DNA from: Pedobacter sp. MR2016-24
GTDB lineage: Bacteria; Bacteroidota; Bacteroidia; Sphingobacteriales; Sphingobacteriaceae
Assembly: GCF_026239655.1 (NCBI RefSeq)
Contig: NZ_JAPIVO010000002.1
Span: 744,001 to 808,000, forward strand
Direction of reading: 5' to 3'
DNA: 64,000 bases
Of this stretch, positions 1-64,000 are shown in pieces; within the stretch, counting starts at the first letter, position 1; each line of letters begins with the position of its first letter. The notes beneath the pieces are model-generated. The model was not told the DNA's origin and ran no database searches. It saw nothing but the letters and a program-made list of their open reading frames with translations. The translations under genes were made by a program, and so were the position numbers.

Positions 1-185
1 CATACCGGTTAAATAACCTGAATTTTATAAAAAAAGCCGGCTTTAAGAACTTCGAGATCAAGGCCCAGGCTTCAAACCTGTATACGGTAGGCTTTAATCG
101 CTATAATTTTAGTATGGCTACGGGAAGCTACGGCAAATCGTATGTGACCCCTACTTATACACTGGGTTTATTCACTAACTTTTAA
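1..185 (+). CDS. SusC/RagA-family TonB-linked receptor, C-terminal end (partial)
   Basis: Only the last 60 codons are in the window, read from base 3 to the TAA at 183-185. The peptide has alternating aromatic and polar residues and ends YTLGLFTNF, the terminal beta-strand ending in Phe expected of an outer-membrane barrel. A SusD gene starts 11 bases later, which is the standard SusC-SusD order, so I read this as the end of the partner SusC. The signal, plug and most of the barrel lie outside the window. Substrate unknown. Confidence 0.8.
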   Translation, partial: YRLNNLNFIKKAGFKNFEIKAQASNLYTVGFNRYNFSMATGSYGKSYVTPTYTLGLFTNF

Positions 186-196
186 AATTGGTACGA

Positions 197-1570
197 ATGA
201 AAAAATTTAAATATATAGCCGCCCAATTATTACTGTGTGGTCTGATTTTTAGTGGCTGCGACAAGTATCTGGATGTTGAACCAAAAGGCAAGCAATTGCT
301 GAAAACAACGAATGACTTTGATCTGTGGTTAAATAGTGTTGTGCTGACCACTGAAACGGACGGTAATAACTTAATGAATAACATGACGGACAATCTTGAT
401 GTATTGAACATCAATACTCCGCCAACCACATTGGGTGAATTGGTCTATACCTGGGCACCGCAGTTTACTACCGATGTAGGGTCAATGACCTATTTATGGG
501 GTGAACACTACAGACGCATCAGCCTGTTCAATACCGTATTATTGGGCATTGACGCTGCCCAGGGAGGCACAGCATCGCAGAAAAACAGTCTTAAGGCCGA
601 AGCCTTATTGGGCCGTGCCCATTCTTATTTCTACCTGGTGAACGAATATGCCAAACCTTATAATGCAGCAACCGCTGCGACCGACCTGGCTGTACCTTTT
701 GTCACCTCGGATGATGTAAGTAAAAAAGCACCTGGCAGAAGTACTGCTGCTGAAATTTACCAGCATATCATCGATGATATCAATGAGGCAATCCCCAACC
801 TTCCGGAGGATAACTCGAATGCGAGGTTTCGCGGTTCAAAAGCTGCCGCTTACAGCGTTTTAGCGCGTGTTTATCTGTACAGGAGGGAATATACAGAAGC
901 GCAGCGTTATGCTGAACTGGCGCTGGCCAGTACCCGTGCAATAATGATTGATTATACCAATGCTGCAACTTTTCCAGCTACCACCAATGTGGTGTCGCAC
1001 CCGGACGCAATTTACGGTCGATCCTCTGCTGCTGCAGGAATTTCGATATCTGCAGAGTTAAAAAGTATGTTCGCAGCCAATGATGCCAGAAGAACAGTTT
1101 TATATACGAATTGGGCCAGTACGGTAAGAGGAGCAACTTTGTTTTATGCACAAGCAGTGACAAACGTCTTTTCTTTTACTAATTCCGGCACGACTGTACA
1201 GGAAATGCACCTGATTGCTGCTGAAGGTGCAGCAAGAGCCAATAACCTGGCTACAGCATTAGTCCACCTCAACGAAGTTCGCCGCAACCGGTATACGGGT
1301 ACTCCGGTTACGAGCAGAGATTTTACGTCTACTATTCAGGATGTGGTGCTAACTGAGGTACTCGCAGAAAGAAGACGTGAATTACCTTTCCATGGCCTAC
1401 GTTGGTTTGATATGCGAAGATTTGATATGGAAGACAGAATGCCTGTTGTAACCCGACTAAATGCGCAGAATGGAGTGATTGCTACATTAGAGCCACACAG
1501 CAGTAAATATACACTGCAAATCCCGATCCAGGTGATAGCCTTTAACCCGGACATGATACAGAATCCATAA
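197..1570 (+). CDS. SusD/RagB-family outer-membrane lipoprotein
   Basis: A 457-residue surface lipoprotein that binds nutrient as the lid of the SusC channel. I start at ATG 197, because this gives MKKFKYIAAQLLLCG and a lipobox ending FSGC at about residue 20; a TTG three codons upstream is less likely. An SusD N-terminal region (DKYLDVEPKG) follows. The helical repeat region contains GRAHSYFYLVNEYAKPY, and the C-terminal part has ERRRELPFHGLRWFDMRR, the family's usual end signature. It directly follows the SusC end and precedes a DUF1735-type lipoprotein. The ligand cannot be read from sequence. Confidence 0.93.
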   Translation: MKKFKYIAAQLLLCGLIFSGCDKYLDVEPKGKQLLKTTNDFDLWLNSVVLTTETDGNNLMNNMTDNLDVLNINTPPTTLGELVYTWAPQFTTDVGSMTYLWGEHYRRISLFNTVLLGIDAAQGGTASQKNSLKAEALLGRAHSYFYLVNEYAKPYNAATAATDLAVPFVTSDDVSKKAPGRSTAAEIYQHIIDDINEAIPNLPEDNSNARFRGSKAAAYSVLARVYLYRREYTEAQRYAELALASTRAIMIDYTNAATFPATTNVVSHPDAIYGRSSAAAGISISAELKSMFAANDARRTVLYTNWASTVRGATLFYAQAVTNVFSFTNSGTTVQEMHLIAAEGAARANNLATALVHLNEVRRNRYTGTPVTSRDFTSTIQDVVLTEVLAERRRELPFHGLRWFDMRRFDMEDRMPVVTRLNAQNGVIATLEPHSSKYTLQIPIQVIAFNPDMIQNP

Positions 1571-1587
1571 TCTATAGAACACAAGAG

Positions 1588-2559
1588 ATGAAAACATATA
1601 AATTGAATATACTGGCAATATGCACGGCAGTGTTTTTGCTTACGGCATGTAAAAAAGACAAGTCAGTTCGCGAAACGCTAGCAGAAGGACGTGTGACCTT
1701 TGATCTGCCAGCTTCAACCGACGTGGTGTCAACTGCATTTGACATCAGGAATATAACTTTAGTGAGTGTAGAAATGAAAGCTGCGTTACAGGGTGATGTA
1801 TCTTCGGATGCCCATTATGTAACTTTCGCGACGGATACCACTAAAATTGCTGATTATAGAACGAAGTATGGGAATAATGCGCTTTTATTGCCTACAACAA
1901 GCTATCTGTATTATAAACCAACAGTAGCCATCGCGGCAGGAACCAGGGTTTCAGAAGCGGGTGTACTGAATCTGAGTTTTCAGACCGCATTGAGAGCGCG
2001 CACTGCCTACGTGCTTCCACTGGTTATAGCATCTGTAGATGGAGTAGTGCAGGATCCGAAAACACGCAAGGTAATTTATTACGTTTTTAACACAGGTGAG
2101 GCGGCCTATATAGACCATACAGGATATACGCTTACAGCTACTGCGTCATCCACACTTGGCGTTAATGTACCCGCCAGAGCGGTGGATGCGGCTACAGGTA
2201 CAACCTTTTGGGCAAGTGCAAATACAACCGTTTTACCACAATGGGTAAGTATTGATTTTGGACGCAATGTTACCTTTCCGTCATTTGACTATTTCTTTCC
2301 AACCGCTGTTACACCGGCCGCAGGGGGCTATACCTCTTCTGCTAAAGTGGAAACGAGTTCAGATAACATTACCTGGGTAGATAAAGGTACCTATGCAATA
2401 GATGTCAATAATGCCACGAAAAGTCAGACGCTAACTATGCCTTCATTAACTACGGCCAGATATCTGCGCTTCACCATTTTGGCCGCAACTCCATATAAGC
2501 CATCAGCTACAGTTACGTACAACATTGGTTTTGTAAGTGGGATTTTATTGAGGAATTAA
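1588..2559 (+). CDS. DUF1735-type lipoprotein with C-terminal discoidin-like domain
   Basis: A 323-residue lipoprotein: the signal peptide ends with lipobox LLTAC near residue 20, followed by KKDKS. The N-terminal half (about 30-165) resembles the DUF1735/BT_3987-type Ig-like domain common in Sus-type operons. The C-terminal half (about 175-320) looks like an F5/8-type C (discoidin) beta-sandwich: it has the run ATGTTFWAS and later QWVSIDFGR, and ends with ARYLRFTI. Such proteins are thought to be accessory surface glycan-binding proteins. It lies 17 bases after SusD and is presumably co-transcribed. The glycan is unknown, and the domain calls are from pattern only. Confidence 0.8.
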   Translation: MKTYKLNILAICTAVFLLTACKKDKSVRETLAEGRVTFDLPASTDVVSTAFDIRNITLVSVEMKAALQGDVSSDAHYVTFATDTTKIADYRTKYGNNALLLPTTSYLYYKPTVAIAAGTRVSEAGVLNLSFQTALRARTAYVLPLVIASVDGVVQDPKTRKVIYYVFNTGEAAYIDHTGYTLTATASSTLGVNVPARAVDAATGTTFWASANTTVLPQWVSIDFGRNVTFPSFDYFFPTAVTPAAGGYTSSAKVETSSDNITWVDKGTYAIDVNNATKSQTLTMPSLTTARYLRFTILAATPYKPSATVTYNIGFVSGILLRN

Positions 2560-2591
2560 TTGAAGATAAAGTAATTATAGATCATAAGAAA

Positions 2592-3713
2592 ATGAAGAAA
2601 TCACTGATTTCAATCCTGATGCTGCTACCTTTTATGGTAGCAGCTCAAAAAAACTATACCTTAACCGGAAAATTATCAGACTTAAAAGGACCGGCCAGGG
2701 CTTACCTGGTTACTTTACAAAACGGGGCCTGGAAGGAAACCGACTCTGTAGAGATTAAGGGTGGAAAATTCCAGTTTACCGGAAAAGTGGAGGAACCACA
2801 AAATGCGCTGATCGCCATCAAACGCTCAGCTGATCAGCAAAGGGATAATCTGAGTTTTTATCTCGAAAATTCCAGGATCACATTTACCGGGAAAGATGCG
2901 ATCAAAGATGCCACAGTAACAGGTTCAGTGTCTGATCGGGAAAACCGGGAATTAGCTGCATTGGTTACGCCGATTACCAATAAAATCATGAAGATTCAAA
3001 ATGAGTTTACTAAAGATCATGGCGTTGTAGAAGGAAAAACTGTAGCACAGAAAAAAGAGGCACAAGATAGCCTGACCAGCCATGTAGCACAGATCAAGGC
3101 TATCCAGCAGAAATTTGTAGAGACTCACCTGAACTCGTTTATGGGTTTATATACATTCAACCACTCTGTTCTGGGCAGTCACTTTGACTCTGCAGCTGTA
3201 AAACCATTGTTCTACAAATTCTCTCCCCAGCTGCAGTCGTCCCCACTGGGTCAACTGGCTATCAGCAGGATCTTAGCCAATGAAAAGCGTGCGGTGGGTG
3301 TGAAAATCATCGATTTCGAACAAACAGCTATTGACGGGAAACTATTCAACATCAAATCCTTAAGAGGCAAATATGTATTTATAGATTTTTGGGCGAGCTG
3401 GTGTTACTGGTGCCGTAAAGAAAACCCCAATGTAATCAAAGCCTATGAGCAACTGAAAGACAGGAATCTGGAAATTGTAAGTGTGTCTTTTGATGAAAGT
3501 AAAGCTTCCTGGGAAAATGCGGTAAAAGAAGATAAACTACCCTGGTTACAGGTGTCTGACCTGAAGGGAATGAAAGTAAAAGAAGGATTGGCCGCCATGT
3601 TAGACATTAAAGCCATACCACAAAATTTATTGATCAGTCCGGAAGGCGTGATTATCGCTGCGAATCTTCGCGGTGAAGATCTGCCAGCAAAATTAGCTGC
3701 CTTTATTAAATAA
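2592..3713 (+). CDS. Secreted TlpA-like thioredoxin-fold protein, unusual CYWC active site
   Basis: A 373-residue protein with a signal peptide (ISILMLLPFMVAAQ). Its N-terminal beta-rich region is of the DUF4369 type (YTLTGKLSDLKGPARAYLV), then a helical linker, then a thioredoxin/TlpA domain from about residue 235. The active site is at C271/C274 in WASWCYWCRKENP. The cis-proline loop is visible as KAIPQNLLIS. It probably works in the periplasm or at the surface as a disulfide reductase or isomerase. The Tyr-Trp pair between the cysteines differs from the GP or VP of its paralogues in this window. It is the fourth gene of the SusCD operon and is followed 12 bases later by a paralogue. Confidence 0.88.
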   Translation: MKKSLISILMLLPFMVAAQKNYTLTGKLSDLKGPARAYLVTLQNGAWKETDSVEIKGGKFQFTGKVEEPQNALIAIKRSADQQRDNLSFYLENSRITFTGKDAIKDATVTGSVSDRENRELAALVTPITNKIMKIQNEFTKDHGVVEGKTVAQKKEAQDSLTSHVAQIKAIQQKFVETHLNSFMGLYTFNHSVLGSHFDSAAVKPLFYKFSPQLQSSPLGQLAISRILANEKRAVGVKIIDFEQTAIDGKLFNIKSLRGKYVFIDFWASWCYWCRKENPNVIKAYEQLKDRNLEIVSVSFDESKASWENAVKEDKLPWLQVSDLKGMKVKEGLAAMLDIKAIPQNLLISPEGVIIAANLRGEDLPAKLAAFIK

Positions 3714-3724
3714 TTTGTATCACC

Positions 3725-4858
3725 ATGAACATAAAAATCACAATTGCTGCCTTGTTATTGTTGCCTTCAGGCTTCTGCATGGCACAGGATAAATTTGAAA
3801 TATCAGGAAAATTATCTGCTGCGGGAACAGACCGTATGGTCATGCTGAATTACATCAACAGCGAAGGTAAAAATGCTAAAGACAGTGCCCTTGTTAAAAA
3901 CGGGAAGTTTAGCCTGAGCGGCACCACTTCTTTCGGGAATAAGGCTTATCTGAGTTTAGTTCCGGTGAAAAAAGCGGTTAACGAAACCCGCAGATCATCC
4001 GACGACCAATTGTTTTACCTCGAAAAAGGCAATTATAAAGTCGCGGGAAAAGACAGCATGGCTACAGCTGTGATTACCGGAGCACAGGCGCAGACAGATT
4101 TTCTGAATTACACTGCCCAAACACAGCGTTTGCTGTCCCGGTTTAAAGAAATTACCGAGCGGTTCACCAAAGTATGGTATGCTAAAGTGAAAGATACGGT
4201 AGCGATTAAAACGATACAAGCTGAGGCCAGACCTGTGCATGCTAAAATTGAAAAATCTTTAGATTCTTTTATCTACAGTCACCCCGATTCCTACGTAAGT
4301 GTAGACCTGATTGCAGAAAATAAAACTGCGGTTATTGATCCGGTAACTTTTGAGCCTTTTTACAGTGTATTGAGTCCGAGAGTGCTGGCTAGTTTTAACG
4401 GTCAGAAGTTAACTGCTAAATACAATAAGGCAAAGCTGTTCGGCATAGGAAAAACGATCGACTTTACCCTGCCGGATAAAAACGGCAATGAATTCAAGCT
4501 CTCTTCCTTAAAAGGTAAATATGTGCTGGTAGATTTCTGGGCAAGCTGGTGTGTGCCTTGTCGTGCCGAAAATCCTTTCCTGTTAAAAGCATACAATGAA
4601 TTGAAAGAAAAGAATTTTGAGATTGTTGGTGTTTCTCTGGATGACACTAAAGCAGCCTGGTTAAGAGCCGTTGAACAGGACAAATTGCCGTGGGCTCAGG
4701 TAAGCGATGTGAAAGGATTCAAAACTGAAATTGCCCTTCGTTTTGGTATCAGTGCTATCCCTCAAAATGTATTGATTGGTCCTGATGGAAAGGTAATTGC
4801 AAAAAACCTCAGGGGTGAAGATGTCAATAAAAAGATTGCAGGCTATATTGTTAATTAG
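3725..4858 (+). CDS. Secreted TlpA-like disulfide oxidoreductase (CVPC)
   Basis: A 377-residue paralogue of the preceding gene, with the same plan: signal peptide (ALLLLPSGFCMAQ), DUF4369-like N-terminus (FEISGKLSAAGTDRMVML), helical middle, thioredoxin domain. The active site is C276/C279 in WASWCVPCRAENP, and the cis-proline loop is SAIPQNVLIG. Most likely a periplasmic thiol-disulfide oxidoreductase. It is the last gene of the first SusCD operon: a strong terminator follows at 4896. It resembles the TlpA protein at 17326 at least as closely as its direct neighbour. The protein or nutrient it acts on is not known. Confidence 0.9.
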   Translation: MNIKITIAALLLLPSGFCMAQDKFEISGKLSAAGTDRMVMLNYINSEGKNAKDSALVKNGKFSLSGTTSFGNKAYLSLVPVKKAVNETRRSSDDQLFYLEKGNYKVAGKDSMATAVITGAQAQTDFLNYTAQTQRLLSRFKEITERFTKVWYAKVKDTVAIKTIQAEARPVHAKIEKSLDSFIYSHPDSYVSVDLIAENKTAVIDPVTFEPFYSVLSPRVLASFNGQKLTAKYNKAKLFGIGKTIDFTLPDKNGNEFKLSSLKGKYVLVDFWASWCVPCRAENPFLLKAYNELKEKNFEIVGVSLDDTKAAWLRAVEQDKLPWAQVSDVKGFKTEIALRFGISAIPQNVLIGPDGKVIAKNLRGEDVNKKIAGYIVN

Positions 4859-4895
4859 CATTATATCAGCTGTCTAAATTTTTTTATTTACCTGT

Positions 4896-4933
4896 AAAGA
4901 GGCTGCCTCAATCTTGAGGCGGCCTCTTTTTGT
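4896..4933 (+). terminator. Rho-independent terminator of the first SusCD operon
   Basis: A near-perfect inverted repeat, arms 4896-4911 and 4914-4929, with one G-U type mismatch and a very short loop, followed by a T run. It lies 38 bases after the stop of the last TlpA gene and before the next promoter. Confidence 0.85.
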
Positions 4934-4953
4934 ATATCTATATGAATATTTTC

Positions 4954-4983
4954 TTCTTTTATGTATTTAACTACGTATATTTG
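4954..4983 (+). promoter_or_regulatory. Bacteroidota-type promoter of the GNAT-MarR pair
   Basis: TATATTTG at 4976-4983 is a perfect TAnnTTTG -7 element. Exactly 19 bases upstream is TTC (4954-4956), one base off the -33 TTG. The GNAT start codon is 23 bases downstream of the -7 element. Confidence 0.6.
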
Positions 4984-5005
4984 AACATAAATAATATATG
5001 GAATT

Positions 5006-5506
5006 ATGAACACAATCAATTTAACCATCGCGCCTATATTTAATGATGACTGTACCGAAATCATCGACCTGATATTACCCATACAGCAAATTGAATTTAA
5101 TGTACCCATAACTATTGAAGGGCAGCCAGACTTGCTTGATATCGAATCCAATTACCAGCAGGGGGGTGGAAATTTCTGGGGTGCAAAGATCGACGGCAAA
5201 TTAGTCGGAACCATTGCCCTGATCAATACCGGGCACAATGCATGCGCCCTGCGAAAAATGTTTGTGAAAAAGGAATTCAGAGGTAAGGAATATGGCATTG
5301 CACAGAAATTACTGGAAACCCTGCTGACTTTTTGCCGTGCCCAGCATATCACCGATGTATACCTGGGCACTGTGGATATCTTAAAAGCTGCACATCGCTT
5401 TTATGAGAAAAATGATTTCAATAGCATAGCTGTAGCTGACCTCCCTGCTTATTTTCCAAGGATGATGGCCGATAATAAGTTTTATCACTTACATTTAAGC
5501 ATTTAA
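5006..5506 (+). CDS. GNAT-family N-acetyltransferase
   Basis: A 166-residue cytosolic acyl-CoA-dependent transferase. Motif A is clear at about residues 84-105 (LRKMFVKKEFRGKEYGIAQK), with the R-G-K-E-Y-G-I-A pyrophosphate-binding loop. A later segment with HRFYEKNDF is the usual motif B end of the fold. A MarR regulator starts 11 bases after the stop, so the pair is likely one operon, perhaps with the regulator controlling the transferase. The substrate is not predictable. Confidence 0.88.
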   Translation: MNTINLTIAPIFNDDCTEIIDLILPIQQIEFNVPITIEGQPDLLDIESNYQQGGGNFWGAKIDGKLVGTIALINTGHNACALRKMFVKKEFRGKEYGIAQKLLETLLTFCRAQHITDVYLGTVDILKAAHRFYEKNDFNSIAVADLPAYFPRMMADNKFYHLHLSI

Positions 5507-5517
5507 ACAGCGACCGA

Positions 5518-6000
5518 ATGAATGTAATTGATGAATCGGGCATTTTAGCCATTTCGACCCGGCTGCAACGCCTGAGCGAACAGATCAGGAAAGATGGCTT
5601 CCTGGTTTATAAGGAGAATGGAATCAGCTTTGAGCCTAAGTGGTTCCCGGTAATCTATACACTGCACCTTAAACCTGTATTAAGCGTTGTTGAACTGGCA
5701 AATGAGATTGGCTATACCCATCCTTCCACTATTACTTTATTAAAGGAACTGGAAAAGGAAAAGCTGATTCGCTCAAAGAAGGATAAACATGATGAACGCA
5801 AACGTCTGCTGCAATTATCCGAAAAAGGAAAGAAGCTGGTGGAACAAATGCAGCCGGTTTGGGGAATAATTATAGCCGCAATTACCGAACTGACTGATAC
5901 CCAAAACAACTTAATGAAAGCCATAGTTGAGGTGGAACAGCAATTACAGCAAAAAAGCTTTTTTGAAAGGGCAAAGGCTTTGAGTCAGAAAGAAGAATAA
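5518..6000 (+). CDS. MarR-family transcriptional regulator
   Basis: 160 residues with a winged-helix domain at about 45-115: VVELANEIGYTHPSTITLLK is the helix-turn-helix, and SKKDKHDERKRLLQLSEKGK is the beta wing with the typical D-x-R motif. The N- and C-terminal helices would form the dimer interface. It lies 11 bases downstream of the GNAT gene. Upstream of the pair I see no clear palindrome, so autoregulation is only an analogy with the family. Confidence 0.88.
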   Translation: MNVIDESGILAISTRLQRLSEQIRKDGFLVYKENGISFEPKWFPVIYTLHLKPVLSVVELANEIGYTHPSTITLLKELEKEKLIRSKKDKHDERKRLLQLSEKGKKLVEQMQPVWGIIIAAITELTDTQNNLMKAIVEVEQQLQQKSFFERAKALSQKEE

Positions 6001-6012
6001 ACCGTTTCAAAG

Positions 6013-6609
6013 CTATGAGACCGTAAAAAATCGCTCTTTCGCCAGTTTTTTTCGGATCCTGCTTAATGATTCTGGCGTGATACCCAAATAGGAGGCGATC
6101 ATATACTGTGGCACCCGCGCTAAAAGTTCAGGATGCCGGGCAGAGAAAGAACGGTATTTATCATCTGCGGTTGGAATGGTGACCAAATCATGCTGTCCGC
6201 GGCTCCCTGATAAACATTCTTTAAGATTATCTGTCAGGAATTGGTTCAGGTGCGGGATTTGCCTGCAGAGTGCCTCGAACTTCAGGTTATTGATCAGCAC
6301 CACTGTGGTAGGTTCAATAGCATCTATACTATATTTAGAAGGAACACCTCTCCCTACACTTTGTGCATCACCTGCCCATTCATTTTCAATGGCAAAACTA
6401 TTAATCCTGATTTTTCCGAGACTGTCTGCAAGATAGGTACGGATACAGCCCTGCACAACAATAATAAGATCAGCAGTCTTTTCACCTTCACGCAATAGAA
6501 ACTCCCCTTTAATAAGTGTTCTGAAGACACAAATCCTGCTGATTTTCTCCCATTCAGCAGGGCTAAGGACAACTTTAGAAGAAAGGTATTGATGAAATTT
6601 ATCCAGCAT
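6013..6609 (-). CDS. Crp/Fnr-family transcriptional regulator
   Basis: 198 residues: an N-terminal cyclic-nucleotide-binding-like beta-barrel (about 25-115, LIKGEFLLREGEKTADLIIV) and a short C-terminal helix-turn-helix (YMIASYLGITPESLSRIRKK). This short form without a conserved cAMP phosphate-binding cassette is common in Bacteroidota, where the effector is usually unknown. It ends 12 bases from the convergent MarR gene. It is not closely related in sequence to the other Crp/Fnr gene at 52354, apart from the shared HTH ending. Confidence 0.88.
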   Translation of the reverse strand: MLDKFHQYLSSKVVLSPAEWEKISRICVFRTLIKGEFLLREGEKTADLIIVVQGCIRTYLADSLGKIRINSFAIENEWAGDAQSVGRGVPSKYSIDAIEPTTVVLINNLKFEALCRQIPHLNQFLTDNLKECLSGSRGQHDLVTIPTADDKYRSFSARHPELLARVPQYMIASYLGITPESLSRIRKKLAKERFFTVS

Positions 6610-6689
6610 TGATCAGGGGGCTAAAGAGGCAAATATAAAACCAGATGGATGTATTTCCATAGAAGGAAACATTTAATGACAATGTATCA

Positions 6690-7946
6690 TCAATTGGGCG
6701 TTGCAGAAATAGGATGGGTTTTTTGTTGTATCCCAAAGTCTGAAATATATTTACGGATAGACTCCGGATCTTTGTCTGCAATAGATTTTTTAGAAAACTG
6801 CTCCAGATGGCTCATCTTAAGTAATGAGCCGCAGCCTGCTGCGGTAAACAATTCGCTGAGCCCTTCATCGTTTTCAAGATGATAAGCGTTAAAATGAGAC
6901 ATGGTATCTATGCCCAGATATGCTTTATCAGCTTTTTCCAGCATTAAGAGTTCTTTCAGTTTTTTTCCCTCCGGCGTACCGTCATTGGTTAAAAACAGGA
7001 ATGTAGAAATCAGTATTTTATTTTCACACCATCTGCATAATAAATAACCAACTTTCTGATCTGATAAATAGTAAGGCACCAGGCTGTGGTTGTCTTTTTT
7101 TATATATGAAATCACTTCCTGGTCAAAAGATCCTCCCAAACAGATATGTAAAATTCCGGGAGTAATATCTATTCGCTCCTGTAATTTGTTTATAGCGTGC
7201 TGTTGTATATAAACAGGTAAAGATACATCGCTACCCACACCCTCAAATCCAATCTGAGCAGGTTTGATATGCGAATGTTTCCACTGTTCATCTGATAAGA
7301 CCCAACCTATTTTCATTGCGGTCCGCTGATGGTCGTCTATCAGAACTTTTGTTTTTTCGGAGCGGATGCGCTGTATGAAGATGGCATTATCATCAGTTTC
7401 CGGATCAATATAAGCCGTATCTGTCATATCTGCATGGAGAATATACTTGTCTAACTCACTCAGGAAAACATTTGCATCAAAAATAGTGGTTTCCAGCATA
7501 TCTCCTATCCAGGTGTGGTGGTCTGAACCAGGAAGATACTGTTGAAAAGCTTCTTTCACTAAATTTGCATCCCGGAACTGGTTATCTGACATGACGGAAA
7601 TATAGTTGAGCAATACAATGCCTTCGGAAAGATACCAGGCCAGCGGTATTTCAACCTTAAAATCTGTCTCGATAGTGTGTTCATTGATAAATGCAGTAAA
7701 TAACTTATTGTATTGTACTACCGTTGATTTCAAAATATCTGAGCCAGGTTTTGCTTTTACTTTTAATGCAGGAACGCGTAGTACTGTAACCGCTTCTAAA
7801 AAATAAGATGGGATGAGACCAAATTTCTCGTCACCTATCAGTGCTTTCGCTATAAATCGGATGCGCTCCAAAAACCTTGTCCTTAATTGCTTTTCCCCGG
7901 CTTTTTTTGCCTGGAGGTTTGCATTGGTCTTCTTTTTCTTAGCCAT
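6690..7946 (-). CDS. Hypothetical 418-residue cytosolic protein
   Basis: I do not recognise this family. The protein starts with a Lys-rich tail (MAKKKKTNANLQAKKAGEKQ), has no signal peptide or membrane segment, and appears to be a soluble alpha/beta protein. Recurrent features are an internal EKTKVLIDDHQRTAMKIGWV segment, a Gly-rich HICLGGSFDQEV stretch and a C-terminal segment ending in QKTHPISATPN. The full frame is open with normal codon use, so it is a real gene. It is monocistronic, between the Crp/Fnr gene and a secreted protein, with no informative neighbour. Confidence 0.72.
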   Translation of the reverse strand: MAKKKKTNANLQAKKAGEKQLRTRFLERIRFIAKALIGDEKFGLIPSYFLEAVTVLRVPALKVKAKPGSDILKSTVVQYNKLFTAFINEHTIETDFKVEIPLAWYLSEGIVLLNYISVMSDNQFRDANLVKEAFQQYLPGSDHHTWIGDMLETTIFDANVFLSELDKYILHADMTDTAYIDPETDDNAIFIQRIRSEKTKVLIDDHQRTAMKIGWVLSDEQWKHSHIKPAQIGFEGVGSDVSLPVYIQQHAINKLQERIDITPGILHICLGGSFDQEVISYIKKDNHSLVPYYLSDQKVGYLLCRWCENKILISTFLFLTNDGTPEGKKLKELLMLEKADKAYLGIDTMSHFNAYHLENDEGLSELFTAAGCGSLLKMSHLEQFSKKSIADKDPESIRKYISDFGIQQKTHPISATPN

Positions 7947-8091
7947 ATCAATGTAGCCACTTGTTTTGGGAAAATTGGCTTAAGCATAAATATAAATAAA
8001 TATTGTTTTTATTTAAGCAATAATTCTTCTGTAATGTGTATAAATGTAGTTTTGAGCTGGATGGGTTACCAACTCCTCTGTTTTAGCGGGA

Positions 8092-8937
8092 TTACTTCCT
8101 GTACAAAGGACACCTTTTTAACAGGTATTCCAACGGACCACTGTAAGAACCATCAGTGCTAGTAAAAAAGGCTTTATGGGTTTGGTTGTAAATGCTGGCA
8201 TTGTTGTCCATGTAAATGCCTAAAGAAACACTGACATCGTAACGCTGAACTGAATTGCTGTTACTGTAATCGGAGGTATTTACTTTTACTTTATCGTCAC
8301 TCTTACGTTTGATATCAGTATTTGTATTGCCATAGGTGCTGCTGGTCACGTATCCTTTGTTTTGTGTTACCGTACCATCAATAATATATTCTACACCCAA
8401 TATGTCACATATCTCCTTCATTGTAAATCCTATCATTTTGTCGCGCGTTACCCCAGCTTTAATCAGTGCCGCATTTGTTGTGCGGATATCCAGCAGGGTA
8501 TACCCTGCCGCATGTTTAGACAGAAAGGAATAGGTATCTTCCTGTGCTTTAATCCCCACTTCCTGTGCACCCGCCTGCCTGTCCAGCAGAAAAGCAAAAG
8601 GTAGTATGGCAATTTTATTGTGATGATCTGCCGGCGTCGCCGTCATGGATACCGGGTCGTTTTTGCGTGTTTCGGCGGCTTGGGCTGACTGATTAAATGT
8701 TTCTACACGCCCACTGGAATGTGTAATTTTTAATACGTCAGACTTTTTAAGGATATATTCCGCCGTTTCTCCGCTATAGATGAAATGAATCTCAGCATCA
8801 CTTACCTGAGTGACTTTTCCTTTCATTTCTTCGCCATTGGATTTCAATACTATGTCTTGATTAGCCGTGGTTTTGGGTTGAGCGTAAGCGTTTACCATAA
8901 ATATTACCCCAATAAAAAATAATAGTTTTTTTTTCAT
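8092..8937 (-). CDS. Secreted protein with a CsgG/LpoB-like core
   Basis: 281 residues with a signal peptide (LLFFIGVIFMVNAYAQ). Residues about 25-75 (DIVLKSNGEEMKGKVTQVSD) form a small beta-rich domain of the type Bacteroidota use before effector domains. Residues about 105-215 resemble the periplasmic CsgG/TolB-N/LpoB fold: KIAILPFAF, then DIRTTNAALIKAGV, then EICDILGVEYIIDGTVTQ. There is no lipobox cysteine, so it is probably periplasmic. A perfect promoter lies 20-49 bases upstream. The function is inferred from the fold pattern only. Confidence 0.7.
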   Translation of the reverse strand: MKKKLLFFIGVIFMVNAYAQPKTTANQDIVLKSNGEEMKGKVTQVSDAEIHFIYSGETAEYILKKSDVLKITHSSGRVETFNQSAQAAETRKNDPVSMTATPADHHNKIAILPFAFLLDRQAGAQEVGIKAQEDTYSFLSKHAAGYTLLDIRTTNAALIKAGVTRDKMIGFTMKEICDILGVEYIIDGTVTQNKGYVTSSTYGNTNTDIKRKSDDKVKVNTSDYSNSNSVQRYDVSVSLGIYMDNNASIYNQTHKAFFTSTDGSYSGPLEYLLKRCPLYRK

Positions 8938-8956
8938 CGTCTGAGCCGTTTAATAT

Positions 8957-8986
8957 CAAATATAGTTATATAGTAAAAAACAACAA
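8957..8986 (-). promoter_or_regulatory. Bacteroidota-type promoter, minus strand
   Basis: On the minus strand a perfect TATATTTG -7 element (plus-strand 8957-8964) is preceded, after exactly 19 bases, by TTGTTG at 8981-8986. This matches TTG-N19-TAnnTTTG. The start codon of the CsgG-like gene lies 20 bases downstream of the -7 element. Confidence 0.75.
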
Positions 8987-9083
8987 GTTTGTGACAGATT
9001 TGTTGTGATAGTTGATTTGAAAAATAATTTTATTTCGATTTTACTCTATTAATTATTATTTTCAATCACCTAACAAAAACAAC

Positions 9084-9509
9084 ATGATGAAAGCATTCAA
9101 ACTACTCGCGCTATTGGGATTTTTACTGACAGGTTCATTCAGCGCTTATTCACAAACAAATACTGGTAAGGTATATTTAATCAGGGTGACAGGTTACGCC
9201 GGGCTGGCTGTGAATTATCACTTTTATATTGACGGTAAGTTAGTGTGCAAGCAAAAAAACAAATCCTATTCTGTGCATGACCTCAGCGTGGGTGACCATA
9301 CCGTTAGTATCACTACCGGAGGATTACCAACTGCAAAAAAAACAGCTCCATTAAAAATTACAGTAATTGAGGGCAAAACCAATTATGTGAATGTAGTGAG
9401 CACAGAAGCCGGCTATGTAAACAAGATCAATTGTCAGGAAATTACCCGGAATTCTGCTGAACCACTTTTAGCGAAGGCTAAGGTAAAAACAAATTGTTTG
9501 GCCAAATAG
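9084..9509 (+). CDS. Small secreted protein, DUF2846-like
   Basis: 141 residues with a signal peptide (LLALLGFLLTGSFSAYSQ). The mature part is one beta-rich domain: KVYLIRVTGYAGLAVNYHFYI, then DGKLVC, then the pattern SYSVHDLSVGDHTVSI, resembling DUF2846/PEGA-like modules in which a small ligand- or peptidoglycan-associated sandwich follows the signal. Two adjacent ATG codons (9084, 9087) could both start it. It is transcribed away from the CsgG-like gene across a 146-base shared promoter region. Function unknown. Confidence 0.72.
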   Translation: MMKAFKLLALLGFLLTGSFSAYSQTNTGKVYLIRVTGYAGLAVNYHFYIDGKLVCKQKNKSYSVHDLSVGDHTVSITTGGLPTAKKTAPLKITVIEGKTNYVNVVSTEAGYVNKINCQEITRNSAEPLLAKAKVKTNCLAK

Positions 9510-9536
9510 TCAGGCATCCCTGTTCGATTGTATCAC

Positions 9537-9574
9537 TATATCAGGATGTCAACATATATTGATATCCTGATATA
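9537..9574. terminator. Hairpin between convergent genes
   Basis: A perfect 11-bp inverted repeat (9537-9547 and 9564-9574, TATATCAGGAT and complement) with a 16-base loop lies between two convergent genes. It probably terminates both, although there is no long T run. Confidence 0.55.
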
Positions 9575-9581
9575 AATGTGT

Positions 9582-10046
9582 TTAGTCTTCCTTATTTTTA
9601 TTGATCAGTTTTAACATGGTAGCGTTTAAGGCTGAAACATCCAGATCGGGGTTGGAGAAAAATTCCAGATCCGCGGTCTCGATAGCAGTAAGCGCCTTTT
9701 GAAGAACCGCACTTCCTGATGAGGTCAGGCTAATAGTTTTTGCCCTGGTATCTGTCTTGTGCTCTTTGCGGGTCAAAAACCTTTTTTCCTCTAAAGTACG
9801 CAGTACCTTTGATACCATCATTCGATCGGCATTGCCCTGATTGGCAATATCAATCTGGGTTACCGCATCATTTTCTTTTGAAAGCCAGGCGAGGGCAGCC
9901 AACAGTACAAATTGTGTCTGGGTAAGGTCTAGTGGATCCAATACACGTTTTAACTTTCGTTGCCATAATGTGGTCAATTGTCCGAGAAGATAACCCGGAC
10001 TGTCGTCCGGACTTTTGAAGTGAAAGTCAATATCCTTTTTTATCAT
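9582..10046 (-). CDS. MarR-family transcriptional regulator
   Basis: 154 residues when started at the ATG at 10046, one base after the stop of the upstream VOC gene. A longer frame reaching into that gene is less likely. The winged helix covers about residues 45-115: ALAWLSKENDAVTQIDIANQ and MMVSKVLRTLEEKRFLTR, followed by the wing with DTRAKTISLT. It is co-transcribed with the VOC gene and probably controls it through the GTTGTC/GACAAC repeat upstream of the operon. Confidence 0.87.
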   Translation of the reverse strand: MIKKDIDFHFKSPDDSPGYLLGQLTTLWQRKLKRVLDPLDLTQTQFVLLAALAWLSKENDAVTQIDIANQGNADRMMVSKVLRTLEEKRFLTRKEHKTDTRAKTISLTSSGSAVLQKALTAIETADLEFFSNPDLDVSALNATMLKLINKNKED

Positions 10047-10047
10047 T

Positions 10048-10419
10048 TTATGATAGGTTTTCAGTCTGTAAAAAAGTGATATTGTATCCATCAGGATCTT
10101 TTGCAATGATGATTTTTCCAAATGGGGTGTTTTGCACGGGGCCTGATAGCTGTACGTTTTTCTGTAATAAATCGGCCTGCAGCTCTTCTATCTTTCCATC
10201 AATAGCAAACCACAGCGATGTACCTACTCCTAGTTCCTTACCCTCTAAATCACCAATGGGCTTTCTGATTGCAAAGCTGGCTTCACCGTCTTTGTATTTG
10301 AAAATGCAGGCTGCGGGATTCGCAGCCCCGGTTAGCTCAAAGCCTAATTTGTTAGTGTAAAATTCTTTTGAAACTTCCAAGTCTCTTACCTGAAGAGAGG
10401 CAAATTCTAATTTTCTCAT
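10048..10419 (-). CDS. VOC-family protein (glyoxalase/bleomycin-resistance fold)
   Basis: 123 residues with the paired beta-alpha-beta-beta-beta modules of the vicinal-oxygen-chelate fold: LEFASLQVRDLEVSKEFYTN begins module one, and FGKIIIAKDPDGYNITFLQ closes module two with the usual DPDGY. Members are metal-dependent lyases, dioxygenases or drug-binding proteins. The metal ligands typical of true glyoxalase I are not clearly all present, so a binding or resistance role is equally possible. First gene of a two-gene operon with a MarR regulator; the spacing is one base. Confidence 0.85.
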   Translation of the reverse strand: MRKLEFASLQVRDLEVSKEFYTNKLGFELTGAANPAACIFKYKDGEASFAIRKPIGDLEGKELGVGTSLWFAIDGKIEELQADLLQKNVQLSGPVQNTPFGKIIIAKDPDGYNITFLQTENLS

Positions 10420-10431
10420 CGCGTTGTCTTT

Positions 10432-10464
10432 ATGTTGTCACAAATATAGTATACGCGACAACAT
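10432..10464. promoter_or_regulatory. Inverted repeat over the VOC-MarR promoter (candidate MarR operator)
   Basis: ATGTTGTC (10432-10439) and GACAACAT (10457-10464) form a perfect 8-bp inverted repeat with a 17-base spacer. The -7 element TATATTTG (minus strand, 10441-10448) sits between the arms, and a -33 TTG lies at 10469-10471 with a 20-base spacer. Binding here would block the promoter. Further GTTGTC copies occur at 10423 and 10498. Confidence 0.55.
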
Positions 10465-10667
10465 AATGCAAATGTATTTCAAAATATCTTTGATCTCGTT
10501 GTCATCGCGTCCGGAATGTCAAAATCAAAAGCTGGAAAATGAAATATATTGATTCGGTTTTCTCAAAATGAGAAGCTTACTGAGATTTATCTTTGCTTGC
10601 AGGTGAATGAGCTGCAATAATCTATATATTTGTGATAAGGATCACACTACCATCAGTAATTATTATA

Positions 10668-11228
10668 ATGCCTTCCCCCAATATACAAAGCGACTATGAA
10701 TTGATTGAATTATTAAAGCAGGAAAGCCTACCTGCGTTTAATGAGATCTACCATCGGTATTCGGGACCTATGTATAAGTTTGCATTTAGTATTTTAAAAG
10801 ATGAAGCTGAATGTGATGATATTTTACAAAATGTCTTTACCTGGTTATGGGACCATAGGAAAAACCTGAAGATCACTTCTTTAAAAGCTTATCTTTTTGC
10901 GGCTGTAAAATTTAACCTTGCCGGGGTAATCAGGGTTAGTCAGCGCAGGAGTGAAATTTTAGCAAATGCTCCGGCTTTGAATGAAGCCATTGAAGAGGAT
11001 AGTCTCGAGCTAAAGGAGCTGATAGAGATCATTAGATCCTTTACATCAAGTTTACCTGACAGGGCCCGGGAGATTTTCGAACTCTCGCGCAAAGAATATT
11101 TAACCAATAAAGAAATCGCCCTGCGTTTGGGAATCTCAGAAAAGACGGTAGAGAACCAGATGAATATTTCTTTAAAGAAATTGAAGGTACATTTGGGGCG
11201 TATGTCTTTTTGGTTAATGCTGATTTAA
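10668..11228 (+). CDS. ECF RNA polymerase sigma factor (FecI-like)
   Basis: 186 residues from ATG 10668; a GTG 12 codons earlier overlaps a -7-like TATATTTG and is unlikely. Region 2 is at about 25-90 (YHRYSGPMYKFAFSILKDE, then DDILQNVFTWLWDHR); region 4 is at about 120-175 (YLTNKEIALRLGISEKTVEN). It directs RNA polymerase to its own target promoters, normally the neighbouring SusC/SusD genes. A FecR-like anti-sigma follows, as in FecI-FecR-FecA type signalling where the receptor reports nutrient binding. A second -7-like box, TATCTTTG, lies at 10588. Confidence 0.92.
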   Translation: MPSPNIQSDYELIELLKQESLPAFNEIYHRYSGPMYKFAFSILKDEAECDDILQNVFTWLWDHRKNLKITSLKAYLFAAVKFNLAGVIRVSQRRSEILANAPALNEAIEEDSLELKELIEIIRSFTSSLPDRAREIFELSRKEYLTNKEIALRLGISEKTVENQMNISLKKLKVHLGRMSFWLMLI

Positions 11229-11312
11229 AAAAAAATCATTGGGCTTGGGTGCTGACCATAGTTGAGTTCTCTTATTAATGACGGGCAATTAAGAACCTGG
11301 CCAACTCAGCCA

Positions 11313-12431
11313 ATGACAGCTAACAATGAATTGCTCCTTATCATGGAGCGCATTTCTAATTCCACTGCAACTGATGCCGAAATTGCTCAATTCAATGTTT
11401 GGTGCGACTCTTTTAAAGGGGCAGACCCAGCAATTCAGAACCTCGGGGAGATTAAAGAAAGAGTTCTTTCACGTGTCCACCGCAATATATCTCCAAAGCC
11501 CAAGGTTTTTCCGCTATATATTAAATGTATTGCTGTCGCCTCAATAGCGTCGATGGTGATTGGAATATGGTTTTTTACCACTTCACGTATCAGGCTGAAA
11601 GCTGCTGAATTCCGCTATGCCAACGACGTTGCCCCGGGTAAACATGCTGCTACACTTACGCTTGCTAACGGGAAAAAAATCTATCTTACTGATGCTGCAG
11701 CCGGTAATCTGGCTAATGAATCTGGTGTCAGCATCTCCAGGAACGCAAAGGGAGAAATCGTTTACACGATCACTGAGAATAGTAACGCTGCTGCGGGTGT
11801 CATGAATAAGCTGGAAACATCACGTGGTGAGCAGACGCAGGTGCGGTTACCTGATGGCAGTACGGTTTGTCTAAACGCAGCATCTTCACTAAAGTATCCT
11901 GTATCATTTGTGAACCAAAAGAATCGAAAGGTCAGTCTTTCCGGTGAGGGATATTTTGAAATTGCAAAGGATAAAACGCATCCATTTATTGTAGAAAGCA
12001 AAGGTCAGGAAATAAAAGTATTGGGTACACATTTCAATATTAACGCTTATAGCGACGAATCAAGCTCAAAAACTACCTTGCTTGAAGGTAGTATATTGAT
12101 CAGTACTGTAAACAATAGTCAAACCTTAATTCCCGGATCTGAAGCGACTAATGACGGAAAAAATATCAATGTTCAACTGGTAGATACGGAACTGGCCGTT
12201 GCCTGGAAAAATAATCTGTTCTTATTTGAGAATGAGGAATTAGGGAGCATTATGCGACAAGTGGAACGCTGGTATAATGTAGAGGTCATATATAGTGACA
12301 ACATCGCTCATGAGCGGTTTGGCGGTGGCGTTTCCAGATTTAATAGTGTTGCTAAACTATTGAAATCCCTTGAGGCTACCGGGAAAGTACACTTCAGAAT
12401 TGAAGACCGAAAAATTTATGTATTCAAATAA
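11313..12431 (+). CDS. FecR-family anti-sigma factor
   Basis: 372 residues from ATG 11313. Cytosolic N-terminal domain, one membrane segment at about residues 70-90 (IKCIAVASIASMVIGIWFF), and a periplasmic FecR domain: GEQTQVRLPDGSTVCLNAAS, then EGYFEIAKDKTHPFIVES, then a C-terminal DUF4974-like region (YNVEVIYSDNIAHERFGG). It holds the ECF sigma until the SusC partner with its STN domain signals uptake. It sits between the sigma gene and SusC. An upstream TTG in frame would add 17 residues and is less likely. Confidence 0.92.
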   Translation: MTANNELLLIMERISNSTATDAEIAQFNVWCDSFKGADPAIQNLGEIKERVLSRVHRNISPKPKVFPLYIKCIAVASIASMVIGIWFFTTSRIRLKAAEFRYANDVAPGKHAATLTLANGKKIYLTDAAAGNLANESGVSISRNAKGEIVYTITENSNAAAGVMNKLETSRGEQTQVRLPDGSTVCLNAASSLKYPVSFVNQKNRKVSLSGEGYFEIAKDKTHPFIVESKGQEIKVLGTHFNINAYSDESSSKTTLLEGSILISTVNNSQTLIPGSEATNDGKNINVQLVDTELAVAWKNNLFLFENEELGSIMRQVERWYNVEVIYSDNIAHERFGGGVSRFNSVAKLLKSLEATGKVHFRIEDRKIYVFK

Positions 12432-12504
12432 TCAATTAATAATTAACCACACAATTATGATGAAAATCTACAAAAACGACTCTTAGATGGCTGAGAAATA
12501 AACG

Positions 12505-12533
12505 AACCGGAAGTGCTGTTCACACTTCCGGTT
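12505..12533 (+). terminator. Leader hairpin 1 between FecR and SusC
   Basis: A perfect 11-bp stem (12505-12515 and 12523-12533, AACCGGAAGTG and complement) with a 7-base loop. There is no T run after it, so it may be an attenuator, a processing site or an mRNA-stability element rather than a full terminator. It would separate low expression of sigma/anti-sigma from high expression of SusC/SusD. Confidence 0.6.
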
Positions 12534-12570
12534 GCAGTCTGGCAAAATCAATTAACAATCAACTTTAACT

Positions 12571-12606
12571 GCATGTACCAAAGTTTTCGAGGCTGGAGGT
12601 ACATGC
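12571..12606 (+). promoter_or_regulatory. Leader hairpin 2 just before SusC
   Basis: GCATGTACC (12571-12579) and GGTACATGC (12598-12606) form a perfect 9-bp stem with an 18-base loop, ending 18 bases before the SusC start codon. It is close enough to affect translation initiation or 5' stability of the susC message. Confidence 0.5.
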
Positions 12607-12624
12607 TAAAACCAAACCTAACAA

Positions 12625-15600
12625 ATGTATATAAATTATACCAGGAACCGCTGTGCGCAAGTATGGCCGTACCAAAAAATATTGCTTATTATGCGACTCA
12701 CCACCGTATTACTGATGATATGTCTAATGCAGGTTAGCGGAGCCAGCGTTGCACAGAAAATCAGCCTTTCTAAATCAAATGCCTCATTAAAAGCTGTGCT
12801 GAAAGACATCAGAATTCAGAGCGGATACGTTTTTCTATATAATGAAGGACAAATCAGAAATGCCCGCCCTGTAACCATTAAAGTAACCAATGCAGATTTT
12901 AATGAGGTACTCGACCAGATTTTTGCTGGGCAACCTTTGACATTTATCGTCAATGAGAAAACTATTACAGTGAAAGAGCGAAAAGTGTCTTTCTTGGATC
13001 GCGTAGTAAATGCATTAGCAGCTATTGATGTTACCGGCCGTATTGTAGATCAGAATGGATCCCCTGTTTCCGGAGCAACCATATTGGTCAAAGGAGCAAA
13101 CAGGTCAACTCTTTCGAATGCATCAGGATATTTCAGTATCAATGGCCTTGATGAAAAATCGATATTAATTATCAGTTCTGTAGGCTATCTGACCAGGGAG
13201 ATTAATGTAAATAAGGATCTGGGAAGTGTCATGCTGGAAATTAGTAATGCCAAACTGGATGAAGTAGTAGTGGTGGCCTATGGCACTACCACCAGACGTC
13301 TGAATACCGGGGCCGTAAGTCCGGTTTCTGGCAACGAGATTAGACAGCAGCCTGTTTCCAATCCAATCCTCGCATTAGGCGGACGCGTGCCAGGCTTGTT
13401 TATTACACAGAGTGCAGGCTATGCAGGCGCAACTTATTCCGCTTCTATCCGCGGACAAACGAGTTTAGGTTTTCAGTCCAGCACTCCATTATATGTTATT
13501 GACGGCATCCCCTTTGGCGACAGGCCAGTGGAGCAGACTGCAGGCGGTGCTGGTTTGCTGGGTTTTAGTCCGCTTAACAATATAAGCCCGGACGAGATTG
13601 AAAGTATTAACGTACTCAAGGATGCTGATGCTACAGCCATATATGGTTCCCGTGGCGCAAATGGCGTAATTCTGATTACCACAAAAAAGGGGAGGGCAGG
13701 TAATACCCAGCTTTCTGTCGACGTGAACTCAGGATTTGGTGAAGTAACCAACAGGGTAAAGATGCTGGGTACTGCGGATTATCTGAGGATCAGGACGCAG
13801 GCTTTTGCAAATGAGGGTATTGTCCCAACGGTTATCAACGCACCGGATCTGCTGTTCTGGGATCAGTCAGCATATACCAATATCCCTGATTTGTTGATAG
13901 GACATACCGCTCATCAAACTAAGGCCGCGTTTAATATATCTGGCGGAGACGTTTATAACCAGTTTATTTTTGGCGGGAACTACCGGCGGGAATCTACCGT
14001 GATGAAAACATCTACCAGAGATGAGGCAGTGCAATTCCATACGAGTATGCAGCATAGGAGCACAAACGAAAAGTTCAGCATTTCCCTATCGGCAAGTTAC
14101 AATACAGACAATAACAGTGTGCCAAATTACAATATCGCAATAACGAATTATTCGTTACCGCCCAATTACCCATTATACGAAGCCGATGGCAACTTGTATT
14201 TTGGACCGGGCTACAACAATCCTCTTGCGCCGTTCAATTCTATCAGCAGCCTGAAATCAACCAATCTGGTAAGTAGTGTGAATATGAGCTATAAAATAGT
14301 GAAGGGGCTGACTGCTAAGGCTGATCTGGGTTACAATTACAATAATGTTTTCAGCACTACCATAACGCCGGCAAGTGCAAGCAACCCGCTCCTGAATTAT
14401 TCTCCTACATCAACGCTCGGCAATAATTTTATTAAGACCTACATAGCCGAACCACAACTAAACTACAGCCATGCGTGGGGAAAAGGAAAACTGACCGCCC
14501 TGGTTGGTGGCAGCTGGCAGCAGATGGAAAGTACGCAGCCTTACTTTGTAATGGGCACTTTCTCTAATCCTCAGCTGGCAACCAGCCTGAACGCACTGAC
14601 CGTAATCTATAGCTCTTCGGGATATAATAATTATAAATATGATTCCGGATTTGGGAGACTTGAATACGATTACGACGGCAAATACCTTCTCAGTGGTAAT
14701 TTACGGCGTGATGGCTCCTCGAGGTTTGGGGCTGAAAGGCCTTTCGGAACTTTTGGTAGTGGGGCAGCAGCATGGATTTTTTCTAAAGAGGACTTTAGTA
14801 TCTCAACTATGCCCTGGTTAAGTTTTGGAAAGTTGCGTGCCAGCTATGGCACCATAGGCAGTGATAAATCTATCCAGGATTACGCTACATTAAGTACTTA
14901 CAATCCCGGTATCGGCTATGGTCCTACATCCAGCATTTCGCCTTCACGCATCAATAACCCTTATCTGCAGTGGGAAGTGACGAAGAAATTGGATTTTGCT
15001 TTGGAACTTGGTTTTTTAAACGACCGCATTTTCCTTTCTGCAAATTACTACCGAAATCGTTCAAATAATTTGCTCGGCAACATGCCTCTGCCAATACAGG
15101 CCGGATTTAATGATTATAGTGCCAATCTTCCTGCTACTGTACAGAATAAAGGTTTGGAATTTGAACTCTCTACCTTGAATGTTAAAACTCAAAGTCTTAC
15201 GTGGCGGACTTCGTTTAACATCTCTAGCCCCCGTAATAAACTGCTTGCCTTCCCGGATCTGGATAACTCTGTTTATGCGAATACTTATGTTGTTGGTCAT
15301 TCCCTTAACCTGATTACCGCGCTGCACTCGACCGGCATAGTTGACGGTATTGCCACAGCACAGGATATGAATGGCGACGGTATGATCACTTCAGGATTGG
15401 CTGCGAATGGGAGCGGCGACTTTATTGTGGCCGGCACTTCCGATCCAAAATTTTTTGGCGGTCTGAACAATACATTTAATTACAGAGGATTTCAACTGGA
15501 TTTCCTTTTTCAGTTTGTGAACAGAAAGGCAAGAAGGGGTGATCTGAATTTTACAGCATATCCTGGAACGGGTTACAATATTCCGGAAAGCTTTCTGGAT

Positions 15601-15897
15601 GTTCCGCTGAAGTATTCTTCAAGGTATGGTACGCCGGCGACTAATGCCTTTTATTATTACACAGCTTCAGACGCTGTTATAGAAAGTGCATCATTTGTGC
15701 GACTAAAAAATGTTTCCCTGTCGTACACCTTCCCGTTGGCCATAGCAAAACAGTTCAAAATTTCGGCACTCCAGCTATATTGCCATGGGCAGAATCTCCT
15801 GACCTTCAGTAAATATAAAGGATTGGATCCTGAAACATTAACCACTAGTCTCCCACCGCTACGCATGCTGGTAACTGGTATCAAATTCACTTTATAA
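12625..15897 (+). CDS. SusC/RagA-family TonB-linked outer-membrane receptor with STN domain
   Basis: 1090 residues. A long signal region reaches the hydrophobic LRLTT-like segment (MRLTTVLLMICLMQVSGASV). An STN signalling domain follows (about 45-115, LSKSNASLKAVLKDIRIQSG), then a carboxypeptidase-regulatory-like beta domain (about 133-200, GRIVDQNGSPVSGATILV), a plug with STPLYVIDGIPF and ATAIYGSRGANGVILITTKK, and a barrel ending GIKFTL. It imports a nutrient using TonB energy, and the STN domain contacts the FecR periplasmic part. The next gene is its SusD partner, 11 bases away. The extended N-terminus from ATG 12625 is typical of these receptors. Substrate unknown. Confidence 0.94.
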   Translation: MYINYTRNRCAQVWPYQKILLIMRLTTVLLMICLMQVSGASVAQKISLSKSNASLKAVLKDIRIQSGYVFLYNEGQIRNARPVTIKVTNADFNEVLDQIFAGQPLTFIVNEKTITVKERKVSFLDRVVNALAAIDVTGRIVDQNGSPVSGATILVKGANRSTLSNASGYFSINGLDEKSILIISSVGYLTREINVNKDLGSVMLEISNAKLDEVVVVAYGTTTRRLNTGAVSPVSGNEIRQQPVSNPILALGGRVPGLFITQSAGYAGATYSASIRGQTSLGFQSSTPLYVIDGIPFGDRPVEQTAGGAGLLGFSPLNNISPDEIESINVLKDADATAIYGSRGANGVILITTKKGRAGNTQLSVDVNSGFGEVTNRVKMLGTADYLRIRTQAFANEGIVPTVINAPDLLFWDQSAYTNIPDLLIGHTAHQTKAAFNISGGDVYNQFIFGGNYRRESTVMKTSTRDEAVQFHTSMQHRSTNEKFSISLSASYNTDNNSVPNYNIAITNYSLPPNYPLYEADGNLYFGPGYNNPLAPFNSISSLKSTNLVSSVNMSYKIVKGLTAKADLGYNYNNVFSTTITPASASNPLLNYSPTSTLGNNFIKTYIAEPQLNYSHAWGKGKLTALVGGSWQQMESTQPYFVMGTFSNPQLATSLNALTVIYSSSGYNNYKYDSGFGRLEYDYDGKYLLSGNLRRDGSSRFGAERPFGTFGSGAAAWIFSKEDFSISTMPWLSFGKLRASYGTIGSDKSIQDYATLSTYNPGIGYGPTSSISPSRINNPYLQWEVTKKLDFALELGFLNDRIFLSANYYRNRSNNLLGNMPLPIQAGFNDYSANLPATVQNKGLEFELSTLNVKTQSLTWRTSFNISSPRNKLLAFPDLDNSVYANTYVVGHSLNLITALHSTGIVDGIATAQDMNGDGMITSGLAANGSGDFIVAGTSDPKFFGGLNNTFNYRGFQLDFLFQFVNRKARRGDLNFTAYPGTGYNIPESFLDVPLKYSSRYGTPATNAFYYYTASDAVIESASFVRLKNVSLSYTFPLAIAKQFKISALQLYCHGQNLLTFSKYKGLDPETLTTSLPPLRMLVTGIKFTL

Positions 15898-15908
15898 CCC
15901 TTGTATCC

Positions 15909-17282
15909 ATGAAATTAGATCATACATTTAAAATATTCGCCGCAGTTGGATTAGTACTGCTATTGGGTTCCTGTAAAAAATTAATTGACGTGGGACCTTC
16001 AAAGACTGAACTGCTTACGACTACAGTTTTTAAGGATTCAGCCACCGTGCAGTCGACCTTGGCAGGCCTGTACGAATCCTTTGCCCCTCAGACCGGAGCT
16101 TACCGGAACAGTATCTCCACATTGCTGGCATTGAGTGCCGATGAGCTCCAGTACAATGGTAATAATTTTGACGCATTTACGAATAACGCCATTTTATCTA
16201 CAGACGGAAATGCAGCAGGTATCTGGGAAGACTCTTATAAAACTATTTATGTAGCAAATGCAATATTGGAAGGCGTGTCCTCCGCAGACGGCATCTCCCT
16301 GAGGTTTAAGCACCAGGCTTCGGCTGAGGCGAGGTTCATCAGGGCTTTTTGTTACTTCTACCTGGTAAATGTATATGGAGATGTGCCTCTGGTGTTGAGT
16401 ACGGATGTTTCTAAGAATGCGAATATGGCAAGAACAGCTGCAGCTGAAGTCTACAGTCAAATCATCGAAGACCTGAAATTTGCACAGGCTAACCTGCCAT
16501 CGGATTATTCAATTTCTGATGGCAGCAGGACCCGAGCAAACAGATGGGTAGCTACAGCCATGCTGGCAAGGGTATATTTGTACAATAAGAACTGGACAGC
16601 AGCCGAAACTCAGGCCAGTAGCATCATCAATAATGAAAGTCTGTTTGAATTGAACGCCAACCTGAATTCCGTTTTTAGTGCGACCAGCAAAGAGGCAATA
16701 TGGCAATTGTATAATGATAACAGCGGTTATACCTGGTACGCCACAGAGGTGTTGCCAAACCCCGTGACGCAGATTCCAACTTACTTTTTAACTCCTGCGC
16801 TGCTTGGGGCATTTGAGACAAATGATGCCAGAAAAGCCAACTGGGTAGGAAGCACTATTTACAGCGAGCTTGTTTATAGTTATCCTTATAAATATAGGAG
16901 CTTGCAAAGCGGCTCAAATACAGAGTATTATACCATACTCAGACTGGCCGAGCTATACCTTATCAGGGCGGAGGCCCGTGCACAGCTTGGTAATACTACA
17001 GGTGCCCGGGAAGATATATTTGTTTTACGTGGCCGTGCCGGGCTGGGCAATACGCCGGCTGTGGATAAAGAGGGGCTTTTACTTGCCATTGAACAGGAAC
17101 GCAGGATTGAACTCAACAGTGAATGGGGACACCGATGGCTCGATCTTAAACGTACGGGACGTATCAATGCCGTACTTGGAGCTGTAAAACCTTCCTGGAA
17201 GCCATCGGCAGCGCTGTATCCTGTGCCTAACGGACAACGTATATTGAACCGTAGCCTTACACAGAACCCCGGCTATAATTAA
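15909..17282 (+). CDS. SusD/RagB-family outer-membrane lipoprotein
   Basis: 457 residues with signal peptide and lipobox LLGSC at about residue 22, then KKLIDVGPSKTELLTTTVFK, the usual SusD N-terminal motif. TPR-like helices include EARFIRAFCYFYLVNVYGDV and RWVATAMLARVYLY; the C-terminal part has EQERRIELNSEWGHRWLDLK. It forms the surface lid of the preceding SusC. The length is the same as the SusD at 197, but the internal sequence is distinct, so the two loci probably take up different ligands. Confidence 0.93.
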   Translation: MKLDHTFKIFAAVGLVLLLGSCKKLIDVGPSKTELLTTTVFKDSATVQSTLAGLYESFAPQTGAYRNSISTLLALSADELQYNGNNFDAFTNNAILSTDGNAAGIWEDSYKTIYVANAILEGVSSADGISLRFKHQASAEARFIRAFCYFYLVNVYGDVPLVLSTDVSKNANMARTAAAEVYSQIIEDLKFAQANLPSDYSISDGSRTRANRWVATAMLARVYLYNKNWTAAETQASSIINNESLFELNANLNSVFSATSKEAIWQLYNDNSGYTWYATEVLPNPVTQIPTYFLTPALLGAFETNDARKANWVGSTIYSELVYSYPYKYRSLQSGSNTEYYTILRLAELYLIRAEARAQLGNTTGAREDIFVLRGRAGLGNTPAVDKEGLLLAIEQERRIELNSEWGHRWLDLKRTGRINAVLGAVKPSWKPSAALYPVPNGQRILNRSLTQNPGYN

Positions 17283-17325
17283 TGATTGTAACCAAATAAA
17301 TAATGATATTTTCAACCAAATAGAT

Positions 17326-18459
17326 ATGAAACTCAAATCTTTTCTATTAACAATCTGCGTATTAGTCAGCACTGGTTTACAGGCTCAGCACAAGTTTAAC
17401 CTGTATGGTTATATTACAGGCCTAACCGTTCCCACTTATGCCTTTCTCGCCTATACCGATGGCAGCAAATTCCTGCGTGACTCCGTTCAGATCTCAGAGG
17501 GAAAATTCTCTTTTAAAGGAATGGTAAGTCGCCCTGTCAGGGCGAACCTATGGTTGATGTCTTCTGATCAAGTCAAAAAACAACTTAAAGTTGGTGATGT
17601 CATGCCTGAGATTGACGGGACTGACATGATGCTGGAACCGACCGAGATCAGGGTTGAGGGAGCTACAGTTACTTCTGCTAAGATAACTGGCGGTCAGGTA
17701 CAAGCTGATTACGTTTTATATAAACGCTTGATAGATTCTGCAGGCCAGGCCGTATACAACATCTGGAAAGCAAAGCAGGCAACGTTATCTGCAGATTCCA
17801 TTGGCGCTTCTAACGAAGAAATGGTATCGGAACGGTATTCAAAAATCAATCAAGCTATAAAAGCCTTTGTAGTTAGTCACCCGGGTTCTCAGGTATCATA
17901 CAATTTTCTGACTGATAACGCTATAGCTATTGAAAATCCTGATGATTTTGAAGTAATGTACAATGCTGTAAGTCCGGCCTACAAATCTTCTGCGGATGGA
18001 AAACTGGTGGCTCAGCGACTCGCTATGGCAAAAAAGTTTGCCATTGGACAACCTGCTGTTGATTTTAGCCAGATGGACGATAAGGGGAAAATAGTTTCAC
18101 TTGCAGCGGTGAACAGGGGTAAGTATGTACTGATTGACTTTTGGGCAAGCTGGTGCGGTCCCTGCCGGGCGGAATATCCATATCTTAAAGAAGCCTATGC
18201 CATGTTCAGGGATAAAAATTTTGAGATCATTGGAATATCATTAGATGATAAAAAGTCAAACTGGCTGGAGGCAATCAGGTCAAACGGTTTTCAATGGATA
18301 GAACTGTGTGATCTCAAGGGACGTCAGAATGCAGTAGCAAAAGCCTATGGCGTAGTGGCAATCCCGCAAAGTCTTTTAATCGACCCGATGGGAAAAATCA
18401 TTGCCAAGAATCTCCGGGGTGAAGATCTGCTTCAGAAGCTGAATGAAATATTTAAATAA
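17326..18459 (+). CDS. Secreted TlpA-like disulfide oxidoreductase (CGPC)
   Basis: 377 residues: signal peptide (LLTICVLVSTGLQAQ), DUF4369-like N-terminal domain (FNLYGYITGLTVPTYAFLAY), helical middle, and thioredoxin domain with active-site C277/C280 in WASWCGPCRAEYP. The cis-proline loop is VAIPQSLLID, and the end LRGEDLLQKLNEIFK matches the end of the 3725 protein. It is the last gene of the ECF-FecR-SusCD locus, so both Sus-type loci here end in the same kind of periplasmic thioredoxin. Redox maintenance of imported or surface proteins is plausible but unproven. Confidence 0.9.
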   Translation: MKLKSFLLTICVLVSTGLQAQHKFNLYGYITGLTVPTYAFLAYTDGSKFLRDSVQISEGKFSFKGMVSRPVRANLWLMSSDQVKKQLKVGDVMPEIDGTDMMLEPTEIRVEGATVTSAKITGGQVQADYVLYKRLIDSAGQAVYNIWKAKQATLSADSIGASNEEMVSERYSKINQAIKAFVVSHPGSQVSYNFLTDNAIAIENPDDFEVMYNAVSPAYKSSADGKLVAQRLAMAKKFAIGQPAVDFSQMDDKGKIVSLAAVNRGKYVLIDFWASWCGPCRAEYPYLKEAYAMFRDKNFEIIGISLDDKKSNWLEAIRSNGFQWIELCDLKGRQNAVAKAYGVVAIPQSLLIDPMGKIIAKNLRGEDLLQKLNEIFK

Positions 18460-18768
18460 GAAGTAATAGGCCGGTATAATAACCGGCTTATTTATGAATA
18501 TCTCTTAATTTCTCTACGAAATTCAGCAATGTTCAGTAAAACGGAATGTAACTCAGTAGCTTGATATGCTGGTAATTAAAGAAACCACTATTCAAAGATG
18601 TGCATCAGCCGTGTGAATTTGACGTAATAACTTAAGACTAAACAGATCATGGATTAGATATTAGGGTACTAATCATGAACGAAATGATTAGCCTTAATTA
18701 CAGAGGAATAATGGAATGAACAGGCAGCTTTCTTGCCTTTATCCATATATTCGTCTATTCGTATTGAA
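18460..18768. other. Intergenic region with weak terminator hairpin
   Basis: About 309 bases without a gene. A GCCGGT/ACCGGC hairpin (18467-18493) followed by TTTATG probably ends the SusCD-TlpA transcript. The rest is AT-rich with several in-frame stops in all frames I checked. I see no recognisable gene remnant and no convincing -33/-7 pair for the kinase that follows. Confidence 0.55.
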
Positions 18769-20421
18769 ATGAAGTCATATAACCCACCCTCGTCAGCTAC
18801 GCTAAAGGCATTGGAAACGGCGCCGGGCGCTTTTTTAGTGCTCTCCCCGGATCTCTATATACTTACCGCAAGCAACCTCTATCTGGAGGCGACGAAGACC
18901 GAGCGTGAAGCCCTCCGTGGCAGGCATATTTTTGATGCCTTTCCTGATAATCCAGATCTGCCGGAGGCAGATGGAATGAAGAACATCAATGCATCTTTGC
19001 AGGAAGTGCTGCGGACTAAAAAGCGCCATGTAATGAATTTTCAGCGCTATGACGTGCCGGATATTGCTCATCCAGGGAAATTCATTACGCGATACTGGGA
19101 TCCCAGTCATACGCCTGTTCTGGATGATAACGGAGAGATCAGTTATATCGTGCAACTTGCTACAAATGTAACGGATCAGGTACTCATGGGAAGGCAGCTG
19201 GCCCAGAGCAGGAATGCACAGGTAGAGTCTGCCTTGGAGGTAAGTTCGCTGACGTCAAAGCTGGATCTTGCGGAAAAGGAACTTTTATCACTTAACATCA
19301 GCCTGGAAAAGCAAGTGGGGCAGCGCACTGTTGAATTGAAAAATAGTGAGGAAAATTTACAGGCAGCTTTTGATGCGGCGGACCTGGGTAGCTGCAGTTT
19401 GAACTTAAAAACCGGGCAGGCAAAGCTGTCGCAGAGATACCGCTCCCTGTATGGTCTGCCGCTTTCCGGAGAGATCACCTGGGAAATGGTGACAGCGGCG
19501 GTGGAACCGGAGTTCCTGGAAGAAGTGAACATGGCAATGATCAATGCAGCCGAAAAAGGCACACCGGTAGACAGTACCTATGCCATTCGGCACCTGGAGA
19601 CTGGAGAAAGGCGCTGGATGCGGGTGGCAGGAAAGGTTCGTCCTGATGGGGAAGGAAGTTTTTCGCATATCTATGCGGTGGTGATGGACGTGACAGTACA
19701 GAAGGAAGATGAGCAGCGTAAGAATGATTTTATTGCTATGGTTTCCCATGAACTCAAAACACCGCTTACGTCAATTACAGGATATACGCAGGTGCTAGCT
19801 AAGCTATTTAAAAATAATGACGGTTTAGCGCCCCGGTTATTAGAAAAAATGGAACGGCAGGTGAAAAAAATGTCTGTAATGATAGATGGCTTTCTGAATA
19901 TCTCCAGACTGGAGGCGGGCAAGATACACCTGGATGTGCAGCGTTTTGATATGGCAGCACTTTTGGCCGAGGTGGCAGAGGAGTTTGATGCCACCATATC
20001 TTCCCACAAGATTCTTTTTCCTGAAGTGCAGCAGGTTTTGGTAGAGGCTGACCGTAACAAGATCGGGCATGTGATCAATAATCTGCTTTCCAATGCCATA
20101 AAATATTCACCATCAGGTGCTGTTATTGCCGTAAAGTGCGAAAACAATGAAAGTGAAATCATATTTTCAGTTCGCGATGAAGGGATTGGAGTAAACCCGC
20201 AGGACCTGCCCAAGCTTTTTGACCGTTACTACCGCGTGGCGGGAATGCAGATCAATATGGCATCCGGTTTTGGTATCGGCTTGTATCTTTCAGCTGAAAT
20301 TATCTCCCGGCATGGGGGCAGAATATGGGCAGAGAGTGAGCCTGGAGAAGGCTCAACATTCTATTTTAGTTTACCAAAAATGATCAGTCAGGATTTTTGT
20401 CAACAACAAAATATACTTTAA
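18769..20421 (+). CDS. PAS-domain sensor histidine kinase
   Basis: 550 residues from ATG 18769 (a TTG 12 codons earlier is unlikely). It has no membrane segment, so it is cytosolic. Domains: PAS at about 10-140 (APGAFLVLSPDLYILTASN), coiled coil at about 150-195, second PAS at about 200-310, HisKA with phospho-acceptor H327 in MVSHELKTPLT, and HATPase with NNLLSNAIKYSP, DEGIGV and GFGIGLYLS. It has no receiver domain and no adjacent response regulator, so the partner is elsewhere. It closely resembles the second kinase core of the hybrid at 39628. Its last 38 bases overlap the end of the convergent next kinase. Confidence 0.92.
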   Translation: MKSYNPPSSATLKALETAPGAFLVLSPDLYILTASNLYLEATKTEREALRGRHIFDAFPDNPDLPEADGMKNINASLQEVLRTKKRHVMNFQRYDVPDIAHPGKFITRYWDPSHTPVLDDNGEISYIVQLATNVTDQVLMGRQLAQSRNAQVESALEVSSLTSKLDLAEKELLSLNISLEKQVGQRTVELKNSEENLQAAFDAADLGSCSLNLKTGQAKLSQRYRSLYGLPLSGEITWEMVTAAVEPEFLEEVNMAMINAAEKGTPVDSTYAIRHLETGERRWMRVAGKVRPDGEGSFSHIYAVVMDVTVQKEDEQRKNDFIAMVSHELKTPLTSITGYTQVLAKLFKNNDGLAPRLLEKMERQVKKMSVMIDGFLNISRLEAGKIHLDVQRFDMAALLAEVAEEFDATISSHKILFPEVQQVLVEADRNKIGHVINNLLSNAIKYSPSGAVIAVKCENNESEIIFSVRDEGIGVNPQDLPKLFDRYYRVAGMQINMASGFGIGLYLSAEIISRHGGRIWAESEPGEGSTFYFSLPKMISQDFCQQQNIL

Positions 20422-21517
20422 AAGTAGTGCTTTCATTGAGTCTGCTCTCCACTTCTATCTTACCGCCAAGTGCTTCGATTTGGGATTTTACAATAAACAG
20501 TCCCATACCTTTAGCATCGGCATTTCCATGAAAGGTTTTATACATGCCAAAGATTTTATCTCCCTGAGCATCCAGATCGATACCCATTCCATTGTCTTTA
20601 AAAATCAAAACCTTATATTTTCCACTTTGATAGAAAGATAAATCAATCTCTAATTGTCTGTCAGGTGATTTATACTTGAGTGCATTGGTTAACAAGTTCA
20701 GGATGATGCTTTCCAGGTAAGCCGCATTGGTTTCCAGATAGGCTTTATCATCAAAATAATAATTGATTTGAGTATTTGCATTGGTAAACAATACTTTGAT
20801 ACTATCAATAATTCTCATGACCTCCTCTTTTACCACTATCTTTTTAACAGGTAAATTGGTGTTTGTTTGTATATTAATGATGTCATTCAGGTTAAAAATG
20901 GTCGCATCCAAACTATGAATGCTCTTTTTGATCATTTCCCAATTGTTAATTTTGTCTTCGTCATCGCTTAACTCATTTAAGTCCATAATGCCTATGATAT
21001 TGGCTACATGTGAGCGGATATTGTGTGAAATGATATAGGTAAAGTTCACCAGCTTTTTGTTTTGTTCGGCAGTTACATCAACCAGTGCCTGTAATTCCTG
21101 CTGCCTCAAAATAAGGGAAGTGATATCATGGCCAATGCAAAGCACTTCCAGTGGATTACCTGCTGCGTCTAAGATTAATTTAAACTCCCATTGGGTAGAG
21201 ACCATTCCTTTACGATGTGGTTTTCTCAATATGACCCAATGTGATGTGCCCGGCTCAGCGAAACATTTCCCTACAGTATCAATGCATAACTGGTGATCTT
21301 CCGGGATGATGAGGTCAATTGACGGCCTGCCAATCCATTGGTCCGGATTAAGTTCAAACATCTTACAGAAGAAGGGATTCATATAGCTGTAATTTCCTTC
21401 CAGATCCGTTTTAATAGCATAGAAGGAATTGTTTTCTATGATCGAACGGTAATAAGTATCGTCTCTTTGTATGTCGTTACTGAGTTCATGTATATTATCC
21501 GGGTAAATACTCATCAT
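20384..21517 (-). CDS. PAS-domain sensor histidine kinase
   Basis: 377 residues, soluble. N-terminal PAS (about 20-130, RSIIENNSFYAIKTDLEGNY), then a kinase core whose histidine box is ISHNIRSHVANIIGIMDL, a variant HisKA common in Bacteroidota PAS kinases. The ATPase has LLTNALKYKSPDRQLEI, DNGMGIDLD and GMGLFIVKSQIEALGG. The signal is unknown and no response regulator adjoins it. Its 3' end overlaps the 3' end of the preceding kinase by 38 bases on the other strand. Confidence 0.9.
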   Translation of the reverse strand: MMSIYPDNIHELSNDIQRDDTYYRSIIENNSFYAIKTDLEGNYSYMNPFFCKMFELNPDQWIGRPSIDLIIPEDHQLCIDTVGKCFAEPGTSHWVILRKPHRKGMVSTQWEFKLILDAAGNPLEVLCIGHDITSLILRQQELQALVDVTAEQNKKLVNFTYIISHNIRSHVANIIGIMDLNELSDDEDKINNWEMIKKSIHSLDATIFNLNDIINIQTNTNLPVKKIVVKEEVMRIIDSIKVLFTNANTQINYYFDDKAYLETNAAYLESIILNLLTNALKYKSPDRQLEIDLSFYQSGKYKVLIFKDNGMGIDLDAQGDKIFGMYKTFHGNADAKGMGLFIVKSQIEALGGKIEVESRLNESTTFKVYFVVDKNPD

Positions 21518-21651
21518 TGTCGTCTATAGCTTGTGAATTTTTGATATGCCCAAATTGCAAATGGCCATTTTGCTATAAGGATGCTTATTAACGGCAGGGA
21601 ATCAACTGTGGTTTTGAAAAAAAGCTATATGACAATTTGATGATATGAGAC

Positions 21652-21960
21652 TTACTCCCCAACCATTGACCTTCTGAAATCCAGGATCTTTTCTATGATA
21701 TACGCAGATACGACCATATGCATGAACCTGACAACTTCAGGTGGGGCTACGTTTTTCAATAGCTGGAGATCGTCATAACTTTCTTCTTCCCATTCCTCCG
21801 TTAATCGGGGTATGAGCTCTTCATATTTCCAGTTTTGTTCCATAAGAGAAATGAGCATATGAGAGTGCGCTGCTATCCATGTGAGTGAGTGGCCCTTGTA
21901 TTCCATCTTCACCCCGTCCATCATTTTATGGTTTAGTATGGTCTTTTTAACCTGCTTCAT
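21652..21960 (-). CDS. Hypothetical 102-residue protein
   Basis: Not recognised. An apparently helical soluble protein with the motif EYKGHSLTWIAAHSHMLISL and an acidic centre (LTEEWEEESYDDLQ). Internal Met codons 12-18 residues in could be the real start. It lies between the PAS kinase and CorA on the same strand, with gaps of about 90-135 bases, so it may be independent. Confidence 0.55.
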   Translation of the reverse strand: MKQVKKTILNHKMMDGVKMEYKGHSLTWIAAHSHMLISLMEQNWKYEELIPRLTEEWEEESYDDLQLLKNVAPPEVVRFMHMVVSAYIIEKILDFRRSMVGE

Positions 21961-22048
21961 AAAATCTTGCTGTAAATGGCCTATGCCAGTATCATTACAG
22001 TGTGTTTTGAAAGAAAGCTTTCCTAAATGGCAGAAGAAATTGTGAGAC

Positions 22049-22945
22049 TTACAGCCAGTTTTTTCTTTTAAACCAAAAGAAAATCAGTACGGTTACGATA
22101 GCCATCAGGAGCATTACTCCCGGATAGCCCAGTTTCCAGCCTAATTCTGGCATATATTTAAAGTTCATTCCATAAATTCCGGCAATAAAAGTGAGCGGCA
22201 TAAAAAAAACGGAAAAGATAGTGAGGATGCGCATCGTATCATTTGTCTTCTGTGAAGAGGTAGAGAAATAAATCTGCAGGAGCTGATGCACGTTTTCCGA
22301 AGCGCTGGCATAAACGTTCTGTAGTTTCACATATAAATCCCTGGTGTTCCGGGTATCTTCATTCCCTTCGGCATTATCGACATTGTCTACAATCTCAGAG
22401 GAGAGTACCAGCATTCTGTGGAGTAGATCTACTTTGCGCTTCAAATGGTAGAGACCCTTTAAAAGCGACGCTTTTTTACTTCTCAGAAAGATAGTCTCTT
22501 CATAAAAGTCGGCCGATTTAGTAAGCTGTACGGATGCAGTATCGTAGGTTAAAAGGCACTTTAACAGCACCTCATTCAGGACCTGCTCTGTATGCTGATA
22601 TTTCCTGGAATCAATTAAGGATTTAACCGTAGCGGTGAATGGATGCGCTGTACGGTGGATGGTGATGATAAATTTCTCATTGTAAAATATGGCAATCTTA
22701 TTGGTCAGTTCCTGCACAGAGTCTGCTTCTAAAGTATCTTTGCCGGTATGTACGCGGAAGATGATAAAATTGTAATGCTCCCTTTTTTCAAATTTGGGCA
22801 GGTGGTCGGGTTGCAGACAATCCCTCACCAGTGCATCATGTAAATCATATTCACGGGCAATTTTTTCCAGTTCTTCTTTAGCCGGACTAACAATGTCTAT
22901 CCAGGTAAATCCATTTCCATTTTCTTCTGTGAGGTATTGTACCAT
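22049..22945 (-). CDS. corA: CorA-family divalent metal ion (Mg2+/Co2+) channel
   Basis: 298 residues: a long cytosolic alpha/beta N-terminal domain, a coiled stalk, then two C-terminal membrane helices. The family selectivity motif is visible as YGMNFKYMPELGWKLGYP (GMN followed by the periplasmic loop). The C-terminus is the basic FWFKRKNWL. It would work as a pentamer in the inner membrane. A 31-base perfect palindrome lies 18-49 bases upstream of the start and may be an operator. Which ion it carries physiologically cannot be decided from sequence. Confidence 0.93.
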   Translation of the reverse strand: MVQYLTEENGNGFTWIDIVSPAKEELEKIAREYDLHDALVRDCLQPDHLPKFEKREHYNFIIFRVHTGKDTLEADSVQELTNKIAIFYNEKFIITIHRTAHPFTATVKSLIDSRKYQHTEQVLNEVLLKCLLTYDTASVQLTKSADFYEETIFLRSKKASLLKGLYHLKRKVDLLHRMLVLSSEIVDNVDNAEGNEDTRNTRDLYVKLQNVYASASENVHQLLQIYFSTSSQKTNDTMRILTIFSVFFMPLTFIAGIYGMNFKYMPELGWKLGYPGVMLLMAIVTVLIFFWFKRKNWL

Positions 22946-22963
22946 ATCTGCTGCTTATAACAG

Positions 22964-22994
22964 TACAAATTGATAAATATTTTATCAATTTGTA
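22964..22994. promoter_or_regulatory. 31-base perfect palindrome upstream of corA
   Basis: TACAAATTGATAAA (22964-22977), a TAT spacer, and the exact reverse complement (22981-22994). It ends 18 bases before the corA start codon on the minus strand. It could be a repressor operator or an mRNA hairpin over the 5' leader. Confidence 0.55.
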
Positions 22995-23158
22995 AGAAAC
23001 ATGATTTTAATTTATTGTAGGAAATACTATCAATGGGCAGGGAGATCTTATACAAGTATATATTTTACTCTATTTCCTACCATTATTACTGATATGGGAG
23101 TTCGGAATCTGAATTCAGCAGCCAATTCTGTATTTTAGTAATAACAACAACAAAATCT

Positions 23159-23632
23159 ATGATCAATCTTAATGTAAACCATAAAGTTTACCAGGTGGAT
23201 GCTGATCCTAATATGCCACTATTGTGGGTAATTAGAGATCTCATCGGTTTGACCGGTACAAAATATGGCTGCGGTGTAGCACAATGTGGTGCATGTGTAG
23301 TCCACTTAAATGGGGAAGCGGTGCGCTCATGTGTAACCAAAGTAAGCCGTGCTGAAGGGCAGCAGGTAACTACCATCGAAGGATTATCCGCTCAAAATAA
23401 TCACCCTCTGCAAGTGGCATGGAATGAAGAGAATGTACCTCAGTGCGGATATTGTCATTCCGGACAGATTATGTCCGCTGCAGTCCTTTTAAGGGAGAAA
23501 GCCGATCCTACTGATCAGGATATTGATGATGCCATGGCCGGTAACCTTTGCAGGTGCGGTACCTATCTGCGCATCCGTAAAGCGATTCACCTGGCCGCCG
23601 AACTGCAAAAAAAGGAAGGAGGCAGCGTATGA
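23159..23632 (+). CDS. [2Fe-2S] subunit of an isoquinoline-1-oxidoreductase-like molybdenum hydroxylase
   Basis: 157 residues with two iron-sulfur clusters. The plant-ferredoxin-type cluster is bound by C38, C43, C46 and C58 ([16 protein letters not shown]). The second, all-helical cluster is bound by C96, C99, C131 and C133 ([10 protein letters not shown] and LCRCG). It passes electrons from the Mo cofactor subunit. The short length and the lack of a FAD subunit in the operon are typical of the IorAB type. It overlaps the next gene by four bases (ATGA), implying coupling. Confidence 0.93.
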
Positions 23633-24234
23633 AATCATTTGTGGTAATGGGGATTATACTCTGTATGATCGGATTAATGGCTTTTGCTATGCATCGTGAA
23701 CAGCGTTCTGCAGCTGGGCTCACCACACCTATTGTGGTTAAAAAAGATAGTATTGCCTCTGTGAAAGCTTTTACGGCGGTTTATAAAGTACTGATGAGTC
23801 CACGCTGTATGAACTGTCACCCATCTGGAGACATTCCGCTGCAGGGAGATGATAGTCATTTACACACCATGTTTCCGAAGAGGGGTAAAGATGGTAAAGG
23901 AATTCTTGCAATGAAATGCGCAAATTGCCATCAGCCGGAAAACTCACCCGGTTTGCATACCCCTCCAGGAAATCCAAACTGGCATTTGCCACCAGCAGAT
24001 ATGAAGATGGTGTTTGAAGGTAAAACTCCTCGTCAATTGGCTAAACAGCTGATAGATCCTGAACAAAACGGGCATAAAGACCTGAAAAAACTGATTGCGC
24101 ATGCAGATGACGGACTGGTTTTAGCAGGATGGAATATGGGTGAAGGTCGAACGCTGCCGCCTGTGAGTCATGCTGCGTTTAAAAAAGCCTGGATCACCTG
24201 GCTCACTACCGGTGCTTATGCGCCAAAGAAATAA
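23629..24234 (+). CDS. Membrane-anchored dihaem c-type cytochrome subunit
   Basis: 201 residues: one N-terminal signal/anchor helix ([17 protein letters not shown]) and a periplasmic part with two c-type haem sites, RCMNCH (about residues 60-65) and MKCANCH (about 95-101). It lies between the [2Fe-2S] and Mo subunits and overlaps the former by four bases. The likely role is to take electrons from the hydroxylase to the respiratory chain. This three-gene form is known in Bacteroidota as an isoquinoline-1-oxidoreductase cluster. The axial ligands beyond the CXXCH histidines are not assigned. Confidence 0.85.
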
Positions 24235-24266
24235 TAAGATTTCAATTGATTCTTTAAGAATAATAT

Positions 24267-26450
24267 ATGTCAGTATCAGAAGAAGCTGAACGCCTGTCCA
24301 GGAGGAATTTCCTCAGGATGGCAGGTATAGGAGGCACAGCGCTTTGCCTTGGATTATATACATCAGGTCAGGCTGGTGTGAAAGTGATCAATCAGGCATT
24401 GGTCAATGCTGCAAGTGAAGGTGTGGAATTAGCCGCCTGGATTATCATCAATACCAGTGGTAAAGTCACGCTTATCTGCCACCGCGCCGAAATGGGGCAG
24501 GGTGTATACCATTCCATTGCGCAGATTATTGCCGAGGAGTTAGAGGTTGACCTCTATGGAGTGGATATTCAGCTGACTCAGGGTGATGAAAAAAAATATG
24601 GTAGTCAGCTGACAGGTGGAAGTTCCACCATCAGGGGGAGCTATAAAAACCTGTTAAAGTTAAGTGCAACTGCACGTGAGGTGCTGATTATGGCGGCTGC
24701 GGCACGATGGGGAGTAGCTGCTGACGCATGTTATGCAGAGTCAGGACATGTAATTCATAAAGCTTCGGGTAAAAAATTCCACTATGGAGAGCTGGTTGCT
24801 GATGCTGTTAAGCTAGCACCTCCAAAAGAGGTAAAGCTCAAACCACGATCGGCCTACCAAATTATTGGTAAAGGAAATCACCGTAGAGATACACCCATGA
24901 AAACAAATGGGGAAGCTATTTTTGGAATTGATAAACGGCTTCCCGGACTGCAGTTTGCAGCTGTTAAGCGTAACCCGCGACTACGCGGTAAAGTAAAAAG
25001 CTTTGATGCTTCGGCTGCTTTACAAGTTCCGGGTGTAACGAAGGTTTTTAAGGTGGTAATGGGAGTGTGGGACACTGACAGGGAAGGAGTGGCTGTGGTG
25101 GCTAATTCTACCTGGGCAGCTATAGAAGGAAAAAAAGCGCTGCGGGTGGAATGGGATGATACTGGCTTTGAACATATCAGTACCGCGGAGATTTATAGTC
25201 GCCACCGGGAATTGCTGCAAAGCAGCGAGGGCTTACCTTTAAAAACTCAGGGTGACCCGACAGGAATCATCTCGCAGTCAGACCATAAACTGGATGTGAT
25301 CTACGAGACCCCTTACCAATCTCACAGCTGTATGGAACCGGTAAACTGCATTGCGCACTTTCAGGGTGATAAAGTGGAGATCTGGGGACCTGTACAGGCA
25401 CCTAACTGGATACAAGATTACGTCAGTAAAAAAATGGGGCTGGCGCGGGAGAACGTGATCGTGAACATGACTTTTTTAGGTGGTGGTTTTGGTCGCAAAG
25501 CGATGCCGGATTATCCTTATGAGGCTGTTTTAGTTTCTAAAGAGATCGGTGCGCCGGTGCAGGTAGTGTGGACAAGGGAAGACGATGCCACTCAAGGTCC
25601 TTTCAGGCCAGGTGTTTCTTATCGTTGTGAAGGTGCAGTTGAAGACGGCGGGATTACTGCGCTTAAGTTCCGTATGGCAGGTCAGAATAATGATCACTGG
25701 CGTGGCGGTGACAATGGGAAACCGAACCGAAGCACCTCCGAAGGGTTTTTAAAACCTTATTACGATACGATCAAAAACATCAGTTTTGCTGATCTGCCTT
25801 TCAAAACGCCTATACCAACCAGTTTCTGGCGCTCTGTTTATGCATCTACCAATGGTTTTGCCTACGAAAGCTTTATGGATGAACTTGCACACAAAGCGGT
25901 TAGAGATCCGCTGGATCTACGGAGGCAATACCTGAAGGATGAAAGAAGCCAGCTCCTGATCGATAAAATGGAAGAAGTTTCCGGCTGGAAAAGCAGAAAA
26001 AAGAACGATGGATATGGTGTGGCCATCACAGAATGTTTTGCCAGCACAGTAGGACATATTGTGAAGGTTTCCAAAGGGAAAACCGGTGGAATTCATATCG
26101 ACAAAGTTTGGGTGGTAGTAGATTGTGGCTGGTACGTGAATCCTGATATTATCACAGCGCAGGTAGAAGGCAGTGTGGTCATGGCTATAGGTGCAGCGAC
26201 AATTCATGAGATCACCTTTAAAGATGGTATGGTAGAACAGCGTAATTTTTACGATTATAAAATGCCGAGGATTATGGATATACCACCAATAGAGGTACAC
26301 ATTATGGAGAATGACGAAGATGCAGGGGGTATGGGCGAACCTGGTTTACCCGCTTTTGCACCTGCTTTAACCAATGCCATCTTTGATTTGACAGGAAAAC
26401 GAATCAGGAAACTGCCATTTGATATGGGTAATGCAGGAATGGAAAAGTAG
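24267..26450 (+). CDS. Molybdopterin-binding subunit, isoquinoline-1-oxidoreductase beta type
   Basis: 727 residues. The N-terminus is a twin-arginine signal (LSRRNFLRMAGIGG), so the cofactor-loaded enzyme is probably exported folded to the periplasm. The Mo-binding region has LGGGFGRKAMPDYPYEAV, and the catalytic glutamate loop appears as GGMGEPGLPAFAP near the C-terminus. It would hydroxylate an N-heteroaromatic ring or oxidise an aldehyde using water. The gene is the third of a cluster with the [2Fe-2S] and cytochrome subunits; a secreted CMD-family protein follows 36 bases on. The substrate is unknown. Confidence 0.92.
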   Translation: MSVSEEAERLSRRNFLRMAGIGGTALCLGLYTSGQAGVKVINQALVNAASEGVELAAWIIINTSGKVTLICHRAEMGQGVYHSIAQIIAEELEVDLYGVDIQLTQGDEKKYGSQLTGGSSTIRGSYKNLLKLSATAREVLIMAAAARWGVAADACYAESGHVIHKASGKKFHYGELVADAVKLAPPKEVKLKPRSAYQIIGKGNHRRDTPMKTNGEAIFGIDKRLPGLQFAAVKRNPRLRGKVKSFDASAALQVPGVTKVFKVVMGVWDTDREGVAVVANSTWAAIEGKKALRVEWDDTGFEHISTAEIYSRHRELLQSSEGLPLKTQGDPTGIISQSDHKLDVIYETPYQSHSCMEPVNCIAHFQGDKVEIWGPVQAPNWIQDYVSKKMGLARENVIVNMTFLGGGFGRKAMPDYPYEAVLVSKEIGAPVQVVWTREDDATQGPFRPGVSYRCEGAVEDGGITALKFRMAGQNNDHWRGGDNGKPNRSTSEGFLKPYYDTIKNISFADLPFKTPIPTSFWRSVYASTNGFAYESFMDELAHKAVRDPLDLRRQYLKDERSQLLIDKMEEVSGWKSRKKNDGYGVAITECFASTVGHIVKVSKGKTGGIHIDKVWVVVDCGWYVNPDIITAQVEGSVVMAIGAATIHEITFKDGMVEQRNFYDYKMPRIMDIPPIEVHIMENDEDAGGMGEPGLPAFAPALTNAIFDLTGKRIRKLPFDMGNAGMEK

Positions 26451-26486
26451 AGAGATGTAAGTTGATATTATAATTAAAAAGAGGCG

Positions 26487-27206
26487 ATGAAACCAGTTAT
26501 TAAATTTTTGCTATTACTATGTATGATGTCAATTAATGTAAAGGCGCAATCGGAAAGGTCAGCGCTTAGCACTTTAAATCCGAAACAGAAAAATCTGATC
26601 ACCATTTCTTCTTATACTGCCCAGGGCAATCTGGCAAATTTAAAGACAGCATTAAATAGCGGGCTTGATGCCGGCGTTACCGTTAATGAAATACGGGAAT
26701 CATTTGTCCACCTTTATGCCTATTGTGGTTTCCCGAGGAGTCTGAGAGGGATTATGACCTTTATGGAGGTGATTAAAGAACGACAGGCAAAAGGTATCAA
26801 AGATAGAACTGGCCCGGAAGCGTCGCCCGTAAAAGATAACAGGGGCAAATATGTACGTGGAAAACAGACGCTCGAAGAATTAACAGGAATGAAGGAAAAG
26901 GACCCGAAGACAGGCTATGCGGCTTTTGCTCCGGAAATTGAGGTATTCCTTAAAGAACACTTATTTGCTGATATTTTTGAACGCGATGTTTTAACCTATC
27001 AGGAAAGAGAATTGGTCACCGTTTCGGTATTGAGCAGTATAGGTGGTGTAGAACCTATGTTGCAATCACATTTAGGTATTTGTTTAAATGTAGGGATAAC
27101 ACCTGAACAGCTTGGAGAATTTATGGCGGTTATTAAAACTACTGTTACAAAAGAAAATGCAACATCAGCTGAAGCTGTGTTAGATGAGGTACTTAAAAAG
27201 AAATAA
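26487..27206 (+). CDS. Secreted carboxymuconolactone-decarboxylase-family protein
   Basis: 239 residues with a signal peptide (FLLLLCMMSINVKAQ). Two CMD-like alpha-helical units: residues about 30-105 (LNPKQKNLITISSYTAQGN to HLYAYCGFPRSLRG) and about 150-235 (FERDVLTYQERELVTVSVLS to QSHLGICLNVGITPEQLGEF). It lacks the CxxC of AhpD peroxidase relatives. A periplasmic location and position right after the Mo hydroxylase suggest it acts on the product of that enzyme, or on a related ring-opening step. This is inference from the neighbourhood. Confidence 0.85.
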   Translation: MKPVIKFLLLLCMMSINVKAQSERSALSTLNPKQKNLITISSYTAQGNLANLKTALNSGLDAGVTVNEIRESFVHLYAYCGFPRSLRGIMTFMEVIKERQAKGIKDRTGPEASPVKDNRGKYVRGKQTLEELTGMKEKDPKTGYAAFAPEIEVFLKEHLFADIFERDVLTYQERELVTVSVLSSIGGVEPMLQSHLGICLNVGITPEQLGEFMAVIKTTVTKENATSAEAVLDEVLKKK

Positions 27207-27242
27207 AAACAATTACATCCGAATAAAGAAAATTCCATATCC

Positions 27243-28145
27243 CTAATTCATAGAACGATATTCGTTTGGCGTTTGTCCAACACGTTTTTTAAACAGGCGG
27301 GCGAAGTGCTGGGGATATTTGAATCCCAGTTCAAACGCAACCTGGTTGATCGATTTATCTTTGTCAAATATTTTTTCTTTAGCCAGCGCGATCAGTTTCA
27401 ATTGAATATGCTCAACAGCGGTTTTACCAGTCTCTTTTTTCACCAGGTCACCAAAGTAATTAGGCGATAAATGCAATGCATCGGCACAATAAGCTACAGA
27501 AGGTAAACCCAATAATTCTGCCTTATCAGAACTAAAGTAATCATTCAACAGGTTTTCAAATTTAGCTATCACCCCCTCATGCACATGATCACGGGTGATA
27601 AACTGCCTGTCGTAAAAGCGTACACAATAGTCCAGAAACAATTCAATATTAGAGACGATCAATCTTTTACTGTGTTTATCAATCGCGCGTTCCAGTTCAT
27701 ATTCAATCTTTGAGAAGCAGTCCAGTATAATTTTCCTTTCCTTGTCTGACAAATGAAGGGCCTCGTTAGACTGGTAGCCAAAAAAGGAAAATTCCTGAAT
27801 GCGACGGCCGAGAGAAGTGCCATGTATCAGGTCAGCATCGAATACCAGCGCATAACCTTTAGGCTGATAATATTCGCCATTACTGTTTATGCCCGCCACC
27901 TGTCCCGGCGCGAGAAAAACCAGTGTCCCTTCCTGATAATCATAAGTGTTTCTTCCATATACGAGGTCACCGCAGTTCACATCCTTAAGAAAGATTGTAT
28001 AAAAACCGAAGTACATACGTGAACCTTGTCTCGGATCTGCTTTTGACAGATCGACAATACTCACCAGCGGATGCTTAGTGACGTTTTTGTTAAAAGCATT
28101 GTACTCGTTAACGGTATTGAATGTTTGCAATGTTTCCATGTCCAT
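27243..28145 (-). CDS. AraC-family transcriptional regulator
   Basis: 300 residues: an N-terminal effector-binding domain (about 1-190, with LVFLAPGQVAGINSN, a cupin-like strand) and two C-terminal helix-turn-helix units ending INQVAFELGFKYPQHFARLF and KKRVGQTPNEYRSMN. It is convergent with the Mo hydroxylase/CMD operon. Upstream lies a -7 element TACATTTG (minus strand, 28160-28167) without a good -33, and a pair of direct repeats at 28203-28233, suggesting it activates its own promoter. Target genes are unproven. Confidence 0.9.
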   Translation of the reverse strand: MDMETLQTFNTVNEYNAFNKNVTKHPLVSIVDLSKADPRQGSRMYFGFYTIFLKDVNCGDLVYGRNTYDYQEGTLVFLAPGQVAGINSNGEYYQPKGYALVFDADLIHGTSLGRRIQEFSFFGYQSNEALHLSDKERKIILDCFSKIEYELERAIDKHSKRLIVSNIELFLDYCVRFYDRQFITRDHVHEGVIAKFENLLNDYFSSDKAELLGLPSVAYCADALHLSPNYFGDLVKKETGKTAVEHIQLKLIALAKEKIFDKDKSINQVAFELGFKYPQHFARLFKKRVGQTPNEYRSMN

Positions 28146-28202
28146 TCCCTTTATTTATTCAAATGTATTAATTAAAAATTCAGGCATCGGAATAAGTCTG
28201 GG

Positions 28203-28233
28203 AATCAGTAAAAGTGGTATAAAAATCAGTAAA
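28203..28233. promoter_or_regulatory. Direct-repeat pair upstream of the AraC gene
   Basis: AATCAGTAAA occurs at 28203-28212 and 28224-28233, exactly 21 bases start to start. This is two helical turns, the usual spacing of AraC half-sites. A weaker copy, ATCAGCAA, follows at 28243. The site is 58-88 bases upstream of the AraC start. Confidence 0.45.
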
Positions 28234-28282
28234 TTGTATACTATCAGCAATTTGATTCTGTGGAACCTAAAGATCTAGAATG

Positions 28283-28486
28283 TTTTATATATTCCTTTCC
28301 CTTTTTTATCAAAATAGTTTCATTAAATCTGAAGGGTGTTGGTGCTCTATATCTTTGAACCTTTCACTTGGTGAAACTGGAATTTAATATATCCAGACTT
28401 GTAATTTTTTTTGAAAAGTTCCCTCTATCTAATGTCTTGTCCAGCAGGAGTTCATATAAACGCTGAAGGTCTGACATGGAGAAGGT
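28283..28486 (-). pseudogene. Remnant of a Nudix-type regulator, C-terminal winged helix (minus strand)
   Basis: Read on the minus strand from about 28486, the peptide runs SDLQRLYELLLDKTLDRGNF, then SKKITSLDIL, a TGA at 28364-28366, and continues in the same frame with RAPTPFRFNE. This matches the C-terminal winged helix of NrtR-like Nudix regulators. The N-terminal Nudix domain is missing and the frame is interrupted. It is related to, but distinct from, the plus-strand relic that starts at 28476. Identification is by motif memory. Confidence 0.6.
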
Positions 28487-28981
28487 TTACGGTTTGTTGC
28501 ATTTGCTTCTTGCTAACAGATTAATTGAAACGCTACTGGTAAAATCAGAAGGTCTCCCGGAATGGAAATTTCCTACAGAATATGTAAGCAGTGAGACAAT
28601 CGCTGGTCTACAATGAACAAACAGCTGCAATTGAACTTTGATGATAAACAGCTATTAAAACGAGCACAAGCTACACTTAATAGAGGTCTGAATCATGAAC
28701 CTATCGAATATTATTTGCTCGACAGGCGTTTTATATTACCTGAGATGCATAGCTTGTACGAACGGCTATTGGATACGAAACTTAACAGGGGCAATTTCAG
28801 TAGAAAGATGTTTAGTCTCGCTATTTTGAATAAACTGGGTGAAGTACAATCAGGCGGAGCTCATAAAATGCCGGATCTGTATGAATAAGATAAGGATAGC
28901 TACTTGCTGCACTACAAAGAGGACTGTAAAAGGCTTTTTGATTGGCTTGCACTCCGCTTTACCTGTAAAACTGGTATGTAA
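28476..28981 (+). pseudogene. Broken Nudix-type regulator relic (plus strand)
   Basis: A 46-codon piece from ATG 28476 (ending at TGA 28614-28616) carries LLVKSEGLPEWKFPTEYVSS, like the start of a Nudix domain. It then shifts to another frame, where 28613-28888 encodes LNFDDKQLLKRAQATLNRGL, then YERLLDTKLNRGNFSRKMFS and GGAHKMPDLYE, the NrtR-like winged-helix end. The frame continues past the TAA at 28886 as DKDSYLLHYKEDCKRLFD to 28981. The Nudix box itself is missing. The 91-codon open part could still be annotated as a gene, but I read it as decay. Confidence 0.6.
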
Positions 28982-29036
28982 ATCCGTAATCCGTCTACCA
29001 ATTGCAAATCTAAAACAAGCCACCTTTGTAGTATAA

Positions 29037-30053
<1,017 letters not shown>

Positions 30054-30110
30054 CTGTTTTTACCAGTAATCAGTAAATGGTTAAGGAGGTTGAAGATTAC
30101 AAAATAAAGG

Positions 30111-32693
30111 TTATAATTGATAAGTCAGGGTGGTATAATACATGCCACCCACTGACGGTCCGCCCAAATAAGAATAATAATATTTATTCAGCACATTGGT
30201 AGCGCCGATTTTGATTCCGAGCTTATTTTTCATCAAATCATAACTTGCCTGTGCATCCAGATTACCATAAGCTTTTACCTGGCCGTTCACTAAAAACGAT
30301 TGCCAGTAATAGCTGCTCTGATGTTTGTACATCACCATAAAGCTTAAGCTTTTAATCACGTGATCGCCAGCCAGTGAGACATTGCTGATCCATTCAGGCG
30401 TATTAAAACCGTCCTCAAAACCGTCATTGTTTTCCGTCCGGCTCAACTTTGCATAAGCAAGATTACCGCCCAGGGTATATCGCCCAAGAAGTAAATAACT
30501 TATACCAAGGCTTCCACCTATGTTGTATACTACACTCTTTGAGTTGGTATACAAACGGTAGCGGCTCTGTTTACTCCTGTCAGTCAGTGCATAAGGGATA
30601 GAATCCGGCACTGTGGTATTCGGGACATTCATCTCTACCTGCGCAATGAAGTTATCATACTTGTTATAATAAAAATCGGCATCAACTTTCAGTGCTCTAT
30701 CCAGAAACAATCCTTTATAGCCAATCTCAAGGGAATTGATATGTTCCGGTTTCAGGTAGGTATAATAATTTTTGATCAGCAGCTGTTTTTGCCGCTCAAT
30801 TGCCGTTGCGGTGGGGATACCATTGTTAAAGTCGTTTGTTACCGCTGCCTGGAACTGATCAACGGAACTGCGTAAATACGCGTTTTCAAAAACCCCGTCT
30901 GACATTACTTTTAATCCGCCCACACGTTTCACCCCACCGCTGTTCACATTGGAAAATGCCTCAAAGATGCTTGGGAAACGTGAGCCGCTCTGGTAAGATA
31001 GTCTAATGCTTTGATTTTGATCGGGTGTCACCACTGCTGTAAAACGAGGATTCAGTTTAGTTTCAAAATAGTTGTTTTTATCCACTCTTAAGGTGGCTGT
31101 GATTGCCAGCAGATCTTTCAGGAAAGTTTTACCTGCCTGCAAAAAAGCCCCTGTCCTGCCATAGTTAAAGGTATCAAACGTTTTTCCTGCCGCCGGATTG
31201 ATGAAGTAATTACCATCCGGATGAATAACATAAGTCTGGTAATCTATTCCTGCTAACAGATCCAATCCTGTCTTTTCTTTGAAGTTATTGCCAATAGCTT
31301 TTGACAGGTCTCCCTGCGCCTCGGCATGAACAAGTTTGTCTTTCACTCTTAAGGCCGCTCCCTCATCCCAGTTATTGATGTCTGCCAGTTCATTTAAAGA
31401 ATTCTGGAAAACAGGAGTGCCGGGCTGTAACCTGCCCTGATCTGCCACCTGACGGGCTTGGGTTAAAGCCTGGATAGTAGGGGTTCCTGTATGCGCAATT
31501 GCACTGTTAAAGGCAGAGGTATAATCTGCATACCATTGATTATCACTTTTAAATCTGCGGTCCTGATTTTCTGCCGCAGAACGAAGATTATAGGACTTCC
31601 CCGTATTTTCAGCAGTCAGGAATGCCCTGACCTGAAAGATATCATTCTTCAATTCGAGCGCATGCTGCTGTAATACATAATCTTTTAAAGCGAAACGGTT
31701 TGCACGCTGATAAACATTATTGATATCTGCAATCCTGTAGCTATAACTCAATACGGTTTTGTCTGACATTTTATAATGTACACCCAGATCTGCCCTGATG
31801 TTCCTGATATCATAATCTGTCATATCTTTTTCATTATAGCCGGTTCTGGATACCTGGTACTGTCTGCCATTTAAAGTGATCCTGCGACGATTGGAGGATT
31901 CGTTACCATACCCGTTAACGGGGTCAAATGCAGGATTGTCAATTCCACCACTAATGCCTACACCTGTATTTGCACCGGCATTCAGGTCTGTCTGATTGTT
32001 GGCAATCCAATCGTAACCTTTTGTGTAAGTGAAATTGACTTTGTAAGCCAGCCTCGATGAGATTTTTTCTGCTATCCGTATACTGGTTTCAGAGAAAAGT
32101 TTGGCGGCTGACTGTGGATCATTAACGTGGGTTATGCCTGTTTTTTGCTGTATGGTGATACCGGCGCTTAAGAAAGGATCTTTTGTAATAAAGTTGGCCA
32201 GGCCATTGATCGCATTTAATCCGTATAAGGCTGATGCAGTACCCGGGATGATTTCCACCTTGTCAATATCCAGATCACTGGGGCCCATTGCATTGCCTAT
32301 AGGTGCACCAATATGCGGTGCCTGATTGTCTATACCATCTACCAGCTGGGTAAATCTTACATTAGTAGTGTTGGCAAAACCACGTGTATTGATGATCTTG
32401 AAACCTATACTAGGCGTCAGCATCTGCACACCCTTTACGTTCTCCAGTGCATCAAAGAAGCTGGGAGCGGCAGATCGTTTGATGTCATTGTTACTGAGAA
32501 TTTCAATAGTAACCGGAGCTTTCAGTATGCTTTCGGCTCTGCGGGAGGCAGAAACTACTACTTCATGAAGAATATGGTTTTTTAGCGTGTCGTTTTTTAT
32601 GGTATCAGTTTTAGCGGCAGACTGGGCAAAAATTCTGTTTGAGCTGAATAGTATGACAAGGATTGAAAGTACAGGTAGTAGTTGTTTCTTCAT
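30111..32693 (-). CDS. TonB-dependent outer-membrane receptor
   Basis: 860 residues: signal peptide (VLSILVILFSSNRIFAQ), TonB box region (HEVVVSASRR), plug (about 55-165, with LVDGIDNQAPHIG and GTASALYGLNAINGLANFIT), then a barrel ending in TTLTYQL. It lacks the carboxypeptidase-like N-terminal domain of SusC proteins and has no SusD partner, so it is a classical receptor, perhaps for a siderophore, cobalamin-like cofactor or metal complex. No transport genes adjoin it. The ligand cannot be decided. Confidence 0.9.
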   Translation of the reverse strand: MKKQLLPVLSILVILFSSNRIFAQSAAKTDTIKNDTLKNHILHEVVVSASRRAESILKAPVTIEILSNNDIKRSAAPSFFDALENVKGVQMLTPSIGFKIINTRGFANTTNVRFTQLVDGIDNQAPHIGAPIGNAMGPSDLDIDKVEIIPGTASALYGLNAINGLANFITKDPFLSAGITIQQKTGITHVNDPQSAAKLFSETSIRIAEKISSRLAYKVNFTYTKGYDWIANNQTDLNAGANTGVGISGGIDNPAFDPVNGYGNESSNRRRITLNGRQYQVSRTGYNEKDMTDYDIRNIRADLGVHYKMSDKTVLSYSYRIADINNVYQRANRFALKDYVLQQHALELKNDIFQVRAFLTAENTGKSYNLRSAAENQDRRFKSDNQWYADYTSAFNSAIAHTGTPTIQALTQARQVADQGRLQPGTPVFQNSLNELADINNWDEGAALRVKDKLVHAEAQGDLSKAIGNNFKEKTGLDLLAGIDYQTYVIHPDGNYFINPAAGKTFDTFNYGRTGAFLQAGKTFLKDLLAITATLRVDKNNYFETKLNPRFTAVVTPDQNQSIRLSYQSGSRFPSIFEAFSNVNSGGVKRVGGLKVMSDGVFENAYLRSSVDQFQAAVTNDFNNGIPTATAIERQKQLLIKNYYTYLKPEHINSLEIGYKGLFLDRALKVDADFYYNKYDNFIAQVEMNVPNTTVPDSIPYALTDRSKQSRYRLYTNSKSVVYNIGGSLGISYLLLGRYTLGGNLAYAKLSRTENNDGFEDGFNTPEWISNVSLAGDHVIKSLSFMVMYKHQSSYYWQSFLVNGQVKAYGNLDAQASYDLMKNKLGIKIGATNVLNKYYYSYLGGPSVGGMYYTTLTYQL

Positions 32694-32830
32694 GGTTTTT
32701 GTGCGCCTGATGAGTATTAACAGGATATATCGGTTAATGTTGCGAATTTAGTTAATCAAACTAAACTGCTGTAACAGGAGCACTCAATCAGTAATATTGG
32801 TAGGAAAAATTTGGTGAAAGGACGATTTAC

Positions 32831-33208
32831 TCAGGATTGTTTACGCATACTTTGCTTTACTTTTTCTCTGTGCTGTTGTCCCCAGATACTCAGTTCACCG
32901 ATTACATTTTTTAAAGTCCGGCTATAATCAGTCGCTTCATAAATAATGCTTACCGGTGTAGTTGGATATACGTTACGCCTGATGAAGCCATTTAACTCCA
33001 AATCTTTTAGTTCTTTAGCCAATACTTTAGAAGATATGCCCGTCACCTCATGCTGAATTTCATTGAAACGTTTCGATGACCGTACCAGACAAAGGATCAC
33101 CGCCAGCTTCCACTTTCCGTTAAGCACATAGAGTGCATCAATTACGTTTCTGAGTGAATCTGTGCATTCTTCTATGTTGGGAAGGGACTCATTTCTAATC
33201 ATTTTCAT
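32831..33208 (-). CDS. HxlR-family transcriptional regulator
   Basis: 125 residues with the compact HxlR winged helix: DALYVLNGKWKLAVILCLVR, then SKVLAKELKDLELNGFIRRN, then the wing with PVSIIYEATDY. A cysteine near the N-terminus (NIEECTDS, C15) sits just before the first core helix, where redox-sensing YodB-type members keep their sensor cysteine. It is divergent from an azoreductase gene with two identical-geometry palindromes between them, so a quinone- or electrophile-sensing repressor of that gene is likely. Confidence 0.9.
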   Translation of the reverse strand: MKMIRNESLPNIEECTDSLRNVIDALYVLNGKWKLAVILCLVRSSKRFNEIQHEVTGISSKVLAKELKDLELNGFIRRNVYPTTPVSIIYEATDYSRTLKNVIGELSIWGQQHREKVKQSMRKQS

Positions 33209-33225
33209 AGCCGCAAAGATACAGA

Positions 33226-33259
33226 CTTACCTCAACGTAAGCGCTTACCTTTGGGTAAG
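33226..33259. promoter_or_regulatory. Two tandem HxlR-type operators
   Basis: CTTAC-N6-GTAAG occurs twice: 33226-33241 and 33244-33259, 18 bases start to start. A looser repeat GTAAC/GTTAC follows at 33262-33280. The sites lie between the divergent HxlR and azoreductase genes. A -7-like TACTTTTG is at 33287. Confidence 0.6.
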
Positions 33260-33299
33260 TAGTAACTTTTTACCAGTTACCAGTCATACTTTTGCTTTT

Positions 33300-33902
33300 A
33301 TGAAAAACATCCTTCATTTAATCTCAAGCATACAAGGCCCTGCATCGTACAGCGTAAAGCTGGGACATGCTGTTATCGAAAAAATTCAGGAAAAGTATCC
33401 TGGCAGTAGCGTTGATGAATTGAATCTGGTCGATATCGACATTCCCCATCTTAACCCTGCTGTTCTCCGCACATTTTTTATTCCTGGCGATCAGCTGACG
33501 GAAGAAGAGAAAGAATCCATTCGTTTATCTGATGGACTTGTTAAACAGTTACTGGCAGCGGATATCATCGTTATTGGTGCTCCGCTTTACAACTTTACCA
33601 TTCATACCTCGCTTAAGGCATGGATTGATCATATTACAAGGGCAGGAATAACGTTTGGTTATGATGAAAACGGGCCTGCTGGAATGATCACCGGAAAAAA
33701 AGTTTATGTAGCAATGTCTTCCGGTGGTATTTTTTCAACAGGACCTGGTAAAGCAAATGACTTTGTTGCTCCTTATCTACAAGCCTTCCTTGGCTTTTTA
33801 GGGATGACCGATCAGACAGTATTCCGTGCGGAAGGATTAAAAGTACCAGGAGTGAAGGACCATGCTATGCAGCAGGCAATTGATAGTATAAGGATTGATT
33901 AA
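33300..33902 (+). CDS. FMN-dependent NADH-azoreductase-like flavoprotein
   Basis: 200 residues from ATG 33300 (MKNILHLISSIQGPASYSVK); longer upstream starts would cross the operator region. The flavodoxin-like fold has the FMN phosphate loop near SSIQGPASYS and the AzoR signature APLYNFTIHTSLKAWIDHI, then SSGGIF. It is a two-electron quinone and azo-compound reductase using NADH. It is divergent from an HxlR regulator, as in YodB/AzoR1-type systems. Confidence 0.92.
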   Translation: MKNILHLISSIQGPASYSVKLGHAVIEKIQEKYPGSSVDELNLVDIDIPHLNPAVLRTFFIPGDQLTEEEKESIRLSDGLVKQLLAADIIVIGAPLYNFTIHTSLKAWIDHITRAGITFGYDENGPAGMITGKKVYVAMSSGGIFSTGPGKANDFVAPYLQAFLGFLGMTDQTVFRAEGLKVPGVKDHAMQQAIDSIRID

Positions 33903-33925
33903 ATTATTCCTTAACTTAGTTAAAC

Positions 33926-34738
33926 ATGCATCACGAAGAATTTGAACCTCCTGAAGAACTAAAAGACATTATCAAGTGCTTCTGGTATACGCGCAGAGAC
34001 TTTGGAGAACAGCGGTCTGATTTTGAGATCTTGCCTGATGGTTATGCGGAAATCTTTTTCCATTTCGGAAGCGATTGCAGCATTGCTTATAATGGAATTT
34101 TACAGCCATTGTCCTCACCATTTTTAATGGGGTTGCTCAGTCAGCCTGTTGTTTTAAATACAAAAGGTCGTTTTGAAGTGATTGGAATAAGGTGTTTTCC
34201 CTGGACAGTTTTCAATTTGCTGGGCTTGCCGTCTGACAAAAACAGATCAAGAATAGCTAAACATCCTATCGCACTCCTTCAGGCCAGGTTGAATAAGCGG
34301 GTGATGGAGGGGCAGATACCGGAGGCAGTGGCTGAGTTAAGCGCGTATTTCCTGCAGGCAGGCCCGCAGACTGATACTGACAGTTTACTCGTTAAAGCGG
34401 GCTTTGCGATAAGGGAAGCGAAGGGAAGTATGCCGGTAAACCAGGTCGCCGCTGCTGCTCATGCAACGGTACGTACGCTGGAAAGAAAGTTCAGGCTGTC
34501 CGCGGGTTATACGGTTAAAGATGTGTCTGGTCTGACGCGTTTTGAGGAGGCGCGCAATAAATTGTTGATTGATCCCTATTGCAGCATTACCGGTCTGGCT
34601 CATGAGCTGGGTTATGCAGATCAATCCCATCTGAGCAGGGAATTTAAACGTTACAGCGGTATTACGCCGGCAGCCTTCGCGCGAGCAGTAAAAAATGATA
34701 TTTCAGGTAATCATTTTGTCGCGTTTATTCAAGATTAA
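33926..34738 (+). CDS. AraC-family regulator with DUF6597-like N-terminal domain
   Basis: 270 residues. The N-terminal domain (about 1-150, HEEFEPPEELKDIIKCFWYT) resembles the DUF6597 type. The C-terminal HTH pair contains TVRTLERKFRLSAGYTVKDV and ITGLAHELGYADQSHLSREF followed by KRYSGITPAAFARAVK. It is 36 bases upstream of the Tet(X)-like gene on the same strand, so the two are probably co-transcribed or functionally linked. Confidence 0.88.
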   Translation: MHHEEFEPPEELKDIIKCFWYTRRDFGEQRSDFEILPDGYAEIFFHFGSDCSIAYNGILQPLSSPFLMGLLSQPVVLNTKGRFEVIGIRCFPWTVFNLLGLPSDKNRSRIAKHPIALLQARLNKRVMEGQIPEAVAELSAYFLQAGPQTDTDSLLVKAGFAIREAKGSMPVNQVAAAAHATVRTLERKFRLSAGYTVKDVSGLTRFEEARNKLLIDPYCSITGLAHELGYADQSHLSREFKRYSGITPAAFARAVKNDISGNHFVAFIQD

Positions 34739-34774
34739 AACAGGAGCATTCCGGAATTTTGGGATTCATTATAA

Positions 34775-35905
34775 ATGAAATCCATGTTATTGAAGAAGAA
34801 GAAAGTAGCCATTATCGGCGGGGGACCAGTGGGTCTGACCATGGCAAGATTACTGCAGCAGGCAGGTGTAACTGTAAATGTTTACGAGCGGGACAGAGAC
34901 CCACAGGCAAGAATCTGGGGCGGTCCGCTTGATCTGCATGAAGGTTCCGGGCAAGCAGCACTGAAAAAGGCAGGTTTGCTGGAACGTTATTTTGCGTTAG
35001 GAAAACCCATGGGAAGGACACTGGCTGATGAGCAGGGTAAGGTGTTTTTTACCAAAGCACCTGAATATGACAGTCCTGAAATTAATAGAAACGATCTGAA
35101 AAGAATGTTGCTGGATAGCCTGACCGGCGATACAGTGATTTGGGACAGCAAATTTACCGGGATTCAGGAACATGAGGGAAAATGGCTTTTGCATTTTGAA
35201 GATGAGTCGACCGCAACTGCCGATTTTGTTATCGGAGCCAACGGAGGAATGTCCAACGCCAGAAAATATATTACGGATGCGGAAGTTGAATACACGGGAA
35301 CTTTTATGATACAGGGCGAAGTGGTAGAACCGGAACTCAACTGCAGGGAGTTCTACCAATTGTGTAACGATACTATTCTGATGGTGGCAGTTCAGGGTAT
35401 TAATTTAGTCGCCATCCCAGATAACAACGGCGTATTAACCTATAACGTAAGTTTTAGAAAAACGGCGGAGTGGGTTCATGAAAATAGACTCGACTTCCAA
35501 AATCAGCAAGGCATCATCACGTTTCTTTCCGCTATGTTCGCTTCCTCTAATGAATGTTACAGGCAACTATTCCGGTCTACTTCTTCTTTTGTTGGTTTAC
35601 CGACGAGAAAAATACCATTAGATCCGGACTGGACGGCTAATCGCCCGTTACCTATAACGCTTATCGGTGATGCTGCGCATCTGATGCCACCTTTTGCTGG
35701 TCAGGGTGTGAATATCGGACTATTGGATGCACTGATTTTAGCTGATCACCTCATCCAGGGGGAATTTAAAACTATAGCCTCTGCTATAAATGATTATGAA
35801 CAACAGATGTTTGTATATGCTAAGGCGGCACAACTTGAAACCAGCAGGAATGAAATCGAGATGCATGATCCCGACTTTTCGTTTCAGAAAAGATTCACCA
35901 GTTGA
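34775..35905 (+). CDS. Tet(X)-like FAD-dependent monooxygenase
   Basis: 376 residues, very close in length and sequence pattern to Tet(X) tetracycline monooxygenases. FAD-binding VAIIGGGPVGLTMARLLQQ is at the N-terminus, then ARIWGGPLDLHEGSGQAALK, then GDAAHLMPPFAGQGVNIGLL, and the C-terminal helix has NEIEMHDPDF. Compared from memory with Tet(X), the substrate contacts Q192, N371 and M375 are kept, but R213, F224, H234 and G236 are replaced (I, V, T, N). It is therefore a close homologue with a changed pocket; tetracycline activity is doubtful but possible. Confidence 0.9.
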   Translation: MKSMLLKKKKVAIIGGGPVGLTMARLLQQAGVTVNVYERDRDPQARIWGGPLDLHEGSGQAALKKAGLLERYFALGKPMGRTLADEQGKVFFTKAPEYDSPEINRNDLKRMLLDSLTGDTVIWDSKFTGIQEHEGKWLLHFEDESTATADFVIGANGGMSNARKYITDAEVEYTGTFMIQGEVVEPELNCREFYQLCNDTILMVAVQGINLVAIPDNNGVLTYNVSFRKTAEWVHENRLDFQNQQGIITFLSAMFASSNECYRQLFRSTSSFVGLPTRKIPLDPDWTANRPLPITLIGDAAHLMPPFAGQGVNIGLLDALILADHLIQGEFKTIASAINDYEQQMFVYAKAAQLETSRNEIEMHDPDFSFQKRFTS

Positions 35906-35939
35906 AGCTGAACATTTAACTCATCACCTATAAAAGCGC

Positions 35940-36315
35940 TTAGTTAAATGTCTGCCGATATTCAAGTGGTGAAATTGCAGTTCTCTTTTTAAATAGTTTG
36001 TTAAACGATTGCGGATATGCTCTTCTTTAGCTGAAAATGCAGGGCTTCCATAGCTCCCATTAAGCCATAGCCTGCATTATTGAAGACTACATCGATTGGA
36101 TATAAGGAAATTGCTTTGGCCGTGGTAGTTTTAATTTGTTCAGGATCGGTTACATCAAGCGGCAACAGCGTGATGTTTTCCAGTTGTTTAAGCTCAGTTT
36201 CCTGCTCTGGATTCCGCATGGTAGCAATGACATCCCAGCCTCTAGATTGAAATAATTTAGCCGTAGCTTTTCCTAAGCCTGCCGATGCGCCTGTAATAAA
36301 AATTGTTTTCTGCAT
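35940..36315 (-). pseudogene. Deletion chimera: SDR N-terminus joined to an AraC C-terminus
   Basis: The start at 36315 encodes a good short-chain dehydrogenase N-terminus (FITGASAGLGKATAKLF, then VVFNNAGYGLMGAMEAL), but the frame ends at 36001 after about 104 residues, before the catalytic Tyr. In another frame, 36020 to the stop at 35940 reads AYPQSFNKLFKKRT and ISPLEYRQTFN, a typical AraC C-terminal helix-turn-helix. The simplest reading is a deletion joining two neighbouring genes. The open part cannot make a functional SDR. Confidence 0.8.
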
Positions 36316-36437
36316 TTTCTACCGTTTAAATTGTACGATACAAAGATCAGGCAGGCTTAGGATAGCGGTGTTTCCAAATAGGATTTTATTGTATCCAGAT
36401 TGGATGGCAGTGTTATTGTTATTATGCGAATGAAAAT

Positions 36438-36989
36438 CTATTTCCAGTCTACATTTATGCCATGTTTATCTGCAAAGGTTTTACCACTTGCTAACAACTG
36501 ACCGTATTTACGCTCAAATTCCGCATTATATTTTTGTGCAATAGATTTGATGATTTCATCTTTTTGTTCCTGCGGTGCTTTCGTGTCACATAACTTCGCA
36601 TATGCAGTGTATTCATTTTTATATACTGGAATCACATATTCATATAGGGCAATGGATTGCGCTTTAATCTCCTTACGGTCGTCACCGCCTTCACCCAGTG
36701 CTTTAATATCTTTCAAGGATTTTTCCATATAGGAGAGGTTTCTTGCAACATATTGCACAGCCTCGTCGCCTTTCTTTTTACTGGAAGGAATATCTGGGAA
36801 TTCAGTGGTCTCATCATCAATATGTTTTGCAAGGATAGGCGTTCCAAAATCGGAGATGGTATTGGTGTTGAGGACAGCAATACCAAAAAATTTGTCAGGA
36901 GCTTCGTTACAAGATTGAAGAGTGAATGTAAGTGTTAGCGCAGCAGCAACGGCTAATTTAGAAAGGAAGGGCTTTATTGTATGTATCAT
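36438..36989 (-). CDS. Lipoprotein, LIC11966-like surface protein family (tentative)
   Basis: 183 residues with signal peptide and lipobox-like TLQSC at residues 23-27, then NEAPDKFFGIAV. The mature part is mostly helical and charged (KKGDEAVQYVARNLSYMEKS; KDEIIKSIAQKYNAEFERKY). It resembles proteins annotated as LIC11966-type surface proteins, but I rely on memory for that. Probably anchored in a membrane facing the periplasm or surface. It has no operon partner. Confidence 0.7.
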   Translation of the reverse strand: MIHTIKPFLSKLAVAAALTLTFTLQSCNEAPDKFFGIAVLNTNTISDFGTPILAKHIDDETTEFPDIPSSKKKGDEAVQYVARNLSYMEKSLKDIKALGEGGDDRKEIKAQSIALYEYVIPVYKNEYTAYAKLCDTKAPQEQKDEIIKSIAQKYNAEFERKYGQLLASGKTFADKHGINVDWK

Positions 36990-37474
36990 GAATAAATTAT
37001 TTTGATTTTTACCTTCAAAAACTAAGCCGTTTATAAAGGCTGGTTTATGATTTGCGCTATCGAATTGTATTTTAAAAAATGTTAATAACTAAAATTGGCA
37101 ATGAGAAATCATTTCCTTAAATTGTGTTAGAAGAAAAGATATTTATATTTCAGTGAAAAAAAAGTCCTGTGAGCGGGTAATCCACGAAGGGCAGGCGCCA
37201 CATACATCTGAGGAATATGCTCAGAAATTCAATAAAACGAGGCTATTCCTTCCGGGATAGCCTCGTTTTATTGAAGATTATCCATGAGCGTTTAAATTCG
37301 GTTTCAATAACTAGACACGGTGATAAATCTGCACAATTAGTTAGCCGGTTATTTCTTGATAAAAACATTTTTCCTGTTATTCGCTTTTATAATATATTAG
37401 CATTCCGGGCGATACAGTGGTCGCTGTTTCCGCTCTCAGGATCTATTTTGAAAAAGAAATAAAAAGAATTGATT
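36990..37474. other. 485-base intergenic region with an orphan terminator
   Basis: No supported gene. A plus-strand stretch at about 37156-37250 encodes ERVIHEGQAPHTSEEYAQKF before a stop, perhaps the tail of a lost gene. A strong hairpin at 37231-37272 has no intact gene ending before it on either strand. An 81-codon frame crossing that hairpin (37217-37462) is not a credible gene. The right end holds the promoter region of the glycosylase gene. Confidence 0.5.
37231..37272. terminator. Perfect 16-bp bidirectional terminator hairpin, orphan
   Basis: AATAAAACGAGGCTAT at 37231-37246 and its exact complement at 37257-37272 around a 10-base loop. The A run on the left and T run on the right make it a bidirectional terminator. 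No intact gene ends into it. Confidence 0.85.
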
Positions 37475-38254
37475 ATGCCGGAATTACCAGACTTAGAAGT
37501 ATTCGCCGCGAACCTGGAGAAGCGCTTCAAAAATAAAACACTTGAACAGGTTGTTGTAAGTGTGGACAGAAAACTTAATGTGAGCGGGAAAGAACTAAAA
37601 ACGGCACTTGAAGGACACAAACTTCAAACGGTGAGCCGTGAAGGTAAGACCATTCAGCTGCATTTTGGAGGAGGGGCAAGTCTGGGACTGCATCTTATGT
37701 TACATGGCGAATTGAAATTGCTGGATGGGGATGAAGTGGCAAAACATCAGATTGTAGCTTTGCATTTTACGGGTAAGGAAGCATTTGCGCTAACAGATTT
37801 TCAGAAGGCAGCAACGCCAACGCTTAACCCGGTCTCTTCAACAGTACCTGATGCATTGTCTCCCGAGATGAGCCTGCAATATCTGGAAGAATTGCTCGCT
37901 AAAAAGAAGGCGCCTGTTAAGACGGTATTGATGGATCAAAAAGTCATCAGGGGAATTGGAAATACTTATGCAGATGAGATTCTCTGGGCCGCGAGAATTT
38001 CTCCTATGTCGGTCTCCAAAGCAATTCCTAAAGATCAGGTGAAAGTACTTCATAAGACAATAATAGAGGTATTGAAACAGGAGATTAAACAAATCCGCCA
38101 TATGCTGCCTGACCAATTGGGTGGGGAGATTAAAGATTTTCTAAAGGTTCATGGTGCCGGCATCAAGCAAAGTCCCACTGGAGAGAATATTTTGGTGGAA
38201 GAGATTGGTGGCCGTAAGACTTATTATACTAAAGAGCAGGAACTATATCATTAG
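37475..38254 (+). CDS. Fpg/Nei-family DNA glycosylase-like protein without zinc-finger cysteines
   Basis: 259 residues starting MPELPD at ATG 37475. The N-terminal Pro2 and Glu3 catalytic residues after Met removal decide this start over a TTG two codons earlier. The core lysine is in REGKTIQLHF, and the helix-two-turn-helix is at about 150-190 (VKTVLMDQKVIRGIGNTYAD). The C-terminal finger keeps the arginine in GGRKTYYTKEQE but has T and E where family members have Cys; no cysteine occurs anywhere. It probably excises oxidised bases and nicks DNA; the finger is zinc-less. A dehydrogenase fragment follows in frame after the stop. Confidence 0.85.
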   Translation: MPELPDLEVFAANLEKRFKNKTLEQVVVSVDRKLNVSGKELKTALEGHKLQTVSREGKTIQLHFGGGASLGLHLMLHGELKLLDGDEVAKHQIVALHFTGKEAFALTDFQKAATPTLNPVSSTVPDALSPEMSLQYLEELLAKKKAPVKTVLMDQKVIRGIGNTYADEILWAARISPMSVSKAIPKDQVKVLHKTIIEVLKQEIKQIRHMLPDQLGGEIKDFLKVHGAGIKQSPTGENILVEEIGGRKTYYTKEQELYH

Positions 38255-38596
38255 CGTCCTGCTCATGCAGTTGTTCAGCTACTTGCCAATAGCGGAGTAA
38301 AAGTATTTGCTTCGGGCAGGCATGCCGATACGCTTCAATCCCTAAAAGAATTTGGTGTTTCAGAGACTATTTTTGTAGGAGAAAATTCTACTCATGAAGA
38401 AGTAAGACTGATCAAAAAAGATGTTATAATACATGAACCTTTTGTGTGCGATTTACTGAAATACAGGCTTAAGCTGGTCGCAGAAGGAAAGGTGAAAGTT
38501 CCCATACACCAGGTTTTCAAGCTTGCTGATGTGAGGGATGCGCATATAGCTGCAGAACAAACTGGTAAATCAGGGAGAATAATTGTGGTGGCCTAA
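38255..38596 (+). pseudogene. Zinc-type alcohol dehydrogenase / quinone oxidoreductase C-terminal fragment
   Basis: Immediately after the TAG of the glycosylase, the same frame continues without a start codon: RPAHAVVQLLANSGVKVFAS (Rossmann strand), RHADTLQSLKEFGVSETIFV, then LVAEGKVKVPIHQVFKLADV, then HIAAEQTGKSGRIIVVA and TAA at 38594. The N-terminal catalytic domain and an internal part after HEEVRLIKKDV are missing. It is a deletion remnant, not translated unless by readthrough. Confidence 0.75.
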
Positions 38597-38608
38597 AGGG
38601 ACAGTTTG

Positions 38609-38848
38609 TTAAACTTTAGAAAAGCATTGATCATAAAGCTGTCTGATTCTTGAAATGATAAGGCTCTGATCTGTATTGTTTACGTAAACTATTGGAAGAG
38701 TCGGGGTTTTATCATTTGCTGATGGAATGAAAATATTTAAAAATGAATTTAAGCCCATTGCAATCTGCAATTCTGGTTCTTCTTTCCAGAGTGTGATTAG
38801 CGCGGTTTTATAATCAGCTATTTTAATTTCATTATACATGTTTTTCAT
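38609..38848 (-). CDS. Small hypothetical protein
   Basis: 79 residues from ATG 38848; a longer form from 38899 (96 residues) is possible. Not recognised. The sequence ALITLWKEEPELQIAMGL and VNNTDQSLIISRIRQLYD suggests a small helical soluble protein. It sits alone between the dehydrogenase remnant and another small gene. No membrane segment. Confidence 0.45.
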   Translation of the reverse strand: MKNMYNEIKIADYKTALITLWKEEPELQIAMGLNSFLNIFIPSANDKTPTLPIVYVNNTDQSLIISRIRQLYDQCFSKV

Positions 38849-39016
38849 AATTTTATTAGCTTCCCGATTAAATAAACAGATCTCCGAATACCTATGCATG
38901 TGTTTTGCGGCGAAGTTACATACATATATAAGTGTAGAAGAGAGGATTTATACTGAAAAAACATAAGTATTTATACGCATTAAGTCAATCTGAAAAACAA
39001 GAATAACAGGATATGA

Positions 39017-39037
39017 TTTACTATTATTATTAGTAAA
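39017..39037. repeat. AT-rich palindrome TACTA-N7-TAGTA, downstream copy
   Basis: TTTACTA at 39017-39023, a 7-base spacer, and TAGTAAA at 39031-39037. It lies just past the end of the 112-residue gene. The same core TACTA-N7-TAGTA occurs at 39404. Confidence 0.5.
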
Positions 39038-39056
39038 TAAGAGCCGGCCAACTGTA

Positions 39057-39395
39057 TTATTCTTTTTGTCTATCCTGATCAGATTTTAAGCCAGTCCTGT
39101 TAAGCTCCGATAATCTTCGCAATTCTTTAGCAATTTCGGCCCTTAATTTATCGATTTTTTCGACGAGTTGTTTTTGATCAGCATGGAGATCTGCCGTAGG
39201 ATCTCTGACTACCAAGTCGTCTAAAAAGCTCGATATTAAGCTATCTGTGGCTTTTATGTTACCATACTTTTCTTTGAAATGTTCTGGCGTATACCACATT
39301 TTCCTGCTCTTGTCGTAAATAAAACAATTGTTTTTTTTCGCTTCATTGTATAGGTGCCATAGCCTGTGAAACCCCTTTTCTTCATTCATACCCAT
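39057..39395 (-). CDS. Hypothetical protein with C-terminal coiled coil
   Basis: 112 residues (a Met three codons in could be the start). N-terminal part HRLWHLYNEAKKNNCFIYDK and MWYTPEHFKEKYGN; C-terminal part QKQLVEKIDKLRAEIAKELR is a strong heptad-pattern coiled coil. The family is not recognised; a DNA- or partner-binding small protein is possible. Similar palindromes with core TACTA-N7-TAGTA lie just beyond both ends of the gene. Confidence 0.55.
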   Translation of the reverse strand: MGMNEEKGFHRLWHLYNEAKKNNCFIYDKSRKMWYTPEHFKEKYGNIKATDSLISSFLDDLVVRDPTADLHADQKQLVEKIDKLRAEIAKELRRLSELNRTGLKSDQDRQKE

Positions 39396-39403
39396 AGGTC
39401 AAA

Positions 39404-39424
39404 AATACTAATAATATTAGTATT
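39404..39424. repeat. AT-rich palindrome TACTA-N7-TAGTA, upstream copy
   Basis: AATACTAAT (39404-39412), AAT, ATTAGTATT (39416-39424): a perfect 9-bp inverted repeat, 8 bases upstream of the start of the 112-residue gene on the minus strand. Same core as the 39017 copy. Confidence 0.5.
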
Positions 39425-39552
39425 AAAAAGGATAATAAAATCTTTTTATCAGCTACTTCCTCCGGATCAATAAAATGCATCATTCAGTACCTGAAAGCGT
39501 GCGTATATCAGCATACCAGAGGTAATAAGACAGGGAGGTGTATTCTCTTTTT

Positions 39553-39582
39553 TTGCTTAAGCAAATCAGATGCATATCTTTA
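39553..39582 (+). promoter_or_regulatory. Bacteroidota-type promoter of the hybrid kinase
   Basis: TTG at 39553-39555, exactly 19 bases, then TATCTTTA at 39575-39582 (TAnnTTTG with one mismatch). It places transcription start near 39590, so the kinase must start at a downstream ATG (39610 or 39628), not at a GTG at 39538. Confidence 0.55.
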
Positions 39583-39627
39583 CACCACAGTATAGTGGAT
39601 ATTTGTTCAATGCTGTTATGTTCAATT

Positions 39628-42600
39628 ATGATTTTAAGCTCTTCTGAAAGTAAAGAACAATTTTTGTCAGGTGGCGGAGAGATGGGTAAACTTATCCGCT
39701 CAATGGATTGGTCTTCTACTGCCTTAGGACCAATCGAAACCTGGCCACAAAGCCTGCGTACGTCGGTCAGTTTGTGTCTTTCTTCTACGTTTCCAATTCT
39801 GATTGCATGGGGACCAGACAGGATACAAATCTATAATGACAGTTATAGACCAATCTGCGGTGCCAAACATCCACAATCTATGGGGATGCCCTTCCGGGTT
39901 TGCTGGGAAACCGCTTTACCCGTAGTGGGTGATGCCTTTGAGCGTGGCGGAGAAGGAGAAGGAACGTATATTAATGATCAACGCATGTTCCTTGACCGCT
40001 ATGGTTATATTGAAGAGGCCTGGATGACCTTCTCTTTTGCTCCGATCCGGGATGAATCTGGCGGAGTAGGCGGGATATTTCATCCAATTACCGAAACCAC
40101 AGCAAAAATGCTGAGTGGCCGGCGAACCCAGGTATTAAAGGAGCTGGGTGTGGTACTGGCGAAAGCCAAAAGTATTGAGGAAATTGGCAGTTTTACACAA
40201 AAAAATTATCCGGAATATTTATTGGATATTCCCTTTATACTGATTTATAAATTTGATGCGCAAACAGGAATTGCTCACTTAATCAATTCTGCAGGATTAG
40301 CTGACGGCACTGCTTTAGCACCTGTAACAGTGGACTTGTCTGTAGAAAAAAGTCCCTGGCCATTTGCGGAAGTCAACAATTCTGGTCAGCTAGAAGAGTT
40401 GAATCACCTGCAGGAACGTTTCGGCACGTTTAACTGCGAGCCCTATGCTAACGGGCCTGAATCAGCAATGATCTTACCGCTTAAAATCAGCGGACAAGAA
40501 GATGTGTTCGGTTTTGTAGTAGCAGGTGTAAGTGCCTCCAGGGCGCTGGACAGCGATTACCATAATTTTTATGACCAGCTGGCGAATACCTTTAACACTG
40601 CCGTATCCAATGTATATGCTTTTGAACAGGAACAAAAGAGAGCAGAAGCACTGGCTGCGATAGACCGCTCAAAAACTGCTTTCTTCAGCAATGTAAGTCA
40701 TGAATTCCGAACCCCGCTTACTTTGATACTCGGGCCATTGGATGATTTGCTTAACCGCAGTCAGTTGCCTGCAGATATACAGGAAACTGTTCAATCTGCA
40801 CAGCGCAATGCACTCAGACTATTAAAACTGGTTAATAATTTACTGGATTACAGTCGTGTGGAAGCCGGCCGTACCCAGGCTGCTTACCAAAAAATAGATC
40901 TGGCAGAGTTAACTACTGACCTTGCCAGCAGTTTTCGCTCTATTATAGAAAAAGCGGGTATGCAATTGATAGTGGACAGTCCGGCGGTGGATGGGGATGT
41001 TTATGTCGACCGCCAGATGTGGGAAAAGATTGTTTTAAATCTACTCTCCAATGCTTTCAAATATACGCTTGAGGGAACAATTACACTTACGCTTTTCTGT
41101 CAGGGGAATTCTGCTGTACTGCAAGTTTCAGATACAGGGGTGGGAATCCCCCAAAAAGAGTTACCGCATATGTTCGAACGTTTTCACCGGGTGGAAAACT
41201 CCGCAGGAAGAACGCATGAGGGTACAGGTATAGGACTTTCCTTAGTATATGAGCTGGTACAACTTCATGGTGGGCAGATCAGTGTGAGCAGCATAGAAGG
41301 AAGCGGATCAACTTTTACTGTGGTTATACCAATGGGTAAAGCCCATCTTCCGCCGGAACTCATTCAAAGCCATCCTAAAGAAATAGATACCAGTGCACAG
41401 AAAACTTCTTTTATAGAGGAAGCCTCCGGTCTTTTACAAACGGAAAGTCAACCTGTCGCAACTCATACTGAAGCAACTGCTGGTTACTCTTATCCTGATG
41501 TTGAAACCGACGAAAATACACGCATTCTCATAGTGGATGATAATGCAGATATGCGTGCATATCTGAACAGAATTCTGGAGCCATATTTTACTACAGCGAT
41601 AGCTGTAAACGGTCAAGACGCACTTTCAAAGATCCCGCATTTTGAACCGGATCTGGTGTTAAGTGATATCATGATGCCGGTAATGGATGGTAAAACTATG
41701 CTGGAACAGATCAGACAGGAACATGCGACGATGCGCCTGCCAGTAATTTTTTTATCGGCTCGTGCCGGTGAAGAAGCAAGGATAGACGGACTGGAAGCGG
41801 GAGCTGATGATTACCTGGTGAAACCATTTTCAGCGTCAGAGTTGCTCACAAAAATCAGTACCCAGATCAAAATTACTAAAGCACGTAACCGTGCAGAACA
41901 GCAGCTCCGCAACCTGATTACCGAAGCACCGGTAGCCATTGCTATCTACCGCGGGAAAATGCATACTATTGAAATGGCGAATGACAGGATGCTGCAATAC
42001 TGGGGCAGGACAGCAAATGAAGTCATTGCACAGCCTTTGCTTAATGCTCTTCCTGAACTGGCTTCACAGGGATTCAAAGAAATGATGGACCATGTTTATC
42101 AGACAGGGGAACGTTTTATATCGGGCGACATACCAGTTCAACTGGTTCGTTTTGGCAAAAAAGAGGAGCTCTTTATCAACCTGACTATTGAGGCCCTGCG
42201 TGAAGATGATGAAAGAGTAACCGGTATGATGGCTGTAGCCGCAGATGTAACTGCACAGGTTTTGGCCCGCCATGAACTGGAACGTGTAAATGATACCCTC
42301 AAACTTGCTGTTGATGCCGCAGCAATGGGTATATGGCGGTCGGATTTACTTACAGGTAAGCTGATCATTTCTGAGCGCGCCAGGATACTGCATGGATTTG
42401 CGCCTGATGTGGAACTCACATTTTTGGGCGCTGCTGAAATGGTCGTTCCTGAACACAGGGAAAAACTTTTATCCGCTATTGCGCAGGCAGTTGAAAACAA
42501 AGGCAGCTTTAATGAGGATTATCAAATCACTCCTATAGGAAGCAATAAGCCAAAATGGCTGAATACCAGTGGTATGGCGGAGTTGAATGAGAAGGGAGAA

Positions 42601-43329
42601 GCAATTTCCGTGATTGGAACTATATTGGATATTACTGAAATTAAAGAAGACAGTCAGCGTAAAGATGATTTTATTGGTATGGTAAGCCATGAACTTAAAA
42701 CACCGCTGACGACACTGAGCGGCTTTACGCAGGTACTGCAAATGCGGGCCCGGAAATCGGATGACAGCTTTGCTACTGATAAACTGGACAGGATATTAAG
42801 ACAGGTGAAAAAGATGGGTACCATGATCAATGGTTTTCTAAATGTATCCAGATTACAGTCAGGGAAAATTGTTCTGGCTACCACCAAATTTGATCTTAAT
42901 GCCCTGATCAGTGAAATTATCGACGAAACGGAGCTTTCCCATAGTCAGCATCAGTTAGTTTTTGAGCACATGGAAGCCATTGAAGTAGATGCCGACCGTG
43001 ATAAAATTGGCTCTGTGATATCTAATTTATTGAGCAATGCGATTAAATATTCACCAGACAATAAATTGATTAAAATCAGTTCTAGTGTTGAAAATAGCAG
43101 TGTAACCCTTGCCATCCATGACCAGGGAATGGGTATTAAACCCGAAGATCTGGAGAAACTATTTGAACGTTTTTACAGGGTGGAAAGCAATAATATGCAG
43201 CATATCTCGGGATTCGGGATAGGACTTTATTTAAGTTCAGAGATTATTGAACGGCATGGCGGGAGGATATGGGCGGAGAGTGAACTGGGTAAAGGCGCCA
43301 CATTTTTCTTTAGCCTTCCCGTCTCCTGA
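39628..43329 (+). CDS. Hybrid histidine kinase with two complete kinase cores and a central receiver
   Basis: About 1233 residues from ATG 39628 (39610 is an alternative). No membrane helix. Order: PAS-like N-terminus (about 15-160, MGKLIRSMDW then PILIAWGPDRIQIYNDS), GAF-like domain (about 165-335), HisKA with FFSNVSHEFRTPLTL near 355 and HATPase with NLLSNAFKYT near 471 and GTGIGLSLVYEL near 531, receiver (about 632-745, ILIVDDNADMRAYL, SDIMMPVMDG, VKPFS), two PAS domains (about 758-1005), then a second HisKA (GMVSHELKTPLT near 1015) and HATPase (NLLSNAIKYSP; GFGIGLYLSSEI near 1195). The two cores may form an internal relay. Confidence 0.93.
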   Translation: MILSSSESKEQFLSGGGEMGKLIRSMDWSSTALGPIETWPQSLRTSVSLCLSSTFPILIAWGPDRIQIYNDSYRPICGAKHPQSMGMPFRVCWETALPVVGDAFERGGEGEGTYINDQRMFLDRYGYIEEAWMTFSFAPIRDESGGVGGIFHPITETTAKMLSGRRTQVLKELGVVLAKAKSIEEIGSFTQKNYPEYLLDIPFILIYKFDAQTGIAHLINSAGLADGTALAPVTVDLSVEKSPWPFAEVNNSGQLEELNHLQERFGTFNCEPYANGPESAMILPLKISGQEDVFGFVVAGVSASRALDSDYHNFYDQLANTFNTAVSNVYAFEQEQKRAEALAAIDRSKTAFFSNVSHEFRTPLTLILGPLDDLLNRSQLPADIQETVQSAQRNALRLLKLVNNLLDYSRVEAGRTQAAYQKIDLAELTTDLASSFRSIIEKAGMQLIVDSPAVDGDVYVDRQMWEKIVLNLLSNAFKYTLEGTITLTLFCQGNSAVLQVSDTGVGIPQKELPHMFERFHRVENSAGRTHEGTGIGLSLVYELVQLHGGQISVSSIEGSGSTFTVVIPMGKAHLPPELIQSHPKEIDTSAQKTSFIEEASGLLQTESQPVATHTEATAGYSYPDVETDENTRILIVDDNADMRAYLNRILEPYFTTAIAVNGQDALSKIPHFEPDLVLSDIMMPVMDGKTMLEQIRQEHATMRLPVIFLSARAGEEARIDGLEAGADDYLVKPFSASELLTKISTQIKITKARNRAEQQLRNLITEAPVAIAIYRGKMHTIEMANDRMLQYWGRTANEVIAQPLLNALPELASQGFKEMMDHVYQTGERFISGDIPVQLVRFGKKEELFINLTIEALREDDERVTGMMAVAADVTAQVLARHELERVNDTLKLAVDAAAMGIWRSDLLTGKLIISERARILHGFAPDVELTFLGAAEMVVPEHREKLLSAIAQAVENKGSFNEDYQITPIGSNKPKWLNTSGMAELNEKGEAISVIGTILDITEIKEDSQRKDDFIGMVSHELKTPLTTLSGFTQVLQMRARKSDDSFATDKLDRILRQVKKMGTMINGFLNVSRLQSGKIVLATTKFDLNALISEIIDETELSHSQHQLVFEHMEAIEVDADRDKIGSVISNLLSNAIKYSPDNKLIKISSSVENSSVTLAIHDQGMGIKPEDLEKLFERFYRVESNNMQHISGFGIGLYLSSEIIERHGGRIWAESELGKGATFFFSLPVS

Positions 43330-43481
43330 AGCGCTGTGGACTGATGAGCTTATTTTGCTACCAGCTAACTTGCTTGTCAGCAATTCCAAAAGATAGCCGA
43401 TTTTAGGTTTTACAGATGACATTACTGTGTTCAAACAGGTTAACAGAAAAAAAATATAATGCGCTATATTTGCAATGTCTG

Positions 43482-43820
43482 ATGATGAAGCTATTAAGGA
43501 ATCAATTGTTAAAAAACGTATTAGGCGTGGTGCTGCTCAGTATCATGCTCCTGAAAGTATGCGCCTTTTCAATTTCTTATCTTTCATCTTCTCTTAATCC
43601 CCTCGCTATTGAAAAAAGTGCAGAGGAAGGAAAAGACATCAAAGAAGAAGCTTTCGATAAAAAAGACAAGAAAATGCTCACATTTGGTTTTTCCTGTATA
43701 GATCACGGACATGATTTATGGGTTAACCATTTACCACTCAGCATGTATTCCTACATCATGCAAATAGGGAGTCATCCGCTAAAGACTGTCCCAACACCGC
43801 CTCCCGACCAGCTCGTATAA
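43482..43820 (+). CDS. Small membrane or secreted protein before the exporter genes
   Basis: 112 residues from ATG 43482, just after a perfect -7 element TATATTTG (43466-43473). N-terminal hydrophobic helix LKNVLGVVLLSIMLLKVCAF, then a polar Lys/Glu stretch (EKSAEEGKDIKEEAFDKKDK) and a His/Pro-containing C-terminus (DHGHDLWVNHLPLSMYSYIM; PTPPPDQLV). No known family. It is 99 bases before the ABC membrane subunit on the same strand, and may be a small accessory to that exporter. Confidence 0.55.
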   Translation: MMKLLRNQLLKNVLGVVLLSIMLLKVCAFSISYLSSSLNPLAIEKSAEEGKDIKEEAFDKKDKKMLTFGFSCIDHGHDLWVNHLPLSMYSYIMQIGSHPLKTVPTPPPDQLV

Positions 43821-43919
43821 ATTATTTGTATTTGCGCTCAGGCAATACATTTCTAATCCCGTATGCAGTACGCTGCCTTCGGTTCATGAAATAATTTATC
43901 AACTCATATTCTCATCAGA

Positions 43920-44924
43920 ATGAAGAAACATCATACTGCCGGAGCCCCAACGCCCTGGCAAAGACTCGTACGTATACTTTACTACGAGCGTTCTACCATC
44001 AATTATATTTACGTCTACGCGATGCTGATTGGCTTGATTGGCCTTACCCTGCCATTGGGTACAAGTGCAGTTTTCAACTTGCTGTCTAATGGGGCGATGT
44101 ACAGCTCTACCTACATTCTTATTGCTGTTATTTTAATTGGTATCGTGATCGGCGGACTGCTGCTGATCGGCCAGCTTACCCTGGTGGAGGTTATTGAGCA
44201 GAAGATATTTGCTAAAGCGGCACTTGAATTTGCCTTCCGTTTACCGCGGATAAAAAAGCAGGCACTGGAAGGTGAGAACCCCTCAGAACTTGTTAACCGC
44301 TTTTTTGATATCTTAACCATACAAAAGGGACTAACGAAATTACTTGTAGATATTGTAGCTGCTGCGGTGCTGATCTTTTTCAGCGTTATCCTGTTATCCT
44401 TCTATCACCCGGTATTTATGGCCTTTGGCATTTTTGTCCTGCTGGTAATTGTATTGGTTGTGGTCTTGTATTACAGGCGTGGGGTGCAAACCAGTATTGA
44501 AGAATCGGAATATAAATATGAAGTGGTGGCCTACCTGGAGGAAGTAGCTGGTGATCTTGATGCCTACCGGCATAATGCGGCTAAGTGTCAGGAAGTCATT
44601 ACCCGCACAGATGAAATAACTGCTAATTACATTCAGGCAAGAAATGATCATTTTAGCATCCTTAAAAGGTTTTTTGTGAGTGCCGTAGCCATGCGGACCA
44701 TATTGATGGGTTCCCTGCTTTTATTGGGTTCCTATTTTGTTGTAGAGCGTGAAATGACATTCGGACAGTTTGTAGCCGCGGAAGTGATTATTGTTCAGAT
44801 CAGTTATGCAATAGAAAAACTGATGACCAATTTAAATACAGTTTTCGATATGGTAACTGGTAGTGAAAAGCTTGCCGTAGTAACCGATCTGGAAATAGAG
44901 GAAGGAGATACGATACATGGCTAA
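43920..44924 (+). CDS. ABC exporter membrane domain lacking an ATPase domain
   Basis: 334 residues: five to six membrane helices (INYIYVYAMLIGLIGLTLPL; YILIAVILIGIVIGGLLLIG; VAAAVLIFFSVILLSFYHPV; FGIFVLLVIVLVVVLYY; AMRTILMGSLLLLGSYFVV) in the layout of a type-I ABC exporter. The coupling-region segment ENPSELVNRFFDILTIQKGL is present. The protein ends GSEKLAVVTDLEIEEGDTIH, exactly where the ATP-binding domain of a half-transporter would start: no Walker A or LSGGQ is found. It overlaps the HlyD gene by 8 bases. How it is energised is open. Confidence 0.88.
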   Translation: MKKHHTAGAPTPWQRLVRILYYERSTINYIYVYAMLIGLIGLTLPLGTSAVFNLLSNGAMYSSTYILIAVILIGIVIGGLLLIGQLTLVEVIEQKIFAKAALEFAFRLPRIKKQALEGENPSELVNRFFDILTIQKGLTKLLVDIVAAAVLIFFSVILLSFYHPVFMAFGIFVLLVIVLVVVLYYRRGVQTSIEESEYKYEVVAYLEEVAGDLDAYRHNAAKCQEVITRTDEITANYIQARNDHFSILKRFFVSAVAMRTILMGSLLLLGSYFVVEREMTFGQFVAAEVIIVQISYAIEKLMTNLNTVFDMVTGSEKLAVVTDLEIEEGDTIHG

Positions 44925-46278
44925 GATGAGTAAGAATCTAACCCAGATCAAAAACTGGGAAGAACTGTCTGTTCAGACCAACAGTAAAATTCTAAAGGCA
45001 AAAGGCCCCAGAGTATTAGGAAAGGTGATGCTGATTTTGCTTTTTCTTTTTATAGTATTGCTGCTGCTGCCCTGGAGGCAAACGATACCAGGGCGTGGTA
45101 CTGTCACTGCCTTAAGACCTGAAGACAGGCCTCAGACTGTACAAAATCAAATTGGTGGTCGTATTGAACACTGGGCCGTGCGCGAAGGGCAGGAAGTAGA
45201 AAAAGGGGATACTATTCTGGTGATATCAGAAACGAGTCAGTCTTATTTTGATCCGGAGTTACCCGCACGTTTAAATGAGCAGCTCGATGCAAAACGCGGC
45301 AGTGAAACTGCGGCATCCAAAAAAATGGACGCCACAAATTTGCAGATCAGGGCTTTGAGCGATGGGTTGCGTTATCAGCTCAGTGCTGCAGAGAATAAAG
45401 TAAGACAGGCACAAAACTACGTTCGGATTGACAGTGCAGACTTGCTTGCGGTTCAGCAGTTTTACGAAACTACCAAAGTACGTCTGGAGCGTTATGAAGC
45501 TGGTTATAAAAATGGGCTCTTCTCCTTAACCGATATTGAAACGCGCAGACTAAAATTGCAGGAAGACAGGGCAAAAGTAATCAGTCAGCAAAACAAACTG
45601 AGTAATTCCGCTCAGAACCTGCTTAACTCTAGTATAGAACTGGACAATATCAGGGCTAAATATCAGGAGTCGCTCGCCAAAGCACAGTCAGATATGAGTT
45701 CAGCAGTTTCGAGCAGGGCCAGTGCACAGGGCGATATTGCCAAGCTAAGGAATGATATTTCAAACATTAATATCAGGCGCGGTCTGTACATTGTCAGGGC
45801 ACCGCAAAGCGGATACGTGGTAAAAACACTCAAAGCCGGTATAGGCGAGAATATCAAAGAAGGGGAGTCGGTAGCAACCTTACAACCTAAATCGCCATTA
45901 GTTGCCGCCGAGTTATATGTGAGTGCTATGGATGTGCCGTTGATATTGGATACCAGTGATGTCCGCCTCCAATTTGAAGGCTGGCCTTCCGTACAGTTTT
46001 CGGGCTGGCCATCTGTTGCTGTCGGTACTTTTGCAGGAAAGATTTCGGCAATCGACCGTATTAGCAGTACCGGAGGTAAGTATAGATTACTGATCAGACA
46101 AACTAGTCCGGTTCCAACAAAAGACGAACCCTGGCCGCCACAACTAAGACAAGGTTCAGGCGTATATGGCCGTATTATTCTGAGGTCAGTACCATTATGG
46201 TACGAAATCTGGCGTCAGCTTAACGGTTTCCCGCCAAGTCTGGAAAAAGAGCCAACCAGTAGTAAAGAGAAAAGTTAA
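44917..46278 (+). CDS. HlyD-family periplasmic adaptor
   Basis: 453 residues: short cytosolic tail, one membrane helix (VMLILLFLFIVLLLLPW), barrel-sandwich/lipoyl half (GRIEHWAVREGQEVEKGDTI), long alpha-hairpin coiled coil (about 110-290), second lipoyl half (NIRRGLYIVRAPQSGYVVKT), and beta-barrel region (QFEGWPSVQFSGWPSVAVG). It connects the inner-membrane transporter with the TolC duct. The 8-base overlap with the preceding ABC gene implies coupled translation. Used as a type-I secretion or macrolide-exporter type adaptor. Confidence 0.92.
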   Translation: MAKMSKNLTQIKNWEELSVQTNSKILKAKGPRVLGKVMLILLFLFIVLLLLPWRQTIPGRGTVTALRPEDRPQTVQNQIGGRIEHWAVREGQEVEKGDTILVISETSQSYFDPELPARLNEQLDAKRGSETAASKKMDATNLQIRALSDGLRYQLSAAENKVRQAQNYVRIDSADLLAVQQFYETTKVRLERYEAGYKNGLFSLTDIETRRLKLQEDRAKVISQQNKLSNSAQNLLNSSIELDNIRAKYQESLAKAQSDMSSAVSSRASAQGDIAKLRNDISNINIRRGLYIVRAPQSGYVVKTLKAGIGENIKEGESVATLQPKSPLVAAELYVSAMDVPLILDTSDVRLQFEGWPSVQFSGWPSVAVGTFAGKISAIDRISSTGGKYRLLIRQTSPVPTKDEPWPPQLRQGSGVYGRIILRSVPLWYEIWRQLNGFPPSLEKEPTSSKEKS

Positions 46279-46294
46279 CGATGGAGGTGATGAG

Positions 46295-47743
46295 ATGAAT
46301 AGATATTTCAGGAGATTTCCTGCCACATGCATACTGATATTGCTGCTCCTGATCACAGCCGGGAGCTTTGCACAAACCAAACCTGTAAACGATACATCGA
46401 GCGTATTTGCGCTTGAAGATCTGCAGGTATTAGTTTTCAGGTACCATCCTATAGTAAAACAGGCAGCTTTGCTCAGCGAATCTGCCCGGGCAAATGTATT
46501 GCAGTCGCTCGGCTATTTTGATCCAGCCCTGAAAGCCGGTTTTAACCGCAAATTATTCGGTGACACAGAATATTACAATAACTGGAACAGTGAACTTAAA
46601 ATTCCGCTATGGCTTGCCGGTGCAGATTTAAAAGTTGGATATGACCGTAGTGTAGGTACTTATACCAACCCGCAAACGCGTACATCACCTGAAGGTCTGT
46701 CTGGCGTCGGTTTGAGTATCCCCCTGGGACAGGGCTTGCTTATTGATGCCCGTCGCAGTACCTTAAGGCAGTCGAAAATAATGGTACAGTACGCTGAAGC
46801 CGAACAGTTAAAACAAATTAACAATGCCTGGTATGCTGTTGTTAAAGATTACTGGAACTGGTATTATGCTTACAGACAGTTTGCTTTGGTTAATGAAGGC
46901 GTAGAACTTGCCGAACGCAGATTTAAAGCTTTAAGCAGGCAAACGGCAATTGGTGATAAACCTACTATTGATTCTGTGGAAGCTTATATTACCGTACAGG
47001 AGCGTATCATTCAGAAAGAAAAAACGAAGATAGAATTGCAAAACGCGCGATTGATATTATCTAATCACCTGTGGAGTGAGCAAGGTACCCCGCTGGAGTT
47101 GCCCTTAAATGCGGCACCTCAGCATATAGATGAAAATATAACTAAGCCAGGGCAATCCGTATTGGATACCTTAATGGGCCAGGCTGCGAACCAGCATCCT
47201 GAACTGCTCAAATTACAAATTAAAAGTGGTCAGCTGGCTATTGAAAGGAGTTACCGCCAGGAGATGCTGAAGCCCAAACTGAATGTTAGCGGTACTTTAA
47301 TATCCAACAGGACAAGCTTTAGCGGTAATGTGCCTGACTATTACGATTTTAACTGGAGTAATTATAAGCTTGGTGTTGAGTTTGCATTTCCCCTTTTTTT
47401 ACGTGCAGAGCGTGGAAAACTGCGCGAAGTAAAGATCAAACAGAGAGAGCTGGATTACGACCTGCAGCAAACCGGGCGTGAGATCAGGAATAACATTCTT
47501 GCCTCTTATAACGATCTTTCTGCCTATTCTTCACAACTTGATGTGCAGGTGCAAAGTATCCGCAATCAGCAGACCTTATTGAAGGGGGAAACTCAGAAAT
47601 TTGATTTGGGAGAAAGCACATTGTTTTTGATCAATAGTCGCGAGTCAAAACTGATAGACATGAAAATCAAACGCGAAAGTATGATCTCCGGATATCAAAA
47701 AACACTGGCCGAACTGTATTATAAAGCCGGTACACGACAATAG
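46295..47743 (+). CDS. TolC-family outer-membrane efflux protein
   Basis: 482 residues with signal peptide (CILILLLLITAGSFAQ). Two long repeat units of helical hairpin typical of TolC: LQVLVFRYHPIVKQAALLSE, then DPALKAGFNRKLFG (strand region), and NVSGTLISNRTSFSGN and LRAERGKLREVKIKQRELDY in the second half. Forms the outer-membrane channel of a tripartite export system with the preceding HlyD and ABC genes, 16 bases downstream of the adaptor. The hairpin at 47758 follows its stop. Confidence 0.91.
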   Translation: MNRYFRRFPATCILILLLLITAGSFAQTKPVNDTSSVFALEDLQVLVFRYHPIVKQAALLSESARANVLQSLGYFDPALKAGFNRKLFGDTEYYNNWNSELKIPLWLAGADLKVGYDRSVGTYTNPQTRTSPEGLSGVGLSIPLGQGLLIDARRSTLRQSKIMVQYAEAEQLKQINNAWYAVVKDYWNWYYAYRQFALVNEGVELAERRFKALSRQTAIGDKPTIDSVEAYITVQERIIQKEKTKIELQNARLILSNHLWSEQGTPLELPLNAAPQHIDENITKPGQSVLDTLMGQAANQHPELLKLQIKSGQLAIERSYRQEMLKPKLNVSGTLISNRTSFSGNVPDYYDFNWSNYKLGVEFAFPLFLRAERGKLREVKIKQRELDYDLQQTGREIRNNILASYNDLSAYSSQLDVQVQSIRNQQTLLKGETQKFDLGESTLFLINSRESKLIDMKIKRESMISGYQKTLAELYYKAGTRQ

Positions 47744-47757
47744 TCAACCTAAGCTCG

Positions 47758-47791
47758 CAGGCCCCCGGGTTCATACCAATCCGGAGGCCTG
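47758..47791 (+). terminator. Hairpin after the exporter operon
   Basis: CAGGCCCCCGG (47758-47768) pairs with CCGGAGGCCTG (47781-47791), one mismatch, 12-base loop. It is 15 bases after the TolC stop. No T run follows, so it may terminate weakly or protect the 3' end. Confidence 0.6.
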
Positions 47792-47946
47792 TATGCAGAG
47801 CGTATTTAAGATTACTATTTATAGGGTTGTTCTTTGTAAGATAGTTAAGATTGGACGGAAGTGAAATTCGAATATTTTTTTAGTTTTGTGTCCAAACAAA
47901 AAACATGTTTTAAGGGTTTCTGAACTAATACCTGTATTATTAAATA

Positions 47947-48330
47947 ATGAATAAACGAATATGTGTTCTTGAGGACACCACAGAGATCTTTGAGATCATA
48001 AAAATTGTGCTCGAAGAGGAAGAATATGAGGTTTTTGGTTTTGAGACTGTATCAGCTTTCAAGGCAAATGTAAACCTCCTCTCTCCGGATCTTTTTTTAC
48101 TGGATGTAATGCTTCCTGATGGTAATGGAATTGATGTTTGCAGAGCGCTAAAATCTGCTGAAGACACTAAACATATCCCGGTGGTAGTGATGACTGCAAA
48201 TTCGAAAATCGCTACGATGAAAGAAGACTGTACCGCGGAAGATTTTATAGCCAAACCATTTGATATTGATCACCTGGCTGCTATAGTTAACCGATTGATC
48301 AATCGCAATCAATTGCAACCTGCTTTGTAG
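47947..48330 (+). CDS. Single-domain response regulator
   Basis: 127 residues, one receiver domain only: acidic pocket with ICVLEDTTEIFEII, phospho-acceptor Asp in FLLDVMLPDG, and the switch Lys in FIAKPFD. No output domain, so it would act by protein-protein contact or pass phosphate. It is encoded after the hybrid kinase and exporter operon, from which it is separated by a hairpin and about 200 bases, so a link to the kinase is a guess. Confidence 0.9.
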   Translation: MNKRICVLEDTTEIFEIIKIVLEEEEYEVFGFETVSAFKANVNLLSPDLFLLDVMLPDGNGIDVCRALKSAEDTKHIPVVVMTANSKIATMKEDCTAEDFIAKPFDIDHLAAIVNRLINRNQLQPAL

Positions 48331-48402
48331 ATAAGTTCAGTAAGCATCAGTGAGGATGGATCATAAATTTTTCCTGATTTATAGCGGGTTACAAAGCAAA
48401 CG

Positions 48403-48642
48403 TTATTCTATAAACAGTATGTAAGGTTCTATGTCCAGATGCCGGGCTATAAGGCCTATCATTGTAATATTTGTATCTACCTTACCTAATTCATAATTGG
48501 AAAGTTGCTTGGCATCCATTTCTATCATTGTGGCGAAAGCAGCGATAGTGAAACCTTTTAGTTTTCGGTACTTACGGATATTGTGGCCCACCAGCTTAAT
48601 TAAAGCTTCATCTCTTCTATACCGTTTTCCTGAGTCCTCCAT
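48403..48642 (-). CDS. XRE-family helix-turn-helix regulator
   Basis: 79 residues, one HTH domain (about 17-75): LVGHNIRKYRKLKGFTIAAF, then MIEMDAKQLSNYELGKVDTN, with the usual helix 3 recognition segment and a short C-terminus. A small DNA-binding protein of the type that controls an adjacent operon or is part of a small mobile module. It faces the response regulator gene. No clear toxin or restriction partner adjoins it. Confidence 0.86.
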   Translation of the reverse strand: MEDSGKRYRRDEALIKLVGHNIRKYRKLKGFTIAAFATMIEMDAKQLSNYELGKVDTNITMIGLIARHLDIEPYILFIE

Positions 48643-48742
48643 TTTCGGACACTAAAGAAGATATTATTTGTTCTAATAAAAATGGTTGAAGAGCCATATT
48701 TTTGATAATTTTATTATTTTTGTGGAGCCACATATAAACATT

Positions 48743-49108
48743 ATGAAACAGGTTCAAGAAATAAAGGAGTATGTCAAAAAACATGCGGACGACTTTGCCT
48801 CCATGATCATGTATTTTTTGCACGATGACGATTATGACGAATATAATGAGCGTCTCGCTGACCACCGTACAGATACCTTATGCTGGGTAGGGCAGAAGGA
48901 TGATTTGTTGGCTCAGATCGCAAAATCCGGTATAGAGCACGCTGTAGAACAGGCAGTGCAAAAATTCAGGCAGGATCATGAAAAGGTGATCGTGGAAATG
49001 CTGGATTTAAAAAGCGATCAGACTATTCCCCATGCAATTGCAATGATTGAGCAATATATCAGGGATACTTATGTGAGGTATCATACAGATGAAGCCAGGC
49101 CCCAATAG
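48743..49108 (+). CDS. Hypothetical acidic protein
   Basis: 121 residues from ATG 48743; a longer frame from 48686 is not needed. Soluble and helical, His- and Asp-rich (KKHADDFASMIMYFLHDDDY, then HDEKVIVEMLDLKSDQTIPH-like segment). Not recognised. It starts 20 bases after a -7-like TATTTTTG (48715-48722) that lacks a well-placed -33. A hairpin just after the stop separates it from the convergent SDR gene. Confidence 0.55.
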   Translation: MKQVQEIKEYVKKHADDFASMIMYFLHDDDYDEYNERLADHRTDTLCWVGQKDDLLAQIAKSGIEHAVEQAVQKFRQDHEKVIVEMLDLKSDQTIPHAIAMIEQYIRDTYVRYHTDEARPQ

Positions 49109-49121
49109 TGCCTGGCTGATT
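49093..49121. terminator. Terminator hairpin between convergent genes
   Basis: AGCCAGGC (49093-49100) and GCCTGGCT (49110-49117), a perfect 8-bp stem with a 9-base loop. It contains the stop codon of the plus-strand gene and precedes the end of the minus-strand SDR gene, serving both directions. Confidence 0.65.
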
Positions 49122-49126
49122 TATCG

Positions 49127-49918
49127 CTAAACGTTTCCGTAAGCGTTGGATTGACCTCCATCAATGGCAATCACCTGACCGTTTACGTAACTGCAGTCTT
49201 CACTTAGCAGGAATACAACCAATTTACCTACTTCTTCAGGTCTTCCCAATCTTTTTGTAGGATTTGCTTTTGCATATTCATCTTCGGCCGCCTGAGGATC
49301 GGATGGATTGACTTGTTTGAAAGCTTCTGCAACCATTGGCGTTAAGATGGCTCCCGGAGCTATAGCATTAGATAAAATGCCAAACCTTCCATACTCCAGT
49401 GCAGTAGTTTTAGTGATACCTGAAACAGCGTGTTTAGTAGCAACGTATGGTGTCTGGTTCATTACACCTCTGATTCCTCCTACTGAGGCAACGTTTACAA
49501 TTCTTCCATATTCCTGTTTTTGCATAACGGGAATAATATACTTCAGCCCATAATACACACCCATCAGGTTAATATCTACAACCTTTTTAAATACGTCCAG
49601 GTCGTAATCCACTAAAGGAGCCTGTCTGCCCTCAATACCCGCATTGTTGTAAAACCCATCAATCCGCCCAAAGGTGTTTACAGTTTCCTCCACGTACTTT
49701 TTTACGGCTTCCTCATCAGATACATCCGCAACAGCAGTCAGGATTTGGGTTCCGGGATATTTTGATTCAATTTCTTTCTTCGCCGCTTCCAGGGATTCAG
49801 CATTAAAATCAACCAGAGATAATAAAGCCCCATTTTTCGCGGCTTCTAATGCACTTGCCAATCCCAGACCCATTGCTGCGCCAGTGATGACGATCACTTT
49901 ATTTTTTAACTTTTCCAT
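49127..49918 (-). CDS. Short-chain dehydrogenase/reductase (SDR)
   Basis: 263 residues. Rossmann cofactor loop TGAAMGLG, NNAG motif in GFYNNAGIEG, catalytic Ser/Tyr/Lys in VASVGG and YVATK, and C-terminal AIDGGQ. NAD(P)-dependent oxidation or reduction of an alcohol/carbonyl; substrate unknown. An AraC gene (50064) lies upstream on the same strand, 145 bases away, and may control it. A CCGGATT/AATCCGG hairpin at 49933-49959 is in the leader. Confidence 0.92.
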   Translation of the reverse strand: MEKLKNKVIVITGAAMGLGLASALEAAKNGALLSLVDFNAESLEAAKKEIESKYPGTQILTAVADVSDEEAVKKYVEETVNTFGRIDGFYNNAGIEGRQAPLVDYDLDVFKKVVDINLMGVYYGLKYIIPVMQKQEYGRIVNVASVGGIRGVMNQTPYVATKHAVSGITKTTALEYGRFGILSNAIAPGAILTPMVAEAFKQVNPSDPQAAEDEYAKANPTKRLGRPEEVGKLVVFLLSEDCSYVNGQVIAIDGGQSNAYGNV

Positions 49919-49932
49919 TTTTTTTTATTTAC

Positions 49933-49959
49933 CCGGATTTGCGAAAGGCGCGAATCCGG
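49933..49959 (-). other. Leader hairpin before the SDR gene
   Basis: CCGGATT (49933-49939) and AATCCGG (49953-49959) flank a 13-base GC-rich loop that can extend the stem partly. It lies 15 bases upstream of the SDR start on the minus strand. Function not known: it may end the AraC transcript or affect SDR translation. Confidence 0.4.
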
Positions 49960-50063
49960 AATTGATATTCCAAGAACAATTTAGTGGGTTTAAAGTTGGA
50001 CAATAGGAGGCGCTAAGCTTAGCACATAACTGCTTTTTATTAGCACAAATTGAACATATGCTT

Positions 50064-50900
50064 TTATAACTCATCCGGATCAAGGAAATTTTTCCGAAAC
50101 TGTTCAGGCGTGGTACCGCTATGTTTCCGGAAAAATCGTGAAAAATAGGATTGGTCTGAAAATCCGAGCTGGTGGGCAATTTCCTTAACAGAAAGGGTGC
50201 CCATATAGAGCGCCCTTTTACTTTCCAGCAATAAAAGCTGTTGACAAAGCTGACTGACACTGACCGCTAAAATCTCCTTTAAAATCTCATTGGTTCTTTT
50301 GGGCGTCAAGCCAATTTGATCAGCATAAAACGAAACCGGTTGATGTTCCCTGAAATGCTGCTCGATCAAAGATAATAGCTTCATAATCCGCGTATCGTTA
50401 CTGTAAATCATAGGGGAGCGTTGTTTTGCGAAACGCCGGAGCACCAACAGAAATGCACTAGTGTATTTGATCAGCAAACTAATCTCTGCATCGCCCTGAA
50501 ATTCCGCTATGATCAGTGAAAACAGGTTCTCCAGATAAGGTATCATCTCGGCCGGTATACTGATCCCTTCATTTTCGAAAGGGAGAAAAAGCTGTTTGAG
50601 TTGTGCTTCTTCAAGAGCATGAAAAAAATCATCAGAGAAAACAATGATCCTTGCGTTAGGCAGTACCTGTGATGGGATAGAATGAACCTGATTCTTTGCT
50701 AAAAGATATACGACGTTTTTTTTGATCGGAAAGGGCTCGAAATCTATATAATGGATATCCTGATCTTGAGTAAACCAGATAATGGCATAGAAATCGATCC
50801 GGTGATTGATGAAATGTTCACCAAATGCAATTTGCTCATCCACTGCTAAGAACTGTGTTTCAGGGAGGATGTGCAGCGGAAGGGAATTCTTTTTGTTCAT
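50064..50900 (-). CDS. AraC-family transcriptional regulator
   Basis: 278 residues: an N-terminal cupin-like effector domain (FYAIIWFTQDQDIHYIDFEP) and a C-terminal double HTH (ADQIGLTPKRTNEILKEILA; VKEIAHQLGFSDQSYFSRFF and RKHSGTTPEQFRKNF). It lies between the RibD-like gene upstream and the SDR gene downstream, all on the minus strand, and could control the SDR gene. Effector unknown. Confidence 0.9.
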   Translation of the reverse strand: MNKKNSLPLHILPETQFLAVDEQIAFGEHFINHRIDFYAIIWFTQDQDIHYIDFEPFPIKKNVVYLLAKNQVHSIPSQVLPNARIIVFSDDFFHALEEAQLKQLFLPFENEGISIPAEMIPYLENLFSLIIAEFQGDAEISLLIKYTSAFLLVLRRFAKQRSPMIYSNDTRIMKLLSLIEQHFREHQPVSFYADQIGLTPKRTNEILKEILAVSVSQLCQQLLLLESKRALYMGTLSVKEIAHQLGFSDQSYFSRFFRKHSGTTPEQFRKNFLDPDEL

Positions 50901-50956
50901 CAGGAAATATGCAGATCAAAGATCTCCTAAAGATAATGCAAAACAGCTTGGGTTTA

Positions 50957-51664
50957 TCAATAATCAAACTTGTAAGTCAGCCACAGCACATCATCTTCTA
51001 TCCGTTTTACATTCTCCAGTTTCATCAATGTTGCTCCCTTTTTCTTTACGCTCGCCTCTATCTCAAAAAGTGTTGCCGTTTCAATTGTTCCATCTGCAAT
51101 GGGGAGGAGCAATTGGTGGAGTTCATCTATCAGTTCTTCATTAAGAAAACTTCCATTGATATGACTGCCGCCTTCAAGCATGAGTTGTTCAATACCAAAA
51201 AGAGAACGTAATTTTCTGAGTGCTGTCTTTAAACTGATATCTTTTTTACCCGCAAAAATATAGGACAGGCCTATATCGCGAAGATGTGCTAAGTAAGCAT
51301 CAGGTACATCCTCTGTCAATATAGTAATCACATGATCACCTTGCATGGTTGATTCTTTCCATCCCAGTTTGGCCTTCCCATCTATAACAATTGCAAAGGA
51401 ATCACTTTGATGTTCCGCTACAAAGTCGCTGCGATCCAACGTCTGATGACCCTTTTTAAGTATAGGTTTAGTAAAATCTGTAAAATCCTTTTCCATGGTG
51501 GTACGGCCAACTATCCAGGCCTTAATGCCAAGCTCTTCATGTGCTTCTTCGAATTTATTTCTAAGTATCTTCATTTTTGGGCTGTTTCCCCATTTTTCTC
51601 CTAATATTTTGCCGTCTACCGAAGTCATCATCAGGCACATTACATATGGGCGGTCATTGTTCAT
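50957..51664 (-). CDS. RibD C-terminal-domain / dihydrofolate-reductase-like protein
   Basis: 235 residues of the RibD-C/DHFR fold: MTSVDGKILGEKWGN, then NADPH-loop region AWIVGRTTMEKD, then GIEQLMLEGGSHINGSFLNE with the GGS motif, then the final strand TYKFDY. Such lone domains are usually annotated as dihydrofolate reductase family proteins with unknown substrate, not true FolA. It lies 33 bases downstream of the DUF4385 gene. Confidence 0.9.
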   Translation of the reverse strand: MNNDRPYVMCLMMTSVDGKILGEKWGNSPKMKILRNKFEEAHEELGIKAWIVGRTTMEKDFTDFTKPILKKGHQTLDRSDFVAEHQSDSFAIVIDGKAKLGWKESTMQGDHVITILTEDVPDAYLAHLRDIGLSYIFAGKKDISLKTALRKLRSLFGIEQLMLEGGSHINGSFLNEELIDELHQLLLPIADGTIETATLFEIEASVKKKGATLMKLENVKRIEDDVLWLTYKFDY

Positions 51665-51697
51665 TATCTTCTATTTTAGGTTTATTGTTATTGTATC

Positions 51698-52186
51698 TCA
51701 TCCCAGTCTTTCCTTCCAGTCTGCTTTCATCTCCTGGTAATCAGGATCAGCCTCCGCTTTTTTCCAGCTCACGTAAAAAATTGCTGCGGCTTCTGCTTTT
51801 TCCGGTTCACCGGTTCCGCGCTCCATTTGCGCATAACCATTATTCTTATCGTATTTTTTACCACCTTTATAATTTGCATAACGCCTGGCCCGCGTATAAC
51901 CCATTTGCAAAAATTTTCTGGCCATGTCTGCACCTACAAAATCTTTGTTGTTTACATATGCTGTAAAAAGGTCGAATATTACCCTGCTACTCTCACTTGC
52001 AATTTCCGGATTTTTGAATCGCCAGTACCGGCCAATCTCAGATTTGTATGGTTCACAGATCAACACACCCTGTTCTCCTTTACCTACGCGGTAAGCCAGG
52101 GGCTGCTTCCTGTAGTTTATATCCGGTTTCCATGGATAACTCTCTTTATCAAAATTAAGGTAAGAAGGTTCACGCTTTTTAGCCAT
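51698..52186 (-). CDS. DUF4385-family protein
   Basis: 162 residues from ATG 52186 (an upstream TTG five codons earlier is unlikely). Motifs MAKKREPSYLNFDKESYPWK and GVLICEPYKSEIGRYWRFKN are typical of DUF4385, whose function is not established. Basic, with the YTRARRYANYKGGKKYDKNN stretch, which suggests nucleic-acid contact. Probably co-transcribed with the RibD-like gene. Confidence 0.8.
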   Translation of the reverse strand: MAKKREPSYLNFDKESYPWKPDINYRKQPLAYRVGKGEQGVLICEPYKSEIGRYWRFKNPEIASESSRVIFDLFTAYVNNKDFVGADMARKFLQMGYTRARRYANYKGGKKYDKNNGYAQMERGTGEPEKAEAAAIFYVSWKKAEADPDYQEMKADWKERLG

Positions 52187-52304
52187 AGAAATAACACGCA
52201 ATTGAATTTAATAGCAGAACAGCTTAGTAAAGGATTTGTTCATATCCGGCTGCAGAAATTAAAATCCTGTACCATGTTGATCCGAATCATTGTTACCTGT
52301 CATT

Positions 52305-52320
52305 TTTACCAAATGATAAA
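52305..52320. promoter_or_regulatory. Crp-family palindrome, copy 1 (upstream of the regulator)
   Basis: TTTACCAAATGATAAA, one base off the perfect palindrome TTTACCA-AA-TGGTAAA. It ends 33 bases before the start of the Crp/Fnr gene, suggesting autoregulation. Confidence 0.55.
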
Positions 52321-52353
52321 TGTATTTAAAATTGCTTTGTCTAATTTGCTCCT

Positions 52354-52920
52354 ATGAAAGCGTTCACGGCATATAGCTTACAATTTGGCAATCTCAACAA
52401 GCAACAGACAGACCTTATTGAGAAGAAAGGAACAGAAATTAACCTGAAAAAAGATGCTTATTTTTCTGAAGCAGGAATCATCCCAAGGCAGTTAGGCTTT
52501 ATCGTGGAAGGGATTATACGAGGTTGTTATTACAATAACAAAGGCGATGAAATCACCAGATGTTTTGTGGGTGAAGACAGCCTGGTGGTCGACTATATCA
52601 ATTTTGAAGCAAACACTGCTTCATCAGAATATTTACAGGCCTGCACCGATTGCAAACTCATCGTATTTTCAAAAGCTGATTGGGAGGACCTTTCTCATAC
52701 CATTGTTGGCTGGGACAATATGAAAAATAAGATGGTTCAAAAGTGTATGTATCAAAAGTCAAGAAAGGGCCCTGTGATTTCACAAGATGCCACTACGCGT
52801 TACCATGAGTTTATGGAAAATTATCCATCGTTGACTAACCGTATTCCACTGGCTTACATCGCGTCTTATTTAGGGATTACGCAACAATCGCTTAGTAGAA
52901 TCAGAAAAAATATTCGCTAG
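52354..52920 (+). CDS. Crp/Fnr-family transcriptional regulator
   Basis: 188 residues: N-terminal cyclic-nucleotide-binding-like barrel (about 20-115, LKKDAYFSEAGIIPRQLGFI) and HTH at the end (LAYIASYLGITQQSLSRIRK). No conserved cAMP pocket pattern is obvious. Its own upstream region and that of the next gene each contain a copy of the same 16-base palindrome, so it probably regulates itself and the SDR. Confidence 0.9.
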   Translation: MKAFTAYSLQFGNLNKQQTDLIEKKGTEINLKKDAYFSEAGIIPRQLGFIVEGIIRGCYYNNKGDEITRCFVGEDSLVVDYINFEANTASSEYLQACTDCKLIVFSKADWEDLSHTIVGWDNMKNKMVQKCMYQKSRKGPVISQDATTRYHEFMENYPSLTNRIPLAYIASYLGITQQSLSRIRKNIR

Positions 52921-52927
52921 ATCCGTT

Positions 52928-52943
52928 TTTACCAAATGGTAAA
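52928..52943. promoter_or_regulatory. Crp-family palindrome, copy 2 (upstream of the SDR)
   Basis: TTTACCAAATGGTAAA, a perfect 16-base palindrome, 8 bases after the stop of the Crp/Fnr gene and 48 bases before the SDR start. Same sequence as the 52305 copy except one base. Confidence 0.6.
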
Positions 52944-52991
52944 TGATTTCCTGTTTCTAAAGGCCAATTTTGATTCATAAAAAAAATAGGA

Positions 52992-53729
52992 ATGAAATCA
53001 GTATTGATCACAGGAGCCAATAAAGGAATTGGCTTAGCAACAGCAAAACAACTTTCAAAAGAAGGGTTTTTCATTTATCTGGGAAGCAGAGATATTGAAA
53101 AAGGAAAGACTATCGTAAAGGAATTAAGCGATGATGGATTTGAAAATATCAGGACGATTGAGATTGACGTTACCCAACCTGATACGATTTTGTCGGCCAA
53201 AACGATCATTGAACAGGAAAAGGGGAGTTTAGATATCCTGATTAACAATGCAGGCATCAGCGGAATTCTGCCTCAAAATGCCCTGGAGACTTCAGCTGAC
53301 CATTACAATGAAGTATTTGATGTCAATTTGTATGGTGTGGTTCGTGTTACTCAATCCTTTATACCCTTATTGCAGCAGTCGGCCGAACCAAGAATTGTAA
53401 ATGTAAGTACAAGTGTAGGCTCGTTGTCGTTACAAAGCGATGCAAACTGGCCTGCATATGACTATGCAAAATACGCAATTTATGCTTCCTCAAAAGCGGC
53501 AATGAATATGTATACAGTGCACCTGGCTTACGAATTGCGTGATACTGCTTTTAAGATAAATGCGGTTTGCCCGGGTTATACAAAAACCGACTTTACCGGA
53601 CAGCATGGAGGCGATGTTGAAATAGCAGCAAAACGCATCATTCATTACGCGTTAATTGATCAAAACGGACCAACAGGTAAGTTTTTTAGCGAAGAGACCA
53701 ATCCGGACACGGGAGAAATTCCCTGGTAA
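52992..53729 (+). CDS. Short-chain dehydrogenase/reductase (SDR)
   Basis: 245 residues. TGANKGIG cofactor loop, INNAGISG, catalytic Ser in VSTSVGSL and Tyr/Lys in YASSK, and a C-terminus KFFSEETNPDTGEIPW. NAD(P)H-dependent carbonyl reductase type with unknown substrate. Encoded 71 bases downstream of a Crp/Fnr regulator and likely controlled by it through the palindrome at 52928. Confidence 0.92.
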   Translation: MKSVLITGANKGIGLATAKQLSKEGFFIYLGSRDIEKGKTIVKELSDDGFENIRTIEIDVTQPDTILSAKTIIEQEKGSLDILINNAGISGILPQNALETSADHYNEVFDVNLYGVVRVTQSFIPLLQQSAEPRIVNVSTSVGSLSLQSDANWPAYDYAKYAIYASSKAAMNMYTVHLAYELRDTAFKINAVCPGYTKTDFTGQHGGDVEIAAKRIIHYALIDQNGPTGKFFSEETNPDTGEIPW

Positions 53730-53734
53730 GCTAC

Positions 53735-53992
53735 TCATTCAGTATCTATTGGCCTTTTATTAAAAATTCCCTTTAAATTACACTCAATACCTGAAGGTCT
53801 GAGCTCCTTTATCAGGGAGATGGTAATATCTTTACTGGCCTCAATCCGGAGTACTTTATCGCAATCAAACATATCGATTGACCATCCCATTACGCTGGAG
53901 AATGAATCCAGCGTAATTGATAGTTTTCCAAGATCCTGTGATGTACAAATATTCGTGTACATGATAATGATATAACCTTTTCCTGCTGACAT
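53735..53992 (-). CDS. Small HMA-like (ferredoxin-fold) protein without metal-binding CxxC
   Basis: 85 residues with a beta-alpha-beta-beta-alpha-beta pattern: GYIIIMYTNI, then LGKLSITLDSF, then IDMFDCDKVLRIEA, then ISLIKELRPSGIECNLKG. This looks like a heavy-metal-associated domain, but the CxxC pair is absent (only NICTSQD in the loop). Proteins of this type occur widely in Bacteroidota. An 11-bp perfect inverted repeat lies inside the frame. Starting at 53992 keeps the first strand. Confidence 0.55.
   Translation of the reverse strand: MSAGKGYIIIMYTNICTSQDLGKLSITLDSFSSVMGWSIDMFDCDKVLRIEASKDITISLIKELRPSGIECNLKGIFNKRPIDTE
53889..53917. repeat. Perfect hairpin inside the HMA-like gene
   Basis: ATTACGCTGGA (53889-53899) and TCCAGCGTAAT (53907-53917) with a 7-base loop. 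A strong stem inside coding sequence is unusual; it could be an mRNA element, or an inserted small element in a gene that tolerates it. Confidence 0.6.
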
Positions 53993-54245
53993 TAAGTTTT
54001 AATTTTTATCCGCCCAATCCCCGAGCACCTATGGGAAAGATTGAATTGTTCGTATAAACAAAGTTGCATATGAACAGTGACAGCCCTATGTCAGCAGTTA
54101 AAAAGAATCTTTTATCTGAAAAAGAACGATTCAGCTTGTTTATTGACATTCAATAGTCGCTTAAGCACTGGTGCATTTCAAAGCCTATTTTGTACACTTC
54201 CCCTTTTCAGTGATGTGTTGTATGCCTGATTAATTACATTTGTGC

Positions 54246-55271
54246 ATGTATCAGAATTATCAACTGAAATGGTCTTTCATTCTCATCGGTATCCTGGTGG
54301 TGGGTACTGGTCTGGTCAAGCTTTCCAGTTTTGAGACTTTCCATTTACTCCAGTATATTGGAAACGTTTTGTCTATTGTTTTTTCTGTTCTGATTTCCTG
54401 GCTCATTATTGCTTATTTCAAGCGGCATCATATTTTTAGCAGTGATAAGGTAAATGCTGTAGTGAGTATTGTGCTGTCTATTGCAGCACTGCTGGCTTTT
54501 ACTTATTTCATTTTAAACCATATTCCAACAAAGTTCTATTTGTCCGAACTTCCTTATGAACCTACATTTGCAGATTTAGTGCGGCGGGGAGTAGGGATAT
54601 TCTTTCTGACCATGATCTGTTATGTGGTGTACTCTACACTTTTTACCCACGATATCCTGCAGAAAACCAAACTGGAAAATGAGCAGTTTAAACAAGCGCA
54701 TCTGCGTGCACAATTGCATTCACTGCAGGAACAAATTAGTCCCCATTTCCTGTTCAACTCATTATCTACCTTGAAAACAATTACTCATGAAGCAGATACG
54801 AAACAGTTTGTGGTGCATCTGTCACATGTGTACCGCTACCTGCTCAGTATCAACAAACATCAAATTACACAGATAGCCGAAGAACTCAAATTTGTACATG
54901 CTTATCTTTATATCCTGCGTACCCGTTTTGAGCATGCACTGAAGGTTACTATTCAGATACCCGAACATTATAATGATTATTTAATTCCGCCACTGTCTGT
55001 ACAGTTACTGATCGAAAATGCCATCAAACATAATGTAGTCTCTCTTGATATGCCGCTGCATATAGAAATTTATGTGAATGATCAACAGGAATTGGTGGTA
55101 AATAATCCTTTCCAACCTAAAAACATACCAGTGGAGAGCACCAAAATGGGCTTAAAAAATATCAACGACCGTTACCGTTTACTTTTTAACCGGGAAATTG
55201 TAGTAGCGGAGACGGACACCGATTTCACTATTACCTTACCCCTGATCAGTCATGAAAGTTATCATCATTGA
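54246..55271 (+). CDS. LytS-type sensor histidine kinase
   Basis: 341 residues from ATG 54246; a TTG two codons before is less likely. Four membrane helices in the N-terminal 130 residues (FILIGILVVGTGLVKL; VLSIVFSVLISWLIIAYF; VVSIVLSIAALLAFTYFIL; IFFLTMICYVVYSTL), then the His_kinase domain with EQISPHFLFNSLSTL and an HATPase-type end (LIENAIKHNV, KMGLKNINDRY). It phosphorylates the LytTR regulator encoded next, whose start lies inside its 3' end (20-base overlap). Confidence 0.92.
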   Translation: MYQNYQLKWSFILIGILVVGTGLVKLSSFETFHLLQYIGNVLSIVFSVLISWLIIAYFKRHHIFSSDKVNAVVSIVLSIAALLAFTYFILNHIPTKFYLSELPYEPTFADLVRRGVGIFFLTMICYVVYSTLFTHDILQKTKLENEQFKQAHLRAQLHSLQEQISPHFLFNSLSTLKTITHEADTKQFVVHLSHVYRYLLSINKHQITQIAEELKFVHAYLYILRTRFEHALKVTIQIPEHYNDYLIPPLSVQLLIENAIKHNVVSLDMPLHIEIYVNDQQELVVNNPFQPKNIPVESTKMGLKNINDRYRLLFNREIVVAETDTDFTITLPLISHESYHH

Positions 55272-56010
55272 GGATGAGCCACGCACCGCGAAGGAGTTAA
55301 GTGGCATACTGGAAAATCTCGACAGTACTATTACAGTGCTGACCATACTTTCTTCAGTAGCGAGCGCAATCAAATGGTTTCAGGAAGAAACTCCGCCGGA
55401 CCTGATTTTTTCTGATATTCAACTGGGTGATGGCCTGAGTTTTGAAATTTTTAAAGCAGTACAGCTCAACGTTCCCATTGTCTTTTGCACGGCCTACGAT
55501 GAGTATGCCATTCATGCTTTTGAATCCAATAGTATCGATTACCTGCTAAAACCCCTGGAAGAAGAAATGGTAGAGCGGAGCCTGTTAAAATATAACCGCA
55601 TTAAAGACCATTATTCACCATCAGCTTACGGTGCCAGCCTCAATAAGGTACTGGTGCAGCTGGACAGCAATTATAAACAATCTTTATTGGTGCATTACCG
55701 GGATAAGATTATTCCCGTGAAGGTTGCTGAACTGTGTTTTGTCTATGCCACTGCCGGTGTTACCACACTCAATACCACCACAGATCAGGAGTATACGGTA
55801 CCGTTCACTATCGATCAGCTGGAATCCATGCTTAATCCACAGCTTTTTTTCAGGGCTAACCGACAATTTATCATTAACCGTAATTCAATTCAGGATATTG
55901 AGCATTATTTCAACCGAAGGCTGTTCCTGAAATTACAATGTGATACCCCTGTAAAAATTATAGTCAGTCGCCTCAAAGTCCAGGATTTCCTGCTATGGGT
56001 AGAGCAATAA
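55252..56010 (+). CDS. LytTR-family response regulator
   Basis: 252 residues: receiver domain (about 1-120, VIIIEDEPRTAKEL, DLIFSDIQLGDG with the acceptor Asp, and KP in YLLKPLE), linker, and LytTR DNA-binding domain (about 145-250: VHYRDKIIPVKVAELCFVYA, FFRANRQFIINRNSIQDIEH, KIIVSRLKVQDFL). It overlaps the LytS gene by 20 bases. The direct repeat at 56034-56067, directly downstream and before the efflux operon, fits its expected site geometry. Confidence 0.93.
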   Translation: MKVIIIEDEPRTAKELSGILENLDSTITVLTILSSVASAIKWFQEETPPDLIFSDIQLGDGLSFEIFKAVQLNVPIVFCTAYDEYAIHAFESNSIDYLLKPLEEEMVERSLLKYNRIKDHYSPSAYGASLNKVLVQLDSNYKQSLLVHYRDKIIPVKVAELCFVYATAGVTTLNTTTDQEYTVPFTIDQLESMLNPQLFFRANRQFIINRNSIQDIEHYFNRRLFLKLQCDTPVKIIVSRLKVQDFLLWVEQ

Positions 56011-56033
56011 ACCTTGGGCAGTTCAATACGCTT

Positions 56034-56067
56034 TTTGTACATCTCGTATATTCATTTGTCCATCTCG
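56034..56067 (+). promoter_or_regulatory. LytTR-type direct repeat before the RND operon
   Basis: TTTGTACATCTCG (56034-56046) and TTTGTCCATCTCG (56055-56067) differ at one base and are 21 bases apart start to start, the two-turn spacing of LytTR sites such as those of AgrA. A -7-like TATATTTA is at 56103-56110, 35 bases downstream. A single related half-site TTTGTACA lies at 54189, before lytS. Confidence 0.6.
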
Positions 56068-56168
56068 GTTCAATTACCCCCAAAATAGCCTTTTAAGGCC
56101 ACTATATTTAGATTTTTCAGCTCAATACCACGAATTAATGCGGGTAGAAAAGGACAATTTAAATAGAT

Positions 56169-57503
56169 ATGAATAAGAGACTATATTTTTTCGTTTTTGC
56201 ATTGCTTCCTATGGGGCTCTGTGCACAATCGTCATATACCTTAAAAACATGCATTGAATACGGGTTAAAAAATAACCGTACCAATGTAGTGTATGAGAAT
56301 GAAAAGAAGGCTGCCGATGCGAAGGCCAAAGAGGCACTGGCAGAATACTTACCAAAAATTGGTGTTACCGCGACATTGGATAACAACTTAAAAGTGCAGG
56401 AATCTATTATTCCTGCAGGTGTTTTCGGGCCGGAAGATATCAGGGTTGCCTTTAGCCAGAAGTATAATACCAATGGACTGGTACAGCTTGACCAGACTAT
56501 TTTCGATCAATCAATTTTAGTAGGCCTGAAGGCCAATAAGTATAATAAACAGCAGGCCGATCTGAATATCAAGCAGAACCAGGAAACAATTATTTATAAT
56601 ATCAGCAATGCCTATTACCAGATCTATGTTTATCGCGAGCAACTGGCATTATTACGTGAAAACCTCCAGACCTACCTGAAGCAAATTGATATTTCCGCTC
56701 TGCAGGTAAAAAAAGGGGTAACGCTGAAAAAGGACCTGGATAAGGTTACCGTAGATTATAACAATGCCCTCTCGCAGATCCGTGTTGCGGAGAGTAACCT
56801 GATCCTGGCACAAAATCAACTCAAATATGAAATGGGTTATCCCATTAGCGAACAATTAGCGGTGGATAGCATATCTCAGCAGGATGTATTGCCGCAGGTG
56901 GCCAATACTACTCAGAATCCGGATTTCACTGTCATCAACCGTACAGATTACCAGCTTTCTGAAGTGAATGCGCGGCTACTGGAAATAGATCAGAGCAGAC
57001 TGAAGTCTGGCTGGCTACCAAAATTAAGCGCCTATGCCAAGTATGGTGCAAATGGCTTTGGAAATACCCTGGGGCCTGCAGTAAAGGAATTAAATAGTTA
57101 TTCTGCGGTAGGCCTGAAGTTAAATATACCGCTGTTCGACTTTTTTAAACGCAATGCCCAGTACAACCAGGCGAAGTATAAAAGCATTAATGCAGTGGAG
57201 AACATGAAAGTGGATGCCGGAAAATATGAACTGGAATACGAAAATGCCAAAACAAAACTGATCAAAGCGCAAAGCAGTCTGGAGAACGACCAGCGTAATA
57301 TCGTATTGGCACAATCTGTATTTACGGTGACTGATTTGCAGTATAAAAAAGGTGTTGAAACCCTTACAGAATGGTTAAATGCCCAGAGTGCTATTCAGGA
57401 TGCTCAAAATACTTATCTCAATTCACTCTATAGTTTTTTGCAGGCTAAACTGGACCTCGAAAAAGCTGCCGGAAGTCTTAAAACATTTTATACATCACTC
57501 TAA
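56169..57503 (+). CDS. TolC-family outer-membrane efflux protein
   Basis: 444 residues with a signal peptide (FVFALLPMGLCAQ). Two OEP repeat halves: SYTLKTCIEYGLKNNRTNVV, then LAEYLPKIGVTATLDNNLKV, and second half with LNIPLFDFFKRNAQYNQAKY and KKGVETLTEWLNAQSAIQDA. First gene of a TolC-adaptor-RND operon. It would be the outer-membrane exit duct. Substrate unknown. Confidence 0.92.
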   Translation: MNKRLYFFVFALLPMGLCAQSSYTLKTCIEYGLKNNRTNVVYENEKKAADAKAKEALAEYLPKIGVTATLDNNLKVQESIIPAGVFGPEDIRVAFSQKYNTNGLVQLDQTIFDQSILVGLKANKYNKQQADLNIKQNQETIIYNISNAYYQIYVYREQLALLRENLQTYLKQIDISALQVKKGVTLKKDLDKVTVDYNNALSQIRVAESNLILAQNQLKYEMGYPISEQLAVDSISQQDVLPQVANTTQNPDFTVINRTDYQLSEVNARLLEIDQSRLKSGWLPKLSAYAKYGANGFGNTLGPAVKELNSYSAVGLKLNIPLFDFFKRNAQYNQAKYKSINAVENMKVDAGKYELEYENAKTKLIKAQSSLENDQRNIVLAQSVFTVTDLQYKKGVETLTEWLNAQSAIQDAQNTYLNSLYSFLQAKLDLEKAAGSLKTFYTSL

Positions 57504-57583
57504 ACTGGAGACCATCATAAGCTTATAATTAGCAATGAACAGCTTGTGACAGCTTCATCACCTTAAAAACAAATATTAAACTA

Positions 57584-58642
57584 ATGAAAACAAAATACAT
57601 CGTAGGTCTGATTGTCGTGGTCATTATCGGACTCATCATCTTTAAGCTTGCAGCCAACAAGAGTAAACTAAGCGAAAAGGAAAAACCTACCCAGGATAGT
57701 GTGGTACGGATACCTGTAAAAGTTTCGGCAGTTAAAGAGGAACTACAAGAAATCAATTTGAAAAAGACCGGTAACCTGGCGCCTTTCAAAGAAGCCAAAG
57801 TATTATCTACTGTAGGCGGTACCATACTGGAGCTTCGGTTTAAATTAGGAGACCATGTAACTGAAGGTCAGATTTTAGCTGTCATGGATACACGTTTGAT
57901 GCAGCTTGATTTGCAAAAAGCGCAGACCAATGCTGCTAAATTGCGCCGTGATCTGAATAATTATACAGAATTGCTGCAGGGGCAGGCAGCTACCCAGGAA
58001 AAGGTAGATGAGATCAGACAGAATTACCTGGATGCGACCAATCAGGTGAGTCAGGTGAAAAAACAAATTGCTGACGCAGCTATCAAAGCACCGACCAGCG
58101 GAACGATAGCAGATAAACCTTTAGAGCAAGGTGTTTTTGCCAATGCCGGAGCAGAGATTGCTACTATTGTCAACCTGTCACAAGCTAAAGTTCAGCTTAA
58201 CCTTACTGAAACGGAAGTTTATCAGGCCAGACAGGGCCAGCAGGTAAAGATCACCACAGATGTTTATCCCGGTCAGGTGTTCAATGGTAAAATTACCTTT
58301 ATCAGTCCGCAGGCAGACGAAACGCATAACTACAGGATCGAAATCCTGGCAGACAATAAAGAAAGCTCCCTGCTGCGTTCAGGAACCTTTGTATATGCCG
58401 ACTTCTCCAGAAAAACTACCCAGAAAGTATTGTCTATACCCAGAGAATCACTTACAGAAAGTATCAAAGATGCTTCGGTATATGTGGTGGAGAATAATGT
58501 GGTTCGCCAGAAAGCTATCAAAACAGGTATAGAGATGGGCGACATGATACAGGTGATCAGCGGATTAAATAAAGGTGAGATCGTAGTTACATCCGGACAG
58601 ATCAATCTTAAGGATGGTTCACAGATAAGTATTTCCAAATAA
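57584..58642 (+). CDS. RND efflux periplasmic adaptor (membrane fusion protein)
   Basis: 352 residues: N-terminal membrane anchor (IVGLIVVVIIGLIIFKLA), lipoyl/barrel-sandwich halves (VLSTVGGTILELRFKLGDHV and IKAPTSGTIADKPLEQGVFA), short alpha-hairpin (AATQEKVDEIRQNYLDATNQ), beta-barrel (ETEVYQARQGQQVKITTDVY) and membrane-proximal domain (YVVENNVVRQKAIKTGIEMG). It links the RND pump to TolC. No lipobox cysteine. Confidence 0.92.
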   Translation: MKTKYIVGLIVVVIIGLIIFKLAANKSKLSEKEKPTQDSVVRIPVKVSAVKEELQEINLKKTGNLAPFKEAKVLSTVGGTILELRFKLGDHVTEGQILAVMDTRLMQLDLQKAQTNAAKLRRDLNNYTELLQGQAATQEKVDEIRQNYLDATNQVSQVKKQIADAAIKAPTSGTIADKPLEQGVFANAGAEIATIVNLSQAKVQLNLTETEVYQARQGQQVKITTDVYPGQVFNGKITFISPQADETHNYRIEILADNKESSLLRSGTFVYADFSRKTTQKVLSIPRESLTESIKDASVYVVENNVVRQKAIKTGIEMGDMIQVISGLNKGEIVVTSGQINLKDGSQISISK

Positions 58643-58653
58643 AATCAGCAGCA

Positions 58654-61600
58654 ATGTCAATAACCGAAATTGCCGTTAAACGGCCTTTATTAATTGTAGT
58701 GATTTTCACTGTGCTGTTTATATTTGGCGCAAGATCCTACTTCAGTTTAAATTATAACCTGCTTCCCAAGCTGGAAGTGCCCACCGTTTCTGTCACCACC
58801 ACTTATCCCGGTGCAGCAGCAGCGGAGGTAGAAACTTCCGTAACCAAGAAACTGGAAGATGCTTTCGCTGCTGTGGAAGGTCTTGATAAAATTTCTTCTA
58901 CTTCACAAGAGGGGGTATCCAGTATTGTTGTTGCATTGAAAAGTGGTACAGATGTAGATCAGGCCGAGCGTGATATACAACGTAAGGCAGATCAGGCACA
59001 AAACGATCTACCGGATGATGTAGATAAACCACTCGTCAACAAAGTGAACCTTGAAGAATCGCCCGTAATCAAGGCCGGTGTAACATCAACCATGGCACCC
59101 AGAGATTTATACGATTTTGTCGACAAACAACTCTTGCCCATATTGCAGAATGTGACAGGTGTTGGGCAGGTAAACATCATTGGTGGCGATGAAAGGCAGA
59201 TCCAGGTGAATATCGACCAGGAAAAACTCAAAGCTTACGGCCTCGCCATTGGTCAGGTAACGGATGCGCTCCGTAATGCCAACCAATCTTTTCCAGCGGG
59301 CAGTATTGAAACGCGCGACCAGAAACTGTCCATTCGTTTTGACGCCAATGTAACCTCTATTGAAGAGGTACGCGGACTGATCGTGATGCAGCAGCCCAAA
59401 GCGGGGAGTGTTTATCTGCGTGATATTGCAGAGGTAGTAGATGCAACTGCAAAAACCACCGCTATTAACCATATCAACGGGATCCCTTCCATCGGTGTGC
59501 AGATCATCAAACAAAGTGATGCCAATGCAGTAAATGTGAGCGAGCAGGTGAAAGCCAAATTTGATGAGATACAGGCACAATATAAAGCCAATGCGATTAA
59601 GTTTACGGTGTCTTCTGACCAGAGTGAGTATACCTTAAAATCCGCAGATGCGGTGATGGAAGACCTTGGCCTGGCTGTAGTGATCGTAGGAATTGTAATG
59701 CTTGCTTTTTTGCACAGTTTCAGAAGTTCCATGTTCGTGCTGGTGGCATTGCCCTCATCCATCATACCCACATTTATCATCATGTACTTTCTGGGCTTCT
59801 CCCTTAACCTGATGACCCTCATGGCAATGTCGCTGGTAGTGGGAATCCTGGTGGATGACTCTATTGTGGTGCTGGAGAATATTTACCGGCATTTGGAAAT
59901 GGGCTCCGACAGAAAAAAGGCCGCTCTTGATGGCCGTAGTGAGATTGGCTTTACTGCCCTGGCCATCACCCTGGTGGATGTGGTAGTGTTTCTGCCCATT
60001 GCTTTCTCAGGCGGTATTATTGGTTCCCTGTTACAGGAATTCTCACTGGTAGTAGTATTTTCTACCTTAATGAGTCTGTTTGTATCTTTTACGGTAACAC
60101 CTTTACTGGCCAGCAGGTTCGGCAGGATTGAAGAGATGAACGAACATACCCTATGGGGGAAAATCAATATTGGATTTGAAAATTTTATTGATAAAGTTAA
60201 AGGCGGGTATGGCAGTGCACTGGCTGTTATATTACACAAAAAGAGATGGCTTTTGGGTGGAGTTATCCTGCTGATTATCGGCTCAATAACGCTCATCCCC
60301 TTCGGCTTTATCGGCGCTGCATTTATGCCTTCCGCAGATCAGGGAGAATTATTAATTAAACTGGAACTGGCTCCATCTGCGACCATTTATCAGACCAATA
60401 TGGTGACGCAGGAAGCAGAGCAAATGATTAAAGAAGATCCTGCAGTAGTGCGAACCTTCTCCAGTATCGGTTTTGTCAGCGGCGGCGTGGCTGGTGCAGG
60501 TAATAACGCCAATCTGGCTGAAATCACAGTTACCCTGAAGGACAAAAAAGAAAGAAGTTTATCGGCCGAGGAATTTGGTAACGATATGCAGAAAAAGCTC
60601 AGCAAGGTCATACCAGGGGTGAAAATTACCGCTGCACCTACTTCATTAGTGGGCGGCGCCACAGCAGCACCCATCCAGATTGCCATTAAAGGCATTGATC
60701 TGAAAGCTATCCGCAAGGTAGCTGAGGATTACCAGAAACTTGTTGCGTCTGTACCCGGTACCCGTTTTGTGCAGTTATCTGTTAAAAATCAGAAACAGCA
60801 GGTCGAGGTAAACCTGAACAGGGAAAAAATGACCTTGTTAGGCATCAATGCCAGTCAGGTGGGATCTGCACTGCAAAATGCTTTTACAGGAAACGATCAG
60901 AGTAAATTTAAGCAGGCAGGTAATGAATATGATATCCTGATTGGTCTGGATAGCTATGACAAATCAAATATTGATAATGTACGGAACCTGTCCTTTAGTA
61001 ACAACGACGGGCAGACCTTTGTACTGAGTCAGTTTGCTGAAGTAACAGAAGGTTTGGGAGAGAGTGTGCTGGAGCGGAGTGACCGTCTAAATTCCATTAC
61101 GGTAAATGCGAATGTGGCCGGCAGGCCATCGGGCTCAATTTCCAAAGATATCAGAGCTAAGGAAAGCCAGATTAAACTGCCTGCTGGCGTAAGTATAGAA
61201 TACCTTGGAGATGCAAAAAATCAGGGTGATGCATTTGGCAGTCTGGGATTTGCGCTGGTAGTTGCTATAGTGCTCGTTTACCTGATTATGGTAGCGCTGT
61301 ATGAAAATGCGATTTATCCTTTTGTGGTACTGTTTTCTATTCCTGTGGCACTGATTGGTGCTTTACTGGCACTGGCACTAACGATGGATACCCTGAATGT
61401 TTTCTCTATTATTGGAATGATCATGTTATTGGGGCTGGTTTCTAAAAATGCCATCCTGATTGTAGATTTTACCAATCAGCTTAAAAGCGAAGGACATGGT
61501 GTGGAAGAAGCACTCCTGGAGGCAGGAAAAGAAAGGCTGAGACCGATATTAATGACAACACTGGCCATGATTTTAGGGATGTTGCCGATCGCTCTTGCCA

Positions 61601-61779
61601 GTGGTGCGGGAGCCGAGATCAAAAATGGTATGGCCTGGGTAATTATTGGGGGACTAACCAGTTCAATGATCCTTACCTTATTTGTGGTGCCTTCCATGTA
61701 TCTCATTATAGATAAGTTGATTGCAAAATTTTCTCATAAAAAGGGTGAAAAACAGCTATTGCTGGAAGCCCATAATTAA
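58654..61779 (+). CDS. RND-family multidrug efflux permease (AcrB/MexB type)
   Basis: 1041 residues, twelve membrane helices around two large periplasmic loops. Starts MSITEIAVKRPLLIVVIFTV; the proton-relay Asp pair is in VVGILVDDSIVVLENIYRHL, and the paired Lys of TM10 in GLVSKNAILIVDFTNQL. The pore and porter domains include DLYDFVDKQLLPILQNVTGV and NREKMTLLGINASQVGSALQ. It uses proton flow to export drugs, detergents or metabolites. It follows the adaptor by 11 bases. It is not obviously of the heavy-metal (CusA) type. Confidence 0.95.
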   Translation: MSITEIAVKRPLLIVVIFTVLFIFGARSYFSLNYNLLPKLEVPTVSVTTTYPGAAAAEVETSVTKKLEDAFAAVEGLDKISSTSQEGVSSIVVALKSGTDVDQAERDIQRKADQAQNDLPDDVDKPLVNKVNLEESPVIKAGVTSTMAPRDLYDFVDKQLLPILQNVTGVGQVNIIGGDERQIQVNIDQEKLKAYGLAIGQVTDALRNANQSFPAGSIETRDQKLSIRFDANVTSIEEVRGLIVMQQPKAGSVYLRDIAEVVDATAKTTAINHINGIPSIGVQIIKQSDANAVNVSEQVKAKFDEIQAQYKANAIKFTVSSDQSEYTLKSADAVMEDLGLAVVIVGIVMLAFLHSFRSSMFVLVALPSSIIPTFIIMYFLGFSLNLMTLMAMSLVVGILVDDSIVVLENIYRHLEMGSDRKKAALDGRSEIGFTALAITLVDVVVFLPIAFSGGIIGSLLQEFSLVVVFSTLMSLFVSFTVTPLLASRFGRIEEMNEHTLWGKINIGFENFIDKVKGGYGSALAVILHKKRWLLGGVILLIIGSITLIPFGFIGAAFMPSADQGELLIKLELAPSATIYQTNMVTQEAEQMIKEDPAVVRTFSSIGFVSGGVAGAGNNANLAEITVTLKDKKERSLSAEEFGNDMQKKLSKVIPGVKITAAPTSLVGGATAAPIQIAIKGIDLKAIRKVAEDYQKLVASVPGTRFVQLSVKNQKQQVEVNLNREKMTLLGINASQVGSALQNAFTGNDQSKFKQAGNEYDILIGLDSYDKSNIDNVRNLSFSNNDGQTFVLSQFAEVTEGLGESVLERSDRLNSITVNANVAGRPSGSISKDIRAKESQIKLPAGVSIEYLGDAKNQGDAFGSLGFALVVAIVLVYLIMVALYENAIYPFVVLFSIPVALIGALLALALTMDTLNVFSIIGMIMLLGLVSKNAILIVDFTNQLKSEGHGVEEALLEAGKERLRPILMTTLAMILGMLPIALASGAGAEIKNGMAWVIIGGLTSSMILTLFVVPSMYLIIDKLIAKFSHKKGEKQLLLEAHN

Positions 61780-61795
61780 TATTCAGCTACTCTAT

Positions 61796-62812
61796 ATGAA
61801 ATACAAAGTATTAACAGTTGCAATGGTTTTAGGTGCAGGGATGAATACTGTGGTTGCACAAACGAAACAGGAAATTGCCATCAAAAGAATGCGCGATTCA
61901 CTCACACTGGAAGGTCTGTCTGAATATGCAAAACGTTACCCTCAACTGCGGCAGGGTGCTGTTGCCTTTGATGTGATTGGAAATACCAACGTAAAAGGGG
62001 AGTTAAAAGGAAAAGATTTATATGAAGGGAAAATGAACATGACCCGCATCAGGTCTAACTTCAGCGTGCCAGTAAAACACTGGGGCAGAAACCTGATCAG
62101 TGCTACTGTAGGTTATCAGCAACAACGCACGCAAATCACAGAAATCAATAGTTTTGATGCTGGTTTTCCTACTACAGCCATCGATATTACCAAGCGCACG
62201 GTGAGCATAAGCGCCAACTTTAGTCGCTCTGATACGGTTTTCAATCACCAGGTATTTTATTCTGGCGGAGTAACCGGAGTAACAGATGAGTTCTCTTCCA
62301 TCAAAAGGCTCAACTTTGTCGGCGTGCTGACTATTCCCATCAAAAGAACCCTCAATACCTCATTGAGTTTAGGCGCAGTAGTTATTTTAGATCCATCTGC
62401 CGTTACCCCGTTTTTCACTATTGTAAGTTACTGGCATAAATTCAAGGAATCTGAGCTGGAATTATTTGTTGATGTTCCTTCAAGGTTAGCCCTGAGAAAG
62501 CAATTGTCTAAGAAAAGCTGGGCTTCTTTAGGAACAGAATTGGGTGGAAGTCTGCAATTCTTCGATTTAGACCAGCCTGCTTTGCCACGAGATAATATTT
62601 ACAGTTATGCAGAATTGCGCAGCGGAGCAACTTTCGAGTACCTGGCTACCAAAAAGCTGGTTTTGGGGGTTAGCGGCGGACTTTTCAATACGTTATCATC
62701 CCGAATGTTCGACAGGAATGATAAACCCAAGGACTATTTTTACAAGACCAGTAATGGTTCATCCCCATACGTCAGTTTTTCAGTATCCTTTCTCCCATTT
62801 ATTAAAAGATAA
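61796..62812 (+). CDS. Outer-membrane-type beta-barrel protein of unknown function
   Basis: 338 residues from ATG 61796; a longer frame would overlap the RND gene. Signal peptide (TVAMVLGAGMNTVVAQ). The mature part alternates hydrophobic and polar residues (SRSDTVFNHQVFYSGGVTGV; RRNTSLSLGAVVILD-like strands) and ends FSVSFLPFIKR, resembling a DUF-type outer-membrane barrel. It is the last gene of the RND operon and could be an accessory of the pump or an unrelated porin. The hairpin at 62857 follows it. Confidence 0.7.
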   Translation: MKYKVLTVAMVLGAGMNTVVAQTKQEIAIKRMRDSLTLEGLSEYAKRYPQLRQGAVAFDVIGNTNVKGELKGKDLYEGKMNMTRIRSNFSVPVKHWGRNLISATVGYQQQRTQITEINSFDAGFPTTAIDITKRTVSISANFSRSDTVFNHQVFYSGGVTGVTDEFSSIKRLNFVGVLTIPIKRTLNTSLSLGAVVILDPSAVTPFFTIVSYWHKFKESELELFVDVPSRLALRKQLSKKSWASLGTELGGSLQFFDLDQPALPRDNIYSYAELRSGATFEYLATKKLVLGVSGGLFNTLSSRMFDRNDKPKDYFYKTSNGSSPYVSFSVSFLPFIKR

Positions 62813-62856
62813 CAATTGAATAAGGGTGCCGCCTATTCAGCTGCACATACCTTTTG

Positions 62857-62904
62857 AAGATGATGATTGCTATGTTTTATCTCATTGCAATCATCATCTT
62901 TTTA
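62857..62904 (+). terminator. Rho-independent terminator after the RND operon
   Basis: AAGATGATGATTGC (62857-62870) and GCAATCATCATCTT (62887-62900), a perfect 14-bp stem with a 16-base loop, followed by TTTA. It ends the efflux operon; the minus-strand gene ends just beyond it. Confidence 0.75.
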
Positions 62905-62928
62905 TCCGGTTTATGGTGCAATTTCTTT

Positions 62929-63459
62929 TTATAAATTATTCAGGAAATCCAGATAAAGCGGAACACTTTTCTCAATCCATTCAGCAGAAGAATTGTATTC
63001 TAATCCATAGTGCGCAAAAAACGGTCTGTAATCCGCTTTTACATATTCAAAGCTCAGCTCGAATGGACGGGTCAATTCCTGCAGCGTATATTTATAGGTT
63101 CCCAACGTACTGTATTCGTTTTCATCAACGCCTACAGACATAGCCAGCGAAATTTTCTTTCCCTCCAGTTTGTAACCGCTTTTACTTCCATAAGCCCATC
63201 CGTGAGTTAAAACTTCATCTAGCCATTTCTTCAAAAAACCGGGACTGTTAAACCAATAATAGGGAAACTGGAATACAATTTTGTCATATTGCTCAACCAG
63301 CTGCTGTTCGGCCGGCACATCAATTTTTTCATCAGGGTAAACTTTGTGCAGCTGATGCACTACATATTTGTCGGGGAATTTATTCAGTTCTTCAATCCAT
63401 CTCCTGTTAACGGCAGAATTTTCGATATCCGGATGGGTAACTATTACTAATGTTTTCAT
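62929..63459 (-). CDS. NAD(P)H-dependent FMN reductase (flavodoxin-2 family)
   Basis: 176 residues. LVIVTHPDIENSAVNRRWIE gives the FMN loop, then QFPYYWFNSPGFLKKWLDEV is the family signature of NQO1/MdaB/KefF-like enzymes, then EKSVPLYLDFLNNL. A two-electron reductase of quinones or electrophiles. Divergent from an HxlR regulator with a palindrome between, repeating the arrangement at 32.8-33.9 kb. Confidence 0.9.
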   Translation of the reverse strand: MKTLVIVTHPDIENSAVNRRWIEELNKFPDKYVVHQLHKVYPDEKIDVPAEQQLVEQYDKIVFQFPYYWFNSPGFLKKWLDEVLTHGWAYGSKSGYKLEGKKISLAMSVGVDENEYSTLGTYKYTLQELTRPFELSFEYVKADYRPFFAHYGLEYNSSAEWIEKSVPLYLDFLNNL

Positions 63460-63510
63460 ATGATTTGCTTGTAATTATAAGCTAATCTAAAGCGCATAAT
63501 TTATATTTGA

Positions 63511-63535
63511 TACATTAGCAACCAATTGTAATGTA
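63511..63535. promoter_or_regulatory. Palindrome between the flavin reductase and HxlR (candidate operator)
   Basis: TACATTA (63511-63517), 11-base spacer, TAATGTA (63529-63535). It lies in the 94-base region between the divergent genes. The -7 element TATATTTG (63502-63509) of the HxlR side is next to it. Confidence 0.5.
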
Positions 63536-63553
63536 CTATAAAAAATGTAAGTA

Positions 63554-63913
63554 ATGTCCACGATCAAAGAAACTTCATCTAACTTCGTTAACAAACAAGC
63601 CCTGGCTGATGAGTGTCCGGAAGTATATGCCGCTCAAATTATAGGAGGTCAGTGGGCTTTGGTCATATGCTCCTGGTTAATTAACGGCAAGCTCAGGTTT
63701 GGAGAATTGAAAAGCTTTCTGCCTAACATCACAGAGCGAATGCTGAGCTTACAATTGCGAAAACTGGAGGATAGTAAAATTGTAAAGCGAACGGTTTATG
63801 CTGAAGTGCCGCCCCGCGTAGAATACGAACTCACTGCAATTGGATATGACCTGAAGCCGGTTATCGAACAACTCGATAAATGGGGGCAAAAGCATAAAAG
63901 ACTGTCCCTTTGA
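63554..63913 (+). CDS. HxlR-family transcriptional regulator
   Basis: 119 residues: winged-helix core AAQIIGGQWALVICSWLING, then PNITERMLSLQLRKLEDSKI, then the wing with EVPPRVEYELTAIGYDLKPV. An N-terminal cysteine (ADECPEVYAAQ, C21) sits just before the first core helix, as in YodB-type redox sensors. It is divergent from the flavin reductase it presumably represses. Confidence 0.91.
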   Translation: MSTIKETSSNFVNKQALADECPEVYAAQIIGGQWALVICSWLINGKLRFGELKSFLPNITERMLSLQLRKLEDSKIVKRTVYAEVPPRVEYELTAIGYDLKPVIEQLDKWGQKHKRLSL

Positions 63914-63925
63914 GACAGTCTTTTA
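63897..63925. terminator. Bidirectional terminator
   Basis: AAAAGACTGTC (63897-63907) and GACAGTCTTTT (63915-63925) with a 7-base loop containing the HxlR stop codon. The A run on the left and T run on the right make it work in both directions, for the HxlR gene and the gene entering from the right. Confidence 0.8.
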
Positions 63926-63929
63926 TTTT

Positions 63930-64000
63930 TTATTTCCCTTTAAGTTTGTCAGCGAACATTTTCATGTAGAAGCCGCCGACTACGCTTCTGGCTTTGAAGT
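63930..64000 (-). CDS. C-terminal end of an unidentified gene (partial)
   Basis: Reading from the window edge on the minus strand, the last 23 codons are FKARSVVGGFYMKMFADKLK, then GK and stop (TAA at 63930-63932). The ARSVVGG segment resembles the end of secreted glutaminases of the DUF4965 type, from memory and weakly. The rest lies outside the window. Confidence 0.5.
   Translation of the reverse strand, partial: FKARSVVGGFYMKMFADKLKGK

Follow-up and report, generated by a model that had tools for sequence, protein, structure and literature searches.

In the soil bacterium Pedobacter sp. MR2016-24, a three-gene operon encodes an ABC membrane subunit, an HlyD adaptor and a TolC channel, and the membrane subunit, 334 residues long, consists of an entire membrane domain of the HlyB type of ABC exporter but lacks a nucleotide-binding domain (NBD). 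Our results suggest that an ATP-driven pump has evolved here into one powered by another energy source. The reading that we prefer, with a probability of about 0.53, is that of a tripartite exporter derived from a type 1 secretion-like ABC system which has stopped using ATP, its NBD having been deleted once, and which we infer to be coupled to protons. Sequence comparisons establish the elements on which this reading draws, namely the complete membrane domain, the absence of the NBD, a single clade, purifying selection, synteny, NBD erosion in relatives, changed docking residues and family-specific charges.

Results

The operon and its products

The operon lies within a 64-kb stretch of DNA, referred to here as the window, and comprises the following features.

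43920..44924, + strand: NBD-less ABC-exporter membrane subunit, 334 aa (Pfam, AlphaFold2 model, fold match to HlyB)
44917..44924, + strand: overlap of the ABC and HlyD genes, 8 bases (ORF coordinates)
44917..46278, + strand: HlyD/EmrA-type periplasmic adaptor, 453 aa (Pfam HlyD_3, model, PDB matches)
46295..47743, + strand: TolC-family outer-membrane channel, 482 aa (OEP PF02321)

A first-pass annotation of this DNA had described an 8-base overlap with a normal HlyD adaptor gene, followed by a TolC gene, and both the coordinates and the Pfam matches bear this out. The overlap suggests translational coupling of the ABC and HlyD genes. In the window and in 46 of the 50 named NBD-less loci, the HlyD frame has its first ATG within the ABC gene; this ATG is at position -8 in 35 and at -11 in 10 of the 50. 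The TolC gene starts 16 bases past the HlyD stop. The HlyD protein matches Pfam HlyD_3 (E 3.2e-10) and, at 60.6 bits and thus under the family cut-off of 208.65, TIGR01843; its model (pLDDT 74, pTM 0.37) contains a helix at 30-50, a split lipoyl domain and a helical hairpin at 115-286, and its top PDB matches are EmrA (4tko) and HlyD (5c22). The TolC protein matches OEP (PF02321, E 2.9e-36) in two stretches.

An exporter membrane domain that ends where the NBD would start

The ABC protein matches PF00664 (ABC_membrane) at 41.8 bits against a cut-off of 28, over positions 4-272 of 274. This is the sole family above its cut-off among the five listed in a Pfam search up to E=1, in which ABC_tran is not listed. 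The AlphaFold2 model of the monomer is of moderate confidence (pLDDT 71, pTM 0.59) and predicts an elbow helix (12-21), six transmembrane (TM) helices with long TM2-TM5 extensions and both coupling helices, with no extra TM helices. Its top structural match is HlyB (8dck_A, Z 27.4, 318 residues at 2.4 A). The alignment pairs residues 7-327 with HlyB 135-453, so that the chain starts at the elbow helix and ends at the NBD linker, at the point where the first-pass annotation had placed the missing NBD.

That annotation's statement that the operon holds no Walker A or LSGGQ motif also held up: neither a Walker A nor a signature pattern occurs in the six frames of 43300-48000, and no window ORF of at least 50 aa matches an exporter-NBD profile at E<=1e-3. 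On the same contig the nearest PF00005 match lies about 207 kb upstream, and none was found downstream as far as the contig end. The genome as a whole has 66 PF00005 matches and 13 PF00664 matches besides the window protein.

Short relatives form one clade under purifying selection

The first-pass annotation had judged the short gene to be not obviously random decay, reserving the case that close relatives all carry an attached NBD. We observed the opposite. Named genomes yielded 52 relatives. The 50 nearest of them, at 63-93% identity, are all equally short, well past what chance would produce, and 49 of these 50 have both HlyD and TolC genes; counting the window, HlyD is present in 51 of 51 NBD-less loci and TolC in 50 of 51. 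The 52 loci were picked by six peptide patterns of the short protein, and the sample is therefore tilted toward close relatives. In a midpoint-rooted tree built by a quick method, with SH-aLRT as the only support measure and without bootstrap, all 61 NBD-less sequences form one clade (SH-aLRT 98); the tree took in 61 distinct short sequences and left out the distinct short copies L015, L018, L025 and L026. Separate NBD losses had been suspected in L105 and L133 and were rejected on the grouping of all 61. The ABC gene has a median dN/dS of 0.034 in 13 of 17 pairs (three saturated pairs and one with dS >=2 were omitted), indicating strong purifying selection. Within the genus, 19 of 59 relatives have the short form, five have the long form and none has both, numbers too small to carry meaning.

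A truncated pseudogene or sequencing artefact would be conceivable for a lone gene in a draft genome, which a frameshift could have cut, but it is refuted by the uniform length of the protein at all 50 close named loci, their single clade and the dN/dS of about 0.03. The first HlyD ATG, which falls inside the ABC gene both here and at 46 of the 50 loci, likewise speaks against it, and we give this explanation practically no weight.

Eroding NBDs in full-length relatives

We read 79 NBD-bearing relatives, which together with four further short sequences are what remained of 92 loci after identical ones were dropped. Of 76 matches, 68 were taken (left out were the own match, G330, G241, G199, G230, G207, G376 and G340), and the long members G017, G097 and G098 from genus relatives were left out of the reading. 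The 79 share the operon, and their membrane domains are 26-45% identical to the window protein. LSGGQ is missing from all 79, and in a core group of 64 the catalytic glutamate and the H-loop histidine are never kept together (0/64). Walker A is retained in 75 of 79, and ATP binding may therefore still matter in these proteins. Walker B Asp-Glu is kept in the group L144-L158, the placement of which in the tree is unreliable because of the very long branches of the two outgroup rows and of the rooting by midpoint. We take the order of NBD-loss events solely from motif loss being hard to reverse, not from the tree.

Within the core group, identity is higher in the membrane domain than in the NBD in 2016 of 2016 pairs, whereas two ordinary exporter families have the reverse trend (9 of 465 and 14 of 120 pairs), with control sets that contain seeds from the own genome and an identity comparison that each seed enters two times, once under its own name and once as L173 or L203. 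Judged from these alignments, the NBDs of the full-length relatives are eroding while the membrane domain is under strong constraint, and many full-length members may no longer be ATP-driven.

Changed residues at the coupling helices

The model places the two coupling helices as follows.

44256..44267, + strand: coupling helix 1, residues 113-116, between TM2 and TM3 (DSSP on model)
44556..44570, + strand: coupling helix 2, residues 213-217, between TM4 and TM5 (DSSP on model)

Y120 and P122 around coupling helix 1, and W205, E208, R211 and F216 around coupling helix 2, are conserved in NBD-bearing relatives and kept by fewer than half of the NBD-less members. In a test of few positions with windows of our own choosing, positions conserved in NBD-bearing relatives were lost in the NBD-less clade at 6 of 9 sites around the coupling helices versus 15 of 77 elsewhere (p=0.006); in a control clade the corresponding losses were 1 of 10 and 3 of 70. 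Relative to each group's own mean, conservation of coupling helix 1 and its flanks (111-120) is 0.88 in NBD-less versus 0.55 in NBD-bearing proteins, and that of coupling helix 2 is 0.66 versus 0.85. In coupling helix 1 the old residues have been replaced and the new ones kept, as though the helix were still touching something. Among NBD-less members, the cytoplasmic part of TM3 beside coupling helix 1 is the best conserved of the regions tested (mean column identity 0.85), and TM6 (0.78) and TM2 (0.74) exceed the overall value of 0.66.

Charged residues within the membrane

Comparing 140 family members with 50 ordinary exporters (30 MsbA-like, 14 PCAT-like and six from the own genome), we found six columns in predicted membrane spans that are charged in at least 95% of the family, and none in the 50 ordinary exporters taken together. 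The following segments carry charged residues.

44187..44198, + strand: E90 and E93, inner end of TM2
44694..44696, + strand: R259, conserved basic residue in TM5
44781..44819, + strand: TM6 segment with E288, E299 and K300

Position 259 is K or R in 140 of 140 family members versus 0 of 50 ordinary exporters, position 288 is acidic in 139 of 140 versus 0 of 50, position 299 is acidic in 139 of 140 versus 2 of 50, and position 300 is K or R in 137 of 140 versus 4 of 50. E90 is acidic family-wide. At position 93, 61 of the 64 NBD-bearing relatives of the core group have Q, and 60 of 61 NBD-less sequences have E. The charged residues are older than NBD loss, E93 alone being particular to the NBD-less clade, and because they predate that loss they may serve folding or substrate binding.

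Discussion

Starting from a type 1 secretion-like ABC ancestor, ATPase motifs would have eroded in related lines while the membrane domain stayed strongly constrained, and the whole NBD would have been deleted, once, in the line toward Pedobacter and its relatives. The present exporter would consist of an inner-membrane ABC-fold transporter, the HlyD-type adaptor and the TolC channel; a dimer, alternating access, proton coupling and the direction of transport are all presumed in this scheme. We put at slightly below even odds the possibility that an ATP-driven ABC exporter here became a secondary, proton-driven transporter for the second time and independently, now within a tripartite machine, and that intermediates with dying NBDs survive in sister lineages of this phylum.

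The first-pass annotation had considered an ATPase supplied in trans, a different energy source and a structural role. The evidence favours a different energy source over an ATPase in trans, because the sister NBDs are already degenerate, because several NBD-docking residues changed after NBD loss and because no NBD gene was found accompanying the operon. Shared ATPases power some sugar importers, and a stand-alone NBD protein encoded elsewhere could likewise dock on the coupling helices and power the exporter; the elbow helix and both coupling helices persist in the model, coupling helix 1 with its flanks shows higher relative conservation in NBD-less members than in those with an NBD, the adjoining part of TM3 is the best conserved region, and NBDs abound elsewhere in the genome. 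The residues changed at the coupling helices nevertheless include those conserved in NBD-bearing relatives, and with attached NBDs degenerate in all sister sequences read, a working ATPase would need regaining. A separate NBD gene with conserved synteny, which the first-pass annotation had proposed to look for, was not found across the loci examined: 48 of 50 named loci have no NBD ORF, and L072 and L081 have one each, distant and on the opposite strand. Nor was a detached copy of the family NBD found in 60 genus genomes among the matches listed for a family-NBD profile, the five best of which (235-302 bits) all come from genomes other than the NBD-less ones, while the rest of those listed reach at most 184 bits and lie in long frames. 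This search scored 47 candidates per genome of 58-151 and the known long member of G017 is absent among its listed matches, so that a divergent stand-alone NBD could be missed. We consider an ATPase in trans unlikely.

Somewhat less improbable, and still doubtful, is that the membrane domain no longer pumps and instead brings HlyD and TolC together, as an anchor, a channel or a gate, with passive or regulated flux. NBD erosion suggests that ATP-driven work was dispensable in much of the family, and the energy source proposed for the exporter is itself hypothetical. Against such a role, TM6 and TM2 belong to the better conserved regions of the NBD-less proteins, the conserved charges inside the membrane exceed what an anchor should need, and to our knowledge HlyD-type adaptors in known systems partner energised pumps. 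Pairing of the window protein with a full-length ABC half-transporter encoded elsewhere has a precedent in heterodimeric exporters with one degenerate ATP site, such as TmrAB (PMC8277102), and the 13 other PF00664 matches offer potential partners. Such a partner would bring one NBD only, however; the window holds no second ABC subunit, and no consistent second ABC-exporter gene emerges, another NBD-like ORF being nearby in 5 of 83 family loci and of differing kinds. We regard such pairing as highly improbable. The NBD-like ORFs near L154 and L156 (953 and 987 aa) were rejected as partners, since their first residues resemble those of UvrA.

The proton-coupled exporter that we prefer can be set beside several known systems. 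EmrAB-TolC is a proton-driven tripartite pump of the MFS type, and the window system would work alike, as a secondary transporter with an HlyD-type adaptor and TolC; EmrA 4tko is the top PDB match of the adaptor model (E 4.8e-15, at a low TM-score of 0.36), whereas the inner-membrane protein of the window system has an ABC-exporter fold in place of an MFS fold. Type 1 secretion systems (HlyB-HlyD-TolC) share the same three genes and a membrane domain on which ours superposes, but the window protein lacks both the NBD and an N-terminal domain before the elbow helix, and the NBDs of the 79 relatives lack LSGGQ. The nearest named relatives are HlyB/PCAT/NHLM-like: by sequence, the membrane domain comes closest to NHLM/PCAT proteins in both NCBIfam and the PDB (TIGR03796, TIGR03797, ComA, PCAT1), yet the window protein scores 53.4 bits against an NCBIfam cut-off of 853.3 and has neither a C39 peptidase domain nor an NBD. 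The debate over whether ABC membrane domains possess a built-in, ion-coupled cycle has so far drawn on artificial truncations (LmrA, MsbA) and a single natural family, SbmA/BacA. Artificially truncated MsbA-MD is reported to transport ethidium and chloramphenicol in dependence on a pH gradient, less efficiently than full-length MsbA (PMC4979069). MsbA-MD and LmrA-MD are, like the window protein, exporter membrane domains without an NBD, but they are laboratory constructs and the window system is natural and selected.

In the SbmA/BacA family (SLiPT), SbmA is NBD-less and proton-driven. An origin of this family from a full-length ABC protein of the YddA line by NBD loss has been proposed; its members have conserved acidic residues in the membrane domain, have lost the elbow helices along with the coupling helices, have acquired TM0 helices and import peptides (PMC13316013). 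The window protein and SLiPT both have an ABC-exporter-like membrane domain without an NBD and with conserved acidic residues. SLiPT proteins have a glutamate ladder in the cavity; the conserved E90, E93, E288 and E299 of the window protein might or might not line one. In contrast to SLiPT, the window protein sits with HlyD and TolC and, in its moderate-confidence model, retains elbow and coupling helices and has no extra helices. This apparent persistence of the coupling-helix scaffold, unlike in SbmA, counts against the preferred reading. Pfam SbmA_BacA is not among the matches listed for the window protein up to E=1, a range in which the filters of HMMER remove the majority of matches beyond about 0.1, and SbmA is not among the best 50 matches listed by either fold search, which is uninformative either way. 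In listings of the open-licence PubMed Central literature, we found no recognisable description of this transporter family.

Within a single phylum and a single conserved operon, the family offers a series found in nature, from an NBD with catalytic residues through an NBD without them to no NBD, each with HlyD and TolC. It permits direct tests of how a primary becomes a secondary transporter and of which residues take over. Bacteroidota genes annotated as ABC transporter ATP-binding proteins need not encode ATPases.

Neighbouring genes

A hybrid kinase (39538-43329) and a receiver protein (47947-48330) flank the operon, at a position that is not conserved across loci. One further gene lies directly upstream.

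43482..43820 (start 43416 or 43482), + strand: small protein, 112 aa, with an N-terminal hydrophobic segment and a C-terminal TPPP motif

The first-pass annotation had thought that this protein might belong to the exporter, a proposal that our data support in part. The protein matches no Pfam or NCBIfam family above cut-off, and no homologue was found at the five NBD-bearing sister loci tested (0/5) or at about 40% of the NBD-less loci. The ORF is real, however, and at 30 of the 52 distinct NBD-less loci a homologue lies upstream; the protein is possibly an accessory part of the exporter.

An operon retained with a shortened ABC protein

The first-pass annotation described an ABC protein without a nucleotide-binding domain (NBD), coupled to HlyD and followed by TolC, in an operon with no Walker A or LSGGQ motif. 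The Pfam assignment, the 8-base gene overlap and a scan of all frames of 43300-48000, which contained no Walker A or signature pattern, agree with this description:

43920-44924, + strand, NBD-less ABC membrane protein of 334 residues, with ABC_membrane as the sole Pfam family above the cut-off
44917-46278, + strand, HlyD, overlapping the ABC gene by 8 bases
46295-47743, + strand, TolC, downstream of HlyD

The genome comprises 21 contigs (~5.8 Mb), and the closest PF00005 match on the same contig lies ~207 kb from the ABC gene. Judged by the ABC protein, the nearest named relatives are Pedobacter species. A large hybrid sensor kinase (39538-43329) and a receiver-only protein (47947-48330) flank the operon; their relatives have no fixed position at other loci.

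The annotation's view that the short protein is not obviously a product of random decay is borne out by its relatives. Family matches in 99 genomes, our own included, form two classes by identity and frame length: at 68% identity or more every frame has 334-380 codons, and at 45% or less frames have at least 514. Short-form matches were present in 19 of 59 same-genus relatives. Among 52 loci from named genomes, 50 encode the short form, all with at least 63% identity and with ORFs of 330-371 aa measured from the first possible start (330-340 aa in 44/50); the other two encode a 553-aa form with 37-39% identity. The short form occurs in Sphingobacteriaceae (Pedobacter, Mucilaginibacter, Sphingobacterium and Olivibacter), Chitinophaga (Chitinophagaceae) and Dyadobacter (Spirosomataceae), and in further genomes its identity reaches down to 49.5%. 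With the window counted, HlyD is downstream in 51/51 short loci and TolC in 50/51 (exception L065), and no other gene family recurs at a constant position in most of these loci. In 35 of 50 loci the HlyD frame has its first ATG at -8, inside the ABC gene, and in 10 it is at -11, also inside. Excluding saturated pairs and pairs with dS of at least 2, median dN/dS was 0.034 for ABC (13 pairs), 0.039 for HlyD (12) and 0.050 for TolC (10). A tree of 142 membrane domains places the 61 short ones in a single clade (SH-aLRT 98) adjoined by the 728-aa relative L122. One clade, a kept form and low dN/dS are most simply explained by a single loss of the NBD followed by retention of the shortened protein.

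Two NBD-less operons in opposite orientation, ~22-24 kb apart, are present in Pedobacter sp. R20-19, Pedobacter sp. AJM and Pedobacter psychrotolerans (paired loci L043 and L063, L049 and L064, L050 and L065).

Degenerate NBDs in full-length relatives

A profile search found the family in 75 of 296 Bacteroidota genomes (76 matches). We read 68 of these matches, a further 12 from the 99-genome search and the loci obtained earlier, leaving 79 NBD-bearing proteins after removal of identical sequences.

NBD features in NBD-bearing relatives and in eight co-aligned ordinary exporters of the same genome
Feature; relatives; controls
Walker A; 75/79; 8/8
Q-loop Gln; 10/79; 8/8
Relaxed xSxGQ signature; 2/79; 8/8
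Walker B Asp; 20/79; 8/8
Catalytic Glu; 21/79; 6/8
H-loop His; 15/79; 7/8
SGGQ in C-terminal part; 0/79; 5/8

The losses fall mostly in a core group of 64 sequences (545-735 aa), none of which has the catalytic Glu and H-loop His together and 43 of which lack all five motif features besides Walker A. The remaining 15 (583-832 aa) all keep Asp and Glu, and 13 keep His. In L122, which is the nearest sister to the NBD-less clade, all motif features are gone, including the Walker A Ser/Thr. Membrane-domain identity exceeds NBD identity in all 2016 core pairs (medians 0.50 vs 0.32) and in 81/105 pairs of the 15-member group. Ordinary exporters show the reverse, the NBD being their better-conserved half: the membrane domain was ahead in 9/465 pairs of 31 MsbA-like, 14/120 pairs of 16 PCAT-like and 0/28 pairs of 8 own-genome exporters. 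HlyD nevertheless lies downstream of 82 of 83 family ABC genes checked (exception L145), and TolC is present in 71 of 73 loci with sequence reaching that far (exceptions L145 and L152). Retention of both beside degenerate NBDs indicates, at the level of sequence, that the ATPase decayed while the operon stayed.

Relatives of 716-832 aa (L029, L031, L122, L144, L148 and L152) carry an extra N-terminal region of 150-250 aa, which is also missing from the NBD-less clade; a Pfam scan gave it no name in L122 and L148 at E<=0.01. A distant relative lies on the alphaproteobacterial Sphingopyxis sp. 113P3 plasmid NZ_CP009453.1 (L171:3686-5113), so the family may reach beyond Bacteroidota; its region beyond the membrane domain has no NBD-profile match and terminates in an IS3-family transposase gene.

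Source of energy

The annotation offered two ways of powering the protein, an ATPase in trans or another energy source, and a structural role as a third option. A standalone NBD would dock on the membrane domain, whose docking surface should then remain constrained. Of the columns conserved in at least 85% of the core group, 6/9 in the coupling-helix windows drop below half in the NBD-less clade, compared with 15/77 elsewhere (one-sided Fisher p=0.006); these windows were chosen by us around modelled coupling helices and hold few positions. Thresholds of 90% (5/7 vs 13/68, p=0.007) and 95% (3/5 vs 8/52, p=0.045) gave similar contrasts. When an NBD-bearing clade was tested instead, 1/10 coupling-helix and 3/70 other columns were lost; against the same reference set the NBD-less clade lost 6/10 and 14/70 (p=0.013). 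The changed residues are Y120, P122, W205, E208, R211 and F216. Helix-wide averages, expressed relative to the mean of each group, show weaker conservation of coupling helix 2 in the NBD-less proteins than in the NBD-bearing ones (0.66 vs 0.85), whereas coupling helix 1 (111-120) is better conserved in the NBD-less proteins (0.88 vs 0.55), a result that speaks against a relaxed docking surface. Coupling helix 1 thus acquired new residues and kept them, perhaps for a new partner.

Nor was a separate NBD gene with conserved synteny, the proposed check, found. Within 8-kb flanks (shorter at contig ends), 48 of 50 short loci had no exporter-NBD profile match; L072 and L081 had one each, 4.8 and 6.5 kb away on the opposite strand. 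An additional NBD-like ORF was near 5 of 83 family loci, without pattern. Across 60 genus genomes, a family-NBD profile scored 235-302 bits in five genomes, none NBD-less: four of these hits are long members already known, and the fifth is a fragment at a contig end in genome G028. The others gave at most 184 bits, with frames of at least 469 codons among the matches listed. Because only 47 of 58-151 candidates were scored per genome and the long member of genome G017 is absent among the matches listed, a divergent standalone NBD may still be compatible with this search. Overall, an ATPase in trans probably does not power the exporter, as judged from docking residues and gene neighbourhoods.

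The AlphaFold2 model of the ABC protein (pLDDT 71, pTM 0.59; 42-sequence alignment) shows six long TM helices together with an elbow helix, and a short helix at each of the two coupling-helix positions. Among known structures it is most similar to HlyB as seen in the HlyB/D complex (Z 27.4, 2.4 A, 318 residues). In the adaptor model (pLDDT 74, pTM 0.37), a single hydrophobic helix close to the N-terminus accompanies a split lipoyl domain, a long hairpin of helices and additional strands; its structural matches include EmrA and HlyD, at low TM-scores. The operon frame is similar to type 1 secretion, but the ATPase defining that family is missing. NBD loss is shared with SLiPT, from which the window protein differs in sequence and architecture; unlike SbmA, it is predicted to keep elbow and coupling helices. 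The open-licence literature searched yielded no description of an NBD-less HlyD/TolC family.

Within membrane spans taken from the ABC model, six columns carry a charge in 95% or more of the 140 family members. The 50 ordinary exporters, when pooled, have none; the 14 PCAT-like exporters on their own have one, at 53.

Same-sign charge at the six columns
Column; family; ordinary exporters
140; 139/140; 0/50
144; 139/140; 14/50 (weakest of the six)
259; 140/140; 0/50
288; 139/140; 0/50
299; 139/140; 2/50
300; 137/140; 4/50

An acidic residue stands at position 90, where TM2 has its inner end, in 140/140 family members vs 7/50 ordinary exporters, and position 93 is Gln in 61/64 core sequences and Glu in 60/61 NBD-less ones. 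According to PMC13316013, SbmA is driven by protons via a glutamate ladder, and its NBD-bearing relative YddA already has part of this ladder. In PMC4979069, pH-gradient transport by NBD-less MsbA persists, weaker than in the full protein. From the family-wide charged residues and the analogies with SbmA and NBD-less MsbA, we propose that the NBD-less operon encodes a proton-driven tripartite exporter. The ABC protein would form a putative dimer, a putative proton step would drive transport, and its direction would be export.

The small upstream protein

The suggestion that the small upstream protein belongs to the system holds in part. Homologues were present upstream of the operon in 30/52 distinct NBD-less loci (32/54 as run) and 0/5 NBD-bearing sisters; they share a hydrophobic segment at the N-terminus and a TPPP motif at the C-terminus. 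The search covered ORFs of at least 45 aa within 450 bases upstream, and in that range none was found at 6 Dyadobacter loci, 4 Sphingobacterium loci or the second copies in the three Pedobacter genomes with two operons; the protein would thus be an accessory part at most. A diverged second copy of the TPPP-tail protein lies off the operon at L041:16526-16876 (- strand; E 4.7e-5), and the small-protein family may thus be independent of the NBD-less exporter.
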